From NCBI RefSeq assembly GCF_000295095.1, contig NZ_JH806632.1, positions 215,219 to 279,218 on the forward strand: DNA of 64,000 bases, given 5' to 3'. The translations under genes and the position numbers were made by a program. Position 1 is the first letter of the stretch. Each line of letters opens with the position of its first letter. This stretch comes from Actinomyces timonensis DSM 23838 (lineage in GTDB: Bacteria; Actinomycetota; Actinomycetes; Actinomycetales; Actinomycetaceae). Shown piece after piece: positions 1 through 64,000 of the stretch. The notes beneath the pieces are model-generated. The model ran no database searches. It was given only the letters and a program-made list of their open reading frames with translations, and had not been told where the DNA came from.

Positions 1-111
1 TTCGCCGTCATCAACCTGGGCACGCTCGCCTTCTACGCGCGATTCCTGCCCGAGACGAAGGGCCATTCCCTGGAGTCCCTCGAGCGCCACTTCGAGCAGC
101 GCTACTCCTGA
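1..111 (+). CDS. MFS sugar transporter, C-terminal fragment
   Basis: The first 36 codons of the window are open in frame 1 and end with TGA at 109-111. The peptide contains the motif LPETKGHSLESLE, the conserved end of the last transmembrane segment in sugar-porter (SP) family MFS proteins. The rest of the gene lies outside the window, so the substrate cannot be judged. It converges on the osmoprotectant operon that ends at 181. Confidence 0.75.
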   Translation, partial: FAVINLGTLAFYARFLPETKGHSLESLERHFEQRYS

Positions 112-180
112 AGGCGCGCCGCCCGGGGCCGGGCTTCCCGATCCCGAGCCGCAGCCGCCCACTCCCCGCCGCCCGGGGCC

Positions 181-1200
181 TCAGACGAGGCCCTGGGCGG
201 CCAGCCAGTCGGCGGCGATGACCTCAGCGGCCAGTTGCTCCCCGGTGGAGCGGGCGTTGAGGGCGCGCAGCTCGCCCGGGGCGAGGCGCGCGCAGACCGC
301 CTCGATGGCCTCCACGGCCGGGGCGGCGAGGCTCTCGGCGACGAGCGGCGTGACGCGCTGGGGCGCGATGAGCCCGGCGGGGTCCTCCAGCACCACGAGG
401 CCGTTGGCCTCGATGGCGGGATCGGAGGAGTAGATGTCGGCGACGTCGACGCTCCCGTCGGTCAGCGCCTTGACGGTGAGCGGCCCGCCGGAGTCCTCCA
501 CGGGGGTGACCTCGACGTCGACGCCGTAGACGGACTTGACGCCCGCGGGCCCGTAGGGGCGGGCGATGAACTCGCTGTTGGCGGCCATGCTCACGCCGCG
601 CCCGAGACTGGCGAGGTCGCCGATGGAGACCAGGCCGTGTGCCTCGGCGCTGGAGCGGGTGACGGCGAAGGAGTCCTGGTCGGTCGCCTCGGCCGGGGGC
701 AGGACCCGCAGTCCGGCGGGAAGGACGCGGGCCAGCTCCTCCTGGACGGCGTCGGCTGTGGCGGGGCTGGGGCTCGCAGCTCCCCCGCCGCTCCCCGTGC
801 CCTCAGCACCCTCACTGCCCTCAGTGCTCCCGCCGCTCCCGGCGGGGCTTGCGCTCGCCGTCACCGAGGAGCGCTGGTAGTACTGCAGGAGGTTGCCGCC
901 GTACTCGGGGATGACGTCGATGGAGCCGCTGGCGATCTCGGGCAGGTAGGCCTCGCGCTGGCCGATGCGGAACTCCCGCTGGACCGTGAGCCCCTTGGCC
1001 TCGATGGCCTGGGCGAAGAGCTCGGCGATGATCTCGTTGGAGTAGTACTGCTGGCTGCCGACGACGACGGCGCCGCGCCGGCGGTGGACGGCGAAGGGGT
1101 TCGCGTTGGAGCAGCCCGCCAGGAGGGCGGCGGTGCTGGCGCCCAGGCCCACGAGCATGGCGCGCCGGGTCGGCGGGGCGGGGCGGTTCAGGCGGTTCAT
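181..1200 (-). CDS. Osmoprotectant ABC transporter substrate-binding lipoprotein (OpuC/ProX-like)
   Basis: A 339-aa extracytoplasmic binding protein, expected to capture glycine betaine, choline or a related compatible solute. A Tat/Sec-like signal (twin Arg in PPTRRAML) leads to a lipobox LLAGC near residue 27, so it should be a lipoprotein. The mature part has the features of the QAT-type binding fold, including VVGSQQYYSNEIIAELFAQ and DVIPEYGGNLLQYY. A Gly/Ser/Glu-rich insertion near residues 115-145 is unusual and may be a flexible loop. The start ATG overlaps the stop of the upstream permease (ATGA), so it is the last gene of a translationally coupled four-gene operon. Confidence 0.85.
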   Translation of the reverse strand: MNRLNRPAPPTRRAMLVGLGASTAALLAGCSNANPFAVHRRRGAVVVGSQQYYSNEIIAELFAQAIEAKGLTVQREFRIGQREAYLPEIASGSIDVIPEYGGNLLQYYQRSSVTASASPAGSGGSTEGSEGAEGTGSGGGAASPSPATADAVQEELARVLPAGLRVLPPAEATDQDSFAVTRSSAEAHGLVSIGDLASLGRGVSMAANSEFIARPYGPAGVKSVYGVDVEVTPVEDSGGPLTVKALTDGSVDVADIYSSDPAIEANGLVVLEDPAGLIAPQRVTPLVAESLAAPAVEAIEAVCARLAPGELRALNARSTGEQLAAEVIAADWLAAQGLV

Positions 1201-1877
1201 GAGGCCTCCTCGCGACGCTGCCGGGATCCCGCGGGGGCGCTGGCACGCTGGAGGAGCGCGAAGAGCGCCTCCGAGACGAGCGCCAGGGCGATGACCAGGA
1301 GCGCGGCGGCGAGCATGATCGGGTAGTCCTGGGTCTTCAGGCCGAGGAACATGAGCCGCCCCAGGCCCCCCGCGCCGGTGTAGGCCGCCAGGGTGCCTGT
1401 GGCGATGACCTGCAGGGAGGCGGCGCGCAGGCCGCCGAGCATGATGGGGGCGCCCAGCGGCATCTCGACCCGCGTGAGGATCTGGAGGGGGCTCATGCCC
1501 GCCCCCCGGGCGCCGTCGACGGCGGTGGGGTCCACGGACTCCACGCCCGAGTAGGCCCCGGCGAGGGCGGAGGGCAGGGCGAGGATGACCAGGGCGAGCA
1601 TGGGGGCGGCGAGCCCGATGCCCAGCGCCAGGCCGAACATGGTGATGAGTCCCAGGGTGGGCAGGGCGCGCACGGCACCGGTGAGCGTGATGACGAGGGC
1701 CCGCCCGTGGCCGGTGTGCCCGATCCACCATCCGATGGGCATCCCGATGAGGGCGGCGATCGCCACGGCGGCCAGCGAGTAGGCGGCGTGCTGGGCCAGG
1801 AGCCGGGCGATGCCCATGGAGCCGGACCAGTGGGCGCCGTCGGCGATATAGGCGAGGGCTTCCAGGAGGAGTCTCAT
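1197..1877 (-). CDS. Osmoprotectant ABC transporter permease (second)
   Basis: A 226-aa inner-membrane permease of the binding-protein-dependent (BPD) family. Hydrophobic segments alternate with the EAA-type cytoplasmic loop (GARGAGMSPLQILTRVEMPLG), which contacts the ATPase. It starts with MRLLLEALAYIADG, the ATG overlapping the preceding permease stop as ATGA, and its own stop overlaps the binding-protein start. OpuC-type systems normally have two such permeases, so this gene and its partner at 1874-2536 complete the channel. Confidence 0.88.
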   Translation of the reverse strand: MRLLLEALAYIADGAHWSGSMGIARLLAQHAAYSLAAVAIAALIGMPIGWWIGHTGHGRALVITLTGAVRALPTLGLITMFGLALGIGLAAPMLALVILALPSALAGAYSGVESVDPTAVDGARGAGMSPLQILTRVEMPLGAPIMLGGLRAASLQVIATGTLAAYTGAGGLGRLMFLGLKTQDYPIMLAAALLVIALALVSEALFALLQRASAPAGSRQRREEAS

Positions 1878-2536
1878 GCGGCGGTCCTCCCTCTCCGGGC
1901 GCCACCGCCGCGGGTCCAGGGCATGAGGAGGCGTCCGCCGGCCACGATGAGCAGGTCCACCACGAGAGCGGTCAGGGCGGTGAGGCCCACCCCGGCGATG
2001 ATCTCGGGCCAGATGCCCCGCTCGAAGCCGTCGGTGAAGAGCCAGCCGAGGCTGCGCACGCCGAGGACCGCGCCGACCGTGGTCAGGGAGATCGTGGAGA
2101 CTGTGGCGACCCTCAGGGCGGCGACGATCGCCGGGCCCGCCAGGGGCAGCTCGACGCCGAGGAATCGGCGCAGGCGCCCCATGCCCATCGCCGTGGCGGC
2201 GTCGAGGGCGCGGTGGTCGACGGCGTCGAGGGCCTCGACGGTGGCGGGGACGAGGAGGGCGAGGGCGTAGAGGGCCAGGGCGACGACGACGTTGAGGGTC
2301 GATCGGATGCCGGTGGCCAGGATGATCGGCAGGATGACGAACAGCGCGAGGGAGGGGATCGCGTAGAGGAGGGACGCGGCGGTGGTGATGAGGCCGCGCA
2401 GGGGGCGGACCCGCTGGGCCAGGCGCGCCAGGGGAATGGTGATGAGCAGGGCGACGGCGATCGCGGGCAGCGCCTGGGCGAGGTGGGAGCCCAGGCAGCT
2501 GAGGATGAGGCTGCGACTGGCCAGGATCCAGGTCAT
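1874..2536 (-). CDS. Osmoprotectant ABC transporter permease (first)
   Basis: A 220-aa permease of the BPD transport family with about five hydrophobic segments. The EAA-like loop is visible as DAATAMGMGRLRRFLGVELPL, the docking site for the ATPase encoded just upstream. The start codon (MTWILASRS) overlaps the ATPase stop by four bases (ATGA), as do the other junctions of this operon. Together with the second permease it would form the translocation pore for a quaternary-amine osmoprotectant. Confidence 0.87.
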   Translation of the reverse strand: MTWILASRSLILSCLGSHLAQALPAIAVALLITIPLARLAQRVRPLRGLITTAASLLYAIPSLALFVILPIILATGIRSTLNVVVALALYALALLVPATVEALDAVDHRALDAATAMGMGRLRRFLGVELPLAGPAIVAALRVATVSTISLTTVGAVLGVRSLGWLFTDGFERGIWPEIIAGVGLTALTALVVDLLIVAGGRLLMPWTRGGGARRGRTAA

Positions 2537-3432
2537 GGACGGGGCACCTCGGCGCGCTCGGGCGCGGGGGCCGCTGCTGCGGGGGGCACCGCTGCCGGGG
2601 CCAGCGCGGGGCTGGCGCCGGAGTCGCGCACGGCGGTCTCGCGCAGGCGGGAGGCGCGGATGTCGTCGTCGAGGCCGAGGAAGCGCTCGACGAAGGCGTC
2701 GGCCGGGTGGTGGAGGATCTGCGGGCCGCTCCCGCGCTGGGCGATGCGGGCGCCCTCGCGCAGGACGATGATCTCGTCGCCCAGGGCCAGGGCCTCGTCG
2801 ACGTCGTGGGTGACGAACAGGATCGTCTTGCCGAGCTCGCGCTGGAGGCGGGCGGTCTCGGCCTGCAGCTCGCGGCGCACGAGGGGGTCGACGGCGCCGA
2901 AGGGCTCGTCCATGAGGAGGATCGCGGGGTCGGCAGCGAGCGCGCGGGCGACCCCGACCCTCTGGGCCTGCCCGCCGGAGAGCTCGTGGGGGTAGCGCTC
3001 GGCCAGGGCCGGGTCGAGGCCGAGGATGTCCATGAGCTCGTGGGCGCGGTGGGCGGCCTGCGCCCGGCCAGTGCCGTTGAGGCGGGGCACGAGGGTGATG
3101 TTGTCGATGACGCGGCGATGCGGCAGGAGGCCGCCGTTCTGCATGACGTAGCCGATGGAGCGGCGCAGGGCGACGGGGTCGCGCCCCGCGACGTCCTCGC
3201 CGTCGATGAGGACGCGCCCGCTGGAGGGCTCGACCATCCGGTTGACCATGCGCATGAGCGTCGTCTTGCCCGAGCCCGACGAGCCGAGCAGGACGGTGGT
3301 GGTGCCCGGCGCGATCGTGGCGCTGAAGGCGTCGACGGCGGGGCCTGCGGCGGTGCCCGTTCCCTGGCGCTTGGCGCGCCGGGGGACGGGGTAGCGCTTG
3401 GTGACGGAGTCGAACTCGATCTCGCCACTCAT
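2533..3432 (-). CDS. Osmoprotectant ABC transporter ATP-binding protein
   Basis: A 299-aa ATPase and first gene of the four-gene osmoprotectant operon. Walker A is GSSGSGKT, the signature is LSGGQAQR, Walker B is ILLMDEPFGAVD and the switch His is in FVTHD. These match the OpuCA/ProV group. There is no CBS pair; the C-terminus after about residue 240 is an Ala/Pro-rich tail instead, so ionic-strength gating through CBS domains is not expected. The start was placed at MSGEIEF because a GAGGAG Shine-Dalgarno lies 9 nt upstream; an in-frame extension to 3525 has no such site. Confidence 0.9.
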   Translation of the reverse strand: MSGEIEFDSVTKRYPVPRRAKRQGTGTAAGPAVDAFSATIAPGTTTVLLGSSGSGKTTLMRMVNRMVEPSSGRVLIDGEDVAGRDPVALRRSIGYVMQNGGLLPHRRVIDNITLVPRLNGTGRAQAAHRAHELMDILGLDPALAERYPHELSGGQAQRVGVARALAADPAILLMDEPFGAVDPLVRRELQAETARLQRELGKTILFVTHDVDEALALGDEIIVLREGARIAQRGSGPQILHHPADAFVERFLGLDDDIRASRLRETAVRDSGASPALAPAAVPPAAAAPAPERAEVPRP

Positions 3433-3743
3433 CGATGTGCTCTCCTCGTGGTGTGGGCCTGGGTTGCCACCCATTCGGTCTGGGCATCTCGCGACGCCGC
3501 GGGTGCTGTCCGCACGGGCCAACACCCGATCGGGCTATCCCATTCCCCGCACCTGGGAAGGGCCTCCATGCCCGCTCCGAATCCTCGCAGAATCCTCGAC
3601 GCCGGCGACATTCTGCACCCAACCTGCGGCCACAACATGGCGACGGCGAGGCGACGGCCCACCCGAGGTACCGCTGCCGCGCGTCCACCCTCCCGCCCCT
3701 TCATCGAGACCGGTCAATATCAGGATCGAAACCGGCGGCGGGT
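3433..3743. other. Intergenic region upstream of the osmoprotectant operon
   Basis: About 310 bases without a supported gene. It should contain the promoter of the minus-strand operon starting at 3432. At 3706-3735 it has a 30-base motif, GAGACCGGTC plus ATCAGGATCGAAACCGG, that recurs at about 27608-27637. It also directly follows the stop codon of an IS30-like transposase scrap, so the motif may be either a transposon end or a regulatory site. Confidence 0.4.
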
Positions 3744-3818
3744 TCAGGTGGTGGTTGCACCGTTGATGATCTCGTTGAGTTTCTCAGATGGGGTCATGGC
3801 GTTCAACACCAGGCGGGG
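3744..3818 (-). pseudogene. IS30-like transposase C-terminal remnant
   Basis: Reading the minus strand, about 24 codons ending in TGA at 3744 encode RLVLNAMTPSEKLNEIINGA followed by TTT. This resembles the last residues of IS30-family transposases, where an N-R-P-R stretch leads into a T-P-x-E-x-L helix. No DDE catalytic residues or helix-turn-helix remain. The fragment ends just short of the VOC gene at 3835, so the element was largely deleted. The call rests on a short match and could be coincidental. Confidence 0.45.
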
Positions 3819-3834
3819 GCCTCCCGCCGTCGGC

Positions 3835-4227
3835 TCAGCGGTACGCGGCCACGATCTCCACGCGGTTCCCCTCCGGATCGAGGAGGGCGGCCTCGTAGTA
3901 GCCATCGCCTGTGCGGCGCGGGCCGTCGACCACCTCGACGCCTCCCTCGCGCAGTCTCCGCGCGAGGTCATCCACGGCGTCGGTGTCCTCGACGGCGAAG
4001 GAGACATGCGCCCAGCCGAACCGGTCCCCCGCGCCGTCATCGGCGACGTCGGGGCGGGTCATGAGCTCCAGGCGCGCGCCTCCGCCGAAATCGAGGATGT
4101 AGGTGCGCAGGCCGGTGCGGGGATTGTGGTAGAGCTCGTTGGGCCTCCCGCCGAACCAGGTGGCGTAGAACTCCCTGGCCCCCTCGAGGTCCCTCACCCA
4201 CACAGCGGCGTGATCGATCGTGGGCAT
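3835..4227 (-). CDS. VOC (glyoxalase/bleomycin-resistance) family protein
   Basis: A 130-aa single-domain vicinal-oxygen-chelate protein. It begins MPTIDHAAVWVRDLEGAREF, the usual first beta-alpha-beta unit with a metal-ligand His at position 6. A second module starts at GWAHVSFAVEDTDAVDDL and ends in LLDPEGNRVEIV, where the Glu is a typical ligand. This pattern fits small lactoylglutathione-lyase-like or antibiotic-sequestering members; the substrate cannot be read from sequence. A GGAGGA Shine-Dalgarno lies just upstream of the ATG. Confidence 0.8.
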   Translation of the reverse strand: MPTIDHAAVWVRDLEGAREFYATWFGGRPNELYHNPRTGLRTYILDFGGGARLELMTRPDVADDGAGDRFGWAHVSFAVEDTDAVDDLARRLREGGVEVVDGPRRTGDGYYEAALLDPEGNRVEIVAAYR

Positions 4228-4237
4228 ATCGTCCTCC

Positions 4238-5287
4238 TCAGCGCGTTCCCACGCGCGGTGGCGCGGGCTCTCCGGTGAATGCGGATGCCGGCCCGCAGAT
4301 GAGAAGCATCGCTGCCGGGATCTCAACATAGACATGGTAGGCGGCCAGCGTCGAGTAGAGCTGGTTGCCCTGGCGGGAATCCATGACGAACAGGACGAGC
4401 AGGATCGCTCCCGTGACCAGGGCGAGCACCGGGACCCTCCACCTCCGCAGTCGTGGGATCGCGCGATCGAAACTCGTGTTGATCTCCGGCGCGGCCCACG
4501 GCAGGAAAGCCACCCAGACCACATAGTGCATGGAATGGGTGAACGCGAAGCAGGCGAGGTAGCGGGCCTCCAGGCCTGCGGCGCTGCCCGGCGGGGTCGC
4601 GGAGGAGGTGAGCAGGTCCGCCAGCGAGGACCATGTGGAGACGATGCCCGGCTCAGTGCTGATCCAGGCATCCAGGGCCCCGGAGATGAAGACGAGTGGC
4701 ACCACGAGCGCCCAGAGGCACTGGACCGCCATGAACGCCCTGCGCCGCGCCGTCGAGGAGATCCGGCGCGACCAGTCCCAGAGGAAGATCAACGGGACGG
4801 CGTTGTGGGCGTGGGTGAGGGCGCAGAGGTACCAGTCCTCGCGAATCATGCAGGCGACGGCCAGTGGCACCGCGACGGCGATGACGATCAGCGCCGTTCG
4901 ACGCCGCAGCACGAGCACCGCCATAAGCGCCAGCAGCGCGTAGGCGATCCCGATCTCCGCGGCGCTGCCGACGCCGGGCAGCATCACGCCGAGGATCCGG
5001 GAGAGCGCGGCGAAGGACAGGATCGCGACGATGGCCCAGCCCAGGGTGGGTCGGTTGATGGGCGCGAAGCGGCCGACGACGTAGCGCAGCTCGAGGACCA
5101 CATGCGCCATCCCGCAGAAAGCCAGCCCGATGACGCTCACGGGGGTGGCCCAGCGGATGGAGGCGGCGGCGAGGAGGACGGTGGCGGCGCCGAAGGCCGC
5201 GGTGACGAGGCGGGCACGCCCATCTGGAAGGCGCGGCGGGGGTGGATCGAGCGCGGCCCTCGCGGCGTTGCGATCGGGGCGGGGCAC
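4238..5287 (-). CDS. Polytopic membrane protein with conserved-looking His motifs
   Basis: A 349-aa protein with about nine to ten hydrophobic segments from residue 28 onward. Intramembrane-looking His clusters stand out: GMAHVVLELRYVVGRF, LTHAHNAVPLIFLW and FTHSMHYVVWVAFLPW. The spacing recalls His-coordinated membrane enzymes such as the Brp/Blh carotenoid-cleavage group, but I do not recognise a definite family. It ends 10 bases from the VOC gene start, so the two are probably co-transcribed. The function is unknown. Confidence 0.7.
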   Translation of the reverse strand: MPRPDRNAARAALDPPPPRLPDGRARLVTAAFGAATVLLAAASIRWATPVSVIGLAFCGMAHVVLELRYVVGRFAPINRPTLGWAIVAILSFAALSRILGVMLPGVGSAAEIGIAYALLALMAVLVLRRRTALIVIAVAVPLAVACMIREDWYLCALTHAHNAVPLIFLWDWSRRISSTARRRAFMAVQCLWALVVPLVFISGALDAWISTEPGIVSTWSSLADLLTSSATPPGSAAGLEARYLACFAFTHSMHYVVWVAFLPWAAPEINTSFDRAIPRLRRWRVPVLALVTGAILLVLFVMDSRQGNQLYSTLAAYHVYVEIPAAMLLICGPASAFTGEPAPPRVGTR

Positions 5288-5291
5288 GGCT

Positions 5292-5540
5292 CTACTTCCG
5301 CCGGGAGAGGATGATCGCGATGATGGCGACGACGAGGATGATGACGACGACGATCAGCGCGACGAGCAGGAGCGGGGAGCTCCCCGACGTGACCTCGTCG
5401 ACTGGATCGGGGGCGACATCCAGGGGCAGAAGCTCTCCCCCCGGCCCCCGGAGGCGGGAGCCGGGCAAGCCGATGCCCCGAGCGGGAGCGAAGGGCAGGG
5501 AGGACGCGAGTGCGACAATCCAGAGGGCGAAGGGAATCAT
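5292..5540 (-). CDS. Small secreted or membrane-anchored protein
   Basis: An 82-aa protein. The N-terminus (MIPFALWIVALASSLPFAPA) looks like a signal peptide. A short linker is followed by a strong transmembrane helix (LLLVALIVVVIILVVAIIAI) and a basic tail SRRK. This layout suggests a single-pass protein with a small exported domain. It is 4 bases upstream of the 349-aa membrane protein and diverges from the gene at 5574. No family is recognised. Confidence 0.5.
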   Translation of the reverse strand: MIPFALWIVALASSLPFAPARGIGLPGSRLRGPGGELLPLDVAPDPVDEVTSGSSPLLLVALIVVVIILVVAIIAIILSRRK

Positions 5541-5573
5541 GGCATCCAGTGTCGCCCTGAGGAGGAGGTGATT

Positions 5574-6014
5574 GTGAGCGTTTGGTCGAGTTGGTGGCCC
5601 GCCGCCTTGGACGGCGAGTGGACGATGGCCTTCCTCCTCACCCTCGCCATCGAGGTCCCGGTCTATATGACCTGCTCGGGGCTTCTGGGATGGTGGGCGA
5701 CGGGCAGGACGCCCGGGGGCGGGCGCGGCACCGCACCGAAACGCGCCCCGGACCACGCCCCGTCCCGCCCGGCTCACGCGCTTGGCTGGTCGCTCGCGGT
5801 CAACCTCACTCATCCGCTGCTGTGGCTGGCCGCCCCTCCGACCCTGGCGCTGCTCGTCGTGGCGGAGGCGCTGGTCGCCGCAGTCGAGGGGCTGGCGTGG
5901 TGCTGGGCGTGGTGGCACCGCGGGGTCAGGGATCGACTCGTCGCCGGTGGTCTGGTGACAGCGGGCCTGGCCAATGCCCTGTCATGGCTGACGGGCATTC
6001 TCCTCTTCGCCTAG
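5574..6014 (+). CDS. Small polytopic membrane protein
   Basis: A 146-aa membrane protein starting at a GTG (VSVWSSWWPA) that follows a strong GAGGAGG Shine-Dalgarno by about 6 nt. Four hydrophobic segments are visible, with a Gly/Arg/Pro-rich loop after the first two and the motif NLTHPLLWL in the third. An upstream GTG two codons earlier is possible but fits the ribosome-binding site less well. It diverges from the 82-aa gene, and a shared promoter region is likely. No function is assigned. Confidence 0.6.
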   Translation: MSVWSSWWPAALDGEWTMAFLLTLAIEVPVYMTCSGLLGWWATGRTPGGGRGTAPKRAPDHAPSRPAHALGWSLAVNLTHPLLWLAAPPTLALLVVAEALVAAVEGLAWCWAWWHRGVRDRLVAGGLVTAGLANALSWLTGILLFA

Positions 6015-6048
6015 TGCTTCAAGCGCGCCGCAGCGCCGCGCCGCCGCC

Positions 6049-7359
6049 TCAGACGACCACGGCACCGATGACGAATCCCAGGGCGACGGTGACGATGATC
6101 GCCGCCGTGCCCGGCAGGACGAAGGGGTGCGCGAAGACATTGCTGCCGACCCGCGTGGACCCGGTGTCGTCCATCTCCATGGCGGCGACCGTCGTCGGGT
6201 AGTTGGGCAGGAGGTAGTAGTTCGCTACCGCCGGGTAGCTCGCCACGAGCGCGACCGCGGGGAGCCCGAGCCCCACCATGAGCGGCATGAAGGCGCTGGT
6301 CGTGGCCGCGTGGGAGAACATGAGCGGGGCGGCGAAGTAGAAGAACACTGCGGCCAGCCAGGGCGCCGACTGCAGCGGCCCGGACAGCGCGTCGGAGATC
6401 GTGCTGGTGTAGTGCGTGACGAAGGTGTTCCCGAGCCAGGCCAGTCCCATGATGCACACGGCGGCGGTCATGCCGGCGCGGAAGGTGTCCTGGGAGGTGA
6501 TCGACGCCGTCGGCTTCTTGGCGAGCACGCAGATGAGCGCCGCCGTGGTGAGCATGATGAGCATGATGGCGACGGTGGAGTCCATGGGCGCGTCCTTCAC
6601 GAGCCCGAGCTCCTCCGAGGTGATCGTGGCGTAGGCGACGGCGGCGATGAGCGCGCCGATGAAGAGCCAGAGGCTGGTGACGGCGGCGGGAGCGGCCACG
6701 TAGGAGTCGTCCCCTGCCGTGGAGGGCTTGATGAGGCCGGCGGCCTTGCGCTCCTTGTAGACCGGGTCGTCGGCGAGCTCGCAGCCCTGGCGCGCCGAGA
6801 CGATCGCGCCGACGGCGCATCCGATGAAGGTCGTGGGGACGACGACGGCGAGGCACTCGAGGTAGCCGACGCCGATGGGCTCGAGCGCGACGACGAGAGC
6901 CACCATCGCCGCGGAGATCGGGGAGGCCGCCACTCCCACCTGCGACGCGACGACGGCGATGGACAGGGGGCGCGAGGGCCGGATGGAGTGCTCCTTGCAG
7001 ACGTCGACGATGACGGGGATGACGGAGTACGCGGTGTGCCCGGTGCCGCACAGGAAGGACATGAGGAAGGTGACGAAGGGCGCCAGGTAGACGATATGGC
7101 TGGGGTGGCGCCTCAGCAGCACTTCGGTGAGGTGGACAAGGTGGTCCATGGCGCCCGCGACTTGGAGCGCGGCGACCGTGCAGATGACGGACATGATGAT
7201 CCCGATGACGGACCATGGGACGTCTTTCGTGGTGGCGTCGACGCCCGTGGCGACGAGCACGAGGACGCCGGCGGCGCCCATGAGGCCGATGCCGACGCCG
7301 GCCAGGCGCGCGCCAAGGATGATGAAGACGAGGACGACGAGAATATGGAACCAGATCAT
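6049..7359 (-). CDS. Anaerobic C4-dicarboxylate transporter, DcuA/DcuB family
   Basis: A 436-aa membrane carrier that exchanges fumarate, malate or aspartate for succinate during anaerobic growth. The N-terminus (LVVLVFIILGARLAGVGIG), QVAGAMDHLVHLTE and the loop SQVGVAASPISAAMVAL are hallmarks of the DcuA/DcuB family; length is close to the usual 435-445 aa. It starts at MIWFHILVV with GGAGGC upstream. Fumarase is encoded about 2 kb away, fitting a fumarate-respiring or mixed-acid lifestyle. DcuA and DcuB cannot be separated by eye. Confidence 0.9.
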   Translation of the reverse strand: MIWFHILVVLVFIILGARLAGVGIGLMGAAGVLVLVATGVDATTKDVPWSVIGIIMSVICTVAALQVAGAMDHLVHLTEVLLRRHPSHIVYLAPFVTFLMSFLCGTGHTAYSVIPVIVDVCKEHSIRPSRPLSIAVVASQVGVAASPISAAMVALVVALEPIGVGYLECLAVVVPTTFIGCAVGAIVSARQGCELADDPVYKERKAAGLIKPSTAGDDSYVAAPAAVTSLWLFIGALIAAVAYATITSEELGLVKDAPMDSTVAIMLIMLTTAALICVLAKKPTASITSQDTFRAGMTAAVCIMGLAWLGNTFVTHYTSTISDALSGPLQSAPWLAAVFFYFAAPLMFSHAATTSAFMPLMVGLGLPAVALVASYPAVANYYLLPNYPTTVAAMEMDDTGSTRVGSNVFAHPFVLPGTAAIIVTVALGFVIGAVVV

Positions 7360-7515
7360 GAGGTGCCTCCATTGGCAGAGGTTCCGAGCATCGCGTGCCG
7401 ATTACCCGTGCACCCGAGGATACTGACATCGCGTCACCCTCGCCGCAGTTATCCCAGATAGAGGACGGTTTCACCATCCTCGACACGCCCCCGGGCCCAC
7501 AATAGGAAGCGCATT

Positions 7516-7549
7516 GAAGGCCCGCTCCCTCGACGGCGAGCGGGCCTTC
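7516..7549. terminator. Hairpin terminator, 12-bp stem
   Basis: GAAGGCCCGCTC (7516-7527) pairs perfectly with GAGCGGGCCTTC (7538-7549) around a 10-base loop. It follows the stop codon of the 48-aa minus-strand gene by 19 bases and is a plausible terminator for that gene. Confidence 0.7.
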
Positions 7550-7568
7550 TCGCGATATCCCGCGAGAT

Positions 7569-7715
7569 TTACGCAGCGATCAACGAGTCGGCATCGATGC
7601 GGCCAGCGAGGTAATCGGTGGTGCGGCGAATGCCGTCGCGACGGCTGTCGGCGATGGCGTACCAACGGTCGAGGAGAGCGGAGAAAACAGCGAGAAGACC
7701 ACGGTTGCTGAGCAT
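7569..7715 (-). CDS. 48-aa small protein of unknown function
   Basis: A short gene with good support for translation: AAGGAG lies 8-9 nt before ATG (7715), the frame is open for 48 codons, and a strong hairpin terminator follows 19 bases after TAA. The peptide starts MLSNRGLLAVFSALLDRWYA and is amphipathic in its first half, then basic (SRRDGIRRTTDYLAGRI). It is divergently arranged with the DeoR-type regulator at 7848 across a palindrome-rich control region, so the regulator may control it. I do not recognise the family. Confidence 0.55.
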   Translation of the reverse strand: MLSNRGLLAVFSALLDRWYAIADSRRDGIRRTTDYLAGRIDADSLIAA

Positions 7716-7765
7716 GTCAATCACTCCTTGAATCGATGGAGATCCTTGGAATCTCCTGTCTTATT

Positions 7766-7835
7766 CTTGATGACATCAAGACTAGAAGATCATTTGATCA
7801 TCCGATATGATCACTTCGAAGCAAAACGATCATGC
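7766..7835. promoter_or_regulatory. Operator-like region with a 15-bp palindrome and four GATCA boxes
   Basis: Between the divergent 48-aa gene and the DeoR-type gene lies a perfect palindrome CTTGATGACATCAAG (7766-7780). It is followed by four GATCA-containing sites at 7788-7793, 7795-7800, 7808-7813 and 7828-7833, two of them the full palindrome TGATCA. The region is AT-rich compared with its surroundings. Autoregulation by the adjacent DeoR-type protein is the obvious inference. Confidence 0.55.
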
Positions 7836-7847
7836 ATGGAGGGCGTC

Positions 7848-8666
7848 ATGCCAGCAGTCCCGACTCCACGATCGTCGCGCCGCCATCCGAGCCCCGCTCC
7901 TCCTGCCGCGGCGCATTCTGGCCGCCAGCGCCAGATCCTTGCCGCGCTCAGCCCGACGACACCGCTCTCCGTGGCGGCGCTCGCCAGGCTCACCGGGGTC
8001 TCAGAGGTGACGATCCGCCGGGATCTGACCGACCTCGCGAGGGACGGCTTCGTGATCCGGCTACATGGAGGAGCCCTGCGCGCGCCGAGGCGAGGGGCAT
8101 CGCAGCCGATCGCCTTGCGCCGCGCCGAGGACATCGACATCAAGCGGCACCTCGCCCGCGCCACGGCAGCGCTCATCGAGGACGGCGACAGCGTCATCAT
8201 CGACAACGGCACCACCTGCCAGCTCGTCGCGGAAGCACTCGCCGGCCGGGAGATCCGGGTACTGGCGCTCTCCCTGGGCGCGGCCGCGGCGCTGGCGTCC
8301 GTGCCGGGCGCCCAGGTGACCATCCCCGGCGGGGCGGTGGAGACGGACACTCTGTCCATGCTGACCACCTCCGCGGTCGACGCCGTTCGCGCCTTCCGCG
8401 CCGACGTCGGCATCCTCGGGGCCTGCGCAGCCTCTCCGGAGAGCGGATTGACCTGCACGGAGACCTATGACGCCACGCTGAAAGCGGCGATCATCGCCTC
8501 CTCGGCGAATAGGTTCATGCCGGCCACTCCCCGCAAGCTCACGCGCTCGTCAACCTACCGCTTCGGCGAGGTGGCGGACCTGGATGTCCTGCTGACCACC
8601 GATGGGCTTGAGGCCGATGTGCTGGAGGGCCTGCGCGGCTGCGGCGTCGACCTCCGCCTGTGCTGA
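7848..8666 (+). CDS. DeoR-family transcriptional regulator
   Basis: A 272-aa regulator. The N-terminal helix-turn-helix (residues about 28-80) includes LARLTGVSEVTIRRDLTDLARDG followed by IRLHGGAL, the standard DeoR pattern. The C-terminal sensor domain has VIIDNGTTCQLVAEAL and a GILGACAAS segment, as in family members that bind phosphorylated sugars. The start at MPAVPTP was chosen because GGAGGG lies 5 nt upstream; MEGV four codons earlier is possible. The upstream palindromes suggest autoregulation. The target pathway is not evident. Confidence 0.85.
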   Translation: MPAVPTPRSSRRHPSPAPPAAAHSGRQRQILAALSPTTPLSVAALARLTGVSEVTIRRDLTDLARDGFVIRLHGGALRAPRRGASQPIALRRAEDIDIKRHLARATAALIEDGDSVIIDNGTTCQLVAEALAGREIRVLALSLGAAAALASVPGAQVTIPGGAVETDTLSMLTTSAVDAVRAFRADVGILGACAASPESGLTCTETYDATLKAAIIASSANRFMPATPRKLTRSSTYRFGEVADLDVLLTTDGLEADVLEGLRGCGVDLRLC

Positions 8667-8726
8667 TCGTCCCGCCCAGCGACAACGACGGCGCTAGTCG
8701 GTCGCCTGATCCCGACGATCAGCCCT

Positions 8727-8769
8727 GTTGGTCAACACAGTTGACCAACTTTCGCGCGCGCCTTACCCT
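8727..8769 (+). promoter_or_regulatory. Promoter and operator of the vapBC-like pair, leaderless
   Basis: A perfect inverted repeat GTTGGTCAA (8727-8735), 5 bases, TTGACCAAC (8741-8749) contains the -35 box TTGACC (8741-8746). Seventeen bases later is the -10 box TACCCT (8764-8769), and 6 bases after that the antitoxin ATG at 8776. The arrangement predicts a leaderless mRNA whose promoter is covered when the antitoxin or TA complex binds the palindrome. Confidence 0.75.
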
Positions 8770-8775
8770 CAAGGC

Positions 8776-9021
8776 ATGAGCACGACGACGATCGAGGAGA
8801 CGACGGTCAAGGTCCAGCAGGCCAAGACGCATCTATCCTCACTCCTGACTCAGGTGGAGGCTGGAACCACGATCACCATCGCCCGCGGCTCGACGCCGGT
8901 GGCGCGACTGACTCCCATCGACGCGGGAGAGCGAGAACTCGGTTTTGGCGGCTACCACCTCCCTGACTCATTCTTCGAGGAGCTTCCCGAGGAAGAACTG
9001 GCCTCCTGGGAGATGCGGTGA
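8776..9021 (+). CDS. Antitoxin, Phd/YefM type
   Basis: An 81-aa protein. The N-terminal half (VKVQQAKTHLSSLLTQVEAG, then TTITIARGSTPVARLTPI) is the Phd/YefM DNA-binding and dimerisation fold. The C-terminal part, rich in Glu and aromatic residues (FFEELPEEELASW), is the usual flexible toxin-neutralising tail. The start at MSTTTIEE sits 6 nt after a -10 box. It is translationally coupled to the PIN-domain toxin (TGATG overlap) and should repress its own promoter through the palindrome at 8727-8749. Confidence 0.85.
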   Translation: MSTTTIEETTVKVQQAKTHLSSLLTQVEAGTTITIARGSTPVARLTPIDAGERELGFGGYHLPDSFFEELPEEELASWEMR

Positions 9022-9413
9022 TGGACGGGTTCCTCCTGGACACCCACACCCTCATCTGGGCGATCAACGAGCCGAGCAGGCTCGGCGAGCACGCGTTGCC
9101 GGTTCTTCGCGACCGCGCGAGTCAGCTCTACGTCTCGTCCGCATCCGCCTGGGAGATCCAAACCAAGTCCAGGATCGGCAAACTCCCCGGAGCCGACGCG
9201 TGGCTGAACACGCTTGAGCATCAGATCGACCGGCTCGGCGCGGTCATCATCCCCATCGCATGGCCGCACGCGCGCCTGGCTGGTGCTATGGAATGGGAGC
9301 ACCGAGACCCCTTCGACCGCATGATCGCCGCCCAGGCCATGCTCGAGTCCTGCACGCTCGTCACCGCCGACACCGCCTTCGCAACGCTCCCTGGCCTCAC
9401 AACGCTCTGGTGA
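9021..9413 (+). CDS. PIN-domain ribonuclease toxin (VapC-like)
   Basis: A 130-aa PIN-domain protein expected to cleave RNA when released from its antitoxin. The acidic active-site residues are present: Asp in FLLDTHTLIWAI, Glu in SAWEIQTKSRIGKL, Asp in HRDPFDRMIAAQA and Asp in LVTAD. The ATG overlaps the antitoxin stop (TGATG); a GTG one codon earlier is less likely. The pairing of a PIN toxin with a Phd-type antitoxin is common. A strong hairpin follows at 9436. Confidence 0.87.
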   Translation: MDGFLLDTHTLIWAINEPSRLGEHALPVLRDRASQLYVSSASAWEIQTKSRIGKLPGADAWLNTLEHQIDRLGAVIIPIAWPHARLAGAMEWEHRDPFDRMIAAQAMLESCTLVTADTAFATLPGLTTLW

Positions 9414-9435
9414 CCAGCATCGAGCCCGCCAACAA

Positions 9436-9478
9436 CGACGGCGCCCGCCTCCTTCTCTCAAGGAGGCGGGCGCCGTCG
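9436..9478. terminator. Bidirectional terminator, 19-bp perfect stem
   Basis: Bases 9436-9454 are the exact reverse complement of 9460-9478 around the 5-base loop CTCTC. The hairpin lies between the convergent vapC-like gene (ending 9413) and fumC (ending 9524), so it probably terminates both. Confidence 0.85.
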
Positions 9479-9523
9479 GCGGTATCGCTGAAGCCCGCAG
9501 GCCAGCCGCTCAGCGGGCGCGGC

Positions 9524-10945
<1,422 letters not shown>

Positions 10946-11018
10946 GGCCCCAAGGCTAGCGGCCCCGGCGCCCCCGCGCGGGGACGGGCGTCCCACCGGC
11001 CGTGGCGCTGGTCACGGC

Positions 11019-11870
11019 TCAGTCGCCGCCCTCCTCGGTGATCCGCCACGTGACGCCGTAGCGGTCGCGGCACCAGCCGTTGACCTCCGCCTCGGGAACG
11101 TGGGAGAGGGCACCGAGGTAGTAGTCGCGCTCGGCCTGGCTGGGGGCGTGGATGTGGAAGGAGCCGCCGGCGGTGAAGGTGAAGTCGTTGACCTCCATGC
11201 CGTCCATCGCCACGATCCACTCCTGGCCCACGCAAAAGTCGGAGAAGATGACCCGCTCCGGCCTCTCGGGGTCCGTGACGCGCTGGCCCAGGGAAGAGTC
11301 GGGGAAGGCGCCCAGGTAGTGGTCGACGGCGTCGCGGGCCTTCCCCAGGCTCGTCCCGGCGAAGGTGAGGGCGGGCAGGGTGAAGGGGCGGGGGTCGCCC
11401 TCCGGCTTGGTGAGCATGAGCTGGAAGTGCAGGCCGAAGCGGTCCTCGACCCAGCCGTACAGGCCCGACCACGGGTAGGCGTCCAGGTCCATGAGGGCTT
11501 GGCCGCCGTCGATGAGCCGGGCCCACAGCCGGCGCAGACTGCCCTCGGCGTCGTCGATCACCGAGGGGTCGAAGTTGAGCATGAGGCTCATGGCGGGCCC
11601 GGGGGCGTTCTCGTCGGCGGCGTTGATGAGCCCGATCGTGGTGCCCGCGATGTCGAGGAAGGCCACGCGGGTCGCGCCGGCGAACTCGGGGCGGTACCAC
11701 GGCAGCGGGTCGGGGTAGGTCAGGCGACCGGTGCTGCGGGCCTCGATCCCGGCCTCGGCGAAGGCCTCCAGGTAGAAGTCGATGGCGGCGTCGGCCGTGT
11801 GGTCCATCCAGAAGGTGGGCATGAGCCGGGGCGCGGGCAGCGGGACGGCGGGTGTGGAAGCTGACTGCAT
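11019..11870 (-). CDS. VOC superfamily protein with two modules (PhnB-like)
   Basis: A 283-aa protein with two tandem PhnB/VOC-like modules: the first begins LMPTFWMDHTADAAIDFYLEA in pieces, the second near LTFAGTSLGKARDAVDHYLG. Both have the W/F-D-x-x-A-x-x-A-I-D-F-Y type helix of this group and end in D-R-Y/F-G segments (DRFGLHFQL and DRYGVTWRI). Such proteins are often annotated as 3-demethylubiquinone methyltransferase-like, but no methyltransferase motif is present. A TAGGCT -10 box 6 nt before the ATG suggests leaderless transcription. The substrate is unknown. Confidence 0.75.
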   Translation of the reverse strand: MQSASTPAVPLPAPRLMPTFWMDHTADAAIDFYLEAFAEAGIEARSTGRLTYPDPLPWYRPEFAGATRVAFLDIAGTTIGLINAADENAPGPAMSLMLNFDPSVIDDAEGSLRRLWARLIDGGQALMDLDAYPWSGLYGWVEDRFGLHFQLMLTKPEGDPRPFTLPALTFAGTSLGKARDAVDHYLGAFPDSSLGQRVTDPERPERVIFSDFCVGQEWIVAMDGMEVNDFTFTAGGSFHIHAPSQAERDYYLGALSHVPEAEVNGWCRDRYGVTWRITEEGGD

Positions 11871-11952
11871 CCGCGCAGCCTAACCGGGCTGGCCTGGGAG
11901 AGCGCTGGACCGCGCCCGCGCGCCGGGCGGAGGGAGCGGGCCTCGTCCGCGC

Positions 11953-12672
11953 TCAGCCAGCGGAGGCCAGCACCTGGCCCAGGTCCACCAGCCCCGTTCG
12001 CAGGGCGAGGAGCACGAGCTGGACACGGTCGCGGCTGCCGGTCTTGGCCAGCAGGTGGGAGATATGCGTCTTGACGGTCGCCATGGACAGCCAGAGGCGG
12101 TCGCAGATCTCCTGGTTGGTCAGGCCCAGGGCAATGAGCCCGAGGATCTCCTTCTCCCGCTCGGTCACCCCCGCCGGCAGGGACGACGGCGCCGCCGCGG
12201 CACCGCCCGCAGCGCCCGCTGTCCCCGTAGCGCCCACCGGGCCCGCGCCCCGGCCGTCGCGCATCGCCGCGAGGAGGCGGCGCGTGGGGCCGGGCGAGAT
12301 GACGGAGTCGCCCGCGCGCACCGTGCGGATCGCGGCGATGATCTCCTCCGGCGGTGTCGATTTGAGGAGGAACCCCGCGGCCCCCGCCTCGATGGCGCCA
12401 AGAACGTAGCCGTCGGTGTCGAAGGTGGTCAGGATGATGATGCTGCCCGGGCGCCCCTCGGCGACGAAGGCCCGCGTGGCCTCCAGGCCGTCCATGACCG
12501 GCATCTGCACGTCCATGAGGATGATGTCCACGGGGTCGGCCGCGCATCGGCGCAGCGCGTCGGCGCCGTCGACGGCCTGCCAGGCGACCTCGATGTCCTC
12601 CTGGGCGCCCAGGATCATGGCCATGCCCGCGGTGATGAGCCGCTCGTCGTCGGCCAGTCCCACACGGATCAT
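11953..12672 (-). CDS. Two-component response regulator, NarL/LuxR type
   Basis: A 239-aa regulator. The receiver domain has the acidic pair (ADDE), the phosphoacceptor Asp in DIILMDVQMPVMDG and the conserved Lys in AAGFLLKSTPPEE. An Ala/Gly-rich linker leads to a LuxR-type helix-turn-helix (TEREKEILGLIALGLTNQEI, then TVKTHISHLLAK). It lies 24 bases downstream of the sensor kinase gene and is probably co-transcribed. Divergence from an ABC exporter suggests that this exporter is its target, perhaps through the inverted repeat at 14038-14081. Confidence 0.92.
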   Translation of the reverse strand: MIRVGLADDERLITAGMAMILGAQEDIEVAWQAVDGADALRRCAADPVDIILMDVQMPVMDGLEATRAFVAEGRPGSIIILTTFDTDGYVLGAIEAGAAGFLLKSTPPEEIIAAIRTVRAGDSVISPGPTRRLLAAMRDGRGAGPVGATGTAGAAGGAAAAPSSLPAGVTEREKEILGLIALGLTNQEICDRLWLSMATVKTHISHLLAKTGSRDRVQLVLLALRTGLVDLGQVLASAG

Positions 12673-12696
12673 GCCGCTCCTCCCCCGTTGCTGCTG

Positions 12697-13995
12697 CTAG
12701 CCCAAAGGCAGGCTGACGGCGACCCGCCAACCGCCCTCGGGCGTCGGTCCAGCGCTGAGGCTACCGCCAAGCGCCTCGGCGCGCTGCCTCATCCCCGACA
12801 GGCCGAGGCCGGTTCCCGGGCCCGTGTCCGCGCCGCCAGCGTCATTGGAGATCTCAGCGACGCACTCACTGCCGCCGATCCGCGCCTCGATCCGGGTGGT
12901 GGCGCCGGGCGCGTGGCGCAGGATATTGGCCAGGGCCTCGCGGACGATGCGGGCGAGCGCGTCCTCCGCGGCGGCCGGGGGCTCGCATCGCGTGGTCATC
13001 GTGAGGGAGACGGGGAGCCCAGCGAGGCGGGCCTCCTGGACGACGCCGAGCAGGCTCGGGCCGTGGGACTCCTGCGGGGCTGCCTGGAGCGGGGCCTTCG
13101 GGGCGGGCATGGTCGCTGCTGGGGGCTCAGCGGACACTGCCGGCGCCGAGGGCGGCGCCGACGGGGCCTGCGCGGCGGGCGCCTCGTCGTCGCGCAGGAC
13201 CTCCAGCAGTCCCCGGACCTCCTCGATCGATGCCCGGGCGGTCCTGCCGATCACCGCGAGCGCCTCGCTGGCGGTGTCGGGATCGGCCCCCATGACGGCG
13301 CGGGCCCCCTCGGCCTGCATGGCGATCGCGGACAGGGAGTGCCCGACGGCGTCGTGCACGCCCCGGGCGATGCGGTTGCGCTCGGCGGAGACGGCGAGGC
13401 GCCGCTCGGCGTCCTGCTGGGCCTCGAGGACAGCGGCCCGCTCGATCGCCTGCTCGTAGCGCTCCCTGCGGCGCCGTCGGGACTCACCGATGAAGGCGGC
13501 GAGCGTGATGACCGTCCAGGCCGAGGCGAGCACCATGAACCATCGGATGGGGTCGTGGAACTCCGGGGTGAGAAGCTCCTGGAGACGCAGCCCGTAAGCG
13601 GCCAGGAGCACCTCCACGCCAGTGCCGGCGTAGATGGCGCCCAGCAGGAGCCACCTCCAGGGCGCGGCGAGGCGGGACTGGGTGGTCTCGGCGGCAACCA
13701 GGGTGACGATGGCGGCAAGGGGCGAGATCTGGGTGAACACGGCGACATGGGCGACCATCGCCGCGCCGGTGACGAGGACGAAGGCCAGTGGGTGGCGGCG
13801 CCGCACCATGAGCATCACGACGCCCACGGCCATGAGCGCTGCGTAGACGCCGGTGGCCACGGCGCCGTCGAGAGCGGGAATCGACTTCGGGCGCTGCGAT
13901 GATCCCATGAGCAGCATCAGGACGGCGATCGCCACTCCCATTGGGTCGATATGCGCGCGCAGGCGCGCCACCGCCCGCGTCTTCCTCTCCTTCAT
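12697..13995 (-). CDS. Sensor histidine kinase, NarL-partner type (HisKA_3)
   Basis: A 432-aa membrane kinase. The first 160 residues contain about five hydrophobic helices with little extracytoplasmic sequence, typical of kinases that sense membrane-active compounds or their own transporter. The phosphoacceptor His is in RIARGVHDAVGHSLSAIAMQ, and the C-terminal ATPase domain has DAGGADTGPGTGLGLSGMRQ. An Ala/Pro-rich insertion lies between them. A TACGGT box 6 nt before the ATG suggests leaderless transcription, divergent from the ABC operon at 14149. Confidence 0.9.
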   Translation of the reverse strand: MKERKTRAVARLRAHIDPMGVAIAVLMLLMGSSQRPKSIPALDGAVATGVYAALMAVGVVMLMVRRRHPLAFVLVTGAAMVAHVAVFTQISPLAAIVTLVAAETTQSRLAAPWRWLLLGAIYAGTGVEVLLAAYGLRLQELLTPEFHDPIRWFMVLASAWTVITLAAFIGESRRRRRERYEQAIERAAVLEAQQDAERRLAVSAERNRIARGVHDAVGHSLSAIAMQAEGARAVMGADPDTASEALAVIGRTARASIEEVRGLLEVLRDDEAPAAQAPSAPPSAPAVSAEPPAATMPAPKAPLQAAPQESHGPSLLGVVQEARLAGLPVSLTMTTRCEPPAAAEDALARIVREALANILRHAPGATTRIEARIGGSECVAEISNDAGGADTGPGTGLGLSGMRQRAEALGGSLSAGPTPEGGWRVAVSLPLG

Positions 13996-14037
13996 GGGAA
14001 CACCGTAGGCGGAGGCCTCCCCTGGGGCCTCAGGCCA

Positions 14038-14081
14038 CGGTATGAAGCAGAGCGGGTGCCGGGCGGCGCCGCCTCATACCG
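14038..14081. promoter_or_regulatory. Inverted repeat CGGTATGA / TCATACCG between the kinase and ABC operons
   Basis: Half-sites CGGTATGA (14038-14045) and TCATACCG (14074-14081) are perfect inverted copies separated by 28 bases. They lie in the 150-base divergent intergenic region. The half-sites are candidates for binding of the adjacent NarL-type regulator. Confidence 0.45.
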
Positions 14082-14148
14082 CGGTCCGCCATCGCTTTCA
14101 GGCCGCAGCCCGACGACGCCGCCCCGCCGGTCGGGAAGCCTTGGGGGC

Positions 14149-15123
14149 ATGACAACTCACGCTTTCCCCGCCTCCGCCTGCGCCATCACCACCGAGGGCC
14201 TGACGAGGTCCTTCTCCGGGCGCACCGTCGTCGACTCACTCGACCTCCATGTGCCCGCCGGGACGATCTATGGGTTTCTGGGCCCCAATGGCTCGGGCAA
14301 ATCCACCACGATGAAGATGCTCCTGGGCCTGCTCAGGCCCACGGCGGGGCGGATGACCGTCCTCGGCCAGCCCCTCACCCCGGCGGGCGCGCCCGAGCTC
14401 ATGGGGCGCATCGGCTCGCTCATCGAGGCGCCGCCCGGCTACGGGTACCTCACCGGGGCGGAGAACATGCGGCTCATCGCCCGGATGCTGGGCCTGGCAC
14501 AGGAGCAGACCGATCGGGCACTCGCGCTCGTGCGGCTCACCGAGCACAAGGACCGGCTCGTGCGCACCTATTCGCTGGGGATGAAGCAGCGCCTGGGGAT
14601 CGCCATCGCCCTGGCCCGCGAGCCCGAGCTTCTCATCCTCGATGAGCCCACCAACGGGCTTGACCCGGCGGGCATGGAGGAGGTGCGCGAGCTCCTTGTC
14701 AGCCTCACCGCCCAGGGCGTCACCGTGATGATCTCCAGCCACCTGCTCGACGAGGTCGAGCGCATGGCCGACGTCCTGGGGATCCTCAAGGACGGCCGCC
14801 TCGTCTTCGAGGGCACGCGGAAGGGCCTCATGGAGCTCAGCGTGCCGGATGTCGTCATCACGACCCCTCAGCACGATGACGCGCGGGCCGTGGCGGCGGC
14901 GCTCGTGGAGGCAGTCGGCCGCGCGGGGATCCGGCCCGGCGCGCAGATGCTTCCTCCCGGCAGGGGTGGCGAGCTGCGCCTCCGGGGCCTCGGCGCCGAC
15001 GGCGTCGCGGAGCTCATCCGCCGTCTCGTGGCTGCCGGTGTGCCGGTGCATGAGGCGCGCCGCGAGGAGCGGAGCCTGGAGGAGGTCTTCATGGGGATGA
15101 CCGGCCGCGGGGGCGCGCTATGA
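14149..15123 (+). CDS. ABC exporter ATP-binding protein (bacitracin/lantibiotic-resistance type)
   Basis: A 324-aa ATPase. Walker A is GPNGSGKST, the signature YSLGMKQRL, Walker B LLILDEPTNGLDPAG and the switch His SSHLL. The ABC2-type ATPase is followed by an extra C-terminal domain of about 90 residues. The YSLGMKQRL signature is typical of BcrA/LanF-like subunits of peptide-antibiotic efflux systems. The start at MTTHAF is 7 nt after an AAGCCT box. It is the first gene of a three-gene operon with two permeases, divergent from a two-component system. Confidence 0.88.
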   Translation: MTTHAFPASACAITTEGLTRSFSGRTVVDSLDLHVPAGTIYGFLGPNGSGKSTTMKMLLGLLRPTAGRMTVLGQPLTPAGAPELMGRIGSLIEAPPGYGYLTGAENMRLIARMLGLAQEQTDRALALVRLTEHKDRLVRTYSLGMKQRLGIAIALAREPELLILDEPTNGLDPAGMEEVRELLVSLTAQGVTVMISSHLLDEVERMADVLGILKDGRLVFEGTRKGLMELSVPDVVITTPQHDDARAVAAALVEAVGRAGIRPGAQMLPPGRGGELRLRGLGADGVAELIRRLVAAGVPVHEARREERSLEEVFMGMTGRGGAL

Positions 15124-15896
15124 GCCGGATGGGGCTGCGGCGGGCACTGCCGCTGGAGATGGCGAAACTGCGCCGGATGAGGGTCGCGCCCGTGGTGGCG
15201 GCGATCGTCCTGCCCGGCATCGGCCTGAGCACGATGCGGTTGTTCTCATCGTCGACGACGGCGTCCTGGACGGCGCCCGGGGTCGATCCGTGGCCGGCGC
15301 TCATGGTGAGCGCGGCGATGATGAGCGCGATCACCCACCAGATCCTCACCGCCGTGCTGGCGAGCCGCCAGGTGGAGATCGAGCACGCCGGCGCGGGCTG
15401 GAACCTGTGGTCGACGGTGGGGCTCGCGCCCGGGGCGCTGCTGCGCGTCAAACTCGCGGCACTGGCCCCCATCATCGTGCTCTCCTGCCTGGCCCAGGTG
15501 GGGGCCGTACTGGTCGTGGCGCGCCTGAGGGGCATCGAGGCGCCGCTCGACCCCATGCCGTGGGCGGTCCTCACAGCCGGGCTCATCTGCGTGGACCTGG
15601 CCATGTGCGCGGGGCTGCTGCTCCTGGCCGCGCGCTTCGCCAACCAGCTGCTGACGGTGGGCGCCGGGCTCATCGGCGCGTTCGCCTCGGCCTGCCTGTT
15701 CCCGGCGCCCCAGTGGGTGGCCAGGGCACTGCCATGGGGCTACTACGCCGTCGCCACCCCGGCGAGGATGACGAGCGCAGGTGGGGTGGGCGCGCATGGC
15801 TCGGGGCCGTGGCTCGTCGGCTTCATGGTGCTGGCGGGAGCGGTGTTCGCCGTCGCCACGCGCCGCATGGATCGCGGTGAGGGGCGAGTGGGATGA
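15120..15896 (+). CDS. ABC-2 type permease (LanE/LanG-like)
   Basis: A 258-aa permease with about six transmembrane helices. The N-terminal cytoplasmic segment LPLEMAKLRRMR precedes the first helix, a typical opening of ABC-2 permeases (E-x-x-K-L-R). Its ATG overlaps the ATPase stop (ATGA) and its stop overlaps the next permease start, so the three are translationally coupled. With two different permeases, the operon has the layout of lantibiotic self-immunity exporters. No lantibiotic biosynthesis genes are present, so resistance is more likely. Confidence 0.82.
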   Translation: MSRMGLRRALPLEMAKLRRMRVAPVVAAIVLPGIGLSTMRLFSSSTTASWTAPGVDPWPALMVSAAMMSAITHQILTAVLASRQVEIEHAGAGWNLWSTVGLAPGALLRVKLAALAPIIVLSCLAQVGAVLVVARLRGIEAPLDPMPWAVLTAGLICVDLAMCAGLLLLAARFANQLLTVGAGLIGAFASACLFPAPQWVARALPWGYYAVATPARMTSAGGVGAHGSGPWLVGFMVLAGAVFAVATRRMDRGEGRVG

Positions 15897-16786
15897 CGAC
15901 GATCGGCATCACAGGAATGACAGGCACGACGAGGAATCTGGAAGACAGGAGCGGGAGCATGAGCAGCAGTGCGCGAGCGAGCAGGAGCAGGAGCGGAGTC
16001 GGGAACGGAGCGAGCAGGACAGGGAGAAGGGGCCTCTCCGGGCTGCTGGCGGCGGAGCTCATCAAGCTCAAGCGCTCGAGCTCCTGGGTGATCGCGGTGC
16101 TCCTGCCGTTGCTGGCGGTGGTCACCGGGACGATCAACTACACGGCGAACAGCCAGGCGCTCCCGAGGGGCTGGGAGAGCCTGACCAGCCAGGTCATGCT
16201 GTTCTACTCGATGCTGTTCTTCTCCATCGGGGTGGCGCTGCTGGCCTCGATGGCGTGGCGGGTGGAGCACCAAGGGACGTCGTGGAACGCGATGCGCGCC
16301 AGTGGGCACAGCGCCACTGCGGTCGTCGCGGCCAAGACCCTCGTGGTGGTCGTGCCCGTGGCGGCGATGCAGATGGTGCTCGGCCTGCTCACCTACCTGT
16401 CCGGGGCGACGATCGGCGGCCTGGGCGCCGCGCCGCCGGTGGGCTGGCTGGGGTCGTGCGCGGTGGCGGTGCTCGCGGCGCTGCCGCTCATCGCCTGGCA
16501 GTCGTTGCTCTCGATGCTCATGCGATCCTTCGCGGCGCCGGTGGCGGCGGGATTCGTGGGCTGCGTGGCGGGTGTCGGGCTGCTCTACTCGTCCTCCCCG
16601 GTGGCCTCCGCCGTCCCACAGGGGCTCATCATGCGGGCGCTCACCCTGGGCACGACGGCGGTCTCCGACGCGGGGGATCTCGCGCTCGACGACGTGCTGC
16701 CCATCCTCGCCTGGGCCGGGGCGGGAGCCGCTGTGGCGTGGCTGGCGCTCCTCGCCGTCGCCCGCCGGACCGGCGGCGTCCGCTAA
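15893..16786 (+). CDS. ABC-2 type permease with Ser/Arg-rich N-terminal extension
   Basis: A 297-aa permease. The first 48 residues are polar and low-complexity (Ser/Arg/Gly-rich), then the typical LLAAELIKLKRSSSW segment introduces about six transmembrane helices. An internal ATG at codon 23 could be the real start, which would remove much of the extension, but the ATGA overlap with the previous gene favours the longer form. It resembles MutG/EpiE-type immunity permeases, as far as can be judged by eye, and would pair with the 258-aa permease. Confidence 0.8.
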   Translation: MTTIGITGMTGTTRNLEDRSGSMSSSARASRSRSGVGNGASRTGRRGLSGLLAAELIKLKRSSSWVIAVLLPLLAVVTGTINYTANSQALPRGWESLTSQVMLFYSMLFFSIGVALLASMAWRVEHQGTSWNAMRASGHSATAVVAAKTLVVVVPVAAMQMVLGLLTYLSGATIGGLGAAPPVGWLGSCAVAVLAALPLIAWQSLLSMLMRSFAAPVAAGFVGCVAGVGLLYSSSPVASAVPQGLIMRALTLGTTAVSDAGDLALDDVLPILAWAGAGAAVAWLALLAVARRTGGVR

Positions 16787-16857
16787 GGGCGGGGCCAGCG
16801 GGGAGCGCCCTCCGGGAGCCGCGCCCGGATCAGAGCCGCGCCCTCGGCCCCGCGTCG

Positions 16858-16959
16858 CCGTCTCGGCCCGCCCTTGCGCCCTCAGCCCGCAGAAACCGTC
16901 TCATCCTCGCAGTTCGAGGGCGCAAGGGCGGGCCGAGACGGTTTGTGCGGGCTGAGACG
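16858..16959. repeat. 26-bp perfect inverted repeat with nested repeats
   Basis: Bases 16858-16883 are the exact reverse complement of 16916-16941 (CCGTCTCGGCCCGCCC is one end). The 32-base loop carries CAGCCCGCAGAAACCGTCTC, which is repeated in inverted, slightly diverged form at about 16939-16959 across the right arm. The result is a long nested hairpin after the ABC operon. It may act as a terminator, but its size and nested copies resemble a small non-autonomous element. Confidence 0.7.
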
Positions 16960-16968
16960 GCAAACTAG

Positions 16969-17106
16969 ATCCCGAACAGTCCCCAGCGCGCCGGCCGAGT
17001 CCTGGTAGTGATCGCCTGGAGGGATGATGATGGGGATCTCCACCTCATCAACGCTTGGCGGGCAACCGGTGCCGATCTGAAGCCCGACAACCGGCAGGAG
17101 GATTGA
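16969..17106 (+). pseudogene. Truncated small-protein gene, possibly a BrnT/DUF4258-like toxin tail
   Basis: An open frame directly after TAG at 16966-16968 encodes a stretch including GRVLVVIAWRDDDGDLHLIN followed by AWRATGADLK, with no usable ATG. The V-V-x-A-W-x-D-D-G-x-x-x-L-I-x-A-x-x-A pattern recalls the C-terminal strands of BrnT or DUF4258-type small toxins. The 5' end appears to have been lost at the inverted-repeat element. The stop is 1 base before the ATG of the next small gene. The assignment is tentative. Confidence 0.3.
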
Positions 17107-17107
17107 C

Positions 17108-17293
17108 ATGGCACGAGAGGTCGCCACCGCGATGATCATGCGGCTGCGCGAGGAGTCCGAGGAGACCCGCCTCGATGACTATCGCGCCGGAACCCAGGGA
17201 ACGCGTCCCAACCGCTCCCAGGCCGACTCAGTACGTGTGCGCCCAACCTCACCGATGAGCGAGGGCGAGGAAGGATGGGACGATGATCGCTGA
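17108..17293 (+). CDS. 61-aa hydrophilic protein of unknown function
   Basis: A short gene with a strong AGGAGG Shine-Dalgarno 6 nt before its ATG. The product starts MAREVATAMIMRLREESEET and is then polar and acidic, ending GEEGWDDDR. It overlaps the start of the nucleotidyltransferase gene by 11 bases, so translation is probably coupled. Its place between a possible toxin remnant and a nucleotidyltransferase would fit an antitoxin, but nothing in the sequence proves this. Confidence 0.45.
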   Translation: MAREVATAMIMRLREESEETRLDDYRAGTQGTRPNRSQADSVRVRPTSPMSEGEEGWDDDR

Positions 17294-18113
17294 CGACCGG
17301 ATTCAGGCGATGGCCGAGTCGCTCACTCGTGTTGGCGGGGTGAAGGCCGTGGTGCTGGGTGGCAGCAGGGCGAAGGGCACTCACCACGCGGCTTCTGACG
17401 TGGACCTTGGCCTGTACTACGACCGTCCGTCGCTGGACGTGGAGGAACTGCGGCGGCTCACGGGCTTGTTCGCCGACGACGGCCCGGTGAACGTGTCCGG
17501 CCCGGGCTCATGGGGGCCCTGGGTGGACGGCGGGGGCTGGCTCACGGTCGACGGAACGGCCGTTGACTGGATCCTGCGCGATCTGGATCGGGTCGCGCAG
17601 CAGTGCCGCCGAGCGGAAAGGGGCGAGTTCGCCTTCCACTCCCAGCCAGGGCACCCGTTGGGGTTCCTGGACGTCTCCTATGCCGGGGAGTTGGCCACAT
17701 GTTTGCCCCTGTCGGACCCGGACGGGGTGCTCGATCCATTGCGGGCAGCGCTCACTCCGTACCCGCCAGCACTACGCGCTTCCATGATCGAGAACCTGTG
17801 GCAAGCCGGGTTCTACGTGGACGCCGCGCGGAAAGGCATCCCGAAACTCGACGTGGGGTACATCGTGCTCTGCTGTTCCACGGCTCTCATGCTGTGCGCG
17901 CACGCGTGGCACGCGTCGGCCGGCAGCTGGGTGACCAACGAGAAGGGCGCGATCGTCGATGTGCAGCGCCTCCCCACCGACTCGCATGACTTCGCGGCAC
18001 GAGCCGCGACCGCCCTCACCCGGCTCAGCACCGACACACAGCAACTGGAAGCCGTGGTCGACTCCGTCGACCAGTTGGTCGCCGACTCCAGGACGGCCCT
18101 GCACGAGGGCTAG
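17283..18113 (+). CDS. Nucleotidyltransferase-domain protein (aminoglycoside adenylyltransferase-like)
   Basis: A 276-aa protein. The N-terminal nucleotidyltransferase core is clear: AVVLGGSRAKGTHHAASDVDLGLYY in pieces, with the G-G/S-R motif and the D-x-D metal ligands (SDVDLG), and a third Asp in TAVDWILRD. The C-terminal half is helical, similar to the partner domain of ANT-type enzymes. It could adenylylate an antibiotic, a protein or a toxin partner; the substrate is not evident. The start overlaps the 61-aa gene. Confidence 0.78.
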   Translation: MIADDRIQAMAESLTRVGGVKAVVLGGSRAKGTHHAASDVDLGLYYDRPSLDVEELRRLTGLFADDGPVNVSGPGSWGPWVDGGGWLTVDGTAVDWILRDLDRVAQQCRRAERGEFAFHSQPGHPLGFLDVSYAGELATCLPLSDPDGVLDPLRAALTPYPPALRASMIENLWQAGFYVDAARKGIPKLDVGYIVLCCSTALMLCAHAWHASAGSWVTNEKGAIVDVQRLPTDSHDFAARAATALTRLSTDTQQLEAVVDSVDQLVADSRTALHEG

Positions 18114-18173
18114 ATGCATGAGGCCCGCCGGCGCGGCGCCCTCCTGGACGTAACCCTTCCTGTCTGTCTGTAC

Positions 18174-18308
18174 GCGGGTTCGGGGGTCATGCCGGGGGTT
18201 CGCGGCACAGGACGGGGGCGCTACCCCCGTCCTGAGGGGGAAGACCCCGGCCAGAGGGGCGAACCCCCGTACAAGCACCCAAGCCCCCGTCCAAGCGGCC
18301 ACGACGTC
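18174..18308 (+). repeat. Dispersed structured repeat, copy A
   Basis: This 135-base intergenic stretch matches the reverse complement of 63884-64000. It folds as an outer stem (18193-18203 with 18259-18269, 11 bp) enclosing two hairpins: GGACGGGGG / CCCCCGTCC (18210-18232) and GGGG / CCCC with loop AAGA (18237-18248). The copies keep the structure and differ at one outer pair by a C-G to G-C exchange. This suggests a conserved nucleic-acid structure, not a protein-coding region. Confidence 0.65.
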
Positions 18309-18356
18309 GACCTCTCGCGGACGCGGCCCGGCTTCGTGCGATGCCGCAAACGCAGA

Positions 18357-18386
18357 AGTCCCCGGCACCTGCTGGTGCCGGGGACT
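18357..18386 (-). terminator. Terminator of the initiator tRNA gene
   Basis: AGTCCCCGGCACC (18357-18369) pairs perfectly with GGTGCCGGGGACT (18374-18386) around a 4-base loop, 10 bases downstream of the tRNA 3' end on the minus strand. It is followed on that strand by T-rich sequence (TCTGCGTTT). Confidence 0.85.
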
Positions 18387-18395
18387 CCGCTCTCG

Positions 18396-18469
18396 TAGCG
18401 GGGACAGGATTCGAACCTGCGACCTCCGGGTTATGAGCCCGGCGAGCTACCGAACTGCTCCACCCCGCG
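18396..18469 (-). tRNA. Initiator tRNA-fMet (anticodon CAT)
   Basis: Reading the minus strand, the 74-base gene begins CGCGGGGTGGAGCAG and has the anticodon arm with CTCATAA. The three G-C pairs at the base of the anticodon stem (GGG/CCC) and the unpaired C1 with U72 mark it as the initiator, not the elongator. The T arm reads GGTTCGAATCC. The CCA end is not encoded. A 13-bp hairpin terminator follows. Confidence 0.97.
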
Positions 18470-18621
18470 TCGGCGAGTAGAACTCTAGCCCGCGCCCGTC
18501 GCCGCCTTCAAGCCGGCGGAGCGTGCCCTTCCTCACCAGGAGGGCGGCTGGCAGACCGGCACGGCCAGCGCGTCGGGCTCAGCGGCCGGCCGAGCCCACC
18601 GGGCCCGGCCAGCCGCCGCTC

Positions 18622-21600
18622 CTACTTGTTGTTCAGCTTCCCCTGGGCCTCAACAGCCCGGGAGATCGCCGAGTCGAGGCGCTTCTGCGCGTCGCCGTAG
18701 GCCGTCCAGTCGCCGGCCTTGAGGGCCTTGTCCGCGTCGCTCATCGCGGTCTGCGCGTCCGCGAGCGCCGTCTGGAGATCCGTCGCCGGATCACCGGTTG
18801 AGCCGGACGCGGAGGCGCTGGGCGCGGGCGAGGCGGGCGCCGTCGTCGCCGGGGCGCTCGGAGCCGCCGTCGGCGCTGGTGTGGCAGCGGCCGAGGCATC
18901 CGGAGCGGGAGCGCCCGCGCCTCCCCCGCCGGAGTCGATGGGCGCCGTCGAGGTGCCGTTGGCGGCAGCGGCATCGCCGTTGACCTCCTCCTGGCCCGTC
19001 GTTGCCCCCGAGTCACCGCCGAAGACCTGGTCGAGCGCGCCGGAGAGGGTGTCCGCGAAGCCGACCTTGTCGCCGAAGGAGACCAGCACCTTGCGCAGCA
19101 GCGGGTACTGCGTGCCCGAGGACGACTGGACGTACACGGGCTGGACGTACAGCAGGCCCCCTCCCACCGGGAGGGTCAGGAGGTTCCCCTTGATCACCTG
19201 GGACCCCTGCTGGGACAGCAGGTTGAGCACCTGCGAGGCCTCGCCGTAGGAGTTGAAATTGCCCTGCACCTGGCCGGGCCCCGGGATATTCGAGGACCTG
19301 GGCAACTCGAGAACGCGTATCTTGCCGTAGTTCGGATTGCGCACCCCGGGCTGGCCGGAGGAGGTCTCGGAGTCCACCGCCATGAAGGCCGTGAGCACTG
19401 TGCGCCCGGGGAAGATGAAGACACTGGACAAGGAGAAGCTCGCCGCGTCCTGGTCCGGCATCTTCAGGCTCAGGTAGTACGGGTCCTGCGGGGACTCGCC
19501 CTGCTTGTTCGGATCGGCGTCACGGGTCGGGTCGTCGGGGACCTGCCAGAAGTCTCCACCGGAGTAGAAGCTCGCCGGGTCCTGGACGTGGTATTTCGCC
19601 ATGATGGAGCGCTGGACCTTGAACAGGTCCTCCGGGTATCGCATATGCGCCATGAGATCCGCGCTCATCTGGCTCATCGGGATGACTGTGCCCGGGAACA
19701 CCTTGGACCAGGCCTTGAGGATCGGATCGTCCTGGTCCCACTCGAACAGGCGCACCGAGCCGTCATAGGCGTCGACGACCGCCTTGACGGAGTTGCGCAC
19801 GTAGTTCGACTCCTCCGGCGCGCTCACCAAGGAGCTCGAGCCGGTCGCCGCCGTGAGGGAGTCGTGCTGGGAGTACGGGTAGTTGTTCGTCGTCGTGTAG
19901 CCGTCGAGGATCCACAGGACGCGCTTGGGCGTCGAGGGGTCGTCGTCGTCATCCACGACAGCCGGGTAGGGGTTGCCGTCCAGCGTGAGCCAGGGGGCGA
20001 CCTTCGCGACGCGCTGGGCGGGATCGCGGTCGTAGAGGATCTGGGAGCCTTCCCGGACCTCCTTGGAGAACAGCAGGTTCATCTCCCGGAACTTCACCGC
20101 GTAGAGCAACCGGTTCCAGTAGTTGGAGACGCTGGGGCCCCCATTGCCGGAGAAGGTCGAGTTCACCTGGCCGTTGGGCGCGGTGTCGTCGGGGTAGTCG
20201 AGCTCGCGGGGGCTGCCGCCGTCGTCCCCACCGACGATCGAGTACTCGGGAGAGGACTGGCCGAAGTAGATGCGCGGCTCGTACTCCCCCAGGTCCCCCT
20301 GCGAGGGGATGCCGCCCTCCCAGAAGGCCGGGCTGCCGTCGGAGGCCAGGGTGTTGCCGTAGGCGGTGACGACGCCGTAGCCGTGGGTGTAGACGGTGTG
20401 GTCATTGATCCAGGTGCGCTGATCCTGTCCGACGCCGTTGAGGTTGAGCTCGCGCACCGCGATGACCGTGTCCCGGCTCTTGCCGTCGATCTGATAGCGG
20501 TCCACGTTCAGGCGCGGCTGGAAGGAGTAGTACTGCTTGTTCTGCTGGACCTGCCGGAAGGTCGGGGAGATCTGGTTGGGGTCGAGCAGTCGGATCGACG
20601 CCGTCGACTCCGCGTCCGCCAGCAGCTGGCCCGGCTCGGCCGTGGTCTTGGCGTCATAGGCGGACAGGCTGGCGTCCCCCAGGCCGTAGGCGGCGAGCGT
20701 GGCGTTGATATTGCGCCCGATGTACTCCGATTCCTCGCGCTGCGCGTTGGGCTCGACGACGAAGCGCTGGACGACCATCGGGTAGCCGGTCCCGACCACC
20801 AGGGCGGAGGCCACCATGACGACGACGCCGATAATGGGCAGGCGCCACGAGCTGGAGCGGATCGAGGCGATGAACAGCACCGCGATGACGACGGCGATGG
20901 CCGCCAGGATCGCCTGCGCGGGCAGGACCGCGTTGACGTCGGTGTAGGCGGCGCCGTCGAACTTGGAGTTCGAGGAGTACAGCGAGGTGTAGCGGGTCAG
21001 CCAGTAGCGCGCGCCGAGCAGGAGGCTGAGGGCCGCCATGAAGCCGGTGAGGTGGATGCGCGCGGCGCGGGTGACGTGCTGGGCGCGCGCCACCGCGATC
21101 CCGCCGTAGAGGTAGTGGACGGCCACGCTCGCCAGGCCCGCGAAGATGACCACGCGGATGAGGAAGCCGACGACGGTGGTGAGCACCGGGAGGATGAAGA
21201 CGTAGAACGAGATGTCCATGCCGAACTGGGGATCGGTGACCCCGAAGGACTCGGCGTTGAAGGCCAGGAGGAACTGCTGCCACTTGGGCGCGAGCTCCCA
21301 GGCCGCGCCGGCCAGTGCCAGGACCGCCGGGATGATCCAGGCCAGGCGCCGGCGGAAGGGCTCGACGAGCGTGCGGTAGGCCTCCAGGTTGCGGGTGGCC
21401 TCATCGGTGGGGAGCTCGATCTCGCGGGCCCGGTAGGCCGCGACCATCGCGCCCCCCGCGGCAAGGAACATGATGAGGAACCCGACGACGAACAGCGCGC
21501 CCGCGCTGGCCCAGTGGGTCCAGAAGATCCGCTGGTAGCCCAGCTGGTTGAACCAGAGGACCTCCGTCCAGGAGCGCGACAGGAAGCCGATGAGCACCGC

Positions 21601-22098
21601 GGCCGCCGTCAGGATGCTGATCGTCAGCGAGAGCGGTCCGGGGCGCCGGGAGCGGGCAGCATCACCAGAGCCACTGGAGGATCGGTGGGCGCGGCCGCCG
21701 TCGTGCCCACCAGAACCGCCGGAGCCTCCGGAGCCGCCGCTCCCGCTGCCGCCGCCGGAGCCCGGCTCGCCGTCGTCACCCGACGGGCTGGGGTCGTGGG
21801 CCTTGAGAGCATCGCCGAGGTGGCGCAGGAACGCGGCGTCGCCCTCGAAGAACATGCCCGAGCGGACGCGGTCCTCCTTGCTGGGCTCGTCATCGGAGTC
21901 CCTGGAGTCCTCCGCGCCCTGAGAGCCCTGAGAGCCCACAGCGTCCGCAGTGCCCTCAGACTTCTTCGGCTCTTTCGGGCCCTCCGCCTGCTCACCGGCC
22001 TTGGGCTCCTCGGGTCCCTCGGAGGGGCTCCGGGGCGCGCCGTCGGGCCGCTCGGGGTCTGGCTGGTCGATGGGATCGTCGTCGGACCTGTTGTTCAC
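18622..22098 (-). CDS. UPF0182 family large membrane protein
   Basis: A 1158-aa protein. The first about 150 residues are disordered and charged (Glu/Asp/Ser/Gly repeats). Seven or so transmembrane helices follow, beginning near RPGPLSLTISILTAAAVLIG. A long extracytoplasmic domain contains the family features NRSDxD-like loops, TYGFGVVTA-like HGYGVVTAYGNTLASDG and PRIYFGQSSPEYSIVGG. The C-terminus is Ala/Pro/Ser/Thr-rich and ends in a short helix. The start was set at GTG 22098, which has GGAG 7 nt upstream. It is widespread in actinobacteria; the function is unknown. The extensions make it longer than most members, about 1000 aa. Confidence 0.88.
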   Translation of the reverse strand: MNNRSDDDPIDQPDPERPDGAPRSPSEGPEEPKAGEQAEGPKEPKKSEGTADAVGSQGSQGAEDSRDSDDEPSKEDRVRSGMFFEGDAAFLRHLGDALKAHDPSPSGDDGEPGSGGGSGSGGSGGSGGSGGHDGGRAHRSSSGSGDAARSRRPGPLSLTISILTAAAVLIGFLSRSWTEVLWFNQLGYQRIFWTHWASAGALFVVGFLIMFLAAGGAMVAAYRAREIELPTDEATRNLEAYRTLVEPFRRRLAWIIPAVLALAGAAWELAPKWQQFLLAFNAESFGVTDPQFGMDISFYVFILPVLTTVVGFLIRVVIFAGLASVAVHYLYGGIAVARAQHVTRAARIHLTGFMAALSLLLGARYWLTRYTSLYSSNSKFDGAAYTDVNAVLPAQAILAAIAVVIAVLFIASIRSSSWRLPIIGVVVMVASALVVGTGYPMVVQRFVVEPNAQREESEYIGRNINATLAAYGLGDASLSAYDAKTTAEPGQLLADAESTASIRLLDPNQISPTFRQVQQNKQYYSFQPRLNVDRYQIDGKSRDTVIAVRELNLNGVGQDQRTWINDHTVYTHGYGVVTAYGNTLASDGSPAFWEGGIPSQGDLGEYEPRIYFGQSSPEYSIVGGDDGGSPRELDYPDDTAPNGQVNSTFSGNGGPSVSNYWNRLLYAVKFREMNLLFSKEVREGSQILYDRDPAQRVAKVAPWLTLDGNPYPAVVDDDDDPSTPKRVLWILDGYTTTNNYPYSQHDSLTAATGSSSLVSAPEESNYVRNSVKAVVDAYDGSVRLFEWDQDDPILKAWSKVFPGTVIPMSQMSADLMAHMRYPEDLFKVQRSIMAKYHVQDPASFYSGGDFWQVPDDPTRDADPNKQGESPQDPYYLSLKMPDQDAASFSLSSVFIFPGRTVLTAFMAVDSETSSGQPGVRNPNYGKIRVLELPRSSNIPGPGQVQGNFNSYGEASQVLNLLSQQGSQVIKGNLLTLPVGGGLLYVQPVYVQSSSGTQYPLLRKVLVSFGDKVGFADTLSGALDQVFGGDSGATTGQEEVNGDAAAANGTSTAPIDSGGGGAGAPAPDASAAATPAPTAAPSAPATTAPASPAPSASASGSTGDPATDLQTALADAQTAMSDADKALKAGDWTAYGDAQKRLDSAISRAVEAQGKLNNK

Positions 22099-22262
22099 GA
22101 TCACGCTCCGTCGCTGGTGCCGCGCGACCCTCGCGCGGGCTGGTCGGCGCCGAAGCGCCCTGGCCCATGGTCCCATAGCCGCGAGAGGGCGATCAAAGCG
22201 GGGCGCGCCGTCGGCGCTGGGATGACGGGCCGTCACGACGAGGAAGGTGCGAGGATAGGCGC

Positions 22263-22898
22263 ATGACACAGCCGACGCCCTCCGAGCAGTCCGCCTCTCC
22301 GAGCAGCGCGGCGGATGGCAGGGGCGGCACGGGCGCCGGGCGGCGCCTCGCGCTCGGCTCGCCTCGCCACGTCGCCCTGGCCGACGCCGTCATGGAGCTC
22401 GAGGAGCACATGTCGAAGCGGGGTTGGGACGCTCCCGTGGCGGTCTTCGCCCTGGTGCGCACCTCGACGGCCCTCCGGGTCGACCCATCCCTGGCCGACG
22501 TCCTGGACCCGGGCGCCGTGGAGCTCGCGAGGGCCAACCCGGAGTCGCTCATGATCGTCGAGCAGGAGGACCTGCCGGCCTCGGCGACGCTGGAGGACCT
22601 GCTCACCCAGCTCGCCTGGCCGATGAGCGTCGACGGCGTGGCGGTGTCCGCCGAGCGGATCGTCCTTCCCGCTCAGGCGGAGGCGGAGGCCGCTGCCATC
22701 GAGGACGAGGCCGAGCAGCTGGCCTACCTGGAGAGCCGGACGGATCGCGAGGAGGTGCGCGTCGTCGTCGGGGCGCTGCGCTCCAACGAGGCGTGGTGCG
22801 CGGTGCGCGCCCGCTCCCAGGACTCCCCCGACGCGGTGGCCCAGGGCCCCGATCTGGTGCCGGGGCTGGCGGAGGCCCTGCGGGCCACCTTCATCTGA
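22263..22898 (+). CDS. PPA1309 family protein
   Basis: A 211-aa cytoplasmic protein of a conserved actinobacterial family without known function. Recognisable segments are MELEEHMSKRGWDAPVAVFA, TLEDLLTQLAWPMSVDGVAV and a C-terminal VRVVVGALRSNEAWCAVRAR. It usually occurs next to UPF0182 and PDZ/Lon protease genes, as here. It is divergent from the UPF0182 gene, and the ATG follows a GAGGAT box by 6 nt, consistent with leaderless transcription. Confidence 0.85.
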   Translation: MTQPTPSEQSASPSSAADGRGGTGAGRRLALGSPRHVALADAVMELEEHMSKRGWDAPVAVFALVRTSTALRVDPSLADVLDPGAVELARANPESLMIVEQEDLPASATLEDLLTQLAWPMSVDGVAVSAERIVLPAQAEAEAAAIEDEAEQLAYLESRTDREEVRVVVGALRSNEAWCAVRARSQDSPDAVAQGPDLVPGLAEALRATFI

Positions 22899-22946
22899 GC
22901 CTCATCTGGGCAGTGGGCCCACTCGGGCTCACTGGGCCCACCCGGC

Positions 22947-24416
22947 TCACTCGCCGCCGGGACCGTCCTCAGGGCCGCCGTCGGCGCTGCCCTTGTCCGC
23001 CTCGCGGGCGGCGTCGGTGTAGCCCAGGGTGCCGTCGAGCAACGAGGCGAGATCGGCGTCCATCTCGGCGTCCATATCCTTGTCCGCCTGCCGCATCGTC
23101 AGGAAGTCCTCGGGGTGGGCGAGCTCGGAGGCGGTGGGCATGACGTCGGGGTGCTGCCAGAAGGCGTCGCGCTCGGCGTCGCCGGCCTCCGCGCCGATGC
23201 GCCGCCACAGCTCGGCGGCCTCCCGGGCCAGCCGGGGGCGGAACTCCAGCCCGATGAGCTGGGCGAAGACCTGCTCGGCGGGTCCGCCGGCGGCGCGGCG
23301 GCGCCGCATCATCTCGGCCAGCGCCATGCCTCGCGGCAGATGCGGGGCGATGGCCCGCTCGGTGACCACCTGCACCCAGCCCTCGATGAGGGCCAGGAGC
23401 GTCTCGAGCCGCCCGACCGCCTCGGCCTGCTCGGGACTGGACTGCGGGGAGAACATTCCTCCCGCCAGCGCGGCCTGGATCGCCTCGGGGTCGTGCGGGT
23501 CCACCTGCGCCACGGCGGCCTCGACGGCGTCGGTGTCGATGGCGATGCCGCGGGCGTAGGCCTCGACGGCGCCCATGACCTGCCCGCGCAGCCAGGGGAC
23601 GTGCGCGTACAGACGGGCGGTGGCGGCCTCGCGGACGGCGAAGAACATCCGCACCTCCTCCTCGTCCTCCTCCAGCTCGGCGGCGAAGGCGCTGATATTG
23701 GAGGGCAGGAGGGCGGTGCCCGGCTCGCGGGTGAGCGGCAGACCGACCTCGGTGGAGGCCACGGCCTCCCGGGCGAGCTGCCCGATGGCGTGGCCGAGCT
23801 GCATGCCGAAGGCGGCGCCGGCCATGGTCCGCATGATCGCCTCCAGGGCGCCGACCTGCTTGGCGGCCTCGCCCGCGGCATCGCCGTCGTCCCCCAGGGA
23901 CTCGCCCATCTCCCGCATCTGGTGGGTGAGGGCCTCGGAGAGGGCGCGGGTGGCGGCCTGCGCGACCGGCGCGCAGACGTCCTTCCACACGGGCATGGTC
24001 TGGGTGACCCAGGCGTCGCGGCTCCAGGCCTCGCGGCCTCCCGGCGCGGGCATGAACTCGGTGGCGGTGTCCAACCAGAGGTCGGCGACGGTCAGGGCCT
24101 GGCGGACCGCCTGCGCCTGCGCGGCGGTGACGGTGGGGTCGCCGCCCTCGCGCGCCTGCTGAAGCGCGAGATCGCGGCCCATCGTCCAGTTGACCGGCTC
24201 GGATGAGGAGGCCGCGAACATCTGGGACAGCTGCGCGCGCATGGCCATGGCCTGCCCGGGGCTCATGCGGCCGAGCTCCTCCATCCCGCCCATCGAGGCG
24301 AGCTGCTCGGGGTCGATGCCGGAGGATCGCAGGGCGGCGACGGCGTCGTGCGCGGTCTGGGGTCCGAGGATCGCGGAGAGGAGCTCCTCAAGGGTCTCGA
24401 AGGGGTCCTCGCTCAT
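22947..24416 (-). CDS. Zinc-dependent metalloprotease-like protein (DUF2342 family)
   Basis: A 489-aa protein of a family common in actinobacteria, often labelled zinc-dependent metalloprotease. Typical segments are SPQSSPEQAEAVGRLETLLA and LIEGWVQVVTERAIAPHLP, which correspond to the region that holds an H-E-x-x-H-like site in active relatives; here the equivalent stretch reads TLLALIEGWVQVV with no HExxH, so catalytic activity is doubtful. GGGAGGA precedes the ATG. The gene is divergent from the PDZ/Lon protease, an arrangement seen in related genomes. Confidence 0.8.
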   Translation of the reverse strand: MSEDPFETLEELLSAILGPQTAHDAVAALRSSGIDPEQLASMGGMEELGRMSPGQAMAMRAQLSQMFAASSSEPVNWTMGRDLALQQAREGGDPTVTAAQAQAVRQALTVADLWLDTATEFMPAPGGREAWSRDAWVTQTMPVWKDVCAPVAQAATRALSEALTHQMREMGESLGDDGDAAGEAAKQVGALEAIMRTMAGAAFGMQLGHAIGQLAREAVASTEVGLPLTREPGTALLPSNISAFAAELEEDEEEVRMFFAVREAATARLYAHVPWLRGQVMGAVEAYARGIAIDTDAVEAAVAQVDPHDPEAIQAALAGGMFSPQSSPEQAEAVGRLETLLALIEGWVQVVTERAIAPHLPRGMALAEMMRRRRAAGGPAEQVFAQLIGLEFRPRLAREAAELWRRIGAEAGDAERDAFWQHPDVMPTASELAHPEDFLTMRQADKDMDAEMDADLASLLDGTLGYTDAAREADKGSADGGPEDGPGGE

Positions 24417-24612
24417 GGGGTTCCTCCCTGGCGGTGGTTGGCTGGCGTCGGGGGCGTGCCGGGATGGCGGGCCCCAGATCGGGGAGCCAGCGGGCACAGG
24501 ATGATCGTGCCACGGGCGAGCGCGCACCAGGCACGCGCTTCGCCAGCAGCGCGACGACGCAATGGGACGGGGCAGGTAGGCGCGGCACCGGCCCGTGGGC
24601 CATGATGGGGCC

Positions 24613-25833
24613 GTGACAGAGCACCTGGACCCGACGCTGCCCGCCCCTGGCGCCCCCGCCGACACGCCGACCAGCACCACCGCGGGCGCGGTGCCCGGGC
24701 CTGAGGCCCCTGAGAACACTGCCGGTGGCCGCCCCCGCGTCGCCCACCCGTGGCGCTGGCTCCTCGCCGGGGTGGCACTGGGGATCCTGGCCTTCATCGC
24801 TGCGGCGACGATCCCCGTCCCGAAGGTCATCGAGGGCCCGGGACGCACATGGAACGTGCTCGGCACCGTCCAGTCCGACGGACAGTCCACCGATCTCATC
24901 AACGTCTCCGGCGCCCAGACCTATGACGCGCAGGGCGCGCTGCGGATGACGACGGTGTCCGTCTCCGGCTGCCCGGGCTATCCGGTGACCGCGCTGGACG
25001 TCATCCACGCCTGGTTCGATCCCGATGAGGTCGTGCTCGACCGCGACCAGGTCTGCCCCAGGGATGTCACCGCCGAGCAGCAGCACGAGGTCGAGCAGGC
25101 CCAGATGACGAGCTCGCAGGACACGGCGGTGACCGCGGCGCTCATGGAGACCGGCCAGGCGGATTCCATGATCCTCACCGTCAAGGGGACCTCCGAGGAG
25201 CGCGGCGACGGCGTCTTCAAGGCCGGGGATGTCATCCGCTCGATCACACCCGCGGGCGGGCAGACGACGACCCCCTCCACCTACGCCCAGCTCCAGGAGC
25301 TCATGACCACCATCGCGCCGGGCACCGAGGTCCAGGTCGTGGTGAGCCGCGACGGCCAGGACACCAGCCTGACGATGACGACCCTCGAACCGGGCAAGGA
25401 CTCGGGCCGCCAGGGCTCCCTCCTGGGCGTCATGCTCGACGTGCGCGCGAACTCGGACGTCAACGCCACCTTCTCCCTGTCCGATGTGGGCGGGCCGAGC
25501 GCGGGCTCGATGTTCGCCCTCGGGATCGTCGACAAGACCACCCCGGGCGACCTCACCGGCGGCAAGGACATCGCCGGCACCGGGACGATCTCGTCGGACG
25601 GCACCATCGGCCCCATCGGCGGCATCTCCCAGAAGATGGCCGGCGCCTCCGACGCCGGGTCGCAGTACTTCCTCGCGCCCGCCTCCAACTGCGCGGACGT
25701 CGTGGGCCATGAGCCGAAGGGCATGGAGGTCTACGCGGTGTCGAATCTGCACGAGGCGGTGCAGGCGGTCGAGGGCATCGCGGCGGGCGACACCTCGTCC
25801 CTCACCACCTGCCAGGCCGTCACCACCCGCTAA
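24613..25833 (+). CDS. PDZ and Lon-catalytic domain membrane protease (YlbL/SdrC type)
   Basis: A 406-aa protease. A cytoplasmic N-terminus is followed by one transmembrane helix (WLLAGVALGILAFIAAATI), a linker, a PDZ domain (FKAGDVIRSITPAG) and a Lon-type proteolytic domain with the Ser in VGGPSAGSMFALG and the Lys expected in ISQKMAG. The start is GTG 24613, placed 6 nt after CATGAT, so the mRNA is probably leaderless; a GTG six codons upstream is the alternative. Such proteins act on the outer face of the membrane. Confidence 0.88.
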   Translation: MTEHLDPTLPAPGAPADTPTSTTAGAVPGPEAPENTAGGRPRVAHPWRWLLAGVALGILAFIAAATIPVPKVIEGPGRTWNVLGTVQSDGQSTDLINVSGAQTYDAQGALRMTTVSVSGCPGYPVTALDVIHAWFDPDEVVLDRDQVCPRDVTAEQQHEVEQAQMTSSQDTAVTAALMETGQADSMILTVKGTSEERGDGVFKAGDVIRSITPAGGQTTTPSTYAQLQELMTTIAPGTEVQVVVSRDGQDTSLTMTTLEPGKDSGRQGSLLGVMLDVRANSDVNATFSLSDVGGPSAGSMFALGIVDKTTPGDLTGGKDIAGTGTISSDGTIGPIGGISQKMAGASDAGSQYFLAPASNCADVVGHEPKGMEVYAVSNLHEAVQAVEGIAAGDTSSLTTCQAVTTR

Positions 25834-25842
25834 CTCGCCGAG

Positions 25843-25891
25843 ACCGGGCGAACAGCACCGCGAAACCGGGCGAACAGCACCGCGAGACCGG
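25843..25891. repeat. 22-bp tandem repeat (two units plus five bases)
   Basis: The unit ACCGGGCGAACAGCACCGCG plus two bases occurs at 25843-25864 and 25865-25886, with ACCGG starting a third copy. It lies just after the protease stop codon, before the terminator. No function is evident. Confidence 0.75.
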
Positions 25892-25899
25892 TTCGGGGT

Positions 25900-25940
25900 C
25901 CACAGGCGCCTGGCGCGCGGGAGCGCGCGTCAGGCTGTGG
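25900..25940. terminator. Bidirectional hairpin between the protease gene and rhaB
   Basis: CCACAG (25900-25905) pairs with CTGTGG (25935-25940). Inside, CCTG with CAGG and CGCGC with GCGCG complete an imperfect long stem. It lies between two convergent genes, immediately before the rhaB stop codon. Confidence 0.6.
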
Positions 25941-25941
25941 T

Positions 25942-27486
25942 TCACGACTGGGAAGCGGGCTCCCCGAAGACTCGTCGCTCAGCGGCGTCCCAGGCCTCGG
26001 CGGCGTCGGGATCCGGCGCGTACTCCACGATCTCGGCGGAGGCGCGCACCAGGTCGCGCAACCGCGCCAACTCGCCGCTGATGAGGCCCGCGCCGCGGGC
26101 CGCGATGGCGATGCTCCCTAGCGCCGTCGCCTCGACGGGGCCCGCCGCGACGCGCAGGCCGGTGGCGTCGGCGGCCAACTGGCACAGGAGGCGGTTGCGC
26201 ACTCCCCCACCAACGATGTGCAGGACGCTCACCTGCTTGCCCGACAGCGCCACGGCCTGGCGCACCGCCCTCCGATAGGCCAGGGCGAGGGACTCGTTGA
26301 TGCATCGCGCGTACTCGCCGACCGTGCGGGGGCGCGGCTGGCCGGTCGAGCGGGCGGCGTCGTCGATGCGGGCGGCCATGTCCCCCGGGGCGAGGAAAGC
26401 GGGATCATCGAGGTCGACGACGGTGCGCAGCGGCTCGCTGGACTCGGCGGCGGCGTCGAGGTCGGTCAGGGAGACGTCGAGCCCCTGGCGGCCCCAGGTG
26501 CGCACGGCCTCGTTGAGCACCCACAGGCCCATGACGTTCTTGAGGTAGCGCACGCTCCCGTCGACACCGAGCTCGTTGGAGAAGTTGGCGCGACGGGAGG
26601 CCTCGGACAGCACGGGCCGCTCCAGCTCCAGACCCACATGCGACCAGGTGCCGCAGGACACGTAGGCGAAGTCCTCGCCCGTGGCGGGCACGGCGACTAC
26701 GGCGGAGGCGGTGTCGCGCGAGCCGACGGCGACCACGGGCGTGGGCGCGCCGTCGGGACCGAAGACCTCGAGGGCGTCGCGGCGCACGGGCCCGACGACG
26801 GTGCCCGCCTCGATCGTCTCGGGGAGCACGCCGACCAGGTCCAGGCCCAGTTCGGTGCGCAGGCGCTCGACGAGCGGGCGGGACCAGCTCCGCGTCCGCA
26901 CGTCCACGAGGCCGGTGGTCGAGGCGTTCGTGACCTCGGCGTACATCGCTCCGGTGAGCCAGCAGGTGATGAGGTCGGGCAGGAGGAGCAGGGTCCGGGA
27001 CGGCAGGCCGTTGCCGGGGGTGGGCAGGCCGCCGTCGAGCTTCTCGGCGAGGAGCTGGAAGACGGTGTTGAACTCCTGGACCTGCAGGCCGTTGATCCGG
27101 TAGAGCTCTCCCGCGGGGATGGCCGAGAAGAGGCGCTCGGGCATGCCCGTGGTGCGCTGGGAGTTGTAGGCGCTCACCATGCCGGCCGGCACGCCATTGC
27201 CGTTGACCAGGCCGTAGTCCACGCCCCAGGCGTCGACGCCGATGGCGGACAGGGGCCCGACGTCGCGCACCGCGGCGAGCAGTCCCTCGCGGATCTCGCC
27301 CCACAGGCGCAGGACGTCCCAGTAGAGGCGCTCGCCGGCGCGGGTGGGCAGTGGGACGGCGCTGTTGGTGAAGCGCCTGGTCTCAGTCAGGGTGATCCGC
27401 CCCTCGGCGATGGTGCCGACGATGACCCTCCCGGTGGACGGGCCCAGGTCGATGGCCCCGATGCGGATCGGCTGGCTGCTGCTCAT
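25942..27486 (-). CDS. rhaB: Rhamnulokinase (FGGY family)
   Basis: A 514-aa carbohydrate kinase that would phosphorylate L-rhamnulose with ATP. The first strand IGAIDLGPSTGRVIVG and the catalytic-region motif GVDAWGVDYGLV are typical of RhaB rather than xylulokinase or glycerol kinase, as is YNSQRTTGMPERLF. The C-terminal ATP-binding segment is LHIVGGGVRNRLLCQLAADA. The start MSSSQPIRI follows GGAGGAG by 4 nt. No other rhamnose genes are nearby, so it may be expressed alone or be an orphan of a larger set; a related sugar is possible. Confidence 0.87.
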   Translation of the reverse strand: MSSSQPIRIGAIDLGPSTGRVIVGTIAEGRITLTETRRFTNSAVPLPTRAGERLYWDVLRLWGEIREGLLAAVRDVGPLSAIGVDAWGVDYGLVNGNGVPAGMVSAYNSQRTTGMPERLFSAIPAGELYRINGLQVQEFNTVFQLLAEKLDGGLPTPGNGLPSRTLLLLPDLITCWLTGAMYAEVTNASTTGLVDVRTRSWSRPLVERLRTELGLDLVGVLPETIEAGTVVGPVRRDALEVFGPDGAPTPVVAVGSRDTASAVVAVPATGEDFAYVSCGTWSHVGLELERPVLSEASRRANFSNELGVDGSVRYLKNVMGLWVLNEAVRTWGRQGLDVSLTDLDAAAESSEPLRTVVDLDDPAFLAPGDMAARIDDAARSTGQPRPRTVGEYARCINESLALAYRRAVRQAVALSGKQVSVLHIVGGGVRNRLLCQLAADATGLRVAAGPVEATALGSIAIAARGAGLISGELARLRDLVRASAEIVEYAPDPDAAEAWDAAERRVFGEPASQS

Positions 27487-27786
27487 GTCTCCTCCTGCGC
27501 TTGGCGCCCCGGGAGGCGTCGGCTCTGCCGCCCGCTCGGCGCGCATCGCTCAAGGTACCCCGACGCCGGCCCCGCCGTCCTGGGACCCGCCCCGCTCCCT
27601 TCGCGCGAGACCGGTCGACATCAGGATCGAAACCGGTTCCGAGCAGCGACGACGGACAGTTTTCCACAGATCCGCCCGACCCCCTGGCACGGCGCCGCCT
27701 GGGGTGCGAGGCTGATCCCGGCCGCCCCGCCCATGACCGGCTCACCGGTTCCCCGTTCCCATGGCGGCCGTGAGGAGAGCATCGCC
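27487..27786. other. Intergenic region between divergent rhaB and a ThiF-like gene
   Basis: Three hundred bases with no supported gene. At 27608-27637 it has the motif GAGACCGGTC and ATCAGGATCGAAACCGG shared with 3706-3735, here about 120-150 bases upstream of rhaB. Each copy has two ACCGG/CCGGT boxes. It could be a regulator site or a relic of a mobile-element end. Both divergent promoters should lie here. Confidence 0.4.
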
Positions 27787-28728
27787 ATGCGCCTGCGCGG
27801 AGCGTCCCCCGTCCTGTGGCGGGGCCCCGGAGAGTGCCAGATCGGGGCCGAGTCGGGCAACGCCGTCGTCCTGACGGGGATGAGCACGGCGGAGCAGCGG
27901 CTCATCGACAGCCTCGACCAGGGTGTTGACCGGGTGTCGTTGTCCCGCTCGGCGAGGCTCGCCGACCTGCCGCTGCGCCGGGCCAACGAGCTCGTGGTGA
28001 TGCTGCGCGAGGGCGGCATGCTCCGCGAGGGCCCGCTGCCGAGCGGGGAGCGCGAGGCGGACGACCTCCTGTACTGGGAGCGCCTGCGCTCACCCGGCGG
28101 AGCCACGGCCCGCGCCCGCCGCCTGGGCGAGGCGCGGCTGGCGGTCCTGGGCGGCCCCATCGGGGGCTCGCCCGGGGTGATCGCCCGCGAGGCGCTCCTC
28201 CTCCTCGCCGAGGCCGGGGTGGGCACGCTCCTGGCAGAGGACCCGTCCCTCGACGCCGCCGTGGCCGAGTCCTTCCCGACGACGGCTCGCCGGGCCCCGC
28301 TGCGCGCCATCCCCGACCTCCTGCTGACCATCGAGCCGCATCTCATCGACCCGGTGCGGGCGAGGAGCCTGGCGCGGGCGGAGGCCCCGCATCTGCCGGT
28401 GGTGGTGCGGGAGGTGAGCGTGCGCGTCGGCCCGCTCCTGGAGCCCGGAAGGGCCCTGTGCGCGGCCTGCCTCGACCTGTACGAGCGGGACGCCGACCCG
28501 AGTTGGCCGGCGGTGGCCACGCAGGAGCGGGGCCTGCCCGCGCCGCGTATCGAGCGGCTGCTCGTCCATCAGGCAGCGGGGCTCGTGGCGAGGACGGTTC
28601 TGGAGGTGCTCACCGATGGGCGGGAGGCGTGGCGCGGCCGCAGCCTGGAGGTCTCGGGGATCGAGCCTCTGGGCGTGGAGCGGCAGTGGCAGGCGCATCC
28701 AGAGTGCGCCTGCGCGGCGCTGGAATAG
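27787..28728 (+). CDS. ThiF/E1-like protein (TOMM cyclodehydratase-related)
   Basis: A 313-aa protein. The N-terminal half has a winged-helix-like region, followed by a degenerate nucleotide-binding segment LAVLGGPIGGSPGVIAREAL similar to E1/ThiF folds. Cysteines in ALCAACLDLYERD and at the end in HPECACAALE could form a zinc site, as in ThiF-like leader-binding proteins. Such genes sit beside uvrD2 in other actinobacteria and are not proven to make peptides; no precursor is visible here. GAGGAG precedes the ATG. Confidence 0.6.
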   Translation: MRLRGASPVLWRGPGECQIGAESGNAVVLTGMSTAEQRLIDSLDQGVDRVSLSRSARLADLPLRRANELVVMLREGGMLREGPLPSGEREADDLLYWERLRSPGGATARARRLGEARLAVLGGPIGGSPGVIAREALLLLAEAGVGTLLAEDPSLDAAVAESFPTTARRAPLRAIPDLLLTIEPHLIDPVRARSLARAEAPHLPVVVREVSVRVGPLLEPGRALCAACLDLYERDADPSWPAVATQERGLPAPRIERLLVHQAAGLVARTVLEVLTDGREAWRGRSLEVSGIEPLGVERQWQAHPECACAALE

Positions 28729-28771
28729 CGGGAATGCGGCGATAGAGGCGCCGGGCGACGGCGGGCGCGCC

Positions 28772-30886
28772 CTACCCGGCCTGCTCGCGGACGATGGCGA
28801 GAACGGCCTCGGAGTAGGCCCCGATCTTGACCGGCCCGACGCCCCGGATGAGGGCGAGCTGCTGGCGGGTGGCCGGTTTGACGACGGCGATGGAGCGCAG
28901 CGTCGTGTCCGCGAAGACGGTGTAGGCGGGCACGGAGCGGCCCTTGGCCTCCTCGGCCCGCCAGGCGCGCAGCGCCTCGAACAGGGCGATGGTGGCCGGG
29001 TCGTTCTCCTGCTCGAAGAGGGCGGCGGCCTCCTTGGCGCGGGCCCGCGGCGAGGCCCCGCCGCTCCCCCGGCGGCGAGCGCCGGCCCCCTCGGAGCCGG
29101 CGTCGGTGGGCCAGATCCCGTCGAGGAAGCGGGAGTGGCGGCGGGAGGCGCGGCCCCCGGGGTGGCGGGCGCGGGCGTAGGAGATGAGGAGGTGCTCGCG
29201 GGCGCGGGTGACCCCCACGTAGAGCAGGCGCCGCTCCTCCTCCAGGGCGGCGGGTCCCTCGGCCAGGGAGATCGGCAGGAGCCCCTCGCAGGCGCCGATG
29301 AGGAGGACCGCGTCCCATTCCAGGCCCTTGGCGGCATGGAGGGAGGACAGGGTGACGCCGTCGACCGTGGGGGCGTTCTGGGCCTCGGCGCGCTCGGTGA
29401 GCTCGGTGATGAGGGTGTCGAGGCTGGAGCCGGGGCGGGGGGCGAGCTCGTCGGCCAGCGAGACGATGGCGTTGAGGGAGTCCCAGCGCTCGCGCTGGGC
29501 GCCGCGGGCGGCGGGGGGCTGCTCGGCCCAGCCCTCGCCGGCGAGGATCTCCCGGGCGTCGCGGGCGACGTCCCCGGTGAGGGTGGCGGCCTCGGTGCGG
29601 GCGGCGCCGCGCAGCAGCACCATGGCCCGCTTGACCTCCTCGCGCTCGAAGAAGCGCTCGCCTCCGCGCACGAGGTAGCCGATGCCGGCGGAGGCCAGGG
29701 CCTGCTCGACGGCCTCGGACTGGGAGTTGGTGCGGTACAGGACGGCGATCTCAGACAGAGGCACGCCGGCGGCGGTGAGCCGCCCCACCTGCTCGACGAC
29801 GCCGGCGGCCTCGGCGGCGTCGTCCTCGTAGGCCTCGAAGCGGACGGCGGGCCCGCTGGGGCGCTGGGCGACGAGCTCGACGGCGCCGGCGGGCAGGCGC
29901 AGTGCCCCGCCGCCGCACCGCGAGCGGGCGAGCACTCGGTTGGCCAGGGAGACGACCTGCGGGGTGGAGCGGTAGTCGCGGTTGAGGCGGATGACGCGGG
30001 CGCCGTCGTACCGGGAGGCGAAGCCGGTGAGGAAGTCCGGGGTGGCGCCGGCGAAGGAGTAGATGGTCTGGGAGACGTCCCCCACCACGCACAGCTGGCG
30101 GCGCCGCCCGAGCCAGAGATCCAGCAGGCGCTGCTGGATCGGGGAGACGTCCTGGTACTCGTCGACGACGAAGTGCTTGTACTGGCTCCTCACGCGGGCG
30201 GCGATATCCTCCCTCTCGGCGAGGATGCCGGCGAGGATGAGCAGGACGTCCTCGAAGTCGATGACGCCGCGCTCGCTCTTGGCCTCCTCGTAGAGGTGGA
30301 GGACGGAGGCGATGGTGCCGGCGTCGAGCCCGGCGGCGCTGCGGCCGCGCGCGGTGGCGGCCTGGGCGTAGTCCTCGGGGAGGGTGTTGGTGACCTTGGC
30401 CCATTCGATCTCCGCGGCGAGGTCCCGGATGAGGGCGCGGTCCGTGCCCAGGCCGAGGCGGGAGGCGGCGGCAGCGATGAGGGGGGCCTTGCCGGGCTGG
30501 AGCGGGAGGATCTGCCCGCCGATGGCGCTGGGCCAGAAGTAGCGGAGCTGGCTGAGGGCGGCGGAGTGGAAGGTGCGGGCCTGGGCCCCCTCGATGCCCA
30601 GGCCCCGCAGGCGGCCGCGCAGCTCGCCCGCGGCCTTCTTGGTGAAGGTGAGGGCGAGGAGCTGGTGGGGGTGGTAGGCGCCGACGGCGACGCCGTGGGC
30701 GATGCGGTAGGTGATGGCGCGGGTCTTGCCGGTGCCAGCGCCGGCGAGCACGCACAGGGCCCCCTCCAGGTGCTCGGCGACGGCGCGCTGGTCCGGGTCG
30801 AGGGCGTCGAGCAGCTGGGCGGGGCTCAGCGGCCGCCCGGCCTGGACGGGGCCGGGGGCGTCGGGGGCGTGGCTGGGCTTGCTCAT
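28772..30886 (-). CDS. uvrD2: ATP-dependent DNA helicase UvrD2
   Basis: A 704-aa superfamily I 3'-5' helicase. Motif I is LAGAGTGKT, motif II VVDEYQDVSP, motif III VVGDVSQTIYSFAGA, motif IV LNRDYRST and motif VI YVGVTRARE, all intact. A C-terminal HRDC domain (QLALIRGVGPVKIGAYSEAV) follows a charged linker; the fused HRDC is characteristic of actinobacterial UvrD2. It acts in DNA repair and replication restart. The start MSKPSH lies 7 nt after a CAGGCT box. Confidence 0.92.
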   Translation of the reverse strand: MSKPSHAPDAPGPVQAGRPLSPAQLLDALDPDQRAVAEHLEGALCVLAGAGTGKTRAITYRIAHGVAVGAYHPHQLLALTFTKKAAGELRGRLRGLGIEGAQARTFHSAALSQLRYFWPSAIGGQILPLQPGKAPLIAAAASRLGLGTDRALIRDLAAEIEWAKVTNTLPEDYAQAATARGRSAAGLDAGTIASVLHLYEEAKSERGVIDFEDVLLILAGILAEREDIAARVRSQYKHFVVDEYQDVSPIQQRLLDLWLGRRRQLCVVGDVSQTIYSFAGATPDFLTGFASRYDGARVIRLNRDYRSTPQVVSLANRVLARSRCGGGALRLPAGAVELVAQRPSGPAVRFEAYEDDAAEAAGVVEQVGRLTAAGVPLSEIAVLYRTNSQSEAVEQALASAGIGYLVRGGERFFEREEVKRAMVLLRGAARTEAATLTGDVARDAREILAGEGWAEQPPAARGAQRERWDSLNAIVSLADELAPRPGSSLDTLITELTERAEAQNAPTVDGVTLSSLHAAKGLEWDAVLLIGACEGLLPISLAEGPAALEEERRLLYVGVTRAREHLLISYARARHPGGRASRRHSRFLDGIWPTDAGSEGAGARRRGSGGASPRARAKEAAALFEQENDPATIALFEALRAWRAEEAKGRSVPAYTVFADTTLRSIAVVKPATRQQLALIRGVGPVKIGAYSEAVLAIVREQAG

Positions 30887-30950
30887 CGGTCACAGCCTGC
30901 CACGGCCCACTGACACATTCCGACGGCGCTTATCGCGATCCGCTCATCGC

Positions 30951-32162
30951 TCACGATCGCTGGGGCGCGCCCGGGCGCCGGCGCTCCTCGGCGTTCCGCG
31001 CGGGCGCCTCGGGCAGCTCCCCGCCGTACCAGTCGTCGATGAGCAGGCGGGCGATGGAGGTGGGGCCGGGCAGGATGACGTCGCCCGCCGCGACGGCTCC
31101 CGCGAGCTCGTCGCGCGACAGGATGACGGCGTCGGTGACCTCCTCGCCGTCGGGGCGCGCGAGGGGATGTCCGGGGGCGAGTCGGGCGCGGTAGCCGAGC
31201 ATGAGGGAGCGGGGGAAGGGCCAGGGCTGGGTGGCGACGTGCTCGACCGCCTCGACCCGCAGCCCGATCTCCTCGGCGACCTCGCGGGCGACGGCGGACT
31301 CGGCGGACTCCCCCGCCTCGACGAATCCGGCGACGGTGGAGTAGCGCCGGGGCGGCCAGGTGGCGCCGTGGACGAGGACGATGCGGTCGCGCTCGTCGGT
31401 GACAGCCATGATGACGGCTGGGTCGGTGCGGGGGAAGGAGATGGCACCGCAGCCGCCGGGGCGCGGGCAGCAGCGGGCCCATCCGGCCTGGCAGGGCTCG
31501 GTGCGCGACCCGCAGGCGGCGCAGTAGGGGGCGCAGGCGTGCCAGGCGGCCAGGGCGACGGCGGCGGTGGCGAGCCCGGCGTCGTGGGCGTCGAGGGCGG
31601 CGCCGACGGCGCGCAGCGCGGAGAGCGGGTTCGCCTCGAGGATCCGCTCGAGGTCGGCGTGAGGGCGCCGGGCCCCCTCGGCGTCCTGGGGCTCTGCGGG
31701 AGAGGCCCCAGGGGCGCCGGGCGCGCCGTCGGGGACGACGGCGGCGATCCAGCTGACGCCGTCGCCATCCGCCTGCTCGCCCGCGGGCTTCTCCCCCTCC
31801 CCCGGCGCGCCGCCGCGCGGGGAGCGGCCGAGGTAGATGAGGAGGAGGTCGGTCAGGTCGACGTCGGTGGCGCGCAGGTCCGCCAGGCGCAGGTCCTCGG
31901 GCGCGGCCTCGAAGGGGGTCAGGCCGTCGAGGGGGAGGTCGGGGCGCACGGCGGGGGCCGCGAGCGCGACGCGCCCCCGGGCGTCGGCGAGGAGCAGGCG
32001 GGTGGCGGGGTCTGCGGCGAGGCGCTCCAGCAGGTCTGGCTCGCTGCGGCGCGCGGCGTCCCGATCGGTCTGGCTGCGCGACAGCATGGGCTGGGCGGGC
32101 GTGCCGGGGCGCGCTCCTGGCGACGGGGCGGCGGGGCTCGGCGCGCTGGGGGAATCTGACAT
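30951..32162 (-). CDS. nudC: NADH pyrophosphatase NudC (Nudix hydrolase)
   Basis: A 403-aa enzyme that hydrolyses NADH or the NAD cap of RNA to NMN and AMP. A zinc ribbon (CAACGSRTEPCQAG, then CCPRPGGCG) precedes ISFPRTDPAVIM and the Nudix box, GFVEAGESAESAVAREVAEE with IGL; the NudC-specific QPWPFPRSLMLGYRA follows it. The N-terminal 100 residues are longer and more variable than in E. coli. The start MSDSPSAPS is preceded by CAAGGT (7 nt) and by a perfect 19-bp palindrome. It lies directly behind a truncated SorC-type gene, whose frame runs into it. Confidence 0.9.
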   Translation of the reverse strand: MSDSPSAPSPAAPSPGARPGTPAQPMLSRSQTDRDAARRSEPDLLERLAADPATRLLLADARGRVALAAPAVRPDLPLDGLTPFEAAPEDLRLADLRATDVDLTDLLLIYLGRSPRGGAPGEGEKPAGEQADGDGVSWIAAVVPDGAPGAPGASPAEPQDAEGARRPHADLERILEANPLSALRAVGAALDAHDAGLATAAVALAAWHACAPYCAACGSRTEPCQAGWARCCPRPGGCGAISFPRTDPAVIMAVTDERDRIVLVHGATWPPRRYSTVAGFVEAGESAESAVAREVAEEIGLRVEAVEHVATQPWPFPRSLMLGYRARLAPGHPLARPDGEEVTDAVILSRDELAGAVAAGDVILPGPTSIARLLIDDWYGGELPEAPARNAEERRRPGAPQRS

Positions 32163-32180
32163 GGCGCCCACCTTGCACCC

Positions 32181-32199
32181 TGGCCAGGGTCCCTGGCCA
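32181..32199. promoter_or_regulatory. Perfect 19-bp palindrome upstream of nudC
   Basis: TGGCCAGGG, one base, CCCTGGCCA: both arms match perfectly. It lies 18-37 bases before the nudC start, between a possible -10 (CAAGGT) and the -35 region, and exactly where similarity to SorC proteins ends. It could be an operator or a small terminator hairpin. Confidence 0.6.
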
Positions 32200-32823
32200 G
32201 CGGGCGCTGCGGGCGAGACCGAGGACGCAGCGGACGTCGGGGTCGCGGTGGATGGCGTTGCGCTCGCGCACGGTGGGAACGATGAGCGGAGCGTCGAGGG
32301 CGTGAAGGTGGGCGCCGAGGGCCTGGGAGAAGCGGCGCACGCCGATGTCCTCGTAGGCGGCCTGGTCGGGGCGGATGAGGGCGCGGGCCATCTGGACGAC
32401 GTCGAGGTCGTGGTGGGCGGTGGTGGGCAGGTGCCCGGCGAGCTCGGCGATGGTGCGCGATCCGATGGTGGCGATGCGGTCGCCGTCACGCACGAGCTCG
32501 GCCAGGAGCGCGGCGCCCTCGTGGCCGAGGGCCTGCCTCAACGGGGCCGGCCCGGCGCCGGCGGGGCTGACAAGGCGCACGTCGAGCAGGCAGAAGCGCT
32601 CGATGAGGGTGTCGAGGAGGCGGGGGTCGCGCTCGCGCGGGTCGTAGACCTCGATGCGCACGAAGCCGCGATGCTCGGCGTGGGCGAGGAGCTTGGAGAC
32701 GGTGGAGCGCGAGACGTGGAGGCGCTCGGCGACCTCGCGCTGGGCCAGGCCGGAGTAGTAGAGCTTGGCGGCGTCGAGCGCCTGGGCGTCCTTGGGAGTG
32801 AGCCCGGGGTCGTCGTGCTCCAT
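32199..32823 (-). pseudogene. Truncated SorC-family (sugar-binding) transcriptional regulator
   Basis: The start is well marked (GAGGAGGGACGGC before ATG). The protein has a SorC helix-turn-helix (YYSGLAQREVAERLHVSRST, then VSKLLAHAEHRGFVRIEV) and the first half of the sugar-binding domain, through DGDRIATIGSRTIAELAGHL and VRCVLGLARSA. Family members continue with A-D-V-A-L-V-G-I-G and reach about 320 aa; here similarity stops at about residue 208, at the 19-bp palindrome. The frame stays open across nudC in another reading frame, giving Arg/Pro-rich nonsense, so the native stop and C-terminal half were lost. DNA binding may persist, but effector response probably does not. Confidence 0.7.
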
Positions 32824-32945
32824 GCCGTCCCTCCTCTCCTCTGCGTCATGGCGGGCCGCGGCTGTGGGATTGGCGCATGGTATCGGGGGAATCGCGGGGC
32901 GCGTGGGAGATCCGGCCAGGAGGCGCTCCTCTATAGGGTGCGCTC

Positions 32946-34325
32946 ATGCGGACGTACCTCGATCATGCGGCGACGGCGCCCCTGCGCCCGGAGGTGGCTG
33001 AGCAGGTGGCGCGGGATGTGGCGGAGATGGCCGGGATTGCCGAGATGGTCGGCACTGCGGGGTCAACGGGTCCGGCTGACGGCCGGGCTGGGGCGGTGGG
33101 GGCGCTGGCGAATCCGGCGGCGCTGCATGGCTCGGGGCGCCGGGCGGCGGGGCTGCTGGCGCGGGCGCGCGCCCGGATCGCGGCGGCGCTGGGCGTGGAC
33201 GCCCACGAGGTCATCCTCACCTCCGGCGGGACGGAGGCCGACGGGCTCGTGGTGGCGGGCCGCGCGCTGGCGGTGCCGGGCGGGCCGCTGGCGGTCTCGG
33301 CGGTGGAGCATCCGGCGGTTCTGGACTCGGCGCGGACGGCGCAGGCGCGCCTGGGCGCGCGGCTGCGGGTGCTGGAGGTCGACGGCGCGGGGCTCGTGCG
33401 CCCCGAGACGGTGGCGGCGGCGGTGCGCGAGGCCCGGGAGGCTGGGGCTGGCGCGGCCGGAGTCGGCAGGGGCGAGAAGGGTGTTTCGGCGTCGAGCCCT
33501 GTGGCGCTCGTGAGCGTCATGGCGGCGAACAATGAGACGGGCGCGGTGCAGGACCTGGCGGGGATCGTGGAGGCGGTGCGCGACGCGAGCGGGACGCGGC
33601 GCCCGGGGCAGCCGGGGTACGTGCCGGTGCATGCGGACGCGGTGGCCGCCGTCGGGAGGGTGCCGCTGGATATCCATGGCTGGGGCCTGGACGCGGTGAG
33701 TATCTCGGGGCACAAGCTGGGCGCGCCGGTGGGCGTGGGCGCGCTGGTGGCGCGGCGCGATCTGGAGCTGGTGGCGCCGATGGGCGGGGGCCGCCAGGAG
33801 CGGGGGCTGCGCTCGGGCACGCAGGATGTCGTGGGGGCGCGGGCGCTGGCCCTGGCCCTGGAGCTGGCGGTGGCGGAGCGCGAGTCTGAGGCGGCGCGCT
33901 TGGAGGCGCTGCGGGAGCGGTTGCTGGCGGGAGCGCTGGCGATCCCGGGGGCGCATGCGACGCTGCCGGGGTCAGCGCCGCATCTGCCGGGGACGGCGCA
34001 TCTGTGGTTCGACGGCGTCAGCGCGGAGGCACTGCTCATGGCCCTGGATATGGCGGGGATCGACGCCTCGGCGGGCTCGGCCTGCCATGCGGGCGTGAGC
34101 GGCCCGAGCCATGTGCTGGAGGCGATGGGCCTGGGCGAGGAGGCGGCGCGGGGGACCCTGCGCTGCTCCATGGGCGCGGGGACGTCCGCCGACGACGTCG
34201 AGCGCCTGCTCGCGGCCCTGCCCTCCGCGGTGGAGACCGCGCGGCGGGCGCGCACAGGTCGCATGGCTACTGCGGGAACAGATTCAGCGGCGCTGACTGA
34301 GACCACTGCTCGTGGACAGTCGTGA
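32946..34325 (+). CDS. Cysteine desulfurase, NifS/IscS-like
   Basis: A 459-aa PLP enzyme that moves sulfur from cysteine to an acceptor; in actinobacteria this form usually supplies MnmA for tRNA 2-thiouridine. It has the opening YLDHAATAPL, the PLP Lys in VSISGHKLGAPVG and the catalytic Cys in ASAGSACHAGVSGPS. A Gly/Ala-rich insertion is present near residues 35-50. TAGGGT lies 6 nt before ATG, suggesting leaderless transcription. The last four codons and stop lie inside the flank of the first small-peptide cassette, so the C-terminus may have been replaced. mnmA is found 14.5 kb downstream, beyond the CRISPR island. Confidence 0.9.
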   Translation: MRTYLDHAATAPLRPEVAEQVARDVAEMAGIAEMVGTAGSTGPADGRAGAVGALANPAALHGSGRRAAGLLARARARIAAALGVDAHEVILTSGGTEADGLVVAGRALAVPGGPLAVSAVEHPAVLDSARTAQARLGARLRVLEVDGAGLVRPETVAAAVREAREAGAGAAGVGRGEKGVSASSPVALVSVMAANNETGAVQDLAGIVEAVRDASGTRRPGQPGYVPVHADAVAAVGRVPLDIHGWGLDAVSISGHKLGAPVGVGALVARRDLELVAPMGGGRQERGLRSGTQDVVGARALALALELAVAERESEAARLEALRERLLAGALAIPGAHATLPGSAPHLPGTAHLWFDGVSAEALLMALDMAGIDASAGSACHAGVSGPSHVLEAMGLGEEAARGTLRCSMGAGTSADDVERLLAALPSAVETARRARTGRMATAGTDSAALTETTARGQS

Positions 34326-34341
34326 GCGTGTGGGGCACAAT
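34313..34341 (+). promoter_or_regulatory. Predicted antisense-RNA promoter, cassette 1
   Basis: TGGACA (34313-34318), 17 bases, CACAAT (34336-34341). It points into the small gene on the opposite strand; the first transcribed bases would form the hairpin 34345-34378. The -35 box overlaps the last codons of the cysteine desulfurase gene. The same two boxes with identical 17-base spacing occur in all three cassettes. Confidence 0.6.
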
Positions 34342-34344
34342 GGT

Positions 34345-34378
34345 GGGGACCCACCCGGTTGCCGTCGGATGGGTCCCC
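34345..34378. ncRNA. Conserved hairpin at the predicted 5' end of antisense RNA, cassette 1
   Basis: GGGGACCCACCCG (34345-34357) pairs with CGGATGGGTCCCC (34366-34378) around 8 bases. On the plus strand it would be the 5' hairpin of an RNA from the promoter at 34313-34341; on the minus strand it would end the small mRNA. The stem is kept in all three cassettes. One pair is exchanged in copy 3 (C-G against G-C). The full RNA extent is unknown. Confidence 0.5.
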
Positions 34379-34390
34379 GAGGCCGATGGA

Positions 34391-34528
34391 TCAGTTGAAC
34401 CACCTGCCGAGGGCATCCACAAGGACACCGACGGCCCGGATCAGGCGAGCGATAGAGTTGATGGCTTCGCTCACCTGCCGGGCCGTTTCCTTGTCCTTGC
34501 GGACGTGGAGGCCTCTCGGCTTGGCCAT
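34391..34528 (-). CDS. 45-aa amphipathic peptide, toxin candidate, copy 1
   Basis: The peptide begins MAKPRGLHVRKDKETARQ (basic, polar) and ends LIRAVGVLVDALGRWFN, an amphipathic helix with Leu/Ile/Val on one face. Length and pattern recall membrane-acting type I toxins such as TisB; this is an analogy, not a detected homology. AGGAGGTGA, a near-perfect Shine-Dalgarno, lies 7 nt before ATG 34528. In the mRNA it can be masked by CACCTCCTCCC at 34585-34595. A second copy follows 287 bases away with 45 codons and the same flanks; a third, truncated copy lies at 47854-47973. An in-frame ATG at 34573 is less likely to be used. Confidence 0.65.
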   Translation of the reverse strand: MAKPRGLHVRKDKETARQVSEAINSIARLIRAVGVLVDALGRWFN

Positions 34529-34534
34529 GACCCT

Positions 34535-34618
34535 CACCTCCTCCCCGACTCCCTCCTTCCCCGGCAAGGACACGTGAGTGTTCCGGGAGGAGGTGCCGGA
34601 GAAGGCAGGACAAGCCTA
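34535..34618 (-). promoter_or_regulatory. Promoter and Shine-Dalgarno-masking leader, cassette 1
   Basis: On the minus strand a -10 box TAGGCT (34613-34618) predicts transcription from about 34606. The 5' part of the mRNA contains CACCTCCTCCC (34595-34585), the exact complement of GGGAGGAGGTG (34545-34535), which holds the Shine-Dalgarno. The 11-bp helix would enclose 39 bases and block initiation until the RNA is processed or refolded. No clear -35 is seen. Confidence 0.6.
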
Positions 34619-34736
34619 TCCGCAGGTGGCGACAGAAATGGGCCGTCGGGCGAGTGACCACGCACGAGGCGCTTTGGCCACCCCCGCGCCCAGCGGGATC
34701 TGAAGCGCTTGCCGGAGCGCGGCCTCGGCCGGTGCG

Positions 34737-34765
34737 TGGACAGTCCTGAGCGTCTGGGGCACAAT
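34737..34765 (+). promoter_or_regulatory. Predicted antisense-RNA promoter, cassette 2
   Basis: TGGACA (34737-34742), 17 bases, CACAAT (34760-34765), aimed into the second small gene. The following hairpin pairs GGGGACCCACCC (34769-34780) with GGATGGGTCCCC (34791-34802). Spacing and boxes are the same as in cassette 1. Confidence 0.6.
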
Positions 34766-34814
34766 GGTGGGGACCCACCCGGTTGCCTCCGGATGGGTCC
34801 CCGACGCAAGCGGT

Positions 34815-34952
34815 TCAGTTGATCCACTTGCTGAGGGCCTCCAACAGGACACTGACGGCCCGGATCAGGTCAGCGATCGCACGCAGCATCTCGCTGATCT
34901 TCCGGGCCGTTCCTGTGTCCTGGCGGACGTGGCGGCCTTTCGGCTTGGCCAT
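34815..34952 (-). CDS. 45-aa amphipathic peptide, toxin candidate, copy 2
   Basis: The peptide begins MAKPKGRHVRQDTGTARK and ends LIRAVSVLLEALSKWIN. It differs from copy 1 at about 18 of 45 positions, yet the length, basic N-terminus and hydrophobic face are preserved, and many changes are conservative (Val/Ile, Asp/Glu, Arg/Lys). That pattern argues for selection on the peptide. AGGAGGTGA stands 7 nt before ATG 34952. It may be an independent unit, because it has its own leader, hairpin and antisense promoter. I know of no named family. Confidence 0.65.
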   Translation of the reverse strand: MAKPKGRHVRQDTGTARKISEMLRAIADLIRAVSVLLEALSKWIN

Positions 34953-34958
34953 GACCCT

Positions 34959-35039
34959 CACCTCCTCCCCGACTCCCTTCTTCCCCGGCAGGACACTGCG
35001 CGTTCCGGGAGGAGGTGCCGGAGAAGGCGGGCAAGCCTA
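34959..35039 (-). promoter_or_regulatory. Promoter and Shine-Dalgarno-masking leader, cassette 2
   Basis: The -10 box TAGGCT (35034-35039) on the minus strand predicts a start near 35027. CACCTCCTCCC (35017-35007) is fully complementary to GGGAGGAGGTG (34969-34959), 6-7 nt before the ATG. The helix is identical to that of cassette 1 although the 37-base loop between the arms differs. Confidence 0.6.
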
Positions 35040-35145
35040 TGCGCAGGTGCCGACAGGAACGGGCTGGCGAGCGCTCATGCCGGGTCTCCCCGCATCGGCT
35101 CGGTTGCGGGGTGCGCCCCTGCGACGCGCGGATACGCTTGTGGGC

Positions 35146-35547
35146 ATGGGGATCAAGCCACAGGCTGCCGCGAGTAACACCGGCGACCACACCGCGTGGA
35201 GGCGGGCGCTGATCATCAGCGCCGCTTGCGCGTTCGTGTGCGGGGTCCTCACTGTCACACTACTGATCAGCGGCTCGTGGCTGTACGCGCAGGCGGTATT
35301 TCATGACCCCACGTCCAGAACGCTGTATGACGCCATGCGCCTGTGCGCCCTCGTGAGCCTCCTCACCCTTCCGCCAGTCGCGATACTCGGCATCCACCAC
35401 CTCTCGAACTTACTGAAACACTTATCGCCATCACGAGGGCGCCTAAACCTCATTGCTATTCACCTCACGGCTCTCCTCCTGGGCGCAGGAACAGCGATAG
35501 CGATTTACCTGCTCCTAGCCAGCCTCAACAATAGGGGCATCATCTAA
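35146..35547 (+). CDS. Small membrane protein, three transmembrane segments
   Basis: A 133-aa protein with three hydrophobic helices (IISAACAFVCGVLTVTLLI, LCALVSLLTLPPVAILGI, and IAIHLTALLLGAGTAIAIYL). No family is recognised. The ATG is 7 nt after TACGCT, so the mRNA may be leaderless. Codon use is less GC-biased than in neighbouring genes, as expected for recently acquired DNA. It sits between the tandem peptide cassettes and the distal end of the CRISPR array, so it might be a membrane accessory of either. Confidence 0.55.
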   Translation: MGIKPQAAASNTGDHTAWRRALIISAACAFVCGVLTVTLLISGSWLYAQAVFHDPTSRTLYDAMRLCALVSLLTLPPVAILGIHHLSNLLKHLSPSRGRLNLIAIHLTALLLGAGTAIAIYLLLASLNNRGII

Positions 35548-35575
35548 CAAGAATCGCAATCGTCTCCCCACGCTG

Positions 35576-38500
35576 ACCTCATTGAAGCGCACTTCCCTTA
35601 GCCGCTGCAATCAGAGTGAACTGCGCGCCGGGGGCACGGGGGAGGCAGAGGCGCGGCCTCAATGAAGTGCAGCCCCTAAGGGAACTGCAACCCAGCCCCC
35701 TCGGCGGGGGAGATGCCGTGCTCCGGGCCTCAATGAAGTGCAGCTCCTAAGGGAACTGCAACCCGTTCGCCGGCGACGGGACGGCGGCTGCCACAGGGCC
35801 TCAATGAAGTGCAGCTCCTAAGGGAACTGCAACAGAACACCTTCGCCGACCGAGTCCGTGGACTGCACGTGCCTCAATGAAGTGCAGCTCCTAAGGGAAC
35901 TGCAACGCACAACCTGAACGCCTGAGCCCTGCGGGACGCCAGCCTCAATGAAGTGCAGCTCCTAAGGGAACTGCAACGCCCTGGTGCGCGACCAGCACGG
36001 CACGAATTTTTACGGCCTCAATGAAGTGCAGCTCCTAAGGGAACTGCAACCTCTCGCGGGTGTCGCTGGCAAGATGGTCCTACGGCCTCAATGAAGTGCA
36101 GCTCCTAAGGGAACTGCAACCCTGCGATGGGCCCAGTGCCTCAAGCAGATCGAGCCTCAATGAAGTGCAGCTCCTAAGGGAACTGCAACAGATCATTGAG
36201 AAGGTCTTCAAGTTTGCCAAGAAGCCTCAATGAAGTGCAGCTCCTAAGGGAACTGCAACACCATCCAGCCACTGTTCGAGGAGAACGACACGCCTCAATG
36301 AAGTGCAGTTCCCGAAGGAACTGCAACACGGGGGGGCAAGCCCGATCCCACCTTATCGAATGTGCCTCAATGAAGTGCAGTTCCCGAAGGAACTGCAACA
36401 GAGCTTCGCGAACGGCGGGTACAACCGCCCCCCGATGCCTCAATGAAGTGCAGTTCCCGAAGGAACTGCAACCACAAGTCCCACACGCCGGTAACAGGGA
36501 TCGTCCCGCCTCAATGAAGTGCAGTTCCCGAAGGAACTGCAACCGGCCGTGGCGGCCGTCGCGGTGGCGGCGCTGGTGGAGCCTCAATGAAGTGCAGTTC
36601 CCGAAGGAACTGCAACGCCTTCCTCCCCGGCGCCACCAACCCCACCCGCCAGCCTCAATGAAGTGCAGTTCCCGAAGGAACTGCAACTGGACATGTTTCC
36701 TCCTAGAGAGTCACGTCAACAACAGCCTCAATGAAGTGCAGTTCCCGAAGGAACTGCAACGGGTATGAAGTGGGGTGTTCGAAAGCAGCGTTCTCAGGGC
36801 CTCAATGAAGTGCAGTTCCCGAAGGAACTGCAACGTGTACGCCCTCCTGCGCTGATAGCCTCAACCACCCGGCCTCAATGAAGTGCAGTTCCCGAAGGAA
36901 CTGCAACACTGTGACCGCTTCGCGTGACACCCTGCCGAAGGGCGCCTCAATGAAGTGCAGTTCCCGAAGGAACTGCAACAAGAGTAATCTCGTCGTCAGG
37001 CCTATAGTCGCCGGTCCCCGCCTCAATGAAGTGGTTCCCGAAGGAACTGCAACTCTGGTACGACACGGCGAACGGGTACAAGCCGTACATGCCTCAATGA
37101 AGTGCAGTTCCCGAAGGAACTGCAACCTCATTAGGGCCAAGTGATGGCTAAGCGCGACGAGCCTCAATGAAGTGCAGTTCCCGAAGGAACTGCAACCCGG
37201 TCTGCGCGGTCATCGTCACTTCATGGTGCCGGCCTCAATGAAGTGCAGTTCCCAAAGGAACTGCAACGCCTTGTTCTTGACCCAGCTGGAGGCCCGCGAC
37301 CAGGCCTCAATGAAGTGCAGTTTCCAAAGGAACTGCAACCTGGGTGATCCCCGGCCGCATGATGACTCACTGAAAAGGCCTCAATGAAGTGCAGTTCCCA
37401 AAGGAACTGCAACGGCACGGCCAGTGGCCGATGAGCGCTCACATCCACCAGCCTCAATGAACTGCAGTTCCCAAAGGAACTGCAACGTCCCGGAGGACAG
37501 CCCGGGCAGTGTCGCGGAGAATAGCGCCTCAATGAAGTGCAGTTCCCAAAGGAACTGCAACATCAGTCATGCAACGCCACCGTCGCCCAAGATCATGCCT
37601 CAATGAAGTGCAGTTCCCAAAAGAACTGCAACATCCAGGTCTACAGTGACAGCGCCGAGATCTTCGCGCCTCAATGAAGTGCAGTTCCCAAAGGAACTGC
37701 AACGGTGGGCTATTGCCGGGCTGACAACGGCGGTGGGTATGCCTCAATGAAGTGCAGTTCCCAAAGGAACTGCAACCGTTCTAGGCGTCCTCGATGCGGA
37801 GGGTGATCCCGCCTCAATGAAGTGCAGTTCCCAAAGGAACTGCAACTCGCTGATATGGAGCATGGGCCGGCGTCGATCTGGCCTCAATGAAGTGCGGCTC
37901 CTAAGGGAACTGCAACGTCGGACTCCAATGACGCGCTCCCGGAGCACTTCAAGCCTCAATGAAGTGCAGCTCCTAAGGGAACTGCAACTTCAGCGCGGTC
38001 GGAGCATTGGACACTGAGAACTGGGAGCCTCAATGAAGTGCAGCTCCTAAGGGAACTGCAACTTCAGCGCGGTCGGAGCATTGGACACTGAGAACTGGGA
38101 GCCTCAATGAAGTGCAGCTCCTAAGGGAACTGCAACCCTGCTGTCCAACCTGGTGCAGACCATGATGATGCCTCAATGAAGTGCAGTTCCCAAAGGAACT
38201 GCAACTCCGGCGGCGTCGCCGTCCTCGGCGCCGGACTCACGCCTCAATGAAGTGCAGTTCACAAAGGAACTGCAACAATGGAGACGGATTGAGCAAGTCG
38301 TCATATGCAACGCCTCAATGAAGTGCAGTTCCCAAAGGAACTGCAACGCGAGTGAAAGACTCCGGTGACCGTTGACCTGTATGGCCTCAATGAAGTGCAG
38401 TTCCCAAAGGAACTGCAACGAGAGCGTGGCCAACGCCTGGAATCGCGGGACCAGCCTCGATGAAGTGCAGTTCCCAAAGGAACTGCAACGAGGATCAGGC

Positions 38501-39062
38501 TTTTTATGATATGCAGGAACGCTGCCTCAATGAAGTGCAGTTCCCAAAGGAACTGCAACCCTGAGATAAAGTGCGAGGTTACGCTCATCTGGGACGGCCT
38601 CAATGAAGTGCAGTTCCCAAAGGAACTGCAACGCACGGCGGCCAAGTACGTCACACAGTTGAGTCTGCCTCAATGAAGTGCAGTTCCCAAAGGAACTGCA
38701 ACCCGACGACGGGGACGTTATTGGTTGGTGCCTTCTACGCGCCTCAATGAAGTGCAGTTCCCAAAGGAACTGCAACGATGGCTCCGACACGGGCCCGTTC
38801 CTCATGGCCAGCCTCAATGAAGTGCAGTTCCCAAAGGAACTGCAACGACGGAGCAGACCGCAGCACCGGACGGCGTGAACCGCCTCAATGAAGTGCAGTT
38901 CCCAAAGGAACTGCAACGGGCACTGCTGCACGCCATGAGCGAGGTCGACCGCCAGCCTCAATGAAGTGCAGTTCCCAAAGGAACTGCAACGTGGCCGTGG
39001 GCGCTGCTCGCGGGGGCGTCGGCTCTGCCTCAATGAAGTGCAGTTCCCAAAGGAACTGCAAC
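35576..39062 (-). CRISPR. Type I-G CRISPR array, 48 repeats plus one degenerate terminal repeat
   Basis: Repeats are 36 bp; the first full one is at 35656-35691, the last at 39027-39062, with 47 spacers of about 32-38 bp. A degenerate copy at 35576-35611, 44 bases beyond, marks the distal end. In crRNA orientation (minus) each repeat begins GTTGCAGTTCC and ends CTTCATTGAGGC, with a 9-bp stem TGCAGTTCC / GGAACTGCA closing a 4-base loop. Three loop types occur in blocks: CTTA (35656-36259 and 37881-38136), TTCG (36292-37196) and TTTG (37232-37846 and 38170-39062). The repeat at 37020-37053 lacks two bases. Spacers 37989-38026 and 38063-38100 are identical. Confidence 0.98.
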
Positions 39063-39239
39063 CGCCCCGTCAGATTCGGCTGTGATTCAAGGGTTCTGGC
39101 GGGTGTCCGCGAGCGCTGCCGCCGTCGGGGCGGCCGAGACACTCGGCTGGCAGGCAGCCTACTCGCCCTTCCTTGGAATCTCAACGGTTTTGGGCCGCGA
39201 GCGCTCCCCGGGGGTCCCCGTACCACCGCAGCGCTCGCA
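39063..39239 (-). promoter_or_regulatory. CRISPR leader
   Basis: This is the 177-base non-coding stretch between the cas2 stop codon and the first repeat in transcription order. The opposite array end is degenerate, which places the leader here. It should contain the array promoter and adaptation signals; no strong promoter is obvious by eye. Confidence 0.7.
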
Positions 39240-42137
<2,898 letters not shown>

Positions 42138-42141
<4 letters not shown>

Positions 42142-44870
42142 TTCCCCTCGGCTGAGATCGAGCAGTCAGCGGCGCGCAGAAGCGCCTCGAGATAGGCGGC
42201 GCCCCACGGGCCCCACATCCGGTCAGTCCGGGCGATGAGGGACTCCCACTCCCCCTCGCCCACGAGCTCCACCAGCGCCTCCATCGCGCTGGGACCGGCC
42301 GTCACAGGGTCATGGTCGAACATGGGCCGGCCCCGGCCATGGCTCGTGCCCACCAGGCGGGCGACCAGATCGCGGCGCCCGCACTCGACGCCGCCCTCGC
42401 CGTCGCCACTCGAGTCCGCCCGCGCCCAGTAGATGGCCGCGGAGGCGAGCTCGTGGCGCCACCCCACCGGCAGGCCAGCGTCCGCCCAGGCCTTGCGCAC
42501 AGACCTCAACGGGCGCCCACCGCTCTTGGCCAGCGGCGGAGCGCCCTCCTGCTGATCCCTCCGCCGCCCCAGAAGCACCTGGAAGCGCTCATCCTCCTTG
42601 CCGGCGTCGTGCCATAGTCCGGCCTCCTTCAAGGCCTCCACCGGGGAGGGTCGAGCGCCGACCCGCTCCGCGACCTCCCCGGCGCGCGCGGCCACCGCGG
42701 CATTGTGGTCGGCGAGGAGCACACGGCGGCTCCGGGACCACGCCGAGCGCTCATCGGACTCGTCGTCGACGCGCTCGCTCCCCCGCACCACCAGCCAGGC
42801 AGGGGCGATCCCGCTCTCAGGATCCCAGCCCGGGGGCCACTCGCACTCACCCTCAGGGAACTCCTCCCCCAGTTCCTCTGCCTCCAGGCGGGCGAGGCGC
42901 GCGAGCTCATCAGGATCGGTCATGATCCTCACGATGCCCTCCAACGCCGAGGCTGGAACGGGCTCGCCTGTCTCGCCGCCATCCCTGGAGACCACGCCCT
43001 CGGTGAGGATCGCCGCAGCCGCGTCGAGCACGATCAGGTCCCCGGGGCGAAGGAGCCGCGCGACCTCCCGGGCATCAGGCCCGGGGTCGGCGAGGCGCAC
43101 CTGCCATTCCGCGAGCGCTTCCCCGTCGCGCCACAGCACCGAGCCGCCCAGAACCTCCCGCTGCTCGTCGGCGAGCCGCGTGATGAGGGCTCGTGCCGTC
43201 GCGATCGTCGTCGGGTAGACCTCCCAGTCTTGTGGGGGCACCGCGCGGACGAGGGTCTCCCCGGCGGTCGCATCGGGCAGGCCCGATATGTCGCGCAGGA
43301 CGACTCCCACTGCGGAGTCCTCGGGGTCGAGGTCATCGCGGAGCCACAGGTCGAGCTCCGGCTCCACGATGAGGTCCATGGAGGTCTTCGACCACAAGGC
43401 CGCGTCCCACGGCTCCGGGCGCTGGTAGAGCACACGGCGGGGGATATCCGGCTCCGGCGGGTTCTCGCTGACCACCAGGGGCGAAAGATCCCCATCCCCG
43501 GCGCGCTCCACCGCCCAGCTCCGCCCTGAGCGCAGGTCATCCTTGCGGTATGGGAGCGCGTCCGCCTTCACCTCCACGCCAGCCGCCGGCCCCAGGACGA
43601 TGACGTCGCCGCGCTCGCGCAGGCCGAGCCTGTTGACCCTTCCCGCCCGCTGGGCGAGGGCACTGCCCGAGGCGAGCTCGGTGACCATGGCGGCCAGATC
43701 GAGGTCCACTCCGACCTCAACGGTCTGCGTGGCCACGAGGACATCCACGCTCTGGGAGCCCTCCGTGCCGAAGAGCCCCGGGTCCTCCTCGCGAAGCCTC
43801 TCGAGATCCCACGGGCGCATGCGCCCCACCCACAGCCGGCAGGCGAGCCCCTTCTTCCGCAGTTCACCGACGACCTGGACGGCGCTGTCCACACGGTTGA
43901 GCACGCAGCCAACGGTCCTGGGAGGATGGGTGCCTGCCTCCCCACCCGGAGAGTCCGGGATGAGCTCGCGGGCGGCCCCGACGGCGTCGAGCACCTGCTC
44001 CACCACAGCATCCCGGTACTTCGCGGTCATCCTGCCGTTGGCGGGCCACTGCTCGGTCTCGACGTAGCGGATCGTCTTGGGCGCCCGCACCCGGCCGGCC
44101 AGGCGGGAATCGTCCGCGAGGGACTCCCGGGTGACGCCGACGACGCGGCTCGCCGCCCCCGAGGGGGTCGCGGTCATCTCCACCGCCTGGAGCGCGGGCA
44201 CGCCGATCCTCTCGGCGCCCGCAGCGCAGAGCTCGCCCACGCGCCGCGCCGTGACGAGCAGCTGGCGGTTCAGATGCGCCTCGTCCAGGACGATGGCCGC
44301 ATCGAGGGCGAGGAGCCCTGCGAGCCTCGGGCGGGCGAGCCGCGAGGCCCCGTAGGAGCGGAACAGCAGGCTGGAGCCCCACATATCCGGGGTCATGCAC
44401 AGCACCGCGCAGGCCTCCGGGGCGTTGAGCCAGGCGCGGTCGGTGGCGGCCGCCCCGCGCATGGTCGTCACCACGAGGGGATCGCGGCTCTCCGCCGCCT
44501 CCCGGCGGAGGCTGGCAAGGGCGTCACAGACTCGCGTCACGACGTCGGCGGCGCCGTCGGGAGAAGCGTTCAGGAGATCCTGGATGCGGCGGGCCCGCTC
44601 GGCGTGGGCGTCAGTGAGGGCCCTCCGGTTGACGACGACGGCGAGCCTGCGGGGCACTCGCGCGCCCGCGCCCACAGCCGCCAGGGCATTGGCGAAGACA
44701 TGGACCTCGATGACGCTCGATTTGCCCGCGCCCGTCGGGGCGGCGATCTGCTCCGGCCACTGCCCTTGGCCCACCAGGTGCCTCAGGAGATCCTCCTGCC
44801 ATGAGAAGGGGCGGCACCCCTGGCCGTGCACGGCCTCGAAGAAGTCCCCGAAGTCATCAATGCTCAGCAT
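42138..44870 (-). CDS. cas3: Cas3 helicase-nuclease with C-terminal HD domain
   Basis: A 910-aa effector that unwinds and degrades target DNA. The helicase part has APTGAGKSSV near residue 50 and the DEAH box in AIVLDEAHLNRQ, with VATQTVEVGVDLD and ALAQRAGRVNR as C-terminal helicase motifs. The HD nuclease lies at the C-terminus (LLADHNAAVAARA, then AGLWHDAGKEDERF), the reverse of common Cas3 but typical for type I-G. The start MLSIDDFGDFF (44870) lies inside csb2, overlapping by 14 bases; a longer frame upstream is csb2 shadow. Confidence 0.95.
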
Positions 44871-46416
44871 GATTCCTCCAGGTCGCCTCCCGGACCAGCT
44901 CAGCCGGGAGATCCGCGGGGGCGAGGAGGCCCCCGCCGAGGTGGCGGCTCTGCCCCACGGCGACCAGCGCGCACTCGGGGAGCAGGTCCCCCGCGTCGAT
45001 GAGCGCACGGTAGGGCTGGGCGACCATCCCCTGGGGCATCTTGTGGGAGTAGGCCGCGGGGCGGTGGGTGACATGCTGGTACCACATCACCGAGGCGCCC
45101 TTGCGCCGGACCTGGGAGACGAGGTCGCGGTACCCCTGGGGGCCGCGCCCCACAGGCATGAGCGCATCGCGCCAGACGAATCCGAGTGAGAGCAGGATGG
45201 CGCTCTCAAAACTCCACTCGCCGCGCTGGCGCACCACCTCGGGCACCGCAGCCGGCGTTGGGGACCAGAGGCGGGCGGTGCCGGGCGCGGGCGGCGCCCA
45301 GAAGGACTCGGCGGGGAGGATCTCATCGGCGGGCAGCAGCCGCGCCACGCCCCAACGCGACCTCACCTGCCGCATCCCAGCCAAAGCGCCCAGGACGACG
45401 TCGCTCTCCCCCGGGCTCATCCCCCGGGGCAACAGGATGAGGAAGGCCCCCGGAGCGCCACCGATATCCCCGATGATCGACTGGGCGAACACAGAGGCGG
45501 GCAGGTAGTGGATGGCCAGGCGGTTCGCCGGGACCCGTGCGCCCTCGGGGAAGCGCCCCGTGACCGTGGAGGGGGCGCCGTCGCCGATCCTGGAGATGAT
45601 CGCCTTGTGGAAACCCACGCACCAGTCCACCCTGCGCGAGGGCTCGAACTCCTGACCGCTGCCGTCATCGGCGAGGAAGATGACGACGTCGTCCCAGGGA
45701 AGAGACCCCTCCGCCGGCTCGTACCCCACCGGCTCGTAGTGAGCGGTGCTCAGGCAGTCCAGGGGCGACGGGAACGTGACGACCGCTTCCGTCTTCTTGT
45801 ACTTGTCAGCGCTGGCAGTTGGCGGCTTGGGAGGATAGGCCGCCTCATGCGCTTGGGCGAGAGCCCTGGCCCGTCCGGGAACCGGGACCGGCAGCCGCAG
45901 GCCTCCGGAGGTGAACGCCGTCGCCTGGGGATTGCGGCGCCAGGTCGGCCGAACGCCCTCGACGACTTCGAGGACCACGGGACTGTCCGCCTCCCCCAGG
46001 TGGGGAACCTCGGCGCACAGCCCGCTGAGGACCTCTCGGACGTCAGGAGGGATGCTCTCCCAGATCCAGGCGATCTCGCCATTGAGCGCGACGCCCTCGG
46101 AGATCTCCTTGCCCGCCTTCTTCGGGGAGTCCTTCTCCAAGGTCCCTGTGTCGCGGTAGGCGATGCGGGAAGCGGAGGGCTCAGTCATCGGCATGGACGG
46201 CGGAAGGCTCAACCCAGCGGGCGGATTGGCCTCCAGCCACGCCAGCGCGCCTTCCACGGCTGGCGCGAGGCCGTCACCCCCGGAAGCGGTCCAGGCAGCG
46301 CTCACCAGTGCGGAGAAGAGGCGGGCGGGCGAGGGCCAGCTATCCGGCGAGCCATCTGCTGCGTGCCCGTGGTAGACGCCGAGTGGGAAGCGCGCGGTGA
46401 GAGCGACGGATCCCAT
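44857..46416 (-). CDS. csb2: Csb2 (Cas5-Cas6-like subunit of type I-G)
   Basis: A 519-aa protein. The N-terminus MGSVALTARFPLGVYHGH and the following WPSPARLFSALVSAAW are typical of Csb2 (GSU0054-like) proteins, which combine Cas5 and Cas6 roles. It should cut the precursor RNA at the repeat stem-loops and cap the 5' end of the guide. The start overlaps the csb1 stop (TAATG) and the 3' end overlaps cas3 by 14 bases. Confidence 0.9.
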   Translation of the reverse strand: MGSVALTARFPLGVYHGHAADGSPDSWPSPARLFSALVSAAWTASGGDGLAPAVEGALAWLEANPPAGLSLPPSMPMTEPSASRIAYRDTGTLEKDSPKKAGKEISEGVALNGEIAWIWESIPPDVREVLSGLCAEVPHLGEADSPVVLEVVEGVRPTWRRNPQATAFTSGGLRLPVPVPGRARALAQAHEAAYPPKPPTASADKYKKTEAVVTFPSPLDCLSTAHYEPVGYEPAEGSLPWDDVVIFLADDGSGQEFEPSRRVDWCVGFHKAIISRIGDGAPSTVTGRFPEGARVPANRLAIHYLPASVFAQSIIGDIGGAPGAFLILLPRGMSPGESDVVLGALAGMRQVRSRWGVARLLPADEILPAESFWAPPAPGTARLWSPTPAAVPEVVRQRGEWSFESAILLSLGFVWRDALMPVGRGPQGYRDLVSQVRRKGASVMWYQHVTHRPAAYSHKMPQGMVAQPYRALIDAGDLLPECALVAVGQSRHLGGGLLAPADLPAELVREATWRNHAEH

Positions 46417-47600
46417 TACTCGTCCTGAGCATCGTCGACAGCGGCGTTGAGCACGGCCGGGTTGCCCTCAACCATGAGCACCGACCCATCCCAGACAAGG
46501 CCCGCGCGTTCCCGCGCGTAGTCCAGTGCGGCGCTGAGAAGCGCCTGCGCCTCCAGGATCGTCAGAGGGGCAAGAGACTCCTTCTCCCCGTAGCGCTTGT
46601 CGAGGGTGACCCGGGCGGGCCCGGACTCGACGAGGTCGCAGTTGGCGCGAAGAAGGAGCTCGGCGTCGGAGCGCGCCAGGCCGTTGAGGGCGAGAGCGGC
46701 GAGCACGGCCCGGCAGGCGATGTCGCCCTCCGGGCTCTCACAGTCGAAGCGCAGCGCTCGCAGGGCGGCGAAGCTCAGCACGTGGGAGCGGATGATCGCC
46801 TGGCAGGTCACTCCGCCGAGCTGCTCCAAGGCCGGCGGGATCCCGCCCAGGCCGAGGGTCGAGGCCTGCTTCTTCTTCATGGCGTTCTCATACGTGCCCT
46901 TCGAGAGCTCGCTCTTCTGGGCCTCGGCGATCGCTTTGCGATCCTTATCCGCGAGGTTGATCTGCATGCCGAGGGGGTCGATCCGCGCCCCGCCGCGCTT
47001 GGACTGGTGCGAGGCGGGATCTCCATCCTGGTCTGCGAGGATCCCGATGATCTCACCCACGAGGATGGAGCGGTACCGCCCCTGGTTGCTCTTGCGGCTC
47101 GCGTCCCAGCCCCCGAGCAGGAGAGTCATGGGGCTGCGCTCGATGAGAGCCCGGGCGTGGGAGACGGTGGCGTCCCGCAGCGCGCGGTAGTCAGGAGACG
47201 CCGTCGCCGGCTCACCGTTGATGGTTCCCGCGCGGATCTGGCCATCAAAGGCCCGGTGCGGCAGGTCGATATCGCTGTAGGCCTGACCATCCTCGAAGCG
47301 CAGCTCGATGCGCGGCATGGCGGACAGCACCTCGTCACCATCAGTGATCGCGGCCGAGACCGCCGCCTCCAAGCGGTTGTTCTGGGACTGCTTGGAATCG
47401 ATGAGGACGGCGTCGACCGCCTTCCCCTCCCAGAAGCGGCGCTCATAGGCGAAGACCGAATTGCCGCGCTCCGTGAACTTGGCGGGTGCCACGGAGGCAT
47501 GCGGGCCAGCGGCGGGCTGAAGCAGCGTGACAGAGGTGAGCACGCTCGCCCCGCCGGGGCGGCAGGCAGCAAGCAGGTGGTCCAGGGTGATTGACGACAT
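46416..47600 (-). CDS. csb1: Csb1 (Cas7-like backbone subunit of type I-G)
   Basis: A 394-aa protein, first gene of the cas operon. It matches Csb1 (GSU0053-like) in position, size and sequence landmarks: APAKFTERGNSVFAYERRF near the start, VLIDSKQSQNNRLEAAV, MTLLLGGWDASRKSNQGRYR and a C-terminal TRSDAEL-like stretch. These proteins polymerise along the guide RNA as Cas7. The start MSSITLDHLL was chosen because GAGGAG lies 7 nt upstream and the longer frame to 47654 has none. Confidence 0.92.
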   Translation of the reverse strand: MSSITLDHLLAACRPGGASVLTSVTLLQPAAGPHASVAPAKFTERGNSVFAYERRFWEGKAVDAVLIDSKQSQNNRLEAAVSAAITDGDEVLSAMPRIELRFEDGQAYSDIDLPHRAFDGQIRAGTINGEPATASPDYRALRDATVSHARALIERSPMTLLLGGWDASRKSNQGRYRSILVGEIIGILADQDGDPASHQSKRGGARIDPLGMQINLADKDRKAIAEAQKSELSKGTYENAMKKKQASTLGLGGIPPALEQLGGVTCQAIIRSHVLSFAALRALRFDCESPEGDIACRAVLAALALNGLARSDAELLLRANCDLVESGPARVTLDKRYGEKESLAPLTILEAQALLSAALDYARERAGLVWDGSVLMVEGNPAVLNAAVDDAQDE

Positions 47601-47775
47601 GGAATGCTCCTCGTTGAGAACGGTCCGACGACCAGCGGGCCTATGTTTCCACATCCCTCCGACATCTGACGCCCCGCCAGTATCGCGAACCTGTAACGCC
47701 GAACATCGGCTCCGACCTGCTCGGCAAGACGCGTAGCGAGCGCGAACCCAAGCGAGTCACCCCCGCTCCGCGTCG
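47601..47775. other. Upstream region of the cas operon
   Basis: This stretch lies between the csb1 start and the third peptide cassette. It must contain the promoter of the minus-strand cas operon. No repeat-like sequence (such as a CRISPR-related pseudo-repeat) or supported gene was found. Confidence 0.4.
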
Positions 47776-47804
47776 TGGACAGCCCGACGCCCAGCGCCCA
47801 TAAT
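47776..47804 (+). promoter_or_regulatory. Predicted antisense-RNA promoter, cassette 3
   Basis: TGGACA (47776-47781), 17 bases, CATAAT (47799-47804), the best match to consensus of the three copies. It faces the truncated peptide gene. The next hairpin pairs GGGGAGCCACCCGG (47808-47821) with CCGGATGACTCCCC (47828-47841), a 14-bp stem with two wobble-type positions. Confidence 0.6.
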
Positions 47805-47853
47805 GGTGGGGAGCCACCCGGCTGCCACCGGATGACTCCCCGAGGCCCATGGC

Positions 47854-47973
47854 TCACACGAACCACGTGCCGAGGGCATCCGCTAGGACACCGACGGCCC
47901 GGACCAGGCAAGCGATGCTGCTAAGTATGTCGCTCACCTGCCGGGCCGTTACCTTGTCCCGGCGGACTCGCAC
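47854..47973 (-). pseudogene. 5'-truncated copy of the small-peptide gene, copy 3
   Basis: The frame encodes RRDKVTARQVSDILSSIA then CLVRAVGVLADALGTWFV and ends TGA at 47854. It aligns with copies 1 and 2 from the HVR residues onward; the MAKP start, the Shine-Dalgarno and the masking leader are missing, and TAG precedes the frame. A GTG at 47973 could start a 39-aa form. The antisense promoter and hairpin are well kept, so this copy may now serve only as an antisense-RNA source. Confidence 0.6.
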
Positions 47974-48074
47974 GTGCTAGCGCGCCCACCGCTTGGGCGC
48001 CGTCCGCCCGAGGGCCAGAGCGGAGGGCCCCACCACCAGCCGGGACCCGCTGACCACCTCATCCGGCCATACGC

Positions 48075-48103
48075 TTGCGCGCATATCCCTTGATGCGTAT
48101 GAT
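48075..48103 (+). promoter_or_regulatory. Promoter of higBA, leaderless
   Basis: TTGCGC (48075-48080), 17 bases, TATGAT (48098-48103), then 6 bases to the GTG start at 48110. A small inverted repeat CGCAT / ATGCG (48079-48083 and 48093-48097 approximately) lies between the boxes and may be the operator. Confidence 0.65.
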
Positions 48104-48109
48104 TTGACC

Positions 48110-48451
48110 GTGCGGGAGAAGTGGGCCGTGATCCTCTCGGTGGAGGTCGCCGACTGGTATCGAGGACTGAGGCCGGCCGACCGCCGCATGGTCGACAAGA
48201 TGTTGGACAAGCTCAGCGCCCTGGGCAATCAGTTGCGCATGCCGCACAGCCGCCCACTGGGCAATGGTCTATTCGAGCTGAGATTCTCAATCGAGAGAGC
48301 GACCGTGGCACAACGGATCACTTACATCTTCGATCCCGATCAAAGAGTGATCACACTGACCACCTTCCGCAAGACGAGAAGCAATGAGCAAGGGGAGATC
48401 GCCCGAGCGAGACGGGCTAAGGACGATTACGAAAAGGGAATCAACTCATGA
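48110..48451 (+). CDS. HigB/RelE-like toxin (phage Gp49-type)
   Basis: A 113-aa toxin, probably a ribosome-dependent mRNA interferase. It has the RelE-superfamily layout: VEVADWYRGLRPADRRMVDK, LGNQLRMPHSRPLGNGLFEL and TVAQRITYIFDPDQRVITLT, ending in a Lys/Arg-rich helix. The GTG start is 6 nt after a consensus-like TATGAT. The toxin gene precedes the antitoxin, as in HigBA, with an ATGA overlap. Confidence 0.85.
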   Translation: MREKWAVILSVEVADWYRGLRPADRRMVDKMLDKLSALGNQLRMPHSRPLGNGLFELRFSIERATVAQRITYIFDPDQRVITLTTFRKTRSNEQGEIARARRAKDDYEKGINS

Positions 48452-48771
48452 GCACCGCACTACCAGACGGATACATCAGCCTTGACGACCTGCGCGCAGA
48501 GGTCGACGCGTCGTACACGCCCGCGCAGCGCCAGGAGTACGAAGAGGCTGAGGCAGAGGCCGCCACTCAGATCGAGTTGGCCGAACTGGTCTACCAGATG
48601 CGGACGCAGGCCGGCATCAGCCAAAGCGAGCTGGCTCGCCGGATGGGCATCCGCCAGCCATTCATCAGCGATCTGGAGCGCGGAGGGAGGACGCCGACGG
48701 TGGCAACCCTCGCCCGCGTCGCCCAAGCCACAGGGAATCGGCTGCGCCTGACCGCTGAGCCTGTCAAGTAA
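48448..48771 (+). CDS. HigA-like antitoxin with XRE helix-turn-helix
   Basis: A 107-aa protein. The C-terminal half is a Cro/C1-type helix-turn-helix (AGISQSELARRMGIRQPFIS, then DLERGGRTPTVATLARVAQA). The N-terminal half is acidic (Glu-rich from residues 25-45) and probably binds the toxin. The start overlaps the toxin stop by four bases. A GTCCACG / CGTGGAC hairpin follows. The pair lies at the right edge of the CRISPR island. Confidence 0.87.
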   Translation: MSTALPDGYISLDDLRAEVDASYTPAQRQEYEEAEAEAATQIELAELVYQMRTQAGISQSELARRMGIRQPFISDLERGGRTPTVATLARVAQATGNRLRLTAEPVK

Positions 48772-48779
48772 TTCAGCGA

Positions 48780-48799
48780 GTCCACGCCCCGGCGTGGAC
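48780..48799. terminator. Small hairpin after higBA
   Basis: GTCCACGCC (48780-48788) and GGCGTGGAC (48791-48799) are perfect inverted copies. It lies 9 bases after the antitoxin stop and is a probable terminator. Confidence 0.5.
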
Positions 48800-48873
48800 G
48801 TCGTGCCTCACCGTGAGCCGCCTGCGCGCCCTCCGCCCGCCCACAGCCCTCCCACTCACACCCAAGGAGCCCC

Positions 48874-49995
48874 ATGCGCGTTCTGGCAGCCCTGTCCGGG
48901 GGCGTCGACTCCGCCGTCGCCGCCGCGCGCGCCGTCGATGCCGGGCACGACGTCGTCGGCGTCCACATGGCGCTCTCGCGCAACCGCGAGGCCACCCGCA
49001 CCGGCTCTCGCGGCTGCTGCTCCATCGAGGACGCCTCCGATGCCCGCTGGGCCGCCGACATCCTCGGCATCCCCTTCTACACCTGGGACCTCTCCGAGGA
49101 TTTCGAGCAGCGCGTCGTCGCCGACTTCCTCTCCGAGTACCGCGCCGGCCGCACCCCCAACCCCTGCGTGCGCTGCAACGAGCGCATCAAATTCGACGCC
49201 CTCCTCGAGCGCGCCCTCGCCATGGGCTTCGACGCCGTCGCCACCGGCCACTACGCGCGCCTGACCGGCGGGGCCACCGACTCCCGCCCCGGGGACCCCA
49301 CCGGCCTCACCCTCTCCCGGGCCGCCGACGCCGCCAAGGACCAGTCCTACGTCCTGGCCGTCTCAGGCCCCCACGGCCTGGCCCGCGCCCTCTTCCCCCT
49401 GGGCGACGCCCCCAGCAAGGCCGACGTGCGCGCCGAGGCCGCCGCGCGCGGCCTGCCCGTGGCTGACAAGCCCGACTCCTACGACATCTGCTTCGTCGCC
49501 GACGGCGACACCCGCGGATTCCTCACCCGCGCCCTCGGCTCCTCCCCCGGCCAGATGGTCACCCCCGACGGCGAGGTCCTCGGCGAGCACTCCGGCTACT
49601 TCGGCTTCACCGTCGGCCAGCGCAAGGGCCTGGGGCTCACCCGCCCCGCCCCCGACGGCCAGCCCCGCTACGTCCTGGAGACCCGGCCCGCCACCAACGA
49701 GGTCGTCGTCGGCCCCGCCTCGCTCCTGCAGCGCACGAGCCTCGACGCCGACGCCCTCGTCCTCCTGGCCGCCCCCGAGTCGCTCGGGTCGGGCGAGGCC
49801 GGCTGGGCCGGCGTCCATGTGCAGGTCCGCGCCCACGGCCGCCCCGTTCCTGCTCGCGTCACCGTGGACGCCGAGGCCTTCACCATCCACGCCGAGCTCG
49901 ACGAGCCCCTGCGCGGAGTCGCGTCCGGCCAGTCCGTCGTCGTCTACGGCGGGCCCAACGGCGAGCGCGTCCTCGCCCAGGCCACCGTCGCCTGA
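48874..49995 (+). CDS. mnmA: tRNA-specific 2-thiouridylase MnmA
   Basis: A 373-aa enzyme that installs the 2-thio group on U34 of Lys, Glu and Gln tRNAs, using sulfur from a cysteine desulfurase. The PP-loop is [14 protein letters not shown]; the first catalytic Cys is in [15 protein letters not shown] and the second in [12 protein letters not shown]. The family segment [12 protein letters not shown] is present. AAGGAG lies 5 nt before ATG. The partner cysteine desulfurase lies upstream at 32946, separated by the island. Coding bias is very strong for C in third position. Confidence 0.95.
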
Positions 49996-50028
49996 GGAGC
50001 TGTGCTGCCAGGTCTCGCTCCGCCCGGC

Positions 50029-51015
50029 TCAGCCGCACTGGCGGGCGAGCTCGGCCACCATCTGCGGGACCACCTCGGCCACGTCCCCGATGACGCCGAA
50101 GTCGGCCATCTCGAAGATCGGGGCCTCGGAGTCGTCGCAGACCGCGACGATGGTCTGCGCGCCCTGGATGCCGGAGGTGTGGTGGACGGCGCCCGAGACG
50201 CCCAGGCCGATGTAGAGGCGCGGGGAGACGCTCGCGCCGGTCTGGCCCACCTGGGCGCTGCGCTCGATCCACCCCTCGTCGCAGGCCACGCGCGTCGCGC
50301 CAACGGCAGCGCCCAGAGGCTCGGCCAGTGAGCGGACAAGGTCGAAGTCGCCATCGACCCCGCGCCCGCCGACCACGACGGTGCGGGCCTCGGTGAGCTC
50401 GGGCCCGGCGGCCGCGGCGGTGCGTTCCGACTCGACGAGCTCGACGGACGCGGACTCGGCCGCGGGGGCAACATCGATCGCCTCGGGGGCGAGCTCGGCG
50501 ACGCCATCACTGAGCGGCTCGTAGGCGCCCGGCCGGATGACCAGCACAGGCGCGGGCCCGCCCAGGGCGAGCGCGGAGGTAGTGGTCCACGAGCCGGACA
50601 GGACCAGCTTGGAAGCGGTGATGGCGTCGGCGCCCTCGCTCAGGCGCAGGTCGGCCAGATCGCTGGAGGCGGCCGAGTCGAGCAGGATGGCGGCGCGGCC
50701 GGCGATCTCCTTGCCGCGGTAGTCGCTGGCGACGAGGACGGCGGCGGCGCCAGTGGCCTGGGCGGCGGCCGCCAGGGCGTCGGCGGCGCATCCGGCCAGG
50801 GCGGGCACGGCGGCGGCCAGCAGCCGGGTCGCGCCCGCGGTGGCCAGAGCGGGCGCCGCGCCACTGGCGGCAGCGGCATCGCCGAGCACGAGGGCGACCG
50901 CCTGGGGGCTGAGGGAGCGGGCAGCGGCGAGCAGCTCGAGGGCGGCGGACGTGGGCCGGCCGGCGTCGTCGAGGTCCGCCAGGACGAGGATGGGGGCGTC
51001 AAGCGTGTGGGACAT
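50029..51015 (-). CDS. etfA: Electron transfer flavoprotein alpha subunit
   Basis: A 328-aa subunit that binds FAD and passes electrons from dehydrogenases. The C-terminal FAD domain has GGRGVDGDFDLVRSLAEPLG, VGQTGASVSPRLYIGLGVSG and SGIQGAQTIVAVCDD. The start MSHTLDAP follows AAGGAG by 8 nt. It lies 72 bases downstream of etfB on the same strand, the usual order. Confidence 0.95.
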   Translation of the reverse strand: MSHTLDAPILVLADLDDAGRPTSAALELLAAARSLSPQAVALVLGDAAAASGAAPALATAGATRLLAAAVPALAGCAADALAAAAQATGAAAVLVASDYRGKEIAGRAAILLDSAASSDLADLRLSEGADAITASKLVLSGSWTTTSALALGGPAPVLVIRPGAYEPLSDGVAELAPEAIDVAPAAESASVELVESERTAAAAGPELTEARTVVVGGRGVDGDFDLVRSLAEPLGAAVGATRVACDEGWIERSAQVGQTGASVSPRLYIGLGVSGAVHHTSGIQGAQTIVAVCDDSEAPIFEMADFGVIGDVAEVVPQMVAELARQCG

Positions 51016-51087
51016 GCGGGATCTCCTTGGGCCTGATGCGCGTCGCGCGCGCATGAGACATTGATCGGATGGGCTTCAGGCGGGCCG

Positions 51088-51849
51088 TCAGACGAGCTTG
51101 GACTCGACGAGCCAGGCGGCGAGCTCGCGCCCCGCGTCCCCGGCGTCGGTGCGGATGATGCCGGCCTCGCGGGCGGGCCTGGCCTGGGCGGCCACCACGC
51201 TGACGGCCGGCTCCCCCAGGCCCTCCAGGTCGAGGTCGTCCAGCGAGAGGACGTCGAGGGGCTTCTTCTTGGCGGCGCGCATGGCGGCGAAGTTCGGGTA
51301 GCGGGGCTCGTTGGCCTGGTCGGTCACGGAGACGAGCGCGGGCAGCGGGGCGCGCAGGGTCTCGCGCAGCGTGCCGGTGGTCCGCTGGATCGTCACGGCG
51401 CCGCCGTCGACCTCCAGCTCGGTGGCCAGGGTGAGGGCGGGCACGCCCACGGCGGCGGCGAGCGCGCCGGGGAGCATCGAGGTCATGCCGTCCAGGGAGG
51501 CCATGCCGGTGACGATGAGGTCGACGCCGCCGATCCGCTCGATGGCCGCGGCGAGCACCCGCGCGGTGGTGACGACGTCCGCCCCGGCGAGCTCGTCGTC
51601 GGCGATGATGAGGCCGGAGTCCGCGCCCATCTGGAGGGCGCGGCGCACGCCGTCCTCGGAGTCCTCCGGGCCCATGGTCAGGGCGATGACCTCCCCGCCC
51701 GAGTCCTCGGCAAGGCTGACGGCCGCCTCGACGGCGTTCTCATCGAGCTCGTTGAGGACATCCTCCTCGCCGCGCACGAGGCGGCCCTCCTCGATGCGGC
51801 GCTCGGACTGCACGTCGGGAACGTGCTTGATGCAGACGACGATTTTCAT
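51088..51849 (-). CDS. etfB: Electron transfer flavoprotein beta subunit
   Basis: A 253-aa subunit that forms the ETF heterodimer with EtfA and binds AMP or a second flavin. It begins MKIVVCIKHVPDVQSERRI and has NELDENAVEAAVSL and a C-terminal region starting NFAAMRAAKKKPLDVLSLDD, all standard. The ATG lies 7 nt after a CAACCT box, compatible with leaderless transcription. The etfBA-desulfurase-mnmA neighbourhood is common in actinobacteria. Confidence 0.94.
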   Translation of the reverse strand: MKIVVCIKHVPDVQSERRIEEGRLVRGEEDVLNELDENAVEAAVSLAEDSGGEVIALTMGPEDSEDGVRRALQMGADSGLIIADDELAGADVVTTARVLAAAIERIGGVDLIVTGMASLDGMTSMLPGALAAAVGVPALTLATELEVDGGAVTIQRTTGTLRETLRAPLPALVSVTDQANEPRYPNFAAMRAAKKKPLDVLSLDDLDLEGLGEPAVSVVAAQARPAREAGIIRTDAGDAGRELAAWLVESKLV

Positions 51850-51960
51850 GCGTCCAAGGTTGCCATAAAGCGGGGTGTGACTGCCTCCTCAGCCCGGTGA
51901 TCCTTCTATCAGGCCTCAGCGGGCCCGTGGCGCTTGGCCCGGGTCTTCGCGCGCGTAACA

Positions 51961-54315
51961 ATGGCACTTGTGTCTGAGTCCGTCCCGCTCATCCCTGCGC
52001 CGCTAGCACCAGCGCGCGCGCTCGAGCGCACCCGTCTGGGCGCCACCCCCCAGGGCGATGGGACGGACTTCGTGGTCGTGGCACCCCGTGCCACAGCGGT
52101 GGACCTGTGCCTCATCGAGGTCGACGACGCCGGCGCCGTCGTCTCCGAGCGCCGCATCGGCATGCACGGCCCGCAGCAGGGCGCCTGGGACGCGCATGTT
52201 CCCGGGGTCGGCCCGGGCCAGCGCTACGGGTACCGGGTCCAGGGATTCTGGAACCCCTCCGAGGCGCTCTTCCACAACCCGCACAAGATGCTCCTCGACC
52301 CCTATGCGCGCCTGACCAGCGGCACGGCGACGCTCTCCCCGGAGATCTACGCCCACACGGTGGAGGACGACCTCTCCCCCGCCCTCATCCCCTTCGCGCC
52401 CTCGGAGCTCGACTCCCTGGGGAGCACGGCGCTCGGCGTCGTCACAGGCGGGCAGCGCTTCCCCGTGGTCCCCGGCCCTCGCATCCCCTCCGAGCGCACG
52501 GTCGTCTACGAGACCCACGTCAAGGGCATGACGCTCAGGATGCCCGGAGTCCCCGAGGACCTGCGCGGCACCTACGCGGGGCTCGCCCACCCGGCGACCA
52601 TCGAGTACCTGCGCGGCCTCGGGGTCACGACGCTGGAGCTCCTGCCGATCCACGCGGCCTTCTCCGAGCCGTTCCTCCAGCAGCGGGGCCGGCGCAACTA
52701 CTGGGGCTACTCGACTCTCTCCTTCTTCGCCCCCGAGCCCTCGTACGCCACCGCGGCCGCCCAGGCCGCCGGCCCTGAGGCGGTCCTCGACGAACTGCGC
52801 GGCATGATCTCGATCCTCCACGAGGCGGGCCTCGAGGTCATCATGGACGTGGTCTACAACCACACCTGCGAGGGAGGCATGGACGGGCCGTCCCTGTCCC
52901 TGCGCGGCTTGGACAACCTGGAGTACTACCTGCACGCCCCGCACCGGCCCGCCGCCTACGGGGATGTCACCGGCACGGGCAACAGCATCGACTTCCGCTC
53001 CCCCCGGGCGGTCCAGCTCGTGCTGGACTCACTGCGCTACTGGGTGACCGAGGTCGGCGTGGACGGCTTCCGCTTCGACCTGGCGGTGACCCTGGGCCGC
53101 CACGGCGCCGAGTTCACCCCCCGCCACCCGCTCCTGGCGGCCATGAGCACCGACCCCGTCCTCAAGCGCGTCAAGCTCATCTCCGAGCCCTGGGATGTGG
53201 GCCCGGGAGGCTGGCGCACCGGCGAGTTCCCGGAGCCCTTCAAGGACTGGAACGACCGCTACCGCGGCGCGGTGCGCTCCTTCTGGCTGGCCGACGCCTC
53301 GGAGCTGTCCAAGGGGCGATCCGGCTCGGACCTGAGGGACCTGGCCACGCGCCTGTCCGGATCGGTGGACCTGTTCGGCCACGGGGAGTACCCCGGCGGC
53401 CGTGGCCCGCTGGCGAGCGTCAACTTCATCACCGCCCACGACGGCTTCACGCTGAGGGACCTGACCTGCTTCGATCACAAGCAGAACCTGGCCAATGGCG
53501 AGGGCAACCGCGACGGCACGGATGACAACCGCTCCTGGAACCACGGCTGCGAGGGCCGCGTGGCCGAGGGCATCGACGGCGGGCCGATCGAGGTCCTGCG
53601 CCGCCGCTCGGCGCGCAACCTCCTCGGCACGCTGCTCATCAGCGCGGGAACGCCGATGATCCTGGGCGGGGACGAGATGGGCCGCACCCAGGGCGGCAAC
53701 AACAACTCCTACTGCCAGGACTCCGAGATCTCCTGGTACGACTGGGACCTGGAGATCTGGCAGCGCGACCTCATCTCCATCACGCGCTTCCTCATCAACC
53801 TGCGCCAGGCCCACCCCGTGCTGCGCCCGGACCGCTTCGCCGTCGGGGCCCCCGCGATCATCGACGGCGAGCCGGACACGATCCCGGACCTGTCCTGGTT
53901 CCGGGCCGACGGCGAGCCCATGGGCCACTGGGACTGGCATGACCCGGGCTGCCGGACCGTGCAGATGCTCCGCTCGGGCGCCCCCTGGGGCGACGACGAC
54001 CTCCTCGTGGTCATCAACGGCACCCTGGCCGAGCAGGAGATCGTCCTGCCCCAGGCCCATGGCCGCGACTGGCACCTCTTCTGGGATTCCACATGGGCGG
54101 TCCCCCGCCCGCACACCTCCGCCTTCGCCCTGGCACGCCGCACGAGACGCGCCCCGGAGCCCTCGCCGGTCTCCACGCTCGGCAGCGCCATGGGACCCGT
54201 GGGCCCGGTCTGCCGCCAGGACCGCCCGGGGGACACCACCACGATGGAGGTTCTCTCCATGCGCATCTACCTCTCCGGCGAGCCGCTCGCGCAGCGGCCG
54301 GCGCGCTCCCATTGA
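51961..54315 (+). CDS. glgX: Glycogen debranching enzyme GlgX
   Basis: A 784-aa isoamylase-type GH13 enzyme that hydrolyses alpha-1,6 branches of glycogen. An N-terminal CBM48-like domain (residues about 15-110, with FWNPSEALFHNPHKMLLDPYA in pieces) precedes the barrel: VVYNHTCEG, DGFRFDLAVTLGRH (nucleophile Asp), KLISEPWDVGPGGW (acid Glu) and NFITAHDGFTLRDL. The start could be ATG 51961 or GTG 51970, the latter 7 nt after AACAAT and favoured if leaderless. It starts the glycogen-related block. Confidence 0.93.
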   Translation: MALVSESVPLIPAPLAPARALERTRLGATPQGDGTDFVVVAPRATAVDLCLIEVDDAGAVVSERRIGMHGPQQGAWDAHVPGVGPGQRYGYRVQGFWNPSEALFHNPHKMLLDPYARLTSGTATLSPEIYAHTVEDDLSPALIPFAPSELDSLGSTALGVVTGGQRFPVVPGPRIPSERTVVYETHVKGMTLRMPGVPEDLRGTYAGLAHPATIEYLRGLGVTTLELLPIHAAFSEPFLQQRGRRNYWGYSTLSFFAPEPSYATAAAQAAGPEAVLDELRGMISILHEAGLEVIMDVVYNHTCEGGMDGPSLSLRGLDNLEYYLHAPHRPAAYGDVTGTGNSIDFRSPRAVQLVLDSLRYWVTEVGVDGFRFDLAVTLGRHGAEFTPRHPLLAAMSTDPVLKRVKLISEPWDVGPGGWRTGEFPEPFKDWNDRYRGAVRSFWLADASELSKGRSGSDLRDLATRLSGSVDLFGHGEYPGGRGPLASVNFITAHDGFTLRDLTCFDHKQNLANGEGNRDGTDDNRSWNHGCEGRVAEGIDGGPIEVLRRRSARNLLGTLLISAGTPMILGGDEMGRTQGGNNNSYCQDSEISWYDWDLEIWQRDLISITRFLINLRQAHPVLRPDRFAVGAPAIIDGEPDTIPDLSWFRADGEPMGHWDWHDPGCRTVQMLRSGAPWGDDDLLVVINGTLAEQEIVLPQAHGRDWHLFWDSTWAVPRPHTSAFALARRTRRAPEPSPVSTLGSAMGPVGPVCRQDRPGDTTTMEVLSMRIYLSGEPLAQRPARSH

Positions 54316-54389
54316 CCGGGGCGACGCCGACGCCCGCCAAGGACGCCTTGTGATCAGGGGCGCGGCGGCGCTCGCCTAGGATGTGCGCC

Positions 54390-55535
54390 ATGACGTCCTC
54401 CCCCGCATCTGACACCGCCGCTTCCGCCCATGCCCCCTCCTCCGCCGAGGAGGCCCTGGCCAGCGCCGTCGACGGCGCCTCCCTCGCCCGCTCCATCGCG
54501 CGCAGCCGCGAGATCGAGGCGGACATGCCGGTCAACCCCGGCCGCTACCGGATGCTCACCGGCGTGCGTCCCACCGGCAACATGCACCTGGGCCACTACT
54601 TCGGGACGATGCGGACCTGGGCGCCCATCCAGGACATGGGCATCGACACCTGGATCCTCGTGGCCGACTACCAGGTCATCACCGACCGCGACGGCGTGGG
54701 CCCCATCCGCGAGCGCGTCCTGTCGCTGACGGCGGACGCCCTGAGCGTGGGGGTGGACCCGGAGCGCTCGACGATCTTCACCCACTCGGCGGTGCCCGCC
54801 GCCAACCAGCTCATGCTGCCCTTCCTGTCCCTGGTCACCGAGTCCGAGCTGCACCGCAACCCCACGGTCAAGGCGGAACTGGAGGCCACGGCCGGCCGCG
54901 CCATGAGCGGCCTGCTGCTGACCTACCCGGTCCACCAGGCGGCGGACATCCTGTTCTGCCAGGCGAACCTCGTGCCCGTGGGCAAGGACCAGCTCCCGCA
55001 CCTGGAGCAGGCGCGCCTCATCGCCCAGCGCTTCGACAAGCGCTACGGGCGCGCCGACAAGAAGCGCCCGGTGTTCCGCCGCCCCGAGGCCCTGCTCGGC
55101 GAGGCCCCGCTGCTGCTGGGGCTCGACGGGGAGAAGATGAGCAAGTCGCGCGGCAACACGATCGAACTGCGCATGAGCGCCGATGAGACCGCCAAGGCCC
55201 TCAAGAAGGCCAAGACGGACTCCGATCGCGTCATCACCTACGACCCCGCCTCCCGCCCGGAGGTCTCCAACCTGCTCATGCTCGCCTCCCTGTGCGGGGC
55301 GGGCGCCCCGGAGGAGATCGCCGAGCGCATCGGCGACGGCGGCGCGGGGACCCTCAAGAGGATCACCACCGAGGCGGTCAACGAGTACTTCACGCCGATC
55401 CGCGCGCGCCGGGCGGAGCTCGCCGCCAATGAGGACCACCTCCTGGCGGTCCTGGCCCAGGGCAACGCACGGGCCAACGAGGTCGCCGACGAGACCCTGC
55501 GGGCCGTGCGCGCCGCCATGCACATGGATTACTGA
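54390..55535 (+). CDS. trpS: Tryptophanyl-tRNA synthetase
   Basis: A 381-aa class I synthetase. The HIGH-type motif is PTGNMHLGHYFG and the KMSKS loop GEKMSKSRGN. The middle has TYPVHQAADILFCQANLVPV, which binds tryptophan and ATP. An Ala/Ser-rich N-terminal extension of about 40 residues precedes the catalytic core. ATG 54390 is 7 nt after TAGGAT, so the mRNA is probably leaderless. It interrupts the glycogen genes but is likely an independent unit. Confidence 0.95.
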   Translation: MTSSPASDTAASAHAPSSAEEALASAVDGASLARSIARSREIEADMPVNPGRYRMLTGVRPTGNMHLGHYFGTMRTWAPIQDMGIDTWILVADYQVITDRDGVGPIRERVLSLTADALSVGVDPERSTIFTHSAVPAANQLMLPFLSLVTESELHRNPTVKAELEATAGRAMSGLLLTYPVHQAADILFCQANLVPVGKDQLPHLEQARLIAQRFDKRYGRADKKRPVFRRPEALLGEAPLLLGLDGEKMSKSRGNTIELRMSADETAKALKKAKTDSDRVITYDPASRPEVSNLLMLASLCGAGAPEEIAERIGDGGAGTLKRITTEAVNEYFTPIRARRAELAANEDHLLAVLAQGNARANEVADETLRAVRAAMHMDY

Positions 55536-55713
55536 GCCGATCGGGCCGACTGGGCACGCCTGAGCTCTTCCGATTTCTTCTATCCCCTCCTGAGCACTGG
55601 GTCCGGAGCCGCTCGGGCGACTGGCCCGGCCGGACACGCGCGCTGATCATGGCCGTGCCAGGAGGTGCCCCAATCGGGATGCCGGATGGGCGCTGGGCCC
55701 GTACTGTTGTCCT

Positions 55714-57750
55714 GTGATCCGACACACCACCGCCCAGCGTCCTGCCCGCCCCCTCGTCGGCCGGATCCCGGTCACCGAGGTCTTCCCCGTGGTCGAGGAT
55801 GGCCACTGGCCCGCCAAGGCGGTGCCCGGTGAGGTCATCCCGATCCGCGCGACCGTCTTCCGCGAGGGGCATGACCGCTTCGCGGCCACGGCCGTGCTCA
55901 TCCGGCCCGATGGCACCGACGGGCCCAGCGCCCGGATGCGGCTCATCGCCCCCGGCCTGGACCGCTACGAGGCGCGCCTGGCCCCGGACGAGCCGGGCGA
56001 CTGGTCCTTCCGCGTCGAGGGCTGGTCCGACCCCTACGCCACCTGGGCCCACGACGCCGGGATCAAGGTTCCCGCCGGTGTCGACGTTGAGCTCATGCTC
56101 GAGGAGGGCGCCCGCGTCATGGAGCGCGCCCAGGCCGTCCCCGGCCGCGGCGAGGCCGACGCCGCCGTGCTGGCCGGCGCCGCCGCCGTCCTGCGCGATG
56201 CCTCCCGCCCGGCCGCCGAGCGCCTGGAGGCGGGGCTCGCCGACGCCGTCGTCGCCGTCCTCGACCGCCTCCCGCTGCGCGACTTCGTCTCCCCCTCGCG
56301 CGACTACCCCCTGCAGGTGGACCGCGCCCGCGCCCTGACCGGCTCCTGGTACGAGATCTTCCCCCGTTCCCTGGGCGCCTACTGCGACGAGCACGGCAAC
56401 TGGCACTCCGGCACGCTGCGCACCGCCGCCGAGAACCTGGACCGCATCGCCGCCATGGGCTTCGACGTCCTCTACCTCACCCCGATCTCCCCCATCGGCG
56501 AGACCAACCGCAAGGGCCGCAACAACACCCTCAACGCGCGGCCGGGCGACCCCGGCTCCCCCTACGGCATCGGCTCGGCCGACGGCGGCCACGACGCCAT
56601 CCACCCCGACCTGGGCACCTTCGAGGACTTCGACGCCCTCGTGGCGCGCTCGCGCGAGCTCGGCATGGAGGTGGCCCTGGACCTGGCCCTCCAGTGCTCC
56701 CCGGACCACCCATGGGTGGCCGAGCACCCCGAGTGGTTCACGGTCCTGGCCGATGGCTCCATCGCCTACGCGGAGAACCCGCCCAAGAAGTACCAGGACA
56801 TCTACCCCCTCAACTTCGACAACGACCCCGAGGGCATCTACGACGCCATCAAGGAGGTCGTCGACACCTGGATCGCCCACGGCGTGACGATCTTCCGGGT
56901 GGACAACCCCCACACCAAGCCCCTGTCCTTCTGGCAGCGCCTCATCAGCGAGGTGCGCGAGGAGCACCCGGAGATCCTCTTCCTCGCCGAGGCCTTCACC
57001 CGCCCGGCGATGATGCGCACCCTGGGCAAGATCGGCTTCCACCAGTCCTACACGTACTTCGCGTGGCGCAACACCCGCGAGGAGCTGACCGACTACCTCG
57101 TGGAGCTCTCCCAGGAGACCGCGCATGTGCTGCGCCCGGCCTTCTGGCCGACGACGCACGACATCCTCACGCCGTTCATGACGCACGGGGGCGTGCCCGC
57201 CTTCAAGCTGCGCGCCGTGCTCGCCGCCACCCTGTCCCCCACGTGGGGGATCTACTCCGGCTACGAGCTGGCCGAGTCCGTTCCGCGCCCCGGCTACGAG
57301 GAGCAGATCGACAACGAGAAGTACGAGTACAAGCAGCGCGACTTCGCCGCGGCCCGTGGCAACGGCATCGAGGACCTCCTCACCCAGCTCAACGCGATCC
57401 GCGCCTCCCACCCGGCGCTCGGCCAGCTGCGGGACATCTGGTTCCACGACACCGGCAACGACCAGATCCTCGCCTACTCCAAGCGGGCGCGCGGCGGCCA
57501 GACCGGCGCAGAGGGCGACGACGTCGTCCTCACCGTGGTCAACCTCGACCCGCACAACGCGCAGGTCGGCCAGCTGAACCTCAACCTGGTCCAGCTGGGG
57601 CTGCCCGAGGACGCCGACGGCTCGCGCCCCTGCCTGGCGGTCACCGATGAGCTCACCGGGCAGGGCTATGAGTGGTCCGGCTCGAACTACATCCGCCTCG
57701 ACCCGCACTCGGGCCAGGTCGCGCACGTCATGCGGGTGCGCCCGCTGTGA
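55714..57750 (+). CDS. glgE: Alpha-1,4-glucan:maltose-1-phosphate maltosyltransferase GlgE
   Basis: A 678-aa GH13_3 enzyme that transfers maltose from maltose 1-phosphate to the non-reducing end of alpha-glucan. It starts IRHTTAQRPARPLVGRIPVT and has the barrel motifs LYLTPISPIGETNRKGRNN, the nucleophile Asp in TIFRVDNPHTKP, the Glu in ILFLAEAFTRPAMM and WPTTHDILTPFM. The GTG start is 6 nt after TACTGT, giving a leaderless mRNA. It heads an operon with treS and mak: its stop overlaps the treS start. In mycobacteria the same route turns trehalose into glucan. Confidence 0.95.
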   Translation: MIRHTTAQRPARPLVGRIPVTEVFPVVEDGHWPAKAVPGEVIPIRATVFREGHDRFAATAVLIRPDGTDGPSARMRLIAPGLDRYEARLAPDEPGDWSFRVEGWSDPYATWAHDAGIKVPAGVDVELMLEEGARVMERAQAVPGRGEADAAVLAGAAAVLRDASRPAAERLEAGLADAVVAVLDRLPLRDFVSPSRDYPLQVDRARALTGSWYEIFPRSLGAYCDEHGNWHSGTLRTAAENLDRIAAMGFDVLYLTPISPIGETNRKGRNNTLNARPGDPGSPYGIGSADGGHDAIHPDLGTFEDFDALVARSRELGMEVALDLALQCSPDHPWVAEHPEWFTVLADGSIAYAENPPKKYQDIYPLNFDNDPEGIYDAIKEVVDTWIAHGVTIFRVDNPHTKPLSFWQRLISEVREEHPEILFLAEAFTRPAMMRTLGKIGFHQSYTYFAWRNTREELTDYLVELSQETAHVLRPAFWPTTHDILTPFMTHGGVPAFKLRAVLAATLSPTWGIYSGYELAESVPRPGYEEQIDNEKYEYKQRDFAAARGNGIEDLLTQLNAIRASHPALGQLRDIWFHDTGNDQILAYSKRARGGQTGAEGDDVVLTVVNLDPHNAQVGQLNLNLVQLGLPEDADGSRPCLAVTDELTGQGYEWSGSNYIRLDPHSGQVAHVMRVRPL

Positions 57751-59672
57751 GCGTCCCCGGCCCCCTGCCCCACGAGGCGCTGTCCGCCGGCCCGAGCACG
57801 CGCCCGATGGCGGCTCTGGAGCCGCCGGCGAGCACCGGCCCCACCCCCATGACGGCCCCTGTGGCGGCGCCGATGACGGTGGTCCCGCCCGTGCCGGGCG
57901 TGCCGGTGCTGCCCGAGCAGCCCCGCCCCGGACTGGACGCGGACCCCGACTGGTTCCGCACCTCGGTGTTCTACGAGGCGCTCCTGCGCTCCTTCGCCGA
58001 CTCCGACGGCGACGGCGTCGGGGACATCCCCGGCCTCATCACGCGCCTGGACTACCTGGCGTGGCTCGGCGTGGACTGCCTCTGGATCCCGCCCTTCTAC
58101 CCCTCCCCCATGCGCGACGGCGGATACGACATCTCCGACTACACCGCCATCGACCCGCGCTACGGAACCATGGAGGACTTCCGGGAGCTCGTCCACCAGG
58201 CCCACCAGCGCGGCATGAGGATCGTCATCGACATGGTCCTCAACCACACCTCGGACGCCCACCCCTGGTTCCAGGCCTCGCGAAGCGACCCCGAGGGCCC
58301 CTACGGGGACTTCTACGTGTGGCGCGACGACGACTCCGGCTACCCGGACACGCGGATCATCTTCGTGGACACCGAGGAGTCGAACTGGGCCTACGACGTC
58401 GAGCGCGGGCAGTTCTACTGGCACCGCTTCTTCTCCCACCAGCCCGACCTCAACTATCACAACCCCGCCGTCGTCGAGGCCATGCACGACGTCGTCCGCT
58501 TCTGGGCGCGCACCGGGGTGGACGGGTTCCGCCTCGACGCGATCCCCTACCTGGCGGAGGCCGAGGGCACCAACTGCGAGAACCTCCCGGCCACGCACGG
58601 CATCATCGCGGGCATCCGGGCGATGCTCGACCGCGAGTTCCCCGGCACCATCACCATCGCCGAGGCCAACCAGTGGCCCGACGAGGTCGTGGAGTACTTC
58701 GGCACCGCCGAGGCGCCCGAGTGCACCATGTGCTTCCACTTCCCGGTCATGCCCCGCATCTACTACGCGCTCCGCGCGGGCTCGGCCGAGGCGATCCGCT
58801 GGGTGCTCGAGCGCACCCCGGACATCCCCGCCCACGGGCAGTGGGGCACCTTCCTGCGCAACCACGACGAGCTCACCCTCGAGATGGTCACCGAGGAGGA
58901 GCGCGCCCACATGTACGCCTGGTACGCGCCCGAGGAGCGGATGCGCGCCAACATCGGGATCCGGCGCCGCCTGTCCCCGCTCCTCGACGCCTCCCGGGCC
59001 GAGACCGAGCTGGCCCTGGCCCTCCTGCTCAGCCTGCCGGGCAGCCCCTGCCTCTACTACGGCGACGAGATCGGCATGGGGGAGAACATCTGGCTGGAGG
59101 ACCGCGACGCCGTGCGCACCCCCATGCAGTGGGACGACTCCCCCAACATGGGCTTCTCCACGGTGGTCGACCCCGGCGCCCTCACCCTCCCGGTCATCCA
59201 GACGCCCGGGTACTCGCACCTGACCGTGGCCACCGAGATGGGCAGGCCCGACTCCCTCCTCCACTTCACCCGGCGCATCCTGCACCTGCGCCGCGCCTAC
59301 CCAGTCCTGGGCCGGGGCAGCTTCGCCCTGCGCGACGCCTCCGACCCGGCGGTCCTGGCCCACACGCGCAGCGAGGAGGCCGCGCCCGGCGACGAGGGCG
59401 GCTCGACCCTCATCTGCGTGGTCAACCTGGCCGCCGCCCCGCGCGCGGTGAGCATCAGCGTCCCAGAGCTCGCGGGCCGGGCCACGCGGGACATCTTCGG
59501 CGGGACGCCCTTCCCCTCCGTCGGGGACGACGGCGCCCTGCGCCTGACACTCGGCGGCCTGGGCTACTACTGGCTGGAGGTCCTTCCCCCCGAGCGCCAG
59601 GACCACGAGGACCACGACGAGCGCGCCGGCGCGCGGCCGGAGCACGACGACGAGACAGGAGAGACGCGATGA
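57747..59672 (+). CDS. treS: Trehalose synthase (maltose alpha-D-glucosyltransferase) TreS
   Basis: A 641-aa GH13 enzyme interconverting trehalose and maltose. Motifs are DMVLNHTSDAHPWFQ, DGFRLDAIPYLAEAEG (nucleophile Asp), ITIAEANQWPDE (acid Glu) and TFLRNHDELTLEMV. A Pro-rich N-terminal extension of about 50 residues precedes PDWFRTSVFYEALLRSF. The start GTG at 57747 overlaps the glgE stop, and the end overlaps mak (ATGA). In many actinobacteria TreS works in complex with Mak; here the genes are coupled but not fused. Confidence 0.94.
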   Translation: MSVPGPLPHEALSAGPSTRPMAALEPPASTGPTPMTAPVAAPMTVVPPVPGVPVLPEQPRPGLDADPDWFRTSVFYEALLRSFADSDGDGVGDIPGLITRLDYLAWLGVDCLWIPPFYPSPMRDGGYDISDYTAIDPRYGTMEDFRELVHQAHQRGMRIVIDMVLNHTSDAHPWFQASRSDPEGPYGDFYVWRDDDSGYPDTRIIFVDTEESNWAYDVERGQFYWHRFFSHQPDLNYHNPAVVEAMHDVVRFWARTGVDGFRLDAIPYLAEAEGTNCENLPATHGIIAGIRAMLDREFPGTITIAEANQWPDEVVEYFGTAEAPECTMCFHFPVMPRIYYALRAGSAEAIRWVLERTPDIPAHGQWGTFLRNHDELTLEMVTEEERAHMYAWYAPEERMRANIGIRRRLSPLLDASRAETELALALLLSLPGSPCLYYGDEIGMGENIWLEDRDAVRTPMQWDDSPNMGFSTVVDPGALTLPVIQTPGYSHLTVATEMGRPDSLLHFTRRILHLRRAYPVLGRGSFALRDASDPAVLAHTRSEEAAPGDEGGSTLICVVNLAAAPRAVSISVPELAGRATRDIFGGTPFPSVGDDGALRLTLGGLGYYWLEVLPPERQDHEDHDERAGARPEHDDETGETR

Positions 59673-61255
59673 GCGACGCCCACCCCGCCCCCCAATGGCC
59701 CACCGATGAGGAGCTCCTCCAGGCCCTCCTCCCCTGGATGCTCGCCCGCCGCTGGTTCCCCCTCAAGGGGAGCGCCGCGCCGTCGAGTCTCCGGTTGGAG
59801 CGCAGCATCGACCTGGTCTCCGGCGCGCGCGATCTCATCGTCGCCGCCCCGCGCGGCGACGCCACAGGCGAGGCCTCCGGAGCCCCTGAGGTGCTCGTCC
59901 ACGTGCCGCTCGTCCTGGGCGCGCCCGAGGACCTGGCGCGCTACGCCGTCGAGGGCGGCGCCCCCGGCTCCGAGGGCCTGCTCATGACCGACTCCCAGGG
60001 CCGCGAGCTCGCCCTCATCGACGGCACACACCACCCCGCCTTCTGGCGCGCCTGGGCCGAGGGGGCCGCCGCCGCGGGCACCGTGCTCGGCTCCGAGGGC
60101 GCCGCCGCGATCGCCCAGCGCGCCGAGCGCCTGCGCGTGACGACTGGCGAGCAGTCGAACACGAGCGTCATCATGCCCGCCCCCTCCTCCCCCGAGGAGG
60201 CGGCGGGGAGCCAGGACGCCGCCACCGGCGACCTCATCGTCAAGCTCTTCCGCGTGCTCGCACCGGGCCGCAACCCGGATGTGGAGGTGCCCGTGGCCCT
60301 CGCGCGGGACGGCTGGGACCGCGTGCGCATGCCCGTGGCCTGGTCCGTCGTCGCTGCACCCAGACAGGCGGCTGGCGCCTCCTCGATGGACACAGCCGTG
60401 GCCTGCGCCTTCATCCCCAAGGCCGACGACGGCTTCGAGCTGTTCTGCTCGCTGGCCGCCGACGACGACGCCTCCGGCCCCACGCGCGAGCGCGCCCTGG
60501 CGCTCGCCCAGGACCTGGGGGCCACCACCGCCCAGATGCACGCCCACCTGCGCGCCTCACTGGGCGAGGCCGCCCCCGAGGCGCCGGAGGCGCTGGCCCG
60601 TGCCCTGCGCGAGCGGGCCGACTGGGCCCTGCGGGAGGTCCCCTCCCTGGCCGGGGATGTCCCCGGCCTGGGAGCCGCCGTCGACTCCCTCCTGGCGGAA
60701 CTGGCCTCCCTGGAGGCGCTCGAGCCCGCCTGCCGGGTCCACGGCGACTACCACCTGGGGCAGGTCCTCCACGAGATCGGGGGCGGGGAGCGCTGGTACG
60801 TCCTCGACTTCGAGGGCGAGCCGCTGCGCCCGCTGGCCGAGCGCTCCCGCCCCGACCAGCCGGCGCGGGACGTGGCCGGGATGCTGCGCTCCTTCGACTA
60901 CGCCTGGGCCGTGGGCGGCGCCGACAGCACTGACGGCGCGAACGGCACGAACAACTCCGACTGGCTCCCCGCGGTCCGCGCCGCCTTCCTGGGCGGTTAC
61001 CGCGCCGAGGCAACCGCCGGCGCTCGTGAGGACAGGCCCGGCGCGCAGGCCCCAGCGCAGCGCCAGTCCGTGCTACTGGCCGCCCTCGAGCTCGACAAGG
61101 CCCTCTACGAGGCGGTGTACGAGGCCCGCAACCGCCCGGACTGGCTGGCGATCCCCCTGCGCGGGCTGGCCGGCATCGTGGCCGCTCGCCAACGCGATCA
61201 CAGAGCCGACAACAGCGCTGGCGACAGGGCCTCCCACTGCGACGGAGGAGACTGA
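59669..61255 (+). CDS. mak: Maltokinase (Mak/Pep2)
   Basis: A 528-aa kinase that phosphorylates maltose to maltose 1-phosphate, the substrate of GlgE. The N-terminal cap has [15 protein letters not shown]; the kinase-like core has [20 protein letters not shown], the catalytic loop [15 protein letters not shown] and the metal-binding [20 protein letters not shown], then [13 protein letters not shown]. Low-complexity stretches ([15 protein letters not shown]) interrupt the C-terminal lobe. The ATG overlaps the treS stop and has AGGAG 8 nt upstream. Confidence 0.92.
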
Positions 61256-61350
61256 TCGACGAGCATCTCCCACACTCCGCCCCTCGTCGAACACGACCAG
61301 GGCCCTCATTCCCTCGCATCAGCCCACCCCGCCATGGAAGAATCACGATC

Positions 61351-63600
61351 ATGACCGACGCCACACCCTCTGGGTCCCCCTCGCAGTCCCCCGTCCCCAA
61401 TACCGAGGCCGGCTCCGCCTCTCCTGTCGCGGTCGAGCCATGGATCCTCGCGGATGTCGCCTACGCGCGCTACCACAACCCGCATGAGGTGCTCGGCGCC
61501 CACGCCGGCGCTGATGGCGTGACCGTGCGCACCGTGCGCCACCTCGCCGACTCCGTCTCGGTGGTCACCTCCGAGGGCACCTTCCCCGCCGCGCACGAGC
61601 AGGACGGCGTCTGGGTCGCCGTCGTCCCCGGGGACTCAGTCCCGGACTACCGCATCGACGTCACCTACGGCGAGGAGACCACGCGGGTCGATGACCCCTA
61701 CCGCTTCCTGCCGACCCTGGGCGAGATGGACACCTACCTCATCTCCGAGGGCCGCCACGAGGAGCTGTGGGAGGTGCTCGGCGCCCACATCAAGCACTAC
61801 GAGGGCCCCATGGGCGGCGTCGACGGCACGGCCTTCGCCGTGTGGGCCCCCAACGCGCGGGCCGTGCGCGTGGTCGGCGACTTCAACTACTGGGACGGGA
61901 CCGCCTCGGCGATGCGCTCGCTCGGATCCTCGGGCGTGTGGGAGCTGTTCATCCCCGGCGTCGGCGTGGGCGCCCGCTACAAGTTCGAGATCTGCTTCGC
62001 CGACGGCTCCTGGCACCAGAAGGCGGACCCGATGGCCCGCGCCACCGAGGTCCCCCCGGCCACCGCCTCCGTGGTCACCACCGCCGTCCACGAGTGGGGC
62101 GACGAGGACTGGATGGAGCGCCGCCGCACCACCGACCCGCACTCGGGCCCCATGAGCATCTACGAGGTCCACATCGGCTCGTGGCGCCAGGGCCTGGGCT
62201 ACCGCGGCCTGGCCGACCAGCTCGTCCCCTACGTCAAGGAGGCCGGCTTCACCCACGTGGAGTTCATGCCCGTGGCCGAGCACCCCTTCGGCGGCTCCTG
62301 GGGCTACCAGGTCTCCGGCTACTACGCGCCCACCGCGCGCTTCGGCACCCCGGACGACTTCAAGTACCTCATCGACGCCCTCCACCAGGCCGGCATCGGC
62401 GTCATCCTCGACTGGGTGCCCGCGCACTTCCCCAAGGACGAGTGGGCCCTGGCCCGCTTCGACGGCACGGCCCTGTACGAGGACCCGGACCCCCGCCGCG
62501 GCGAGCACCCCGACTGGGGCACCTACGTCTTCAACTTCGGCCGCAACGAGGTCCGCAACTTCCTCGTGGCCAACGCCCTGTACTGGCTGGGAGAGTTCCA
62601 CGTGGACGGCCTGCGCGTCGACGCCGTCGCCTCCATGCTCTACCTGGACTACTCGCGCCAGGACGGCCAGTGGGCCCCCAACCAGTTCGGCGGGCGCGAG
62701 AACCTGGAGGCCATCAGCTTCCTCCAGGAGGCCACCGCCACCGCCTACCGGAAGAACCCCGGCATCGTCATGGCGGCCGAGGAATCCACCGCCTGGCCGG
62801 GCGTGACCGCCCCGACGAACTACGGCGGCCTGGGCTTCGGCCTCAAGTGGAACATGGGCTGGATGAACGACACCCTGCGCTACCTGCAGGAACTGCCGAT
62901 CAACCGCCGCTACCACCACGGCGAGCTCACCTTCTCCCTCGTCTACGCCTTCTCCGAGCAGTTCATCCTGCCGCTGAGCCACGACGAGGTCGTCCACGGC
63001 AAGGGCTCCCTGCTGTCCAAGATGCCCGGCGACGCCTGGCAGGAGCTCGCGGGCCTGCGCGCCCTCTACGCCTACCAGTGGTCCCACCCCGGCAAACAGC
63101 TACTGTTCATGGGCCAGGAGATCGGCCAGGGCGCCGAGTGGAACTCGGACAACTCCCTGGACTGGTGGCTCCTGGACGACCCGGGCCACGCCGGCCTGCT
63201 GCGCCTGGTCACCGACCTCAACCACTTCTACGCCTCCTCCCCGGCCATGTGGGCCGATGACTTCTCCCACCGCGGCTTCGAGTGGATCGAGGCCGGCGAC
63301 GGCGACCACAACGTCATCTCCTACCTGCGCAAGGGCACCGGCCCCGACGGCGACAGCGACCTGGTGGTCTGCATCGTCAACTTCGCCGGCACCCCGCACG
63401 AGGGCTACCGGGTGGGCCTGCCCTTCGCCGGCGGCTGGGACGAGGTCATCAACACCGACTCCGAGATCTACGGCGGCTCCGGGGTGGGCAACCTCGGCCA
63501 CGTCGAGGCCGAGGAGCTGCCGTGGAACGGCCGCCCGGCCTCGGTGCGCCTGCGGATCCCCCCGATGGGAGCCGTCTTCCTGCGCCCGGCCCGCGACTGA
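61351..63600 (+). CDS. glgB: 1,4-alpha-glucan branching enzyme GlgB
   Basis: A 749-aa GH13_9 enzyme that creates alpha-1,6 branches in glycogen. Two N-terminal CBM48-like modules (first from residue 40, second with [20 protein letters not shown]) precede the barrel with [31 protein letters not shown] (nucleophile), [14 protein letters not shown] (acid Glu) and [14 protein letters not shown]. The ATG follows AAGAAT by 7 nt, so it may have its own leaderless promoter in the 95-base gap after mak. A 13-bp hairpin terminator follows. Confidence 0.95.
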
Positions 63601-63657
63601 GCGGGTAGCCGGGGGCCATCGCCAGCGACAGACCCCGGCGATCACACGCCGCCGCGT

Positions 63658-63688
63658 GAGGGGCGGGCCCGCCGTGGGCCCGCCCCTC
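63658..63688 (+). terminator. Terminator of glgB
   Basis: GAGGGGCGGGCCC (63658-63670) pairs perfectly with GGGCCCGCCCCTC (63676-63688) around a 5-base loop, 57 bases after the stop codon. Confidence 0.8.
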
Positions 63689-63790
63689 AGCCGTGCCCAC
63701 GGGGCTCAGAGGACACTGCCTGTGAGGCGGGGGCAGTCGGCGCCGCGCGACACCGGTGCGCGGGACTCGCCTCATTGCGGGCGCGCCTTG

Positions 63791-63862
63791 GGGTTGTGGA
63801 CGTGCCCCGGGGGAACGTCCGCAACCCCGGCGCACGTCCACAACCCTCACGCACGTCCACAA
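63791..63862. repeat. Four copies of a CACGTCCACAACCC-like motif
   Basis: An inverted copy GGGTTGTGGACGTGC (63791-63805) is followed by direct copies AACGTCCGCAACCCC (63814-63828), GCACGTCCACAACCC (63832-63846) and GCACGTCCACAA (63851-63862). The first two can pair in a 12-bp hairpin. It may be a multi-site operator or a repeat cluster; no gene is present in this stretch. Confidence 0.6.
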
Positions 63863-63883
63863 GTACGGGGGCGGGCTCCGATA

Positions 63884-64000
63884 GGCGGCCGTCGTGACGC
63901 TCTGGACGGGGGTTCGGCCCTCTGGCCGGGGTCTTTCCCTCACGACGGGGGCAGCGCCCCTGTCCTGTACCCCGAACCCCGGCATGCGTCTTGAACCCGC
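63884..64000 (-). repeat. Dispersed structured repeat, copy B (runs off the window)
   Basis: The reverse complement matches 18174-18308, with a loss of about 18 bases near the end. The outer stem (GGGGTTCGG with CCGAACCCC) and both inner hairpins are preserved. The element reaches the window edge, so its full length is not seen. Confidence 0.65.

What the first reader, a model, noticed from the sequence alone, without database searches (positions are those of the whole stretch)
34311..35065. Tandem type I toxin-antitoxin-like cassettes beside a type I-G CRISPR locus
Seen: two cassettes (34311-34650 and 34735-35065) each encode a 45-aa peptide on the minus strand. They share a basic N-terminus and an amphipathic C-terminal helix (LIRAVGVLVDALGRWFN and LIRAVSVLLEALSKWIN). 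Each has a near-perfect Shine-Dalgarno, a leader able to mask it, a 3' hairpin, and a plus-strand promoter with TGGACA, exactly 17 bases and CACAAT pointing into the peptide gene. Known: type I toxins such as TisB are short amphipathic membrane peptides controlled by antisense RNA and by structured leaders. Inference: these are toxin mRNA and antisense RNA pairs of a family I cannot name, possibly an addiction or abortive-infection module tied to CRISPR-Cas.
Basis: partly seen in the sequence, partly recalled or inferred. Interest (0 to 1): 0.9.

Follow-up and report, generated by a model that had tools for sequence, protein, structure and literature searches.

The report
DNA-damage-driven toxin–antitoxin RNA module
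A repeated mini-gene in Actinomyces bacteria appears to encode a small membrane-active peptide, with a promoter that resembles DNA-damage-induced ones and a conserved antisense promoter facing it: the layout of a self-toxin kept in check by an RNA antidote, so far only predicted from sequence.

Summary
The two 45-aa cassettes belong to a family found in 37 of 49 searched genomes of the genus (Actinomyces), at up to 7 peptide places per genome. Comparing 97 copies shows a peptide conserved in the sense frame, an mRNA with covarying hairpins, a leader that masks the Shine-Dalgarno, and an antisense promoter in 79 of 80 distinct scorable copies (2.9 expected by shuffling). All 64 copies with an intact peptide gene keep that promoter; 16 with a broken gene (12 break classes) keep it too and 17 lost both, the asymmetry expected of an antitoxin. 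New here: the peptide promoter carries the PafBC DNA-damage motif TGTCRGTG-N8-TANNNT (26 of 58 distinct promoters at 6/8 or better, shuffles at most 4); the same motif lies 89 bp before recA in this genome, which has an adjacent pair of WYL genes (pafBC). Best reading: a DNA-damage-induced type I toxin-antitoxin module that works like TisB/IstR, with PafBC instead of LexA and an antisense RNA entering from the 3' end. The CRISPR link is local: 96 of 101 places have no cas1 within 20 kb. Transcripts and toxicity are untested.

The parts
34313..34341 (+). Cassette 1 antisense promoter: -35 TGGACA 34313-34318, 17 nt, -10 CACAAT 34336-34341
   Evidence: conserved in 79 of 80 distinct scorable copies
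34348..34501 (+). Cassette 1 inferred antisense RNA (154 nt) ending at the coding-region palindrome followed by TTTCCTTGTCCTTG (intrinsic-terminator-like); ends inferred
34345..34378 (-). Cassette 1 3' hairpin of the peptide mRNA
   Evidence: covariation; wobble polarity
34391..34528 (-). Cassette 1 peptide gene, 45 aa (putative toxin)
34420..34501 (-). Cassette 1 palindrome inside the peptide gene (long mRNA hairpin; terminator-like stem on the other strand)
34535..34544 (-). Cassette 1 Shine-Dalgarno GGAGGAGGTG
34582..34597 (-). Cassette 1 anti-Shine-Dalgarno stretch of the leader
34613..34635 (-). Cassette 1 PafBC-type promoter: -26 box CTGTCGCCA, N8, -10 TAGGCT (34613-34618); matches 8 of 12 consensus positions; inferred transcript start near 34606
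34737..34765 (+). Cassette 2 antisense promoter TGGACA-N17-CACAAT
34772..34925 (+). Cassette 2 inferred antisense RNA (154 nt)
34769..34802 (-). Cassette 2 3' hairpin of the peptide mRNA
34815..34952 (-). Cassette 2 peptide gene, 45 aa
34959..34968 (-). Cassette 2 Shine-Dalgarno
35004..35019 (-). Cassette 2 anti-Shine-Dalgarno
35034..35056 (-). Cassette 2 PafBC-type promoter CTGTCGGCA-N8-TAGGCT (9 of 12 positions); inferred transcript start near 35027
47776..47804 (+). Cassette 3 antisense promoter TGGACA-N17-CATAAT, intact
47808..47841 (-). Cassette 3 3' hairpin
   Evidence: sequence printed
47860..47979 (-). Cassette 3 remnant of the peptide gene; start codon and leader are gone, an in-frame TAG precedes the remnant

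Best explanation
Each cassette is a type I toxin-antitoxin-like module. A short peptide mRNA is transcribed on the minus strand from a promoter read by RNA polymerase with the DNA-damage activator PafBC. The mRNA is born locked: the first ~25 nt pair with the Shine-Dalgarno, and the coding region is itself a long hairpin. On the other strand a sigma-70-type promoter just past the peptide stop makes a ~154-nt antisense RNA that covers the 3' UTR and most of the codons and ends at the same palindrome; pairing would remove or silence the mRNA. When DNA damage activates PafBC, mRNA outruns the antisense RNA and the basic, amphipathic 45-aa peptide is made and probably acts on the cell's own membrane, slowing growth or halting damaged cells. 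Shown by comparison: the peptide family, its frame, both promoters, and the coding and 3' hairpins. Inferred: transcription, transcript ends, pairing as the mode of control, toxicity, membrane target.
For: Family in 37 of 49 genus genomes, at 35 or more distinct flank clusters for 97 copies. Sense frame: nonsynonymous BLOSUM z 7.3; 8 of 11 coding indel cells are multiples of 3, against 7 of 96 in the leader. Antisense promoter: 79 of 80 distinct scorable copies have at least 4/6 TTGACA at spacing 17/18, shuffles mean 2.9, maximum 9. Peptide promoter: TGTCRGTG peaks at spacer 8 only, 26 of 58 distinct at 6/8 or better, shuffles mean 0.6, maximum 4, and no TTGACA peak at any spacer. The motif is in front of recA, a DEAD/Helicase_C protein and a PDDEXK nuclease in this genome (4 strict matches, 0 in the reversed control); two adjacent WYL genes lie next to tatC. 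In genome G009, 3 of 15 motif matches lie 89-109 bp before its 3 cassettes. Covariation beyond shuffles in the two coding helices and the 3' hairpin; G-U wobbles favour the mRNA strand, 385 against 30. Intact peptide without antisense promoter 0; broken peptide with it 16, in 12 break classes.
Against: No expression or toxicity data. Nei-Gojobori pN/pS is only 0.70 in the sense frame, against 0.75 and 0.82 in two antisense frames; the antisense +0 frame also reaches z 4.0. The leader helix is nearly invariant and its covariation does not exceed shuffles (5 cells, shuffle maximum 7). The PafBC motif is weak or absent in about half of the copies, and the two window copies match only 8 and 9 of 12 positions. 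Trimming the anti-SD raises SD accessibility in 59 of 67 copies but above 0.5 in only 26. 17 copies have lost both halves, so loss tracks general decay as well. Peptide hydropathy is modest (best 19-residue mean 1.45-1.55), so it is amphipathic rather than plainly membrane-spanning.
Confidence: 0.66

Rival explanations
1. A PafBC-induced small stress peptide that is useful and not toxic (for example a division or membrane-repair factor), tuned by an antisense RNA.
For: Same promoter, frame and antisense evidence; amphipathic helix alone does not prove toxicity.
Against: Does not predict that all 64 intact copies keep the antisense promoter while 16 broken ones keep it too; nor the masked SD in 61 of 67 copies and frequent wreckage (33 of 97 copies broken).
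Confidence: 0.17
2. A DNA-damage-induced peptide aimed at other cells (leaderless bacteriocin-like), with the antisense RNA as self-protection against untimely expression.
For: Basic amphipathic peptide, several variant copies per genome.
Against: No export, immunity or modification gene was found conserved beside it; copies sit at 35 or more flank clusters, though flanking genes were not annotated one by one.
Confidence: 0.07
3. A repeated structured-RNA element (mobile or regulatory) in which the reading frame is a by-product of the palindrome.
For: Strong RNA constraint: third codon positions nearly fixed, covarying hairpins, many copies per genome.
Against: Frame-specific conservative substitutions (z 7.3), Shine-Dalgarno plus ATG/GTG start in 64 copies, a diverged peptide relative in another genus. 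I saw no terminal inverted repeats or transposase as a standard part; conservation stops at the two promoters.
Confidence: 0.06
4. A CRISPR-guarding addiction module.
For: Three cassettes bracket the type I-G locus here; a cassette remnant sits beside a type I-E cas operon at the same chromosomal site in A. denticolens and another near a cas1 in A. gaoshouyii.
Against: 96 of 101 places have no cas1 within 20 kb; the near ones outside this genome are broken copies. The repeat search on 33500-36000 listed no repeat family shared by the cassettes and the CRISPR repeats.
Confidence: 0.03

Closest known systems
tisB/istR-1 of Escherichia coli (type I TA, SOS-induced)
   Same: DNA damage turns on the toxin and not the antitoxin; short amphipathic peptide; primary mRNA structured and translation-limited; RNA antitoxin (passages of PMC4147584; start of the abstract of PMC7708055).
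   Different: Here the activator motif is PafBC's, not a LexA box; the antisense promoter is at the 3' end and overlaps the codons, while istR-1 is divergent and pairs with the 5' UTR; no peptide family match was found.
bsrG/SR4 and txpA/RatA of Bacillus subtilis (convergent type I TA)
   Same: [quoted passage not shown] SD sequestration is part of control (passages of PMC4147584).
   Different: Not prophage-borne as far as searched (no match in phages, plasmids or IMG/VR); overlap reaches through most of the codons; DNA-damage-type promoter.
PafBC regulon of mycobacteria
   Same: Promoter architecture tTGTCRgtg-N8-TannnT without a -35 (passages of PMC5656591 and PMC11804915); motif before recA here as there.
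   Different: The only TA link to PafBC that I saw is a remark that a type II antitoxin VapB of M. smegmatis is in the regulon (passage of PMC8165232); no type I member seen.

Membership tests
Type I toxin-antitoxin system | Small (<60 aa) hydrophobic or amphipathic peptide | tested here: met
   45-47 aa, net charge +5 to +9, hydrophobic moment 0.78-0.80; hydropathy below usual transmembrane values
Type I toxin-antitoxin system | Antisense RNA gene with long complementarity to the toxin mRNA | tested here: inconclusive
   Promoter conserved in 79 of 80 distinct scorable copies, predicted 154-nt RNA; no transcript data
Type I toxin-antitoxin system | Antitoxin cannot be lost while the toxin is intact | tested here: met
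   0 intact copies without the antisense promoter, 16 broken with it (12 break classes), 64 both, 17 neither; evolutionary proxy only
Type I toxin-antitoxin system | Structured mRNA with hidden ribosome-binding site | tested here: met
   SD mean unpaired below 0.3 in 61 of 67 copies; leader covariation itself not above shuffles
Type I toxin-antitoxin system | Overproduction of the peptide is toxic and the RNA relieves it | not testable with these tools
   needs expression assays
PafBC regulon | -26 box TTGTCRGTG, 8-nt spacer, TANNNT, no -35 | tested here: met
   spacer-8 peak, 26 of 58 distinct promoters at 6/8 or better; 14 of 34 dissimilar clusters at 5/8 or better (shuffles mean 1.85, maximum 7); no TTGACA peak. 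Weak in the remaining copies
PafBC regulon | Genome encodes PafBC | tested here: met
   two WYL hits, adjacent, beside tatC; the names pafB and pafC rest on WYL domains and neighbourhood, the latter recalled
PafBC regulon | Induced by DNA damage through PafBC | not testable with these tools
   needs RNA data from wild type and pafBC deletion
TisB/IstR family | LexA-controlled toxin with divergent antitoxin pairing to the 5' UTR | tested here: not met
   antisense promoter at the 3' end; the promoter box is PafBC-like. A LexA box was not searched for
CreTA (CRISPR-guarding TA) | Sits in cas loci, with an antitoxin resembling CRISPR repeats (recalled definition) | tested here: not met
   96 of 101 places have no cas1 within 20 kb; no shared repeat family

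The most novel reading that the evidence does not exclude
A genus-wide family of type I toxin-antitoxin modules in Actinomycetota, convergent on the TisB/IstR logic but wired to PafBC, the actinobacterial sensor of single-stranded DNA, with one palindromic coding sequence serving at once as peptide gene, mRNA lock and antisense terminator.
Probability: 0.58. Interest if true: 0.85.

Novelty: new variant of a known kind. Interest (0 to 1): 0.72.

Why it matters
If true, DNA damage would trigger a type I toxin in Actinomycetota by a regulator unrelated to LexA, showing that bacteria have wired an RNA-controlled membrane-peptide switch to their DNA-damage alarm more than once. In the searches I saw no description of a type I system in Actinomyces and none tied to PafBC. 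Several copies per genome in oral commensals and opportunists, each with a testable promoter, would make the role of such modules in damage tolerance and persistence directly testable outside E. coli.

Tried and rejected
CRISPR link: an array scan of fetched flanks found arrays near 2 of 91 loci and none in the A. denticolens stretch, and I noted 'no CRISPR' there. One search showed a cas operon at that very site, so I retested with cas1 across the genus; the conclusion (no general link) stands on that test, not on the array scan.

Mobile element: copies are at 35 or more flank clusters, some are split by insertions (one with transposase-like coding), but no match in phages, plasmids or viral contigs (45 pattern stretches, none confirmed) and I saw no terminal repeats.

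Known RNA or protein family: no Rfam match at gathering score in 10 loci besides 3 tRNAs; in the window only two sub-threshold matches, mir-328 E 0.42 and a CRISPR repeat family E 0.21; no NCBIfam or PADLOC match; sub-threshold Pfam (E 0.019) and PHROG (E 0.081-0.21) matches taken as chance.

Wider spread: class-wide sample, 2 of 394 genomes matched, one being this genome and one a match inside a 735-aa frame, taken as chance. In the family, matches outside the genus were G143 and G174 (kept as distant relatives) and G186 (rejected: no short ORF or leader).

First motif scan used a leader landmark that was misplaced in some copies; redone on alignment columns and anchored on the -10.

Dropped rows: of 97 copies, 67 entered the leader and covariation tests, 64 the coding tests, 80 distinct the antisense promoter test (82 had a scorable -10), 58 distinct the peptide promoter test. 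Of 102 in-genus peptide places, 101 entered (a second piece of one copy left out). Loci L087-L124 were left out of the copy set as repeats of the same assemblies.
Full report
WHAT IS THERE. The window lies in a 2.93-Mb genome (4 contigs) whose relatives carrying this feature are all named Actinomyces (38 loci). Two direct-repeat cassettes 424 bp apart each encode a 45-aa peptide on the minus strand. A third, damaged copy lies at 47776-47979 in the same window, and the genome holds 6 peptide places in all. The family is in 37 of 49 genomes of the genus (at most 7 peptide places in one genome, 10 DNA matches including split pieces). Outside the genus, a 39-40-aa relative occurs in 2 of the family's other genomes searched (213 in all, 49 of them in the genus) with its own leader complementary to the ribosome-binding region; one of the two begins with ATA, so it may be dead. 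A class-wide sample added nothing convincing (2 of 394 matched).

THE PEPTIDE IS REAL. From the fetched loci I collected 97 non-redundant copies, intact and broken; 67 full-length ones were aligned. On 32 disjoint nearest pairs the sense frame has the most conservative substitutions (nonsynonymous BLOSUM z 7.3; the complementary antisense frame, which mirrors it, 4.0; the other four frames 0.8 or lower). Eight of 11 indel cells in the coding part are multiples of three against 7 of 96 in the leader. Starts are GTG (56) or ATG (8) in the 64 copies that entered the coding test. Against this, pN/pS is only 0.70 (antisense frames 0.75 and 0.82) because synonymous sites are held too, which the RNA structure explains.

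THE mRNA IS A LOCKED, COVARYING STRUCTURE. The consensus fold has 50 pairs, 97.7% of cells paired. Cells changed on both sides: coding outer helix 15 (shuffle maximum 7), coding inner helix 18 (maximum 6), 3' hairpin 25 (maximum 13); leader helix 5 (maximum 7, so not above chance, the leader being nearly invariant). G-U wobbles in the peptide strand outnumber those that would suit the other strand 135:8, 159:15 and 91:7 in leader, coding and 3' helices, so it is the peptide mRNA whose fold is kept. The SD is masked (mean unpaired below 0.3 in 61 of 67); removing the first ~25-30 nt raises accessibility in 59 of 67, above 0.5 in 26. By folding alone I cannot show that processing opens it.

THE ANTISENSE PROMOTER IS REAL. 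Directly after the 3' hairpin, 82 of 97 copies carry a -10-like hexamer on the other strand (66 of them CATAAT or CACAAT). Of 80 distinct ones, 79 have at least 4 of 6 TTGACA matches at spacing 17 or 18; shuffles give 2.9 on average and 9 at most; neighbouring spacings give none to three. Subfamilies use different but equally good -35 boxes (TGGACA 37, TTGCCA 11, TGGACG 8, TTGCCC 8). The bases between the boxes vary. The predicted RNA runs into the coding palindrome, which on this strand is a GC-rich stem followed by TTTCCTTGTCCTTG in cassette 1.

THE PEPTIDE PROMOTER IS OF THE DNA-DAMAGE TYPE. Upstream of the leader the -10 is TANNNT or CATGAT-like, and the only other conserved box is TGTCRGTG at exactly 8 nt (mean match 4.69 of 8; the other spacers from 2 to 23 gave 1.55-3.05); TTGACA has no peak. 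This is the mycobacterial LexA-independent promoter, tTGTCRgtg-8 nt-TannnT (passages of PMC5656591), bound by PafBC through a -26 motif and activated by single-stranded DNA (passages of PMC11804915). In 42 of 67 copies the best match lies at the fixed distance; 27 of 67 match at least 9 of 12 positions, against 1.4 (maximum 5) in 200 shuffles. In this genome the strict motif occurs 4 times and its reversed control 0: 89 bp before recA, in the 5' part of ORFs for a DEAD/Helicase_C protein and a PDDEXK nuclease, and before an ORF that I recognise from memory as metK. The only two WYL genes found are adjacent and beside tatC. Genus-wide, a looser motif has about 605 matches against about 90 for its control in 49 genomes (listing capped, totals added by hand); in G009, 3 of its 15 matches lie 89-109 bp before its 3 cassettes. 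About half of the copies match poorly, and the window's own two match 8 and 9 of 12, so induction must be shown.

THE ANTITOXIN ASYMMETRY. If the peptide is toxic, a copy may lose the peptide gene and keep the antisense promoter, but not the reverse. Of 97 copies: intact peptide and promoter 64; broken peptide, promoter kept 16; both lost 17; intact peptide, promoter lost 0. The 16 fall in 12 break classes by their 5' sequence; 0 against 12 has a two-sided sign probability of about 0.0005. Caveats: the copies were found by their peptide, so a copy whose peptide part is wholly gone is not seen; but an intact peptide without the promoter would have been found.

CRISPR. The neighbour is indeed type I-G, and cassettes bracket it: 1 and 2 before the array, 3 about 120 bp beyond the start of cas7g. 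In A. denticolens the same site, next to the cysteine desulfurase gene, has a broken cassette followed by a type I-E-like cas operon (cas3 and cas1 by model; other cas names recalled from the N-termini). Genus-wide, however, 96 of 101 cassette places have no cas1 within 20 kb (5 do, about 2 expected; contig ends limit this). The site changes its CRISPR type while the cassettes stay; they are not a CRISPR component.

MECHANISM AND STATUS. Best reading: damage, single-stranded DNA, PafBC, peptide mRNA in excess of a constitutive antisense RNA, peptide in the membrane, growth arrest. The logic is that of tisB/istR-1 and the geometry that of bsrG/SR4 (passages of PMC4147584). Shown by comparative evidence: peptide, both promoters, coding and 3' hairpins, asymmetry. 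Inferred: transcripts, pairing, toxicity, membrane target. I did not find a type I system described in Actinomyces, or any tied to PafBC, in searches of the open-access library; subscription papers are mostly not in it.

Noticed in passing
window 34311-47979: Cassettes in the same orientation bracket the type I-G CRISPR-Cas locus; at the same site A. denticolens (L227) has a cassette remnant followed by a type I-E-like cas operon. Cassettes may serve as homology for swapping CRISPR loci.
   Followed up: partly
window 35578-35612: A degenerate CRISPR-repeat-like sequence about 78 bp before the first repeat of the array at 35656.
   Followed up: no
L169 (G174), L171 (G143): Distant 39-40-aa relatives in another genus of the family, with a conserved leader complementary to the ribosome-binding region; L169 starts with ATA and has a terminator-like hairpin with a T run; the PafBC-type box was not evident by eye.
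   Followed up: partly
L163 (G023), L164 (G014): A diverged peptide-like C-terminus in frame downstream of a helix-turn-helix or replication-initiator-like ORF in A. oris-like genomes.
   Followed up: no
L042, L044, L045, L047: Insertions of several hundred bp to 1.4 kb inside the peptide gene; L042's carries transposase-like coding; flanking pieces of the cassette survive.
   Followed up: partly
L041, L043: Short direct repeats (ggtccaaac-type units) filling the region 5' of broken cassettes in ruminant Actinomyces.
   Followed up: no
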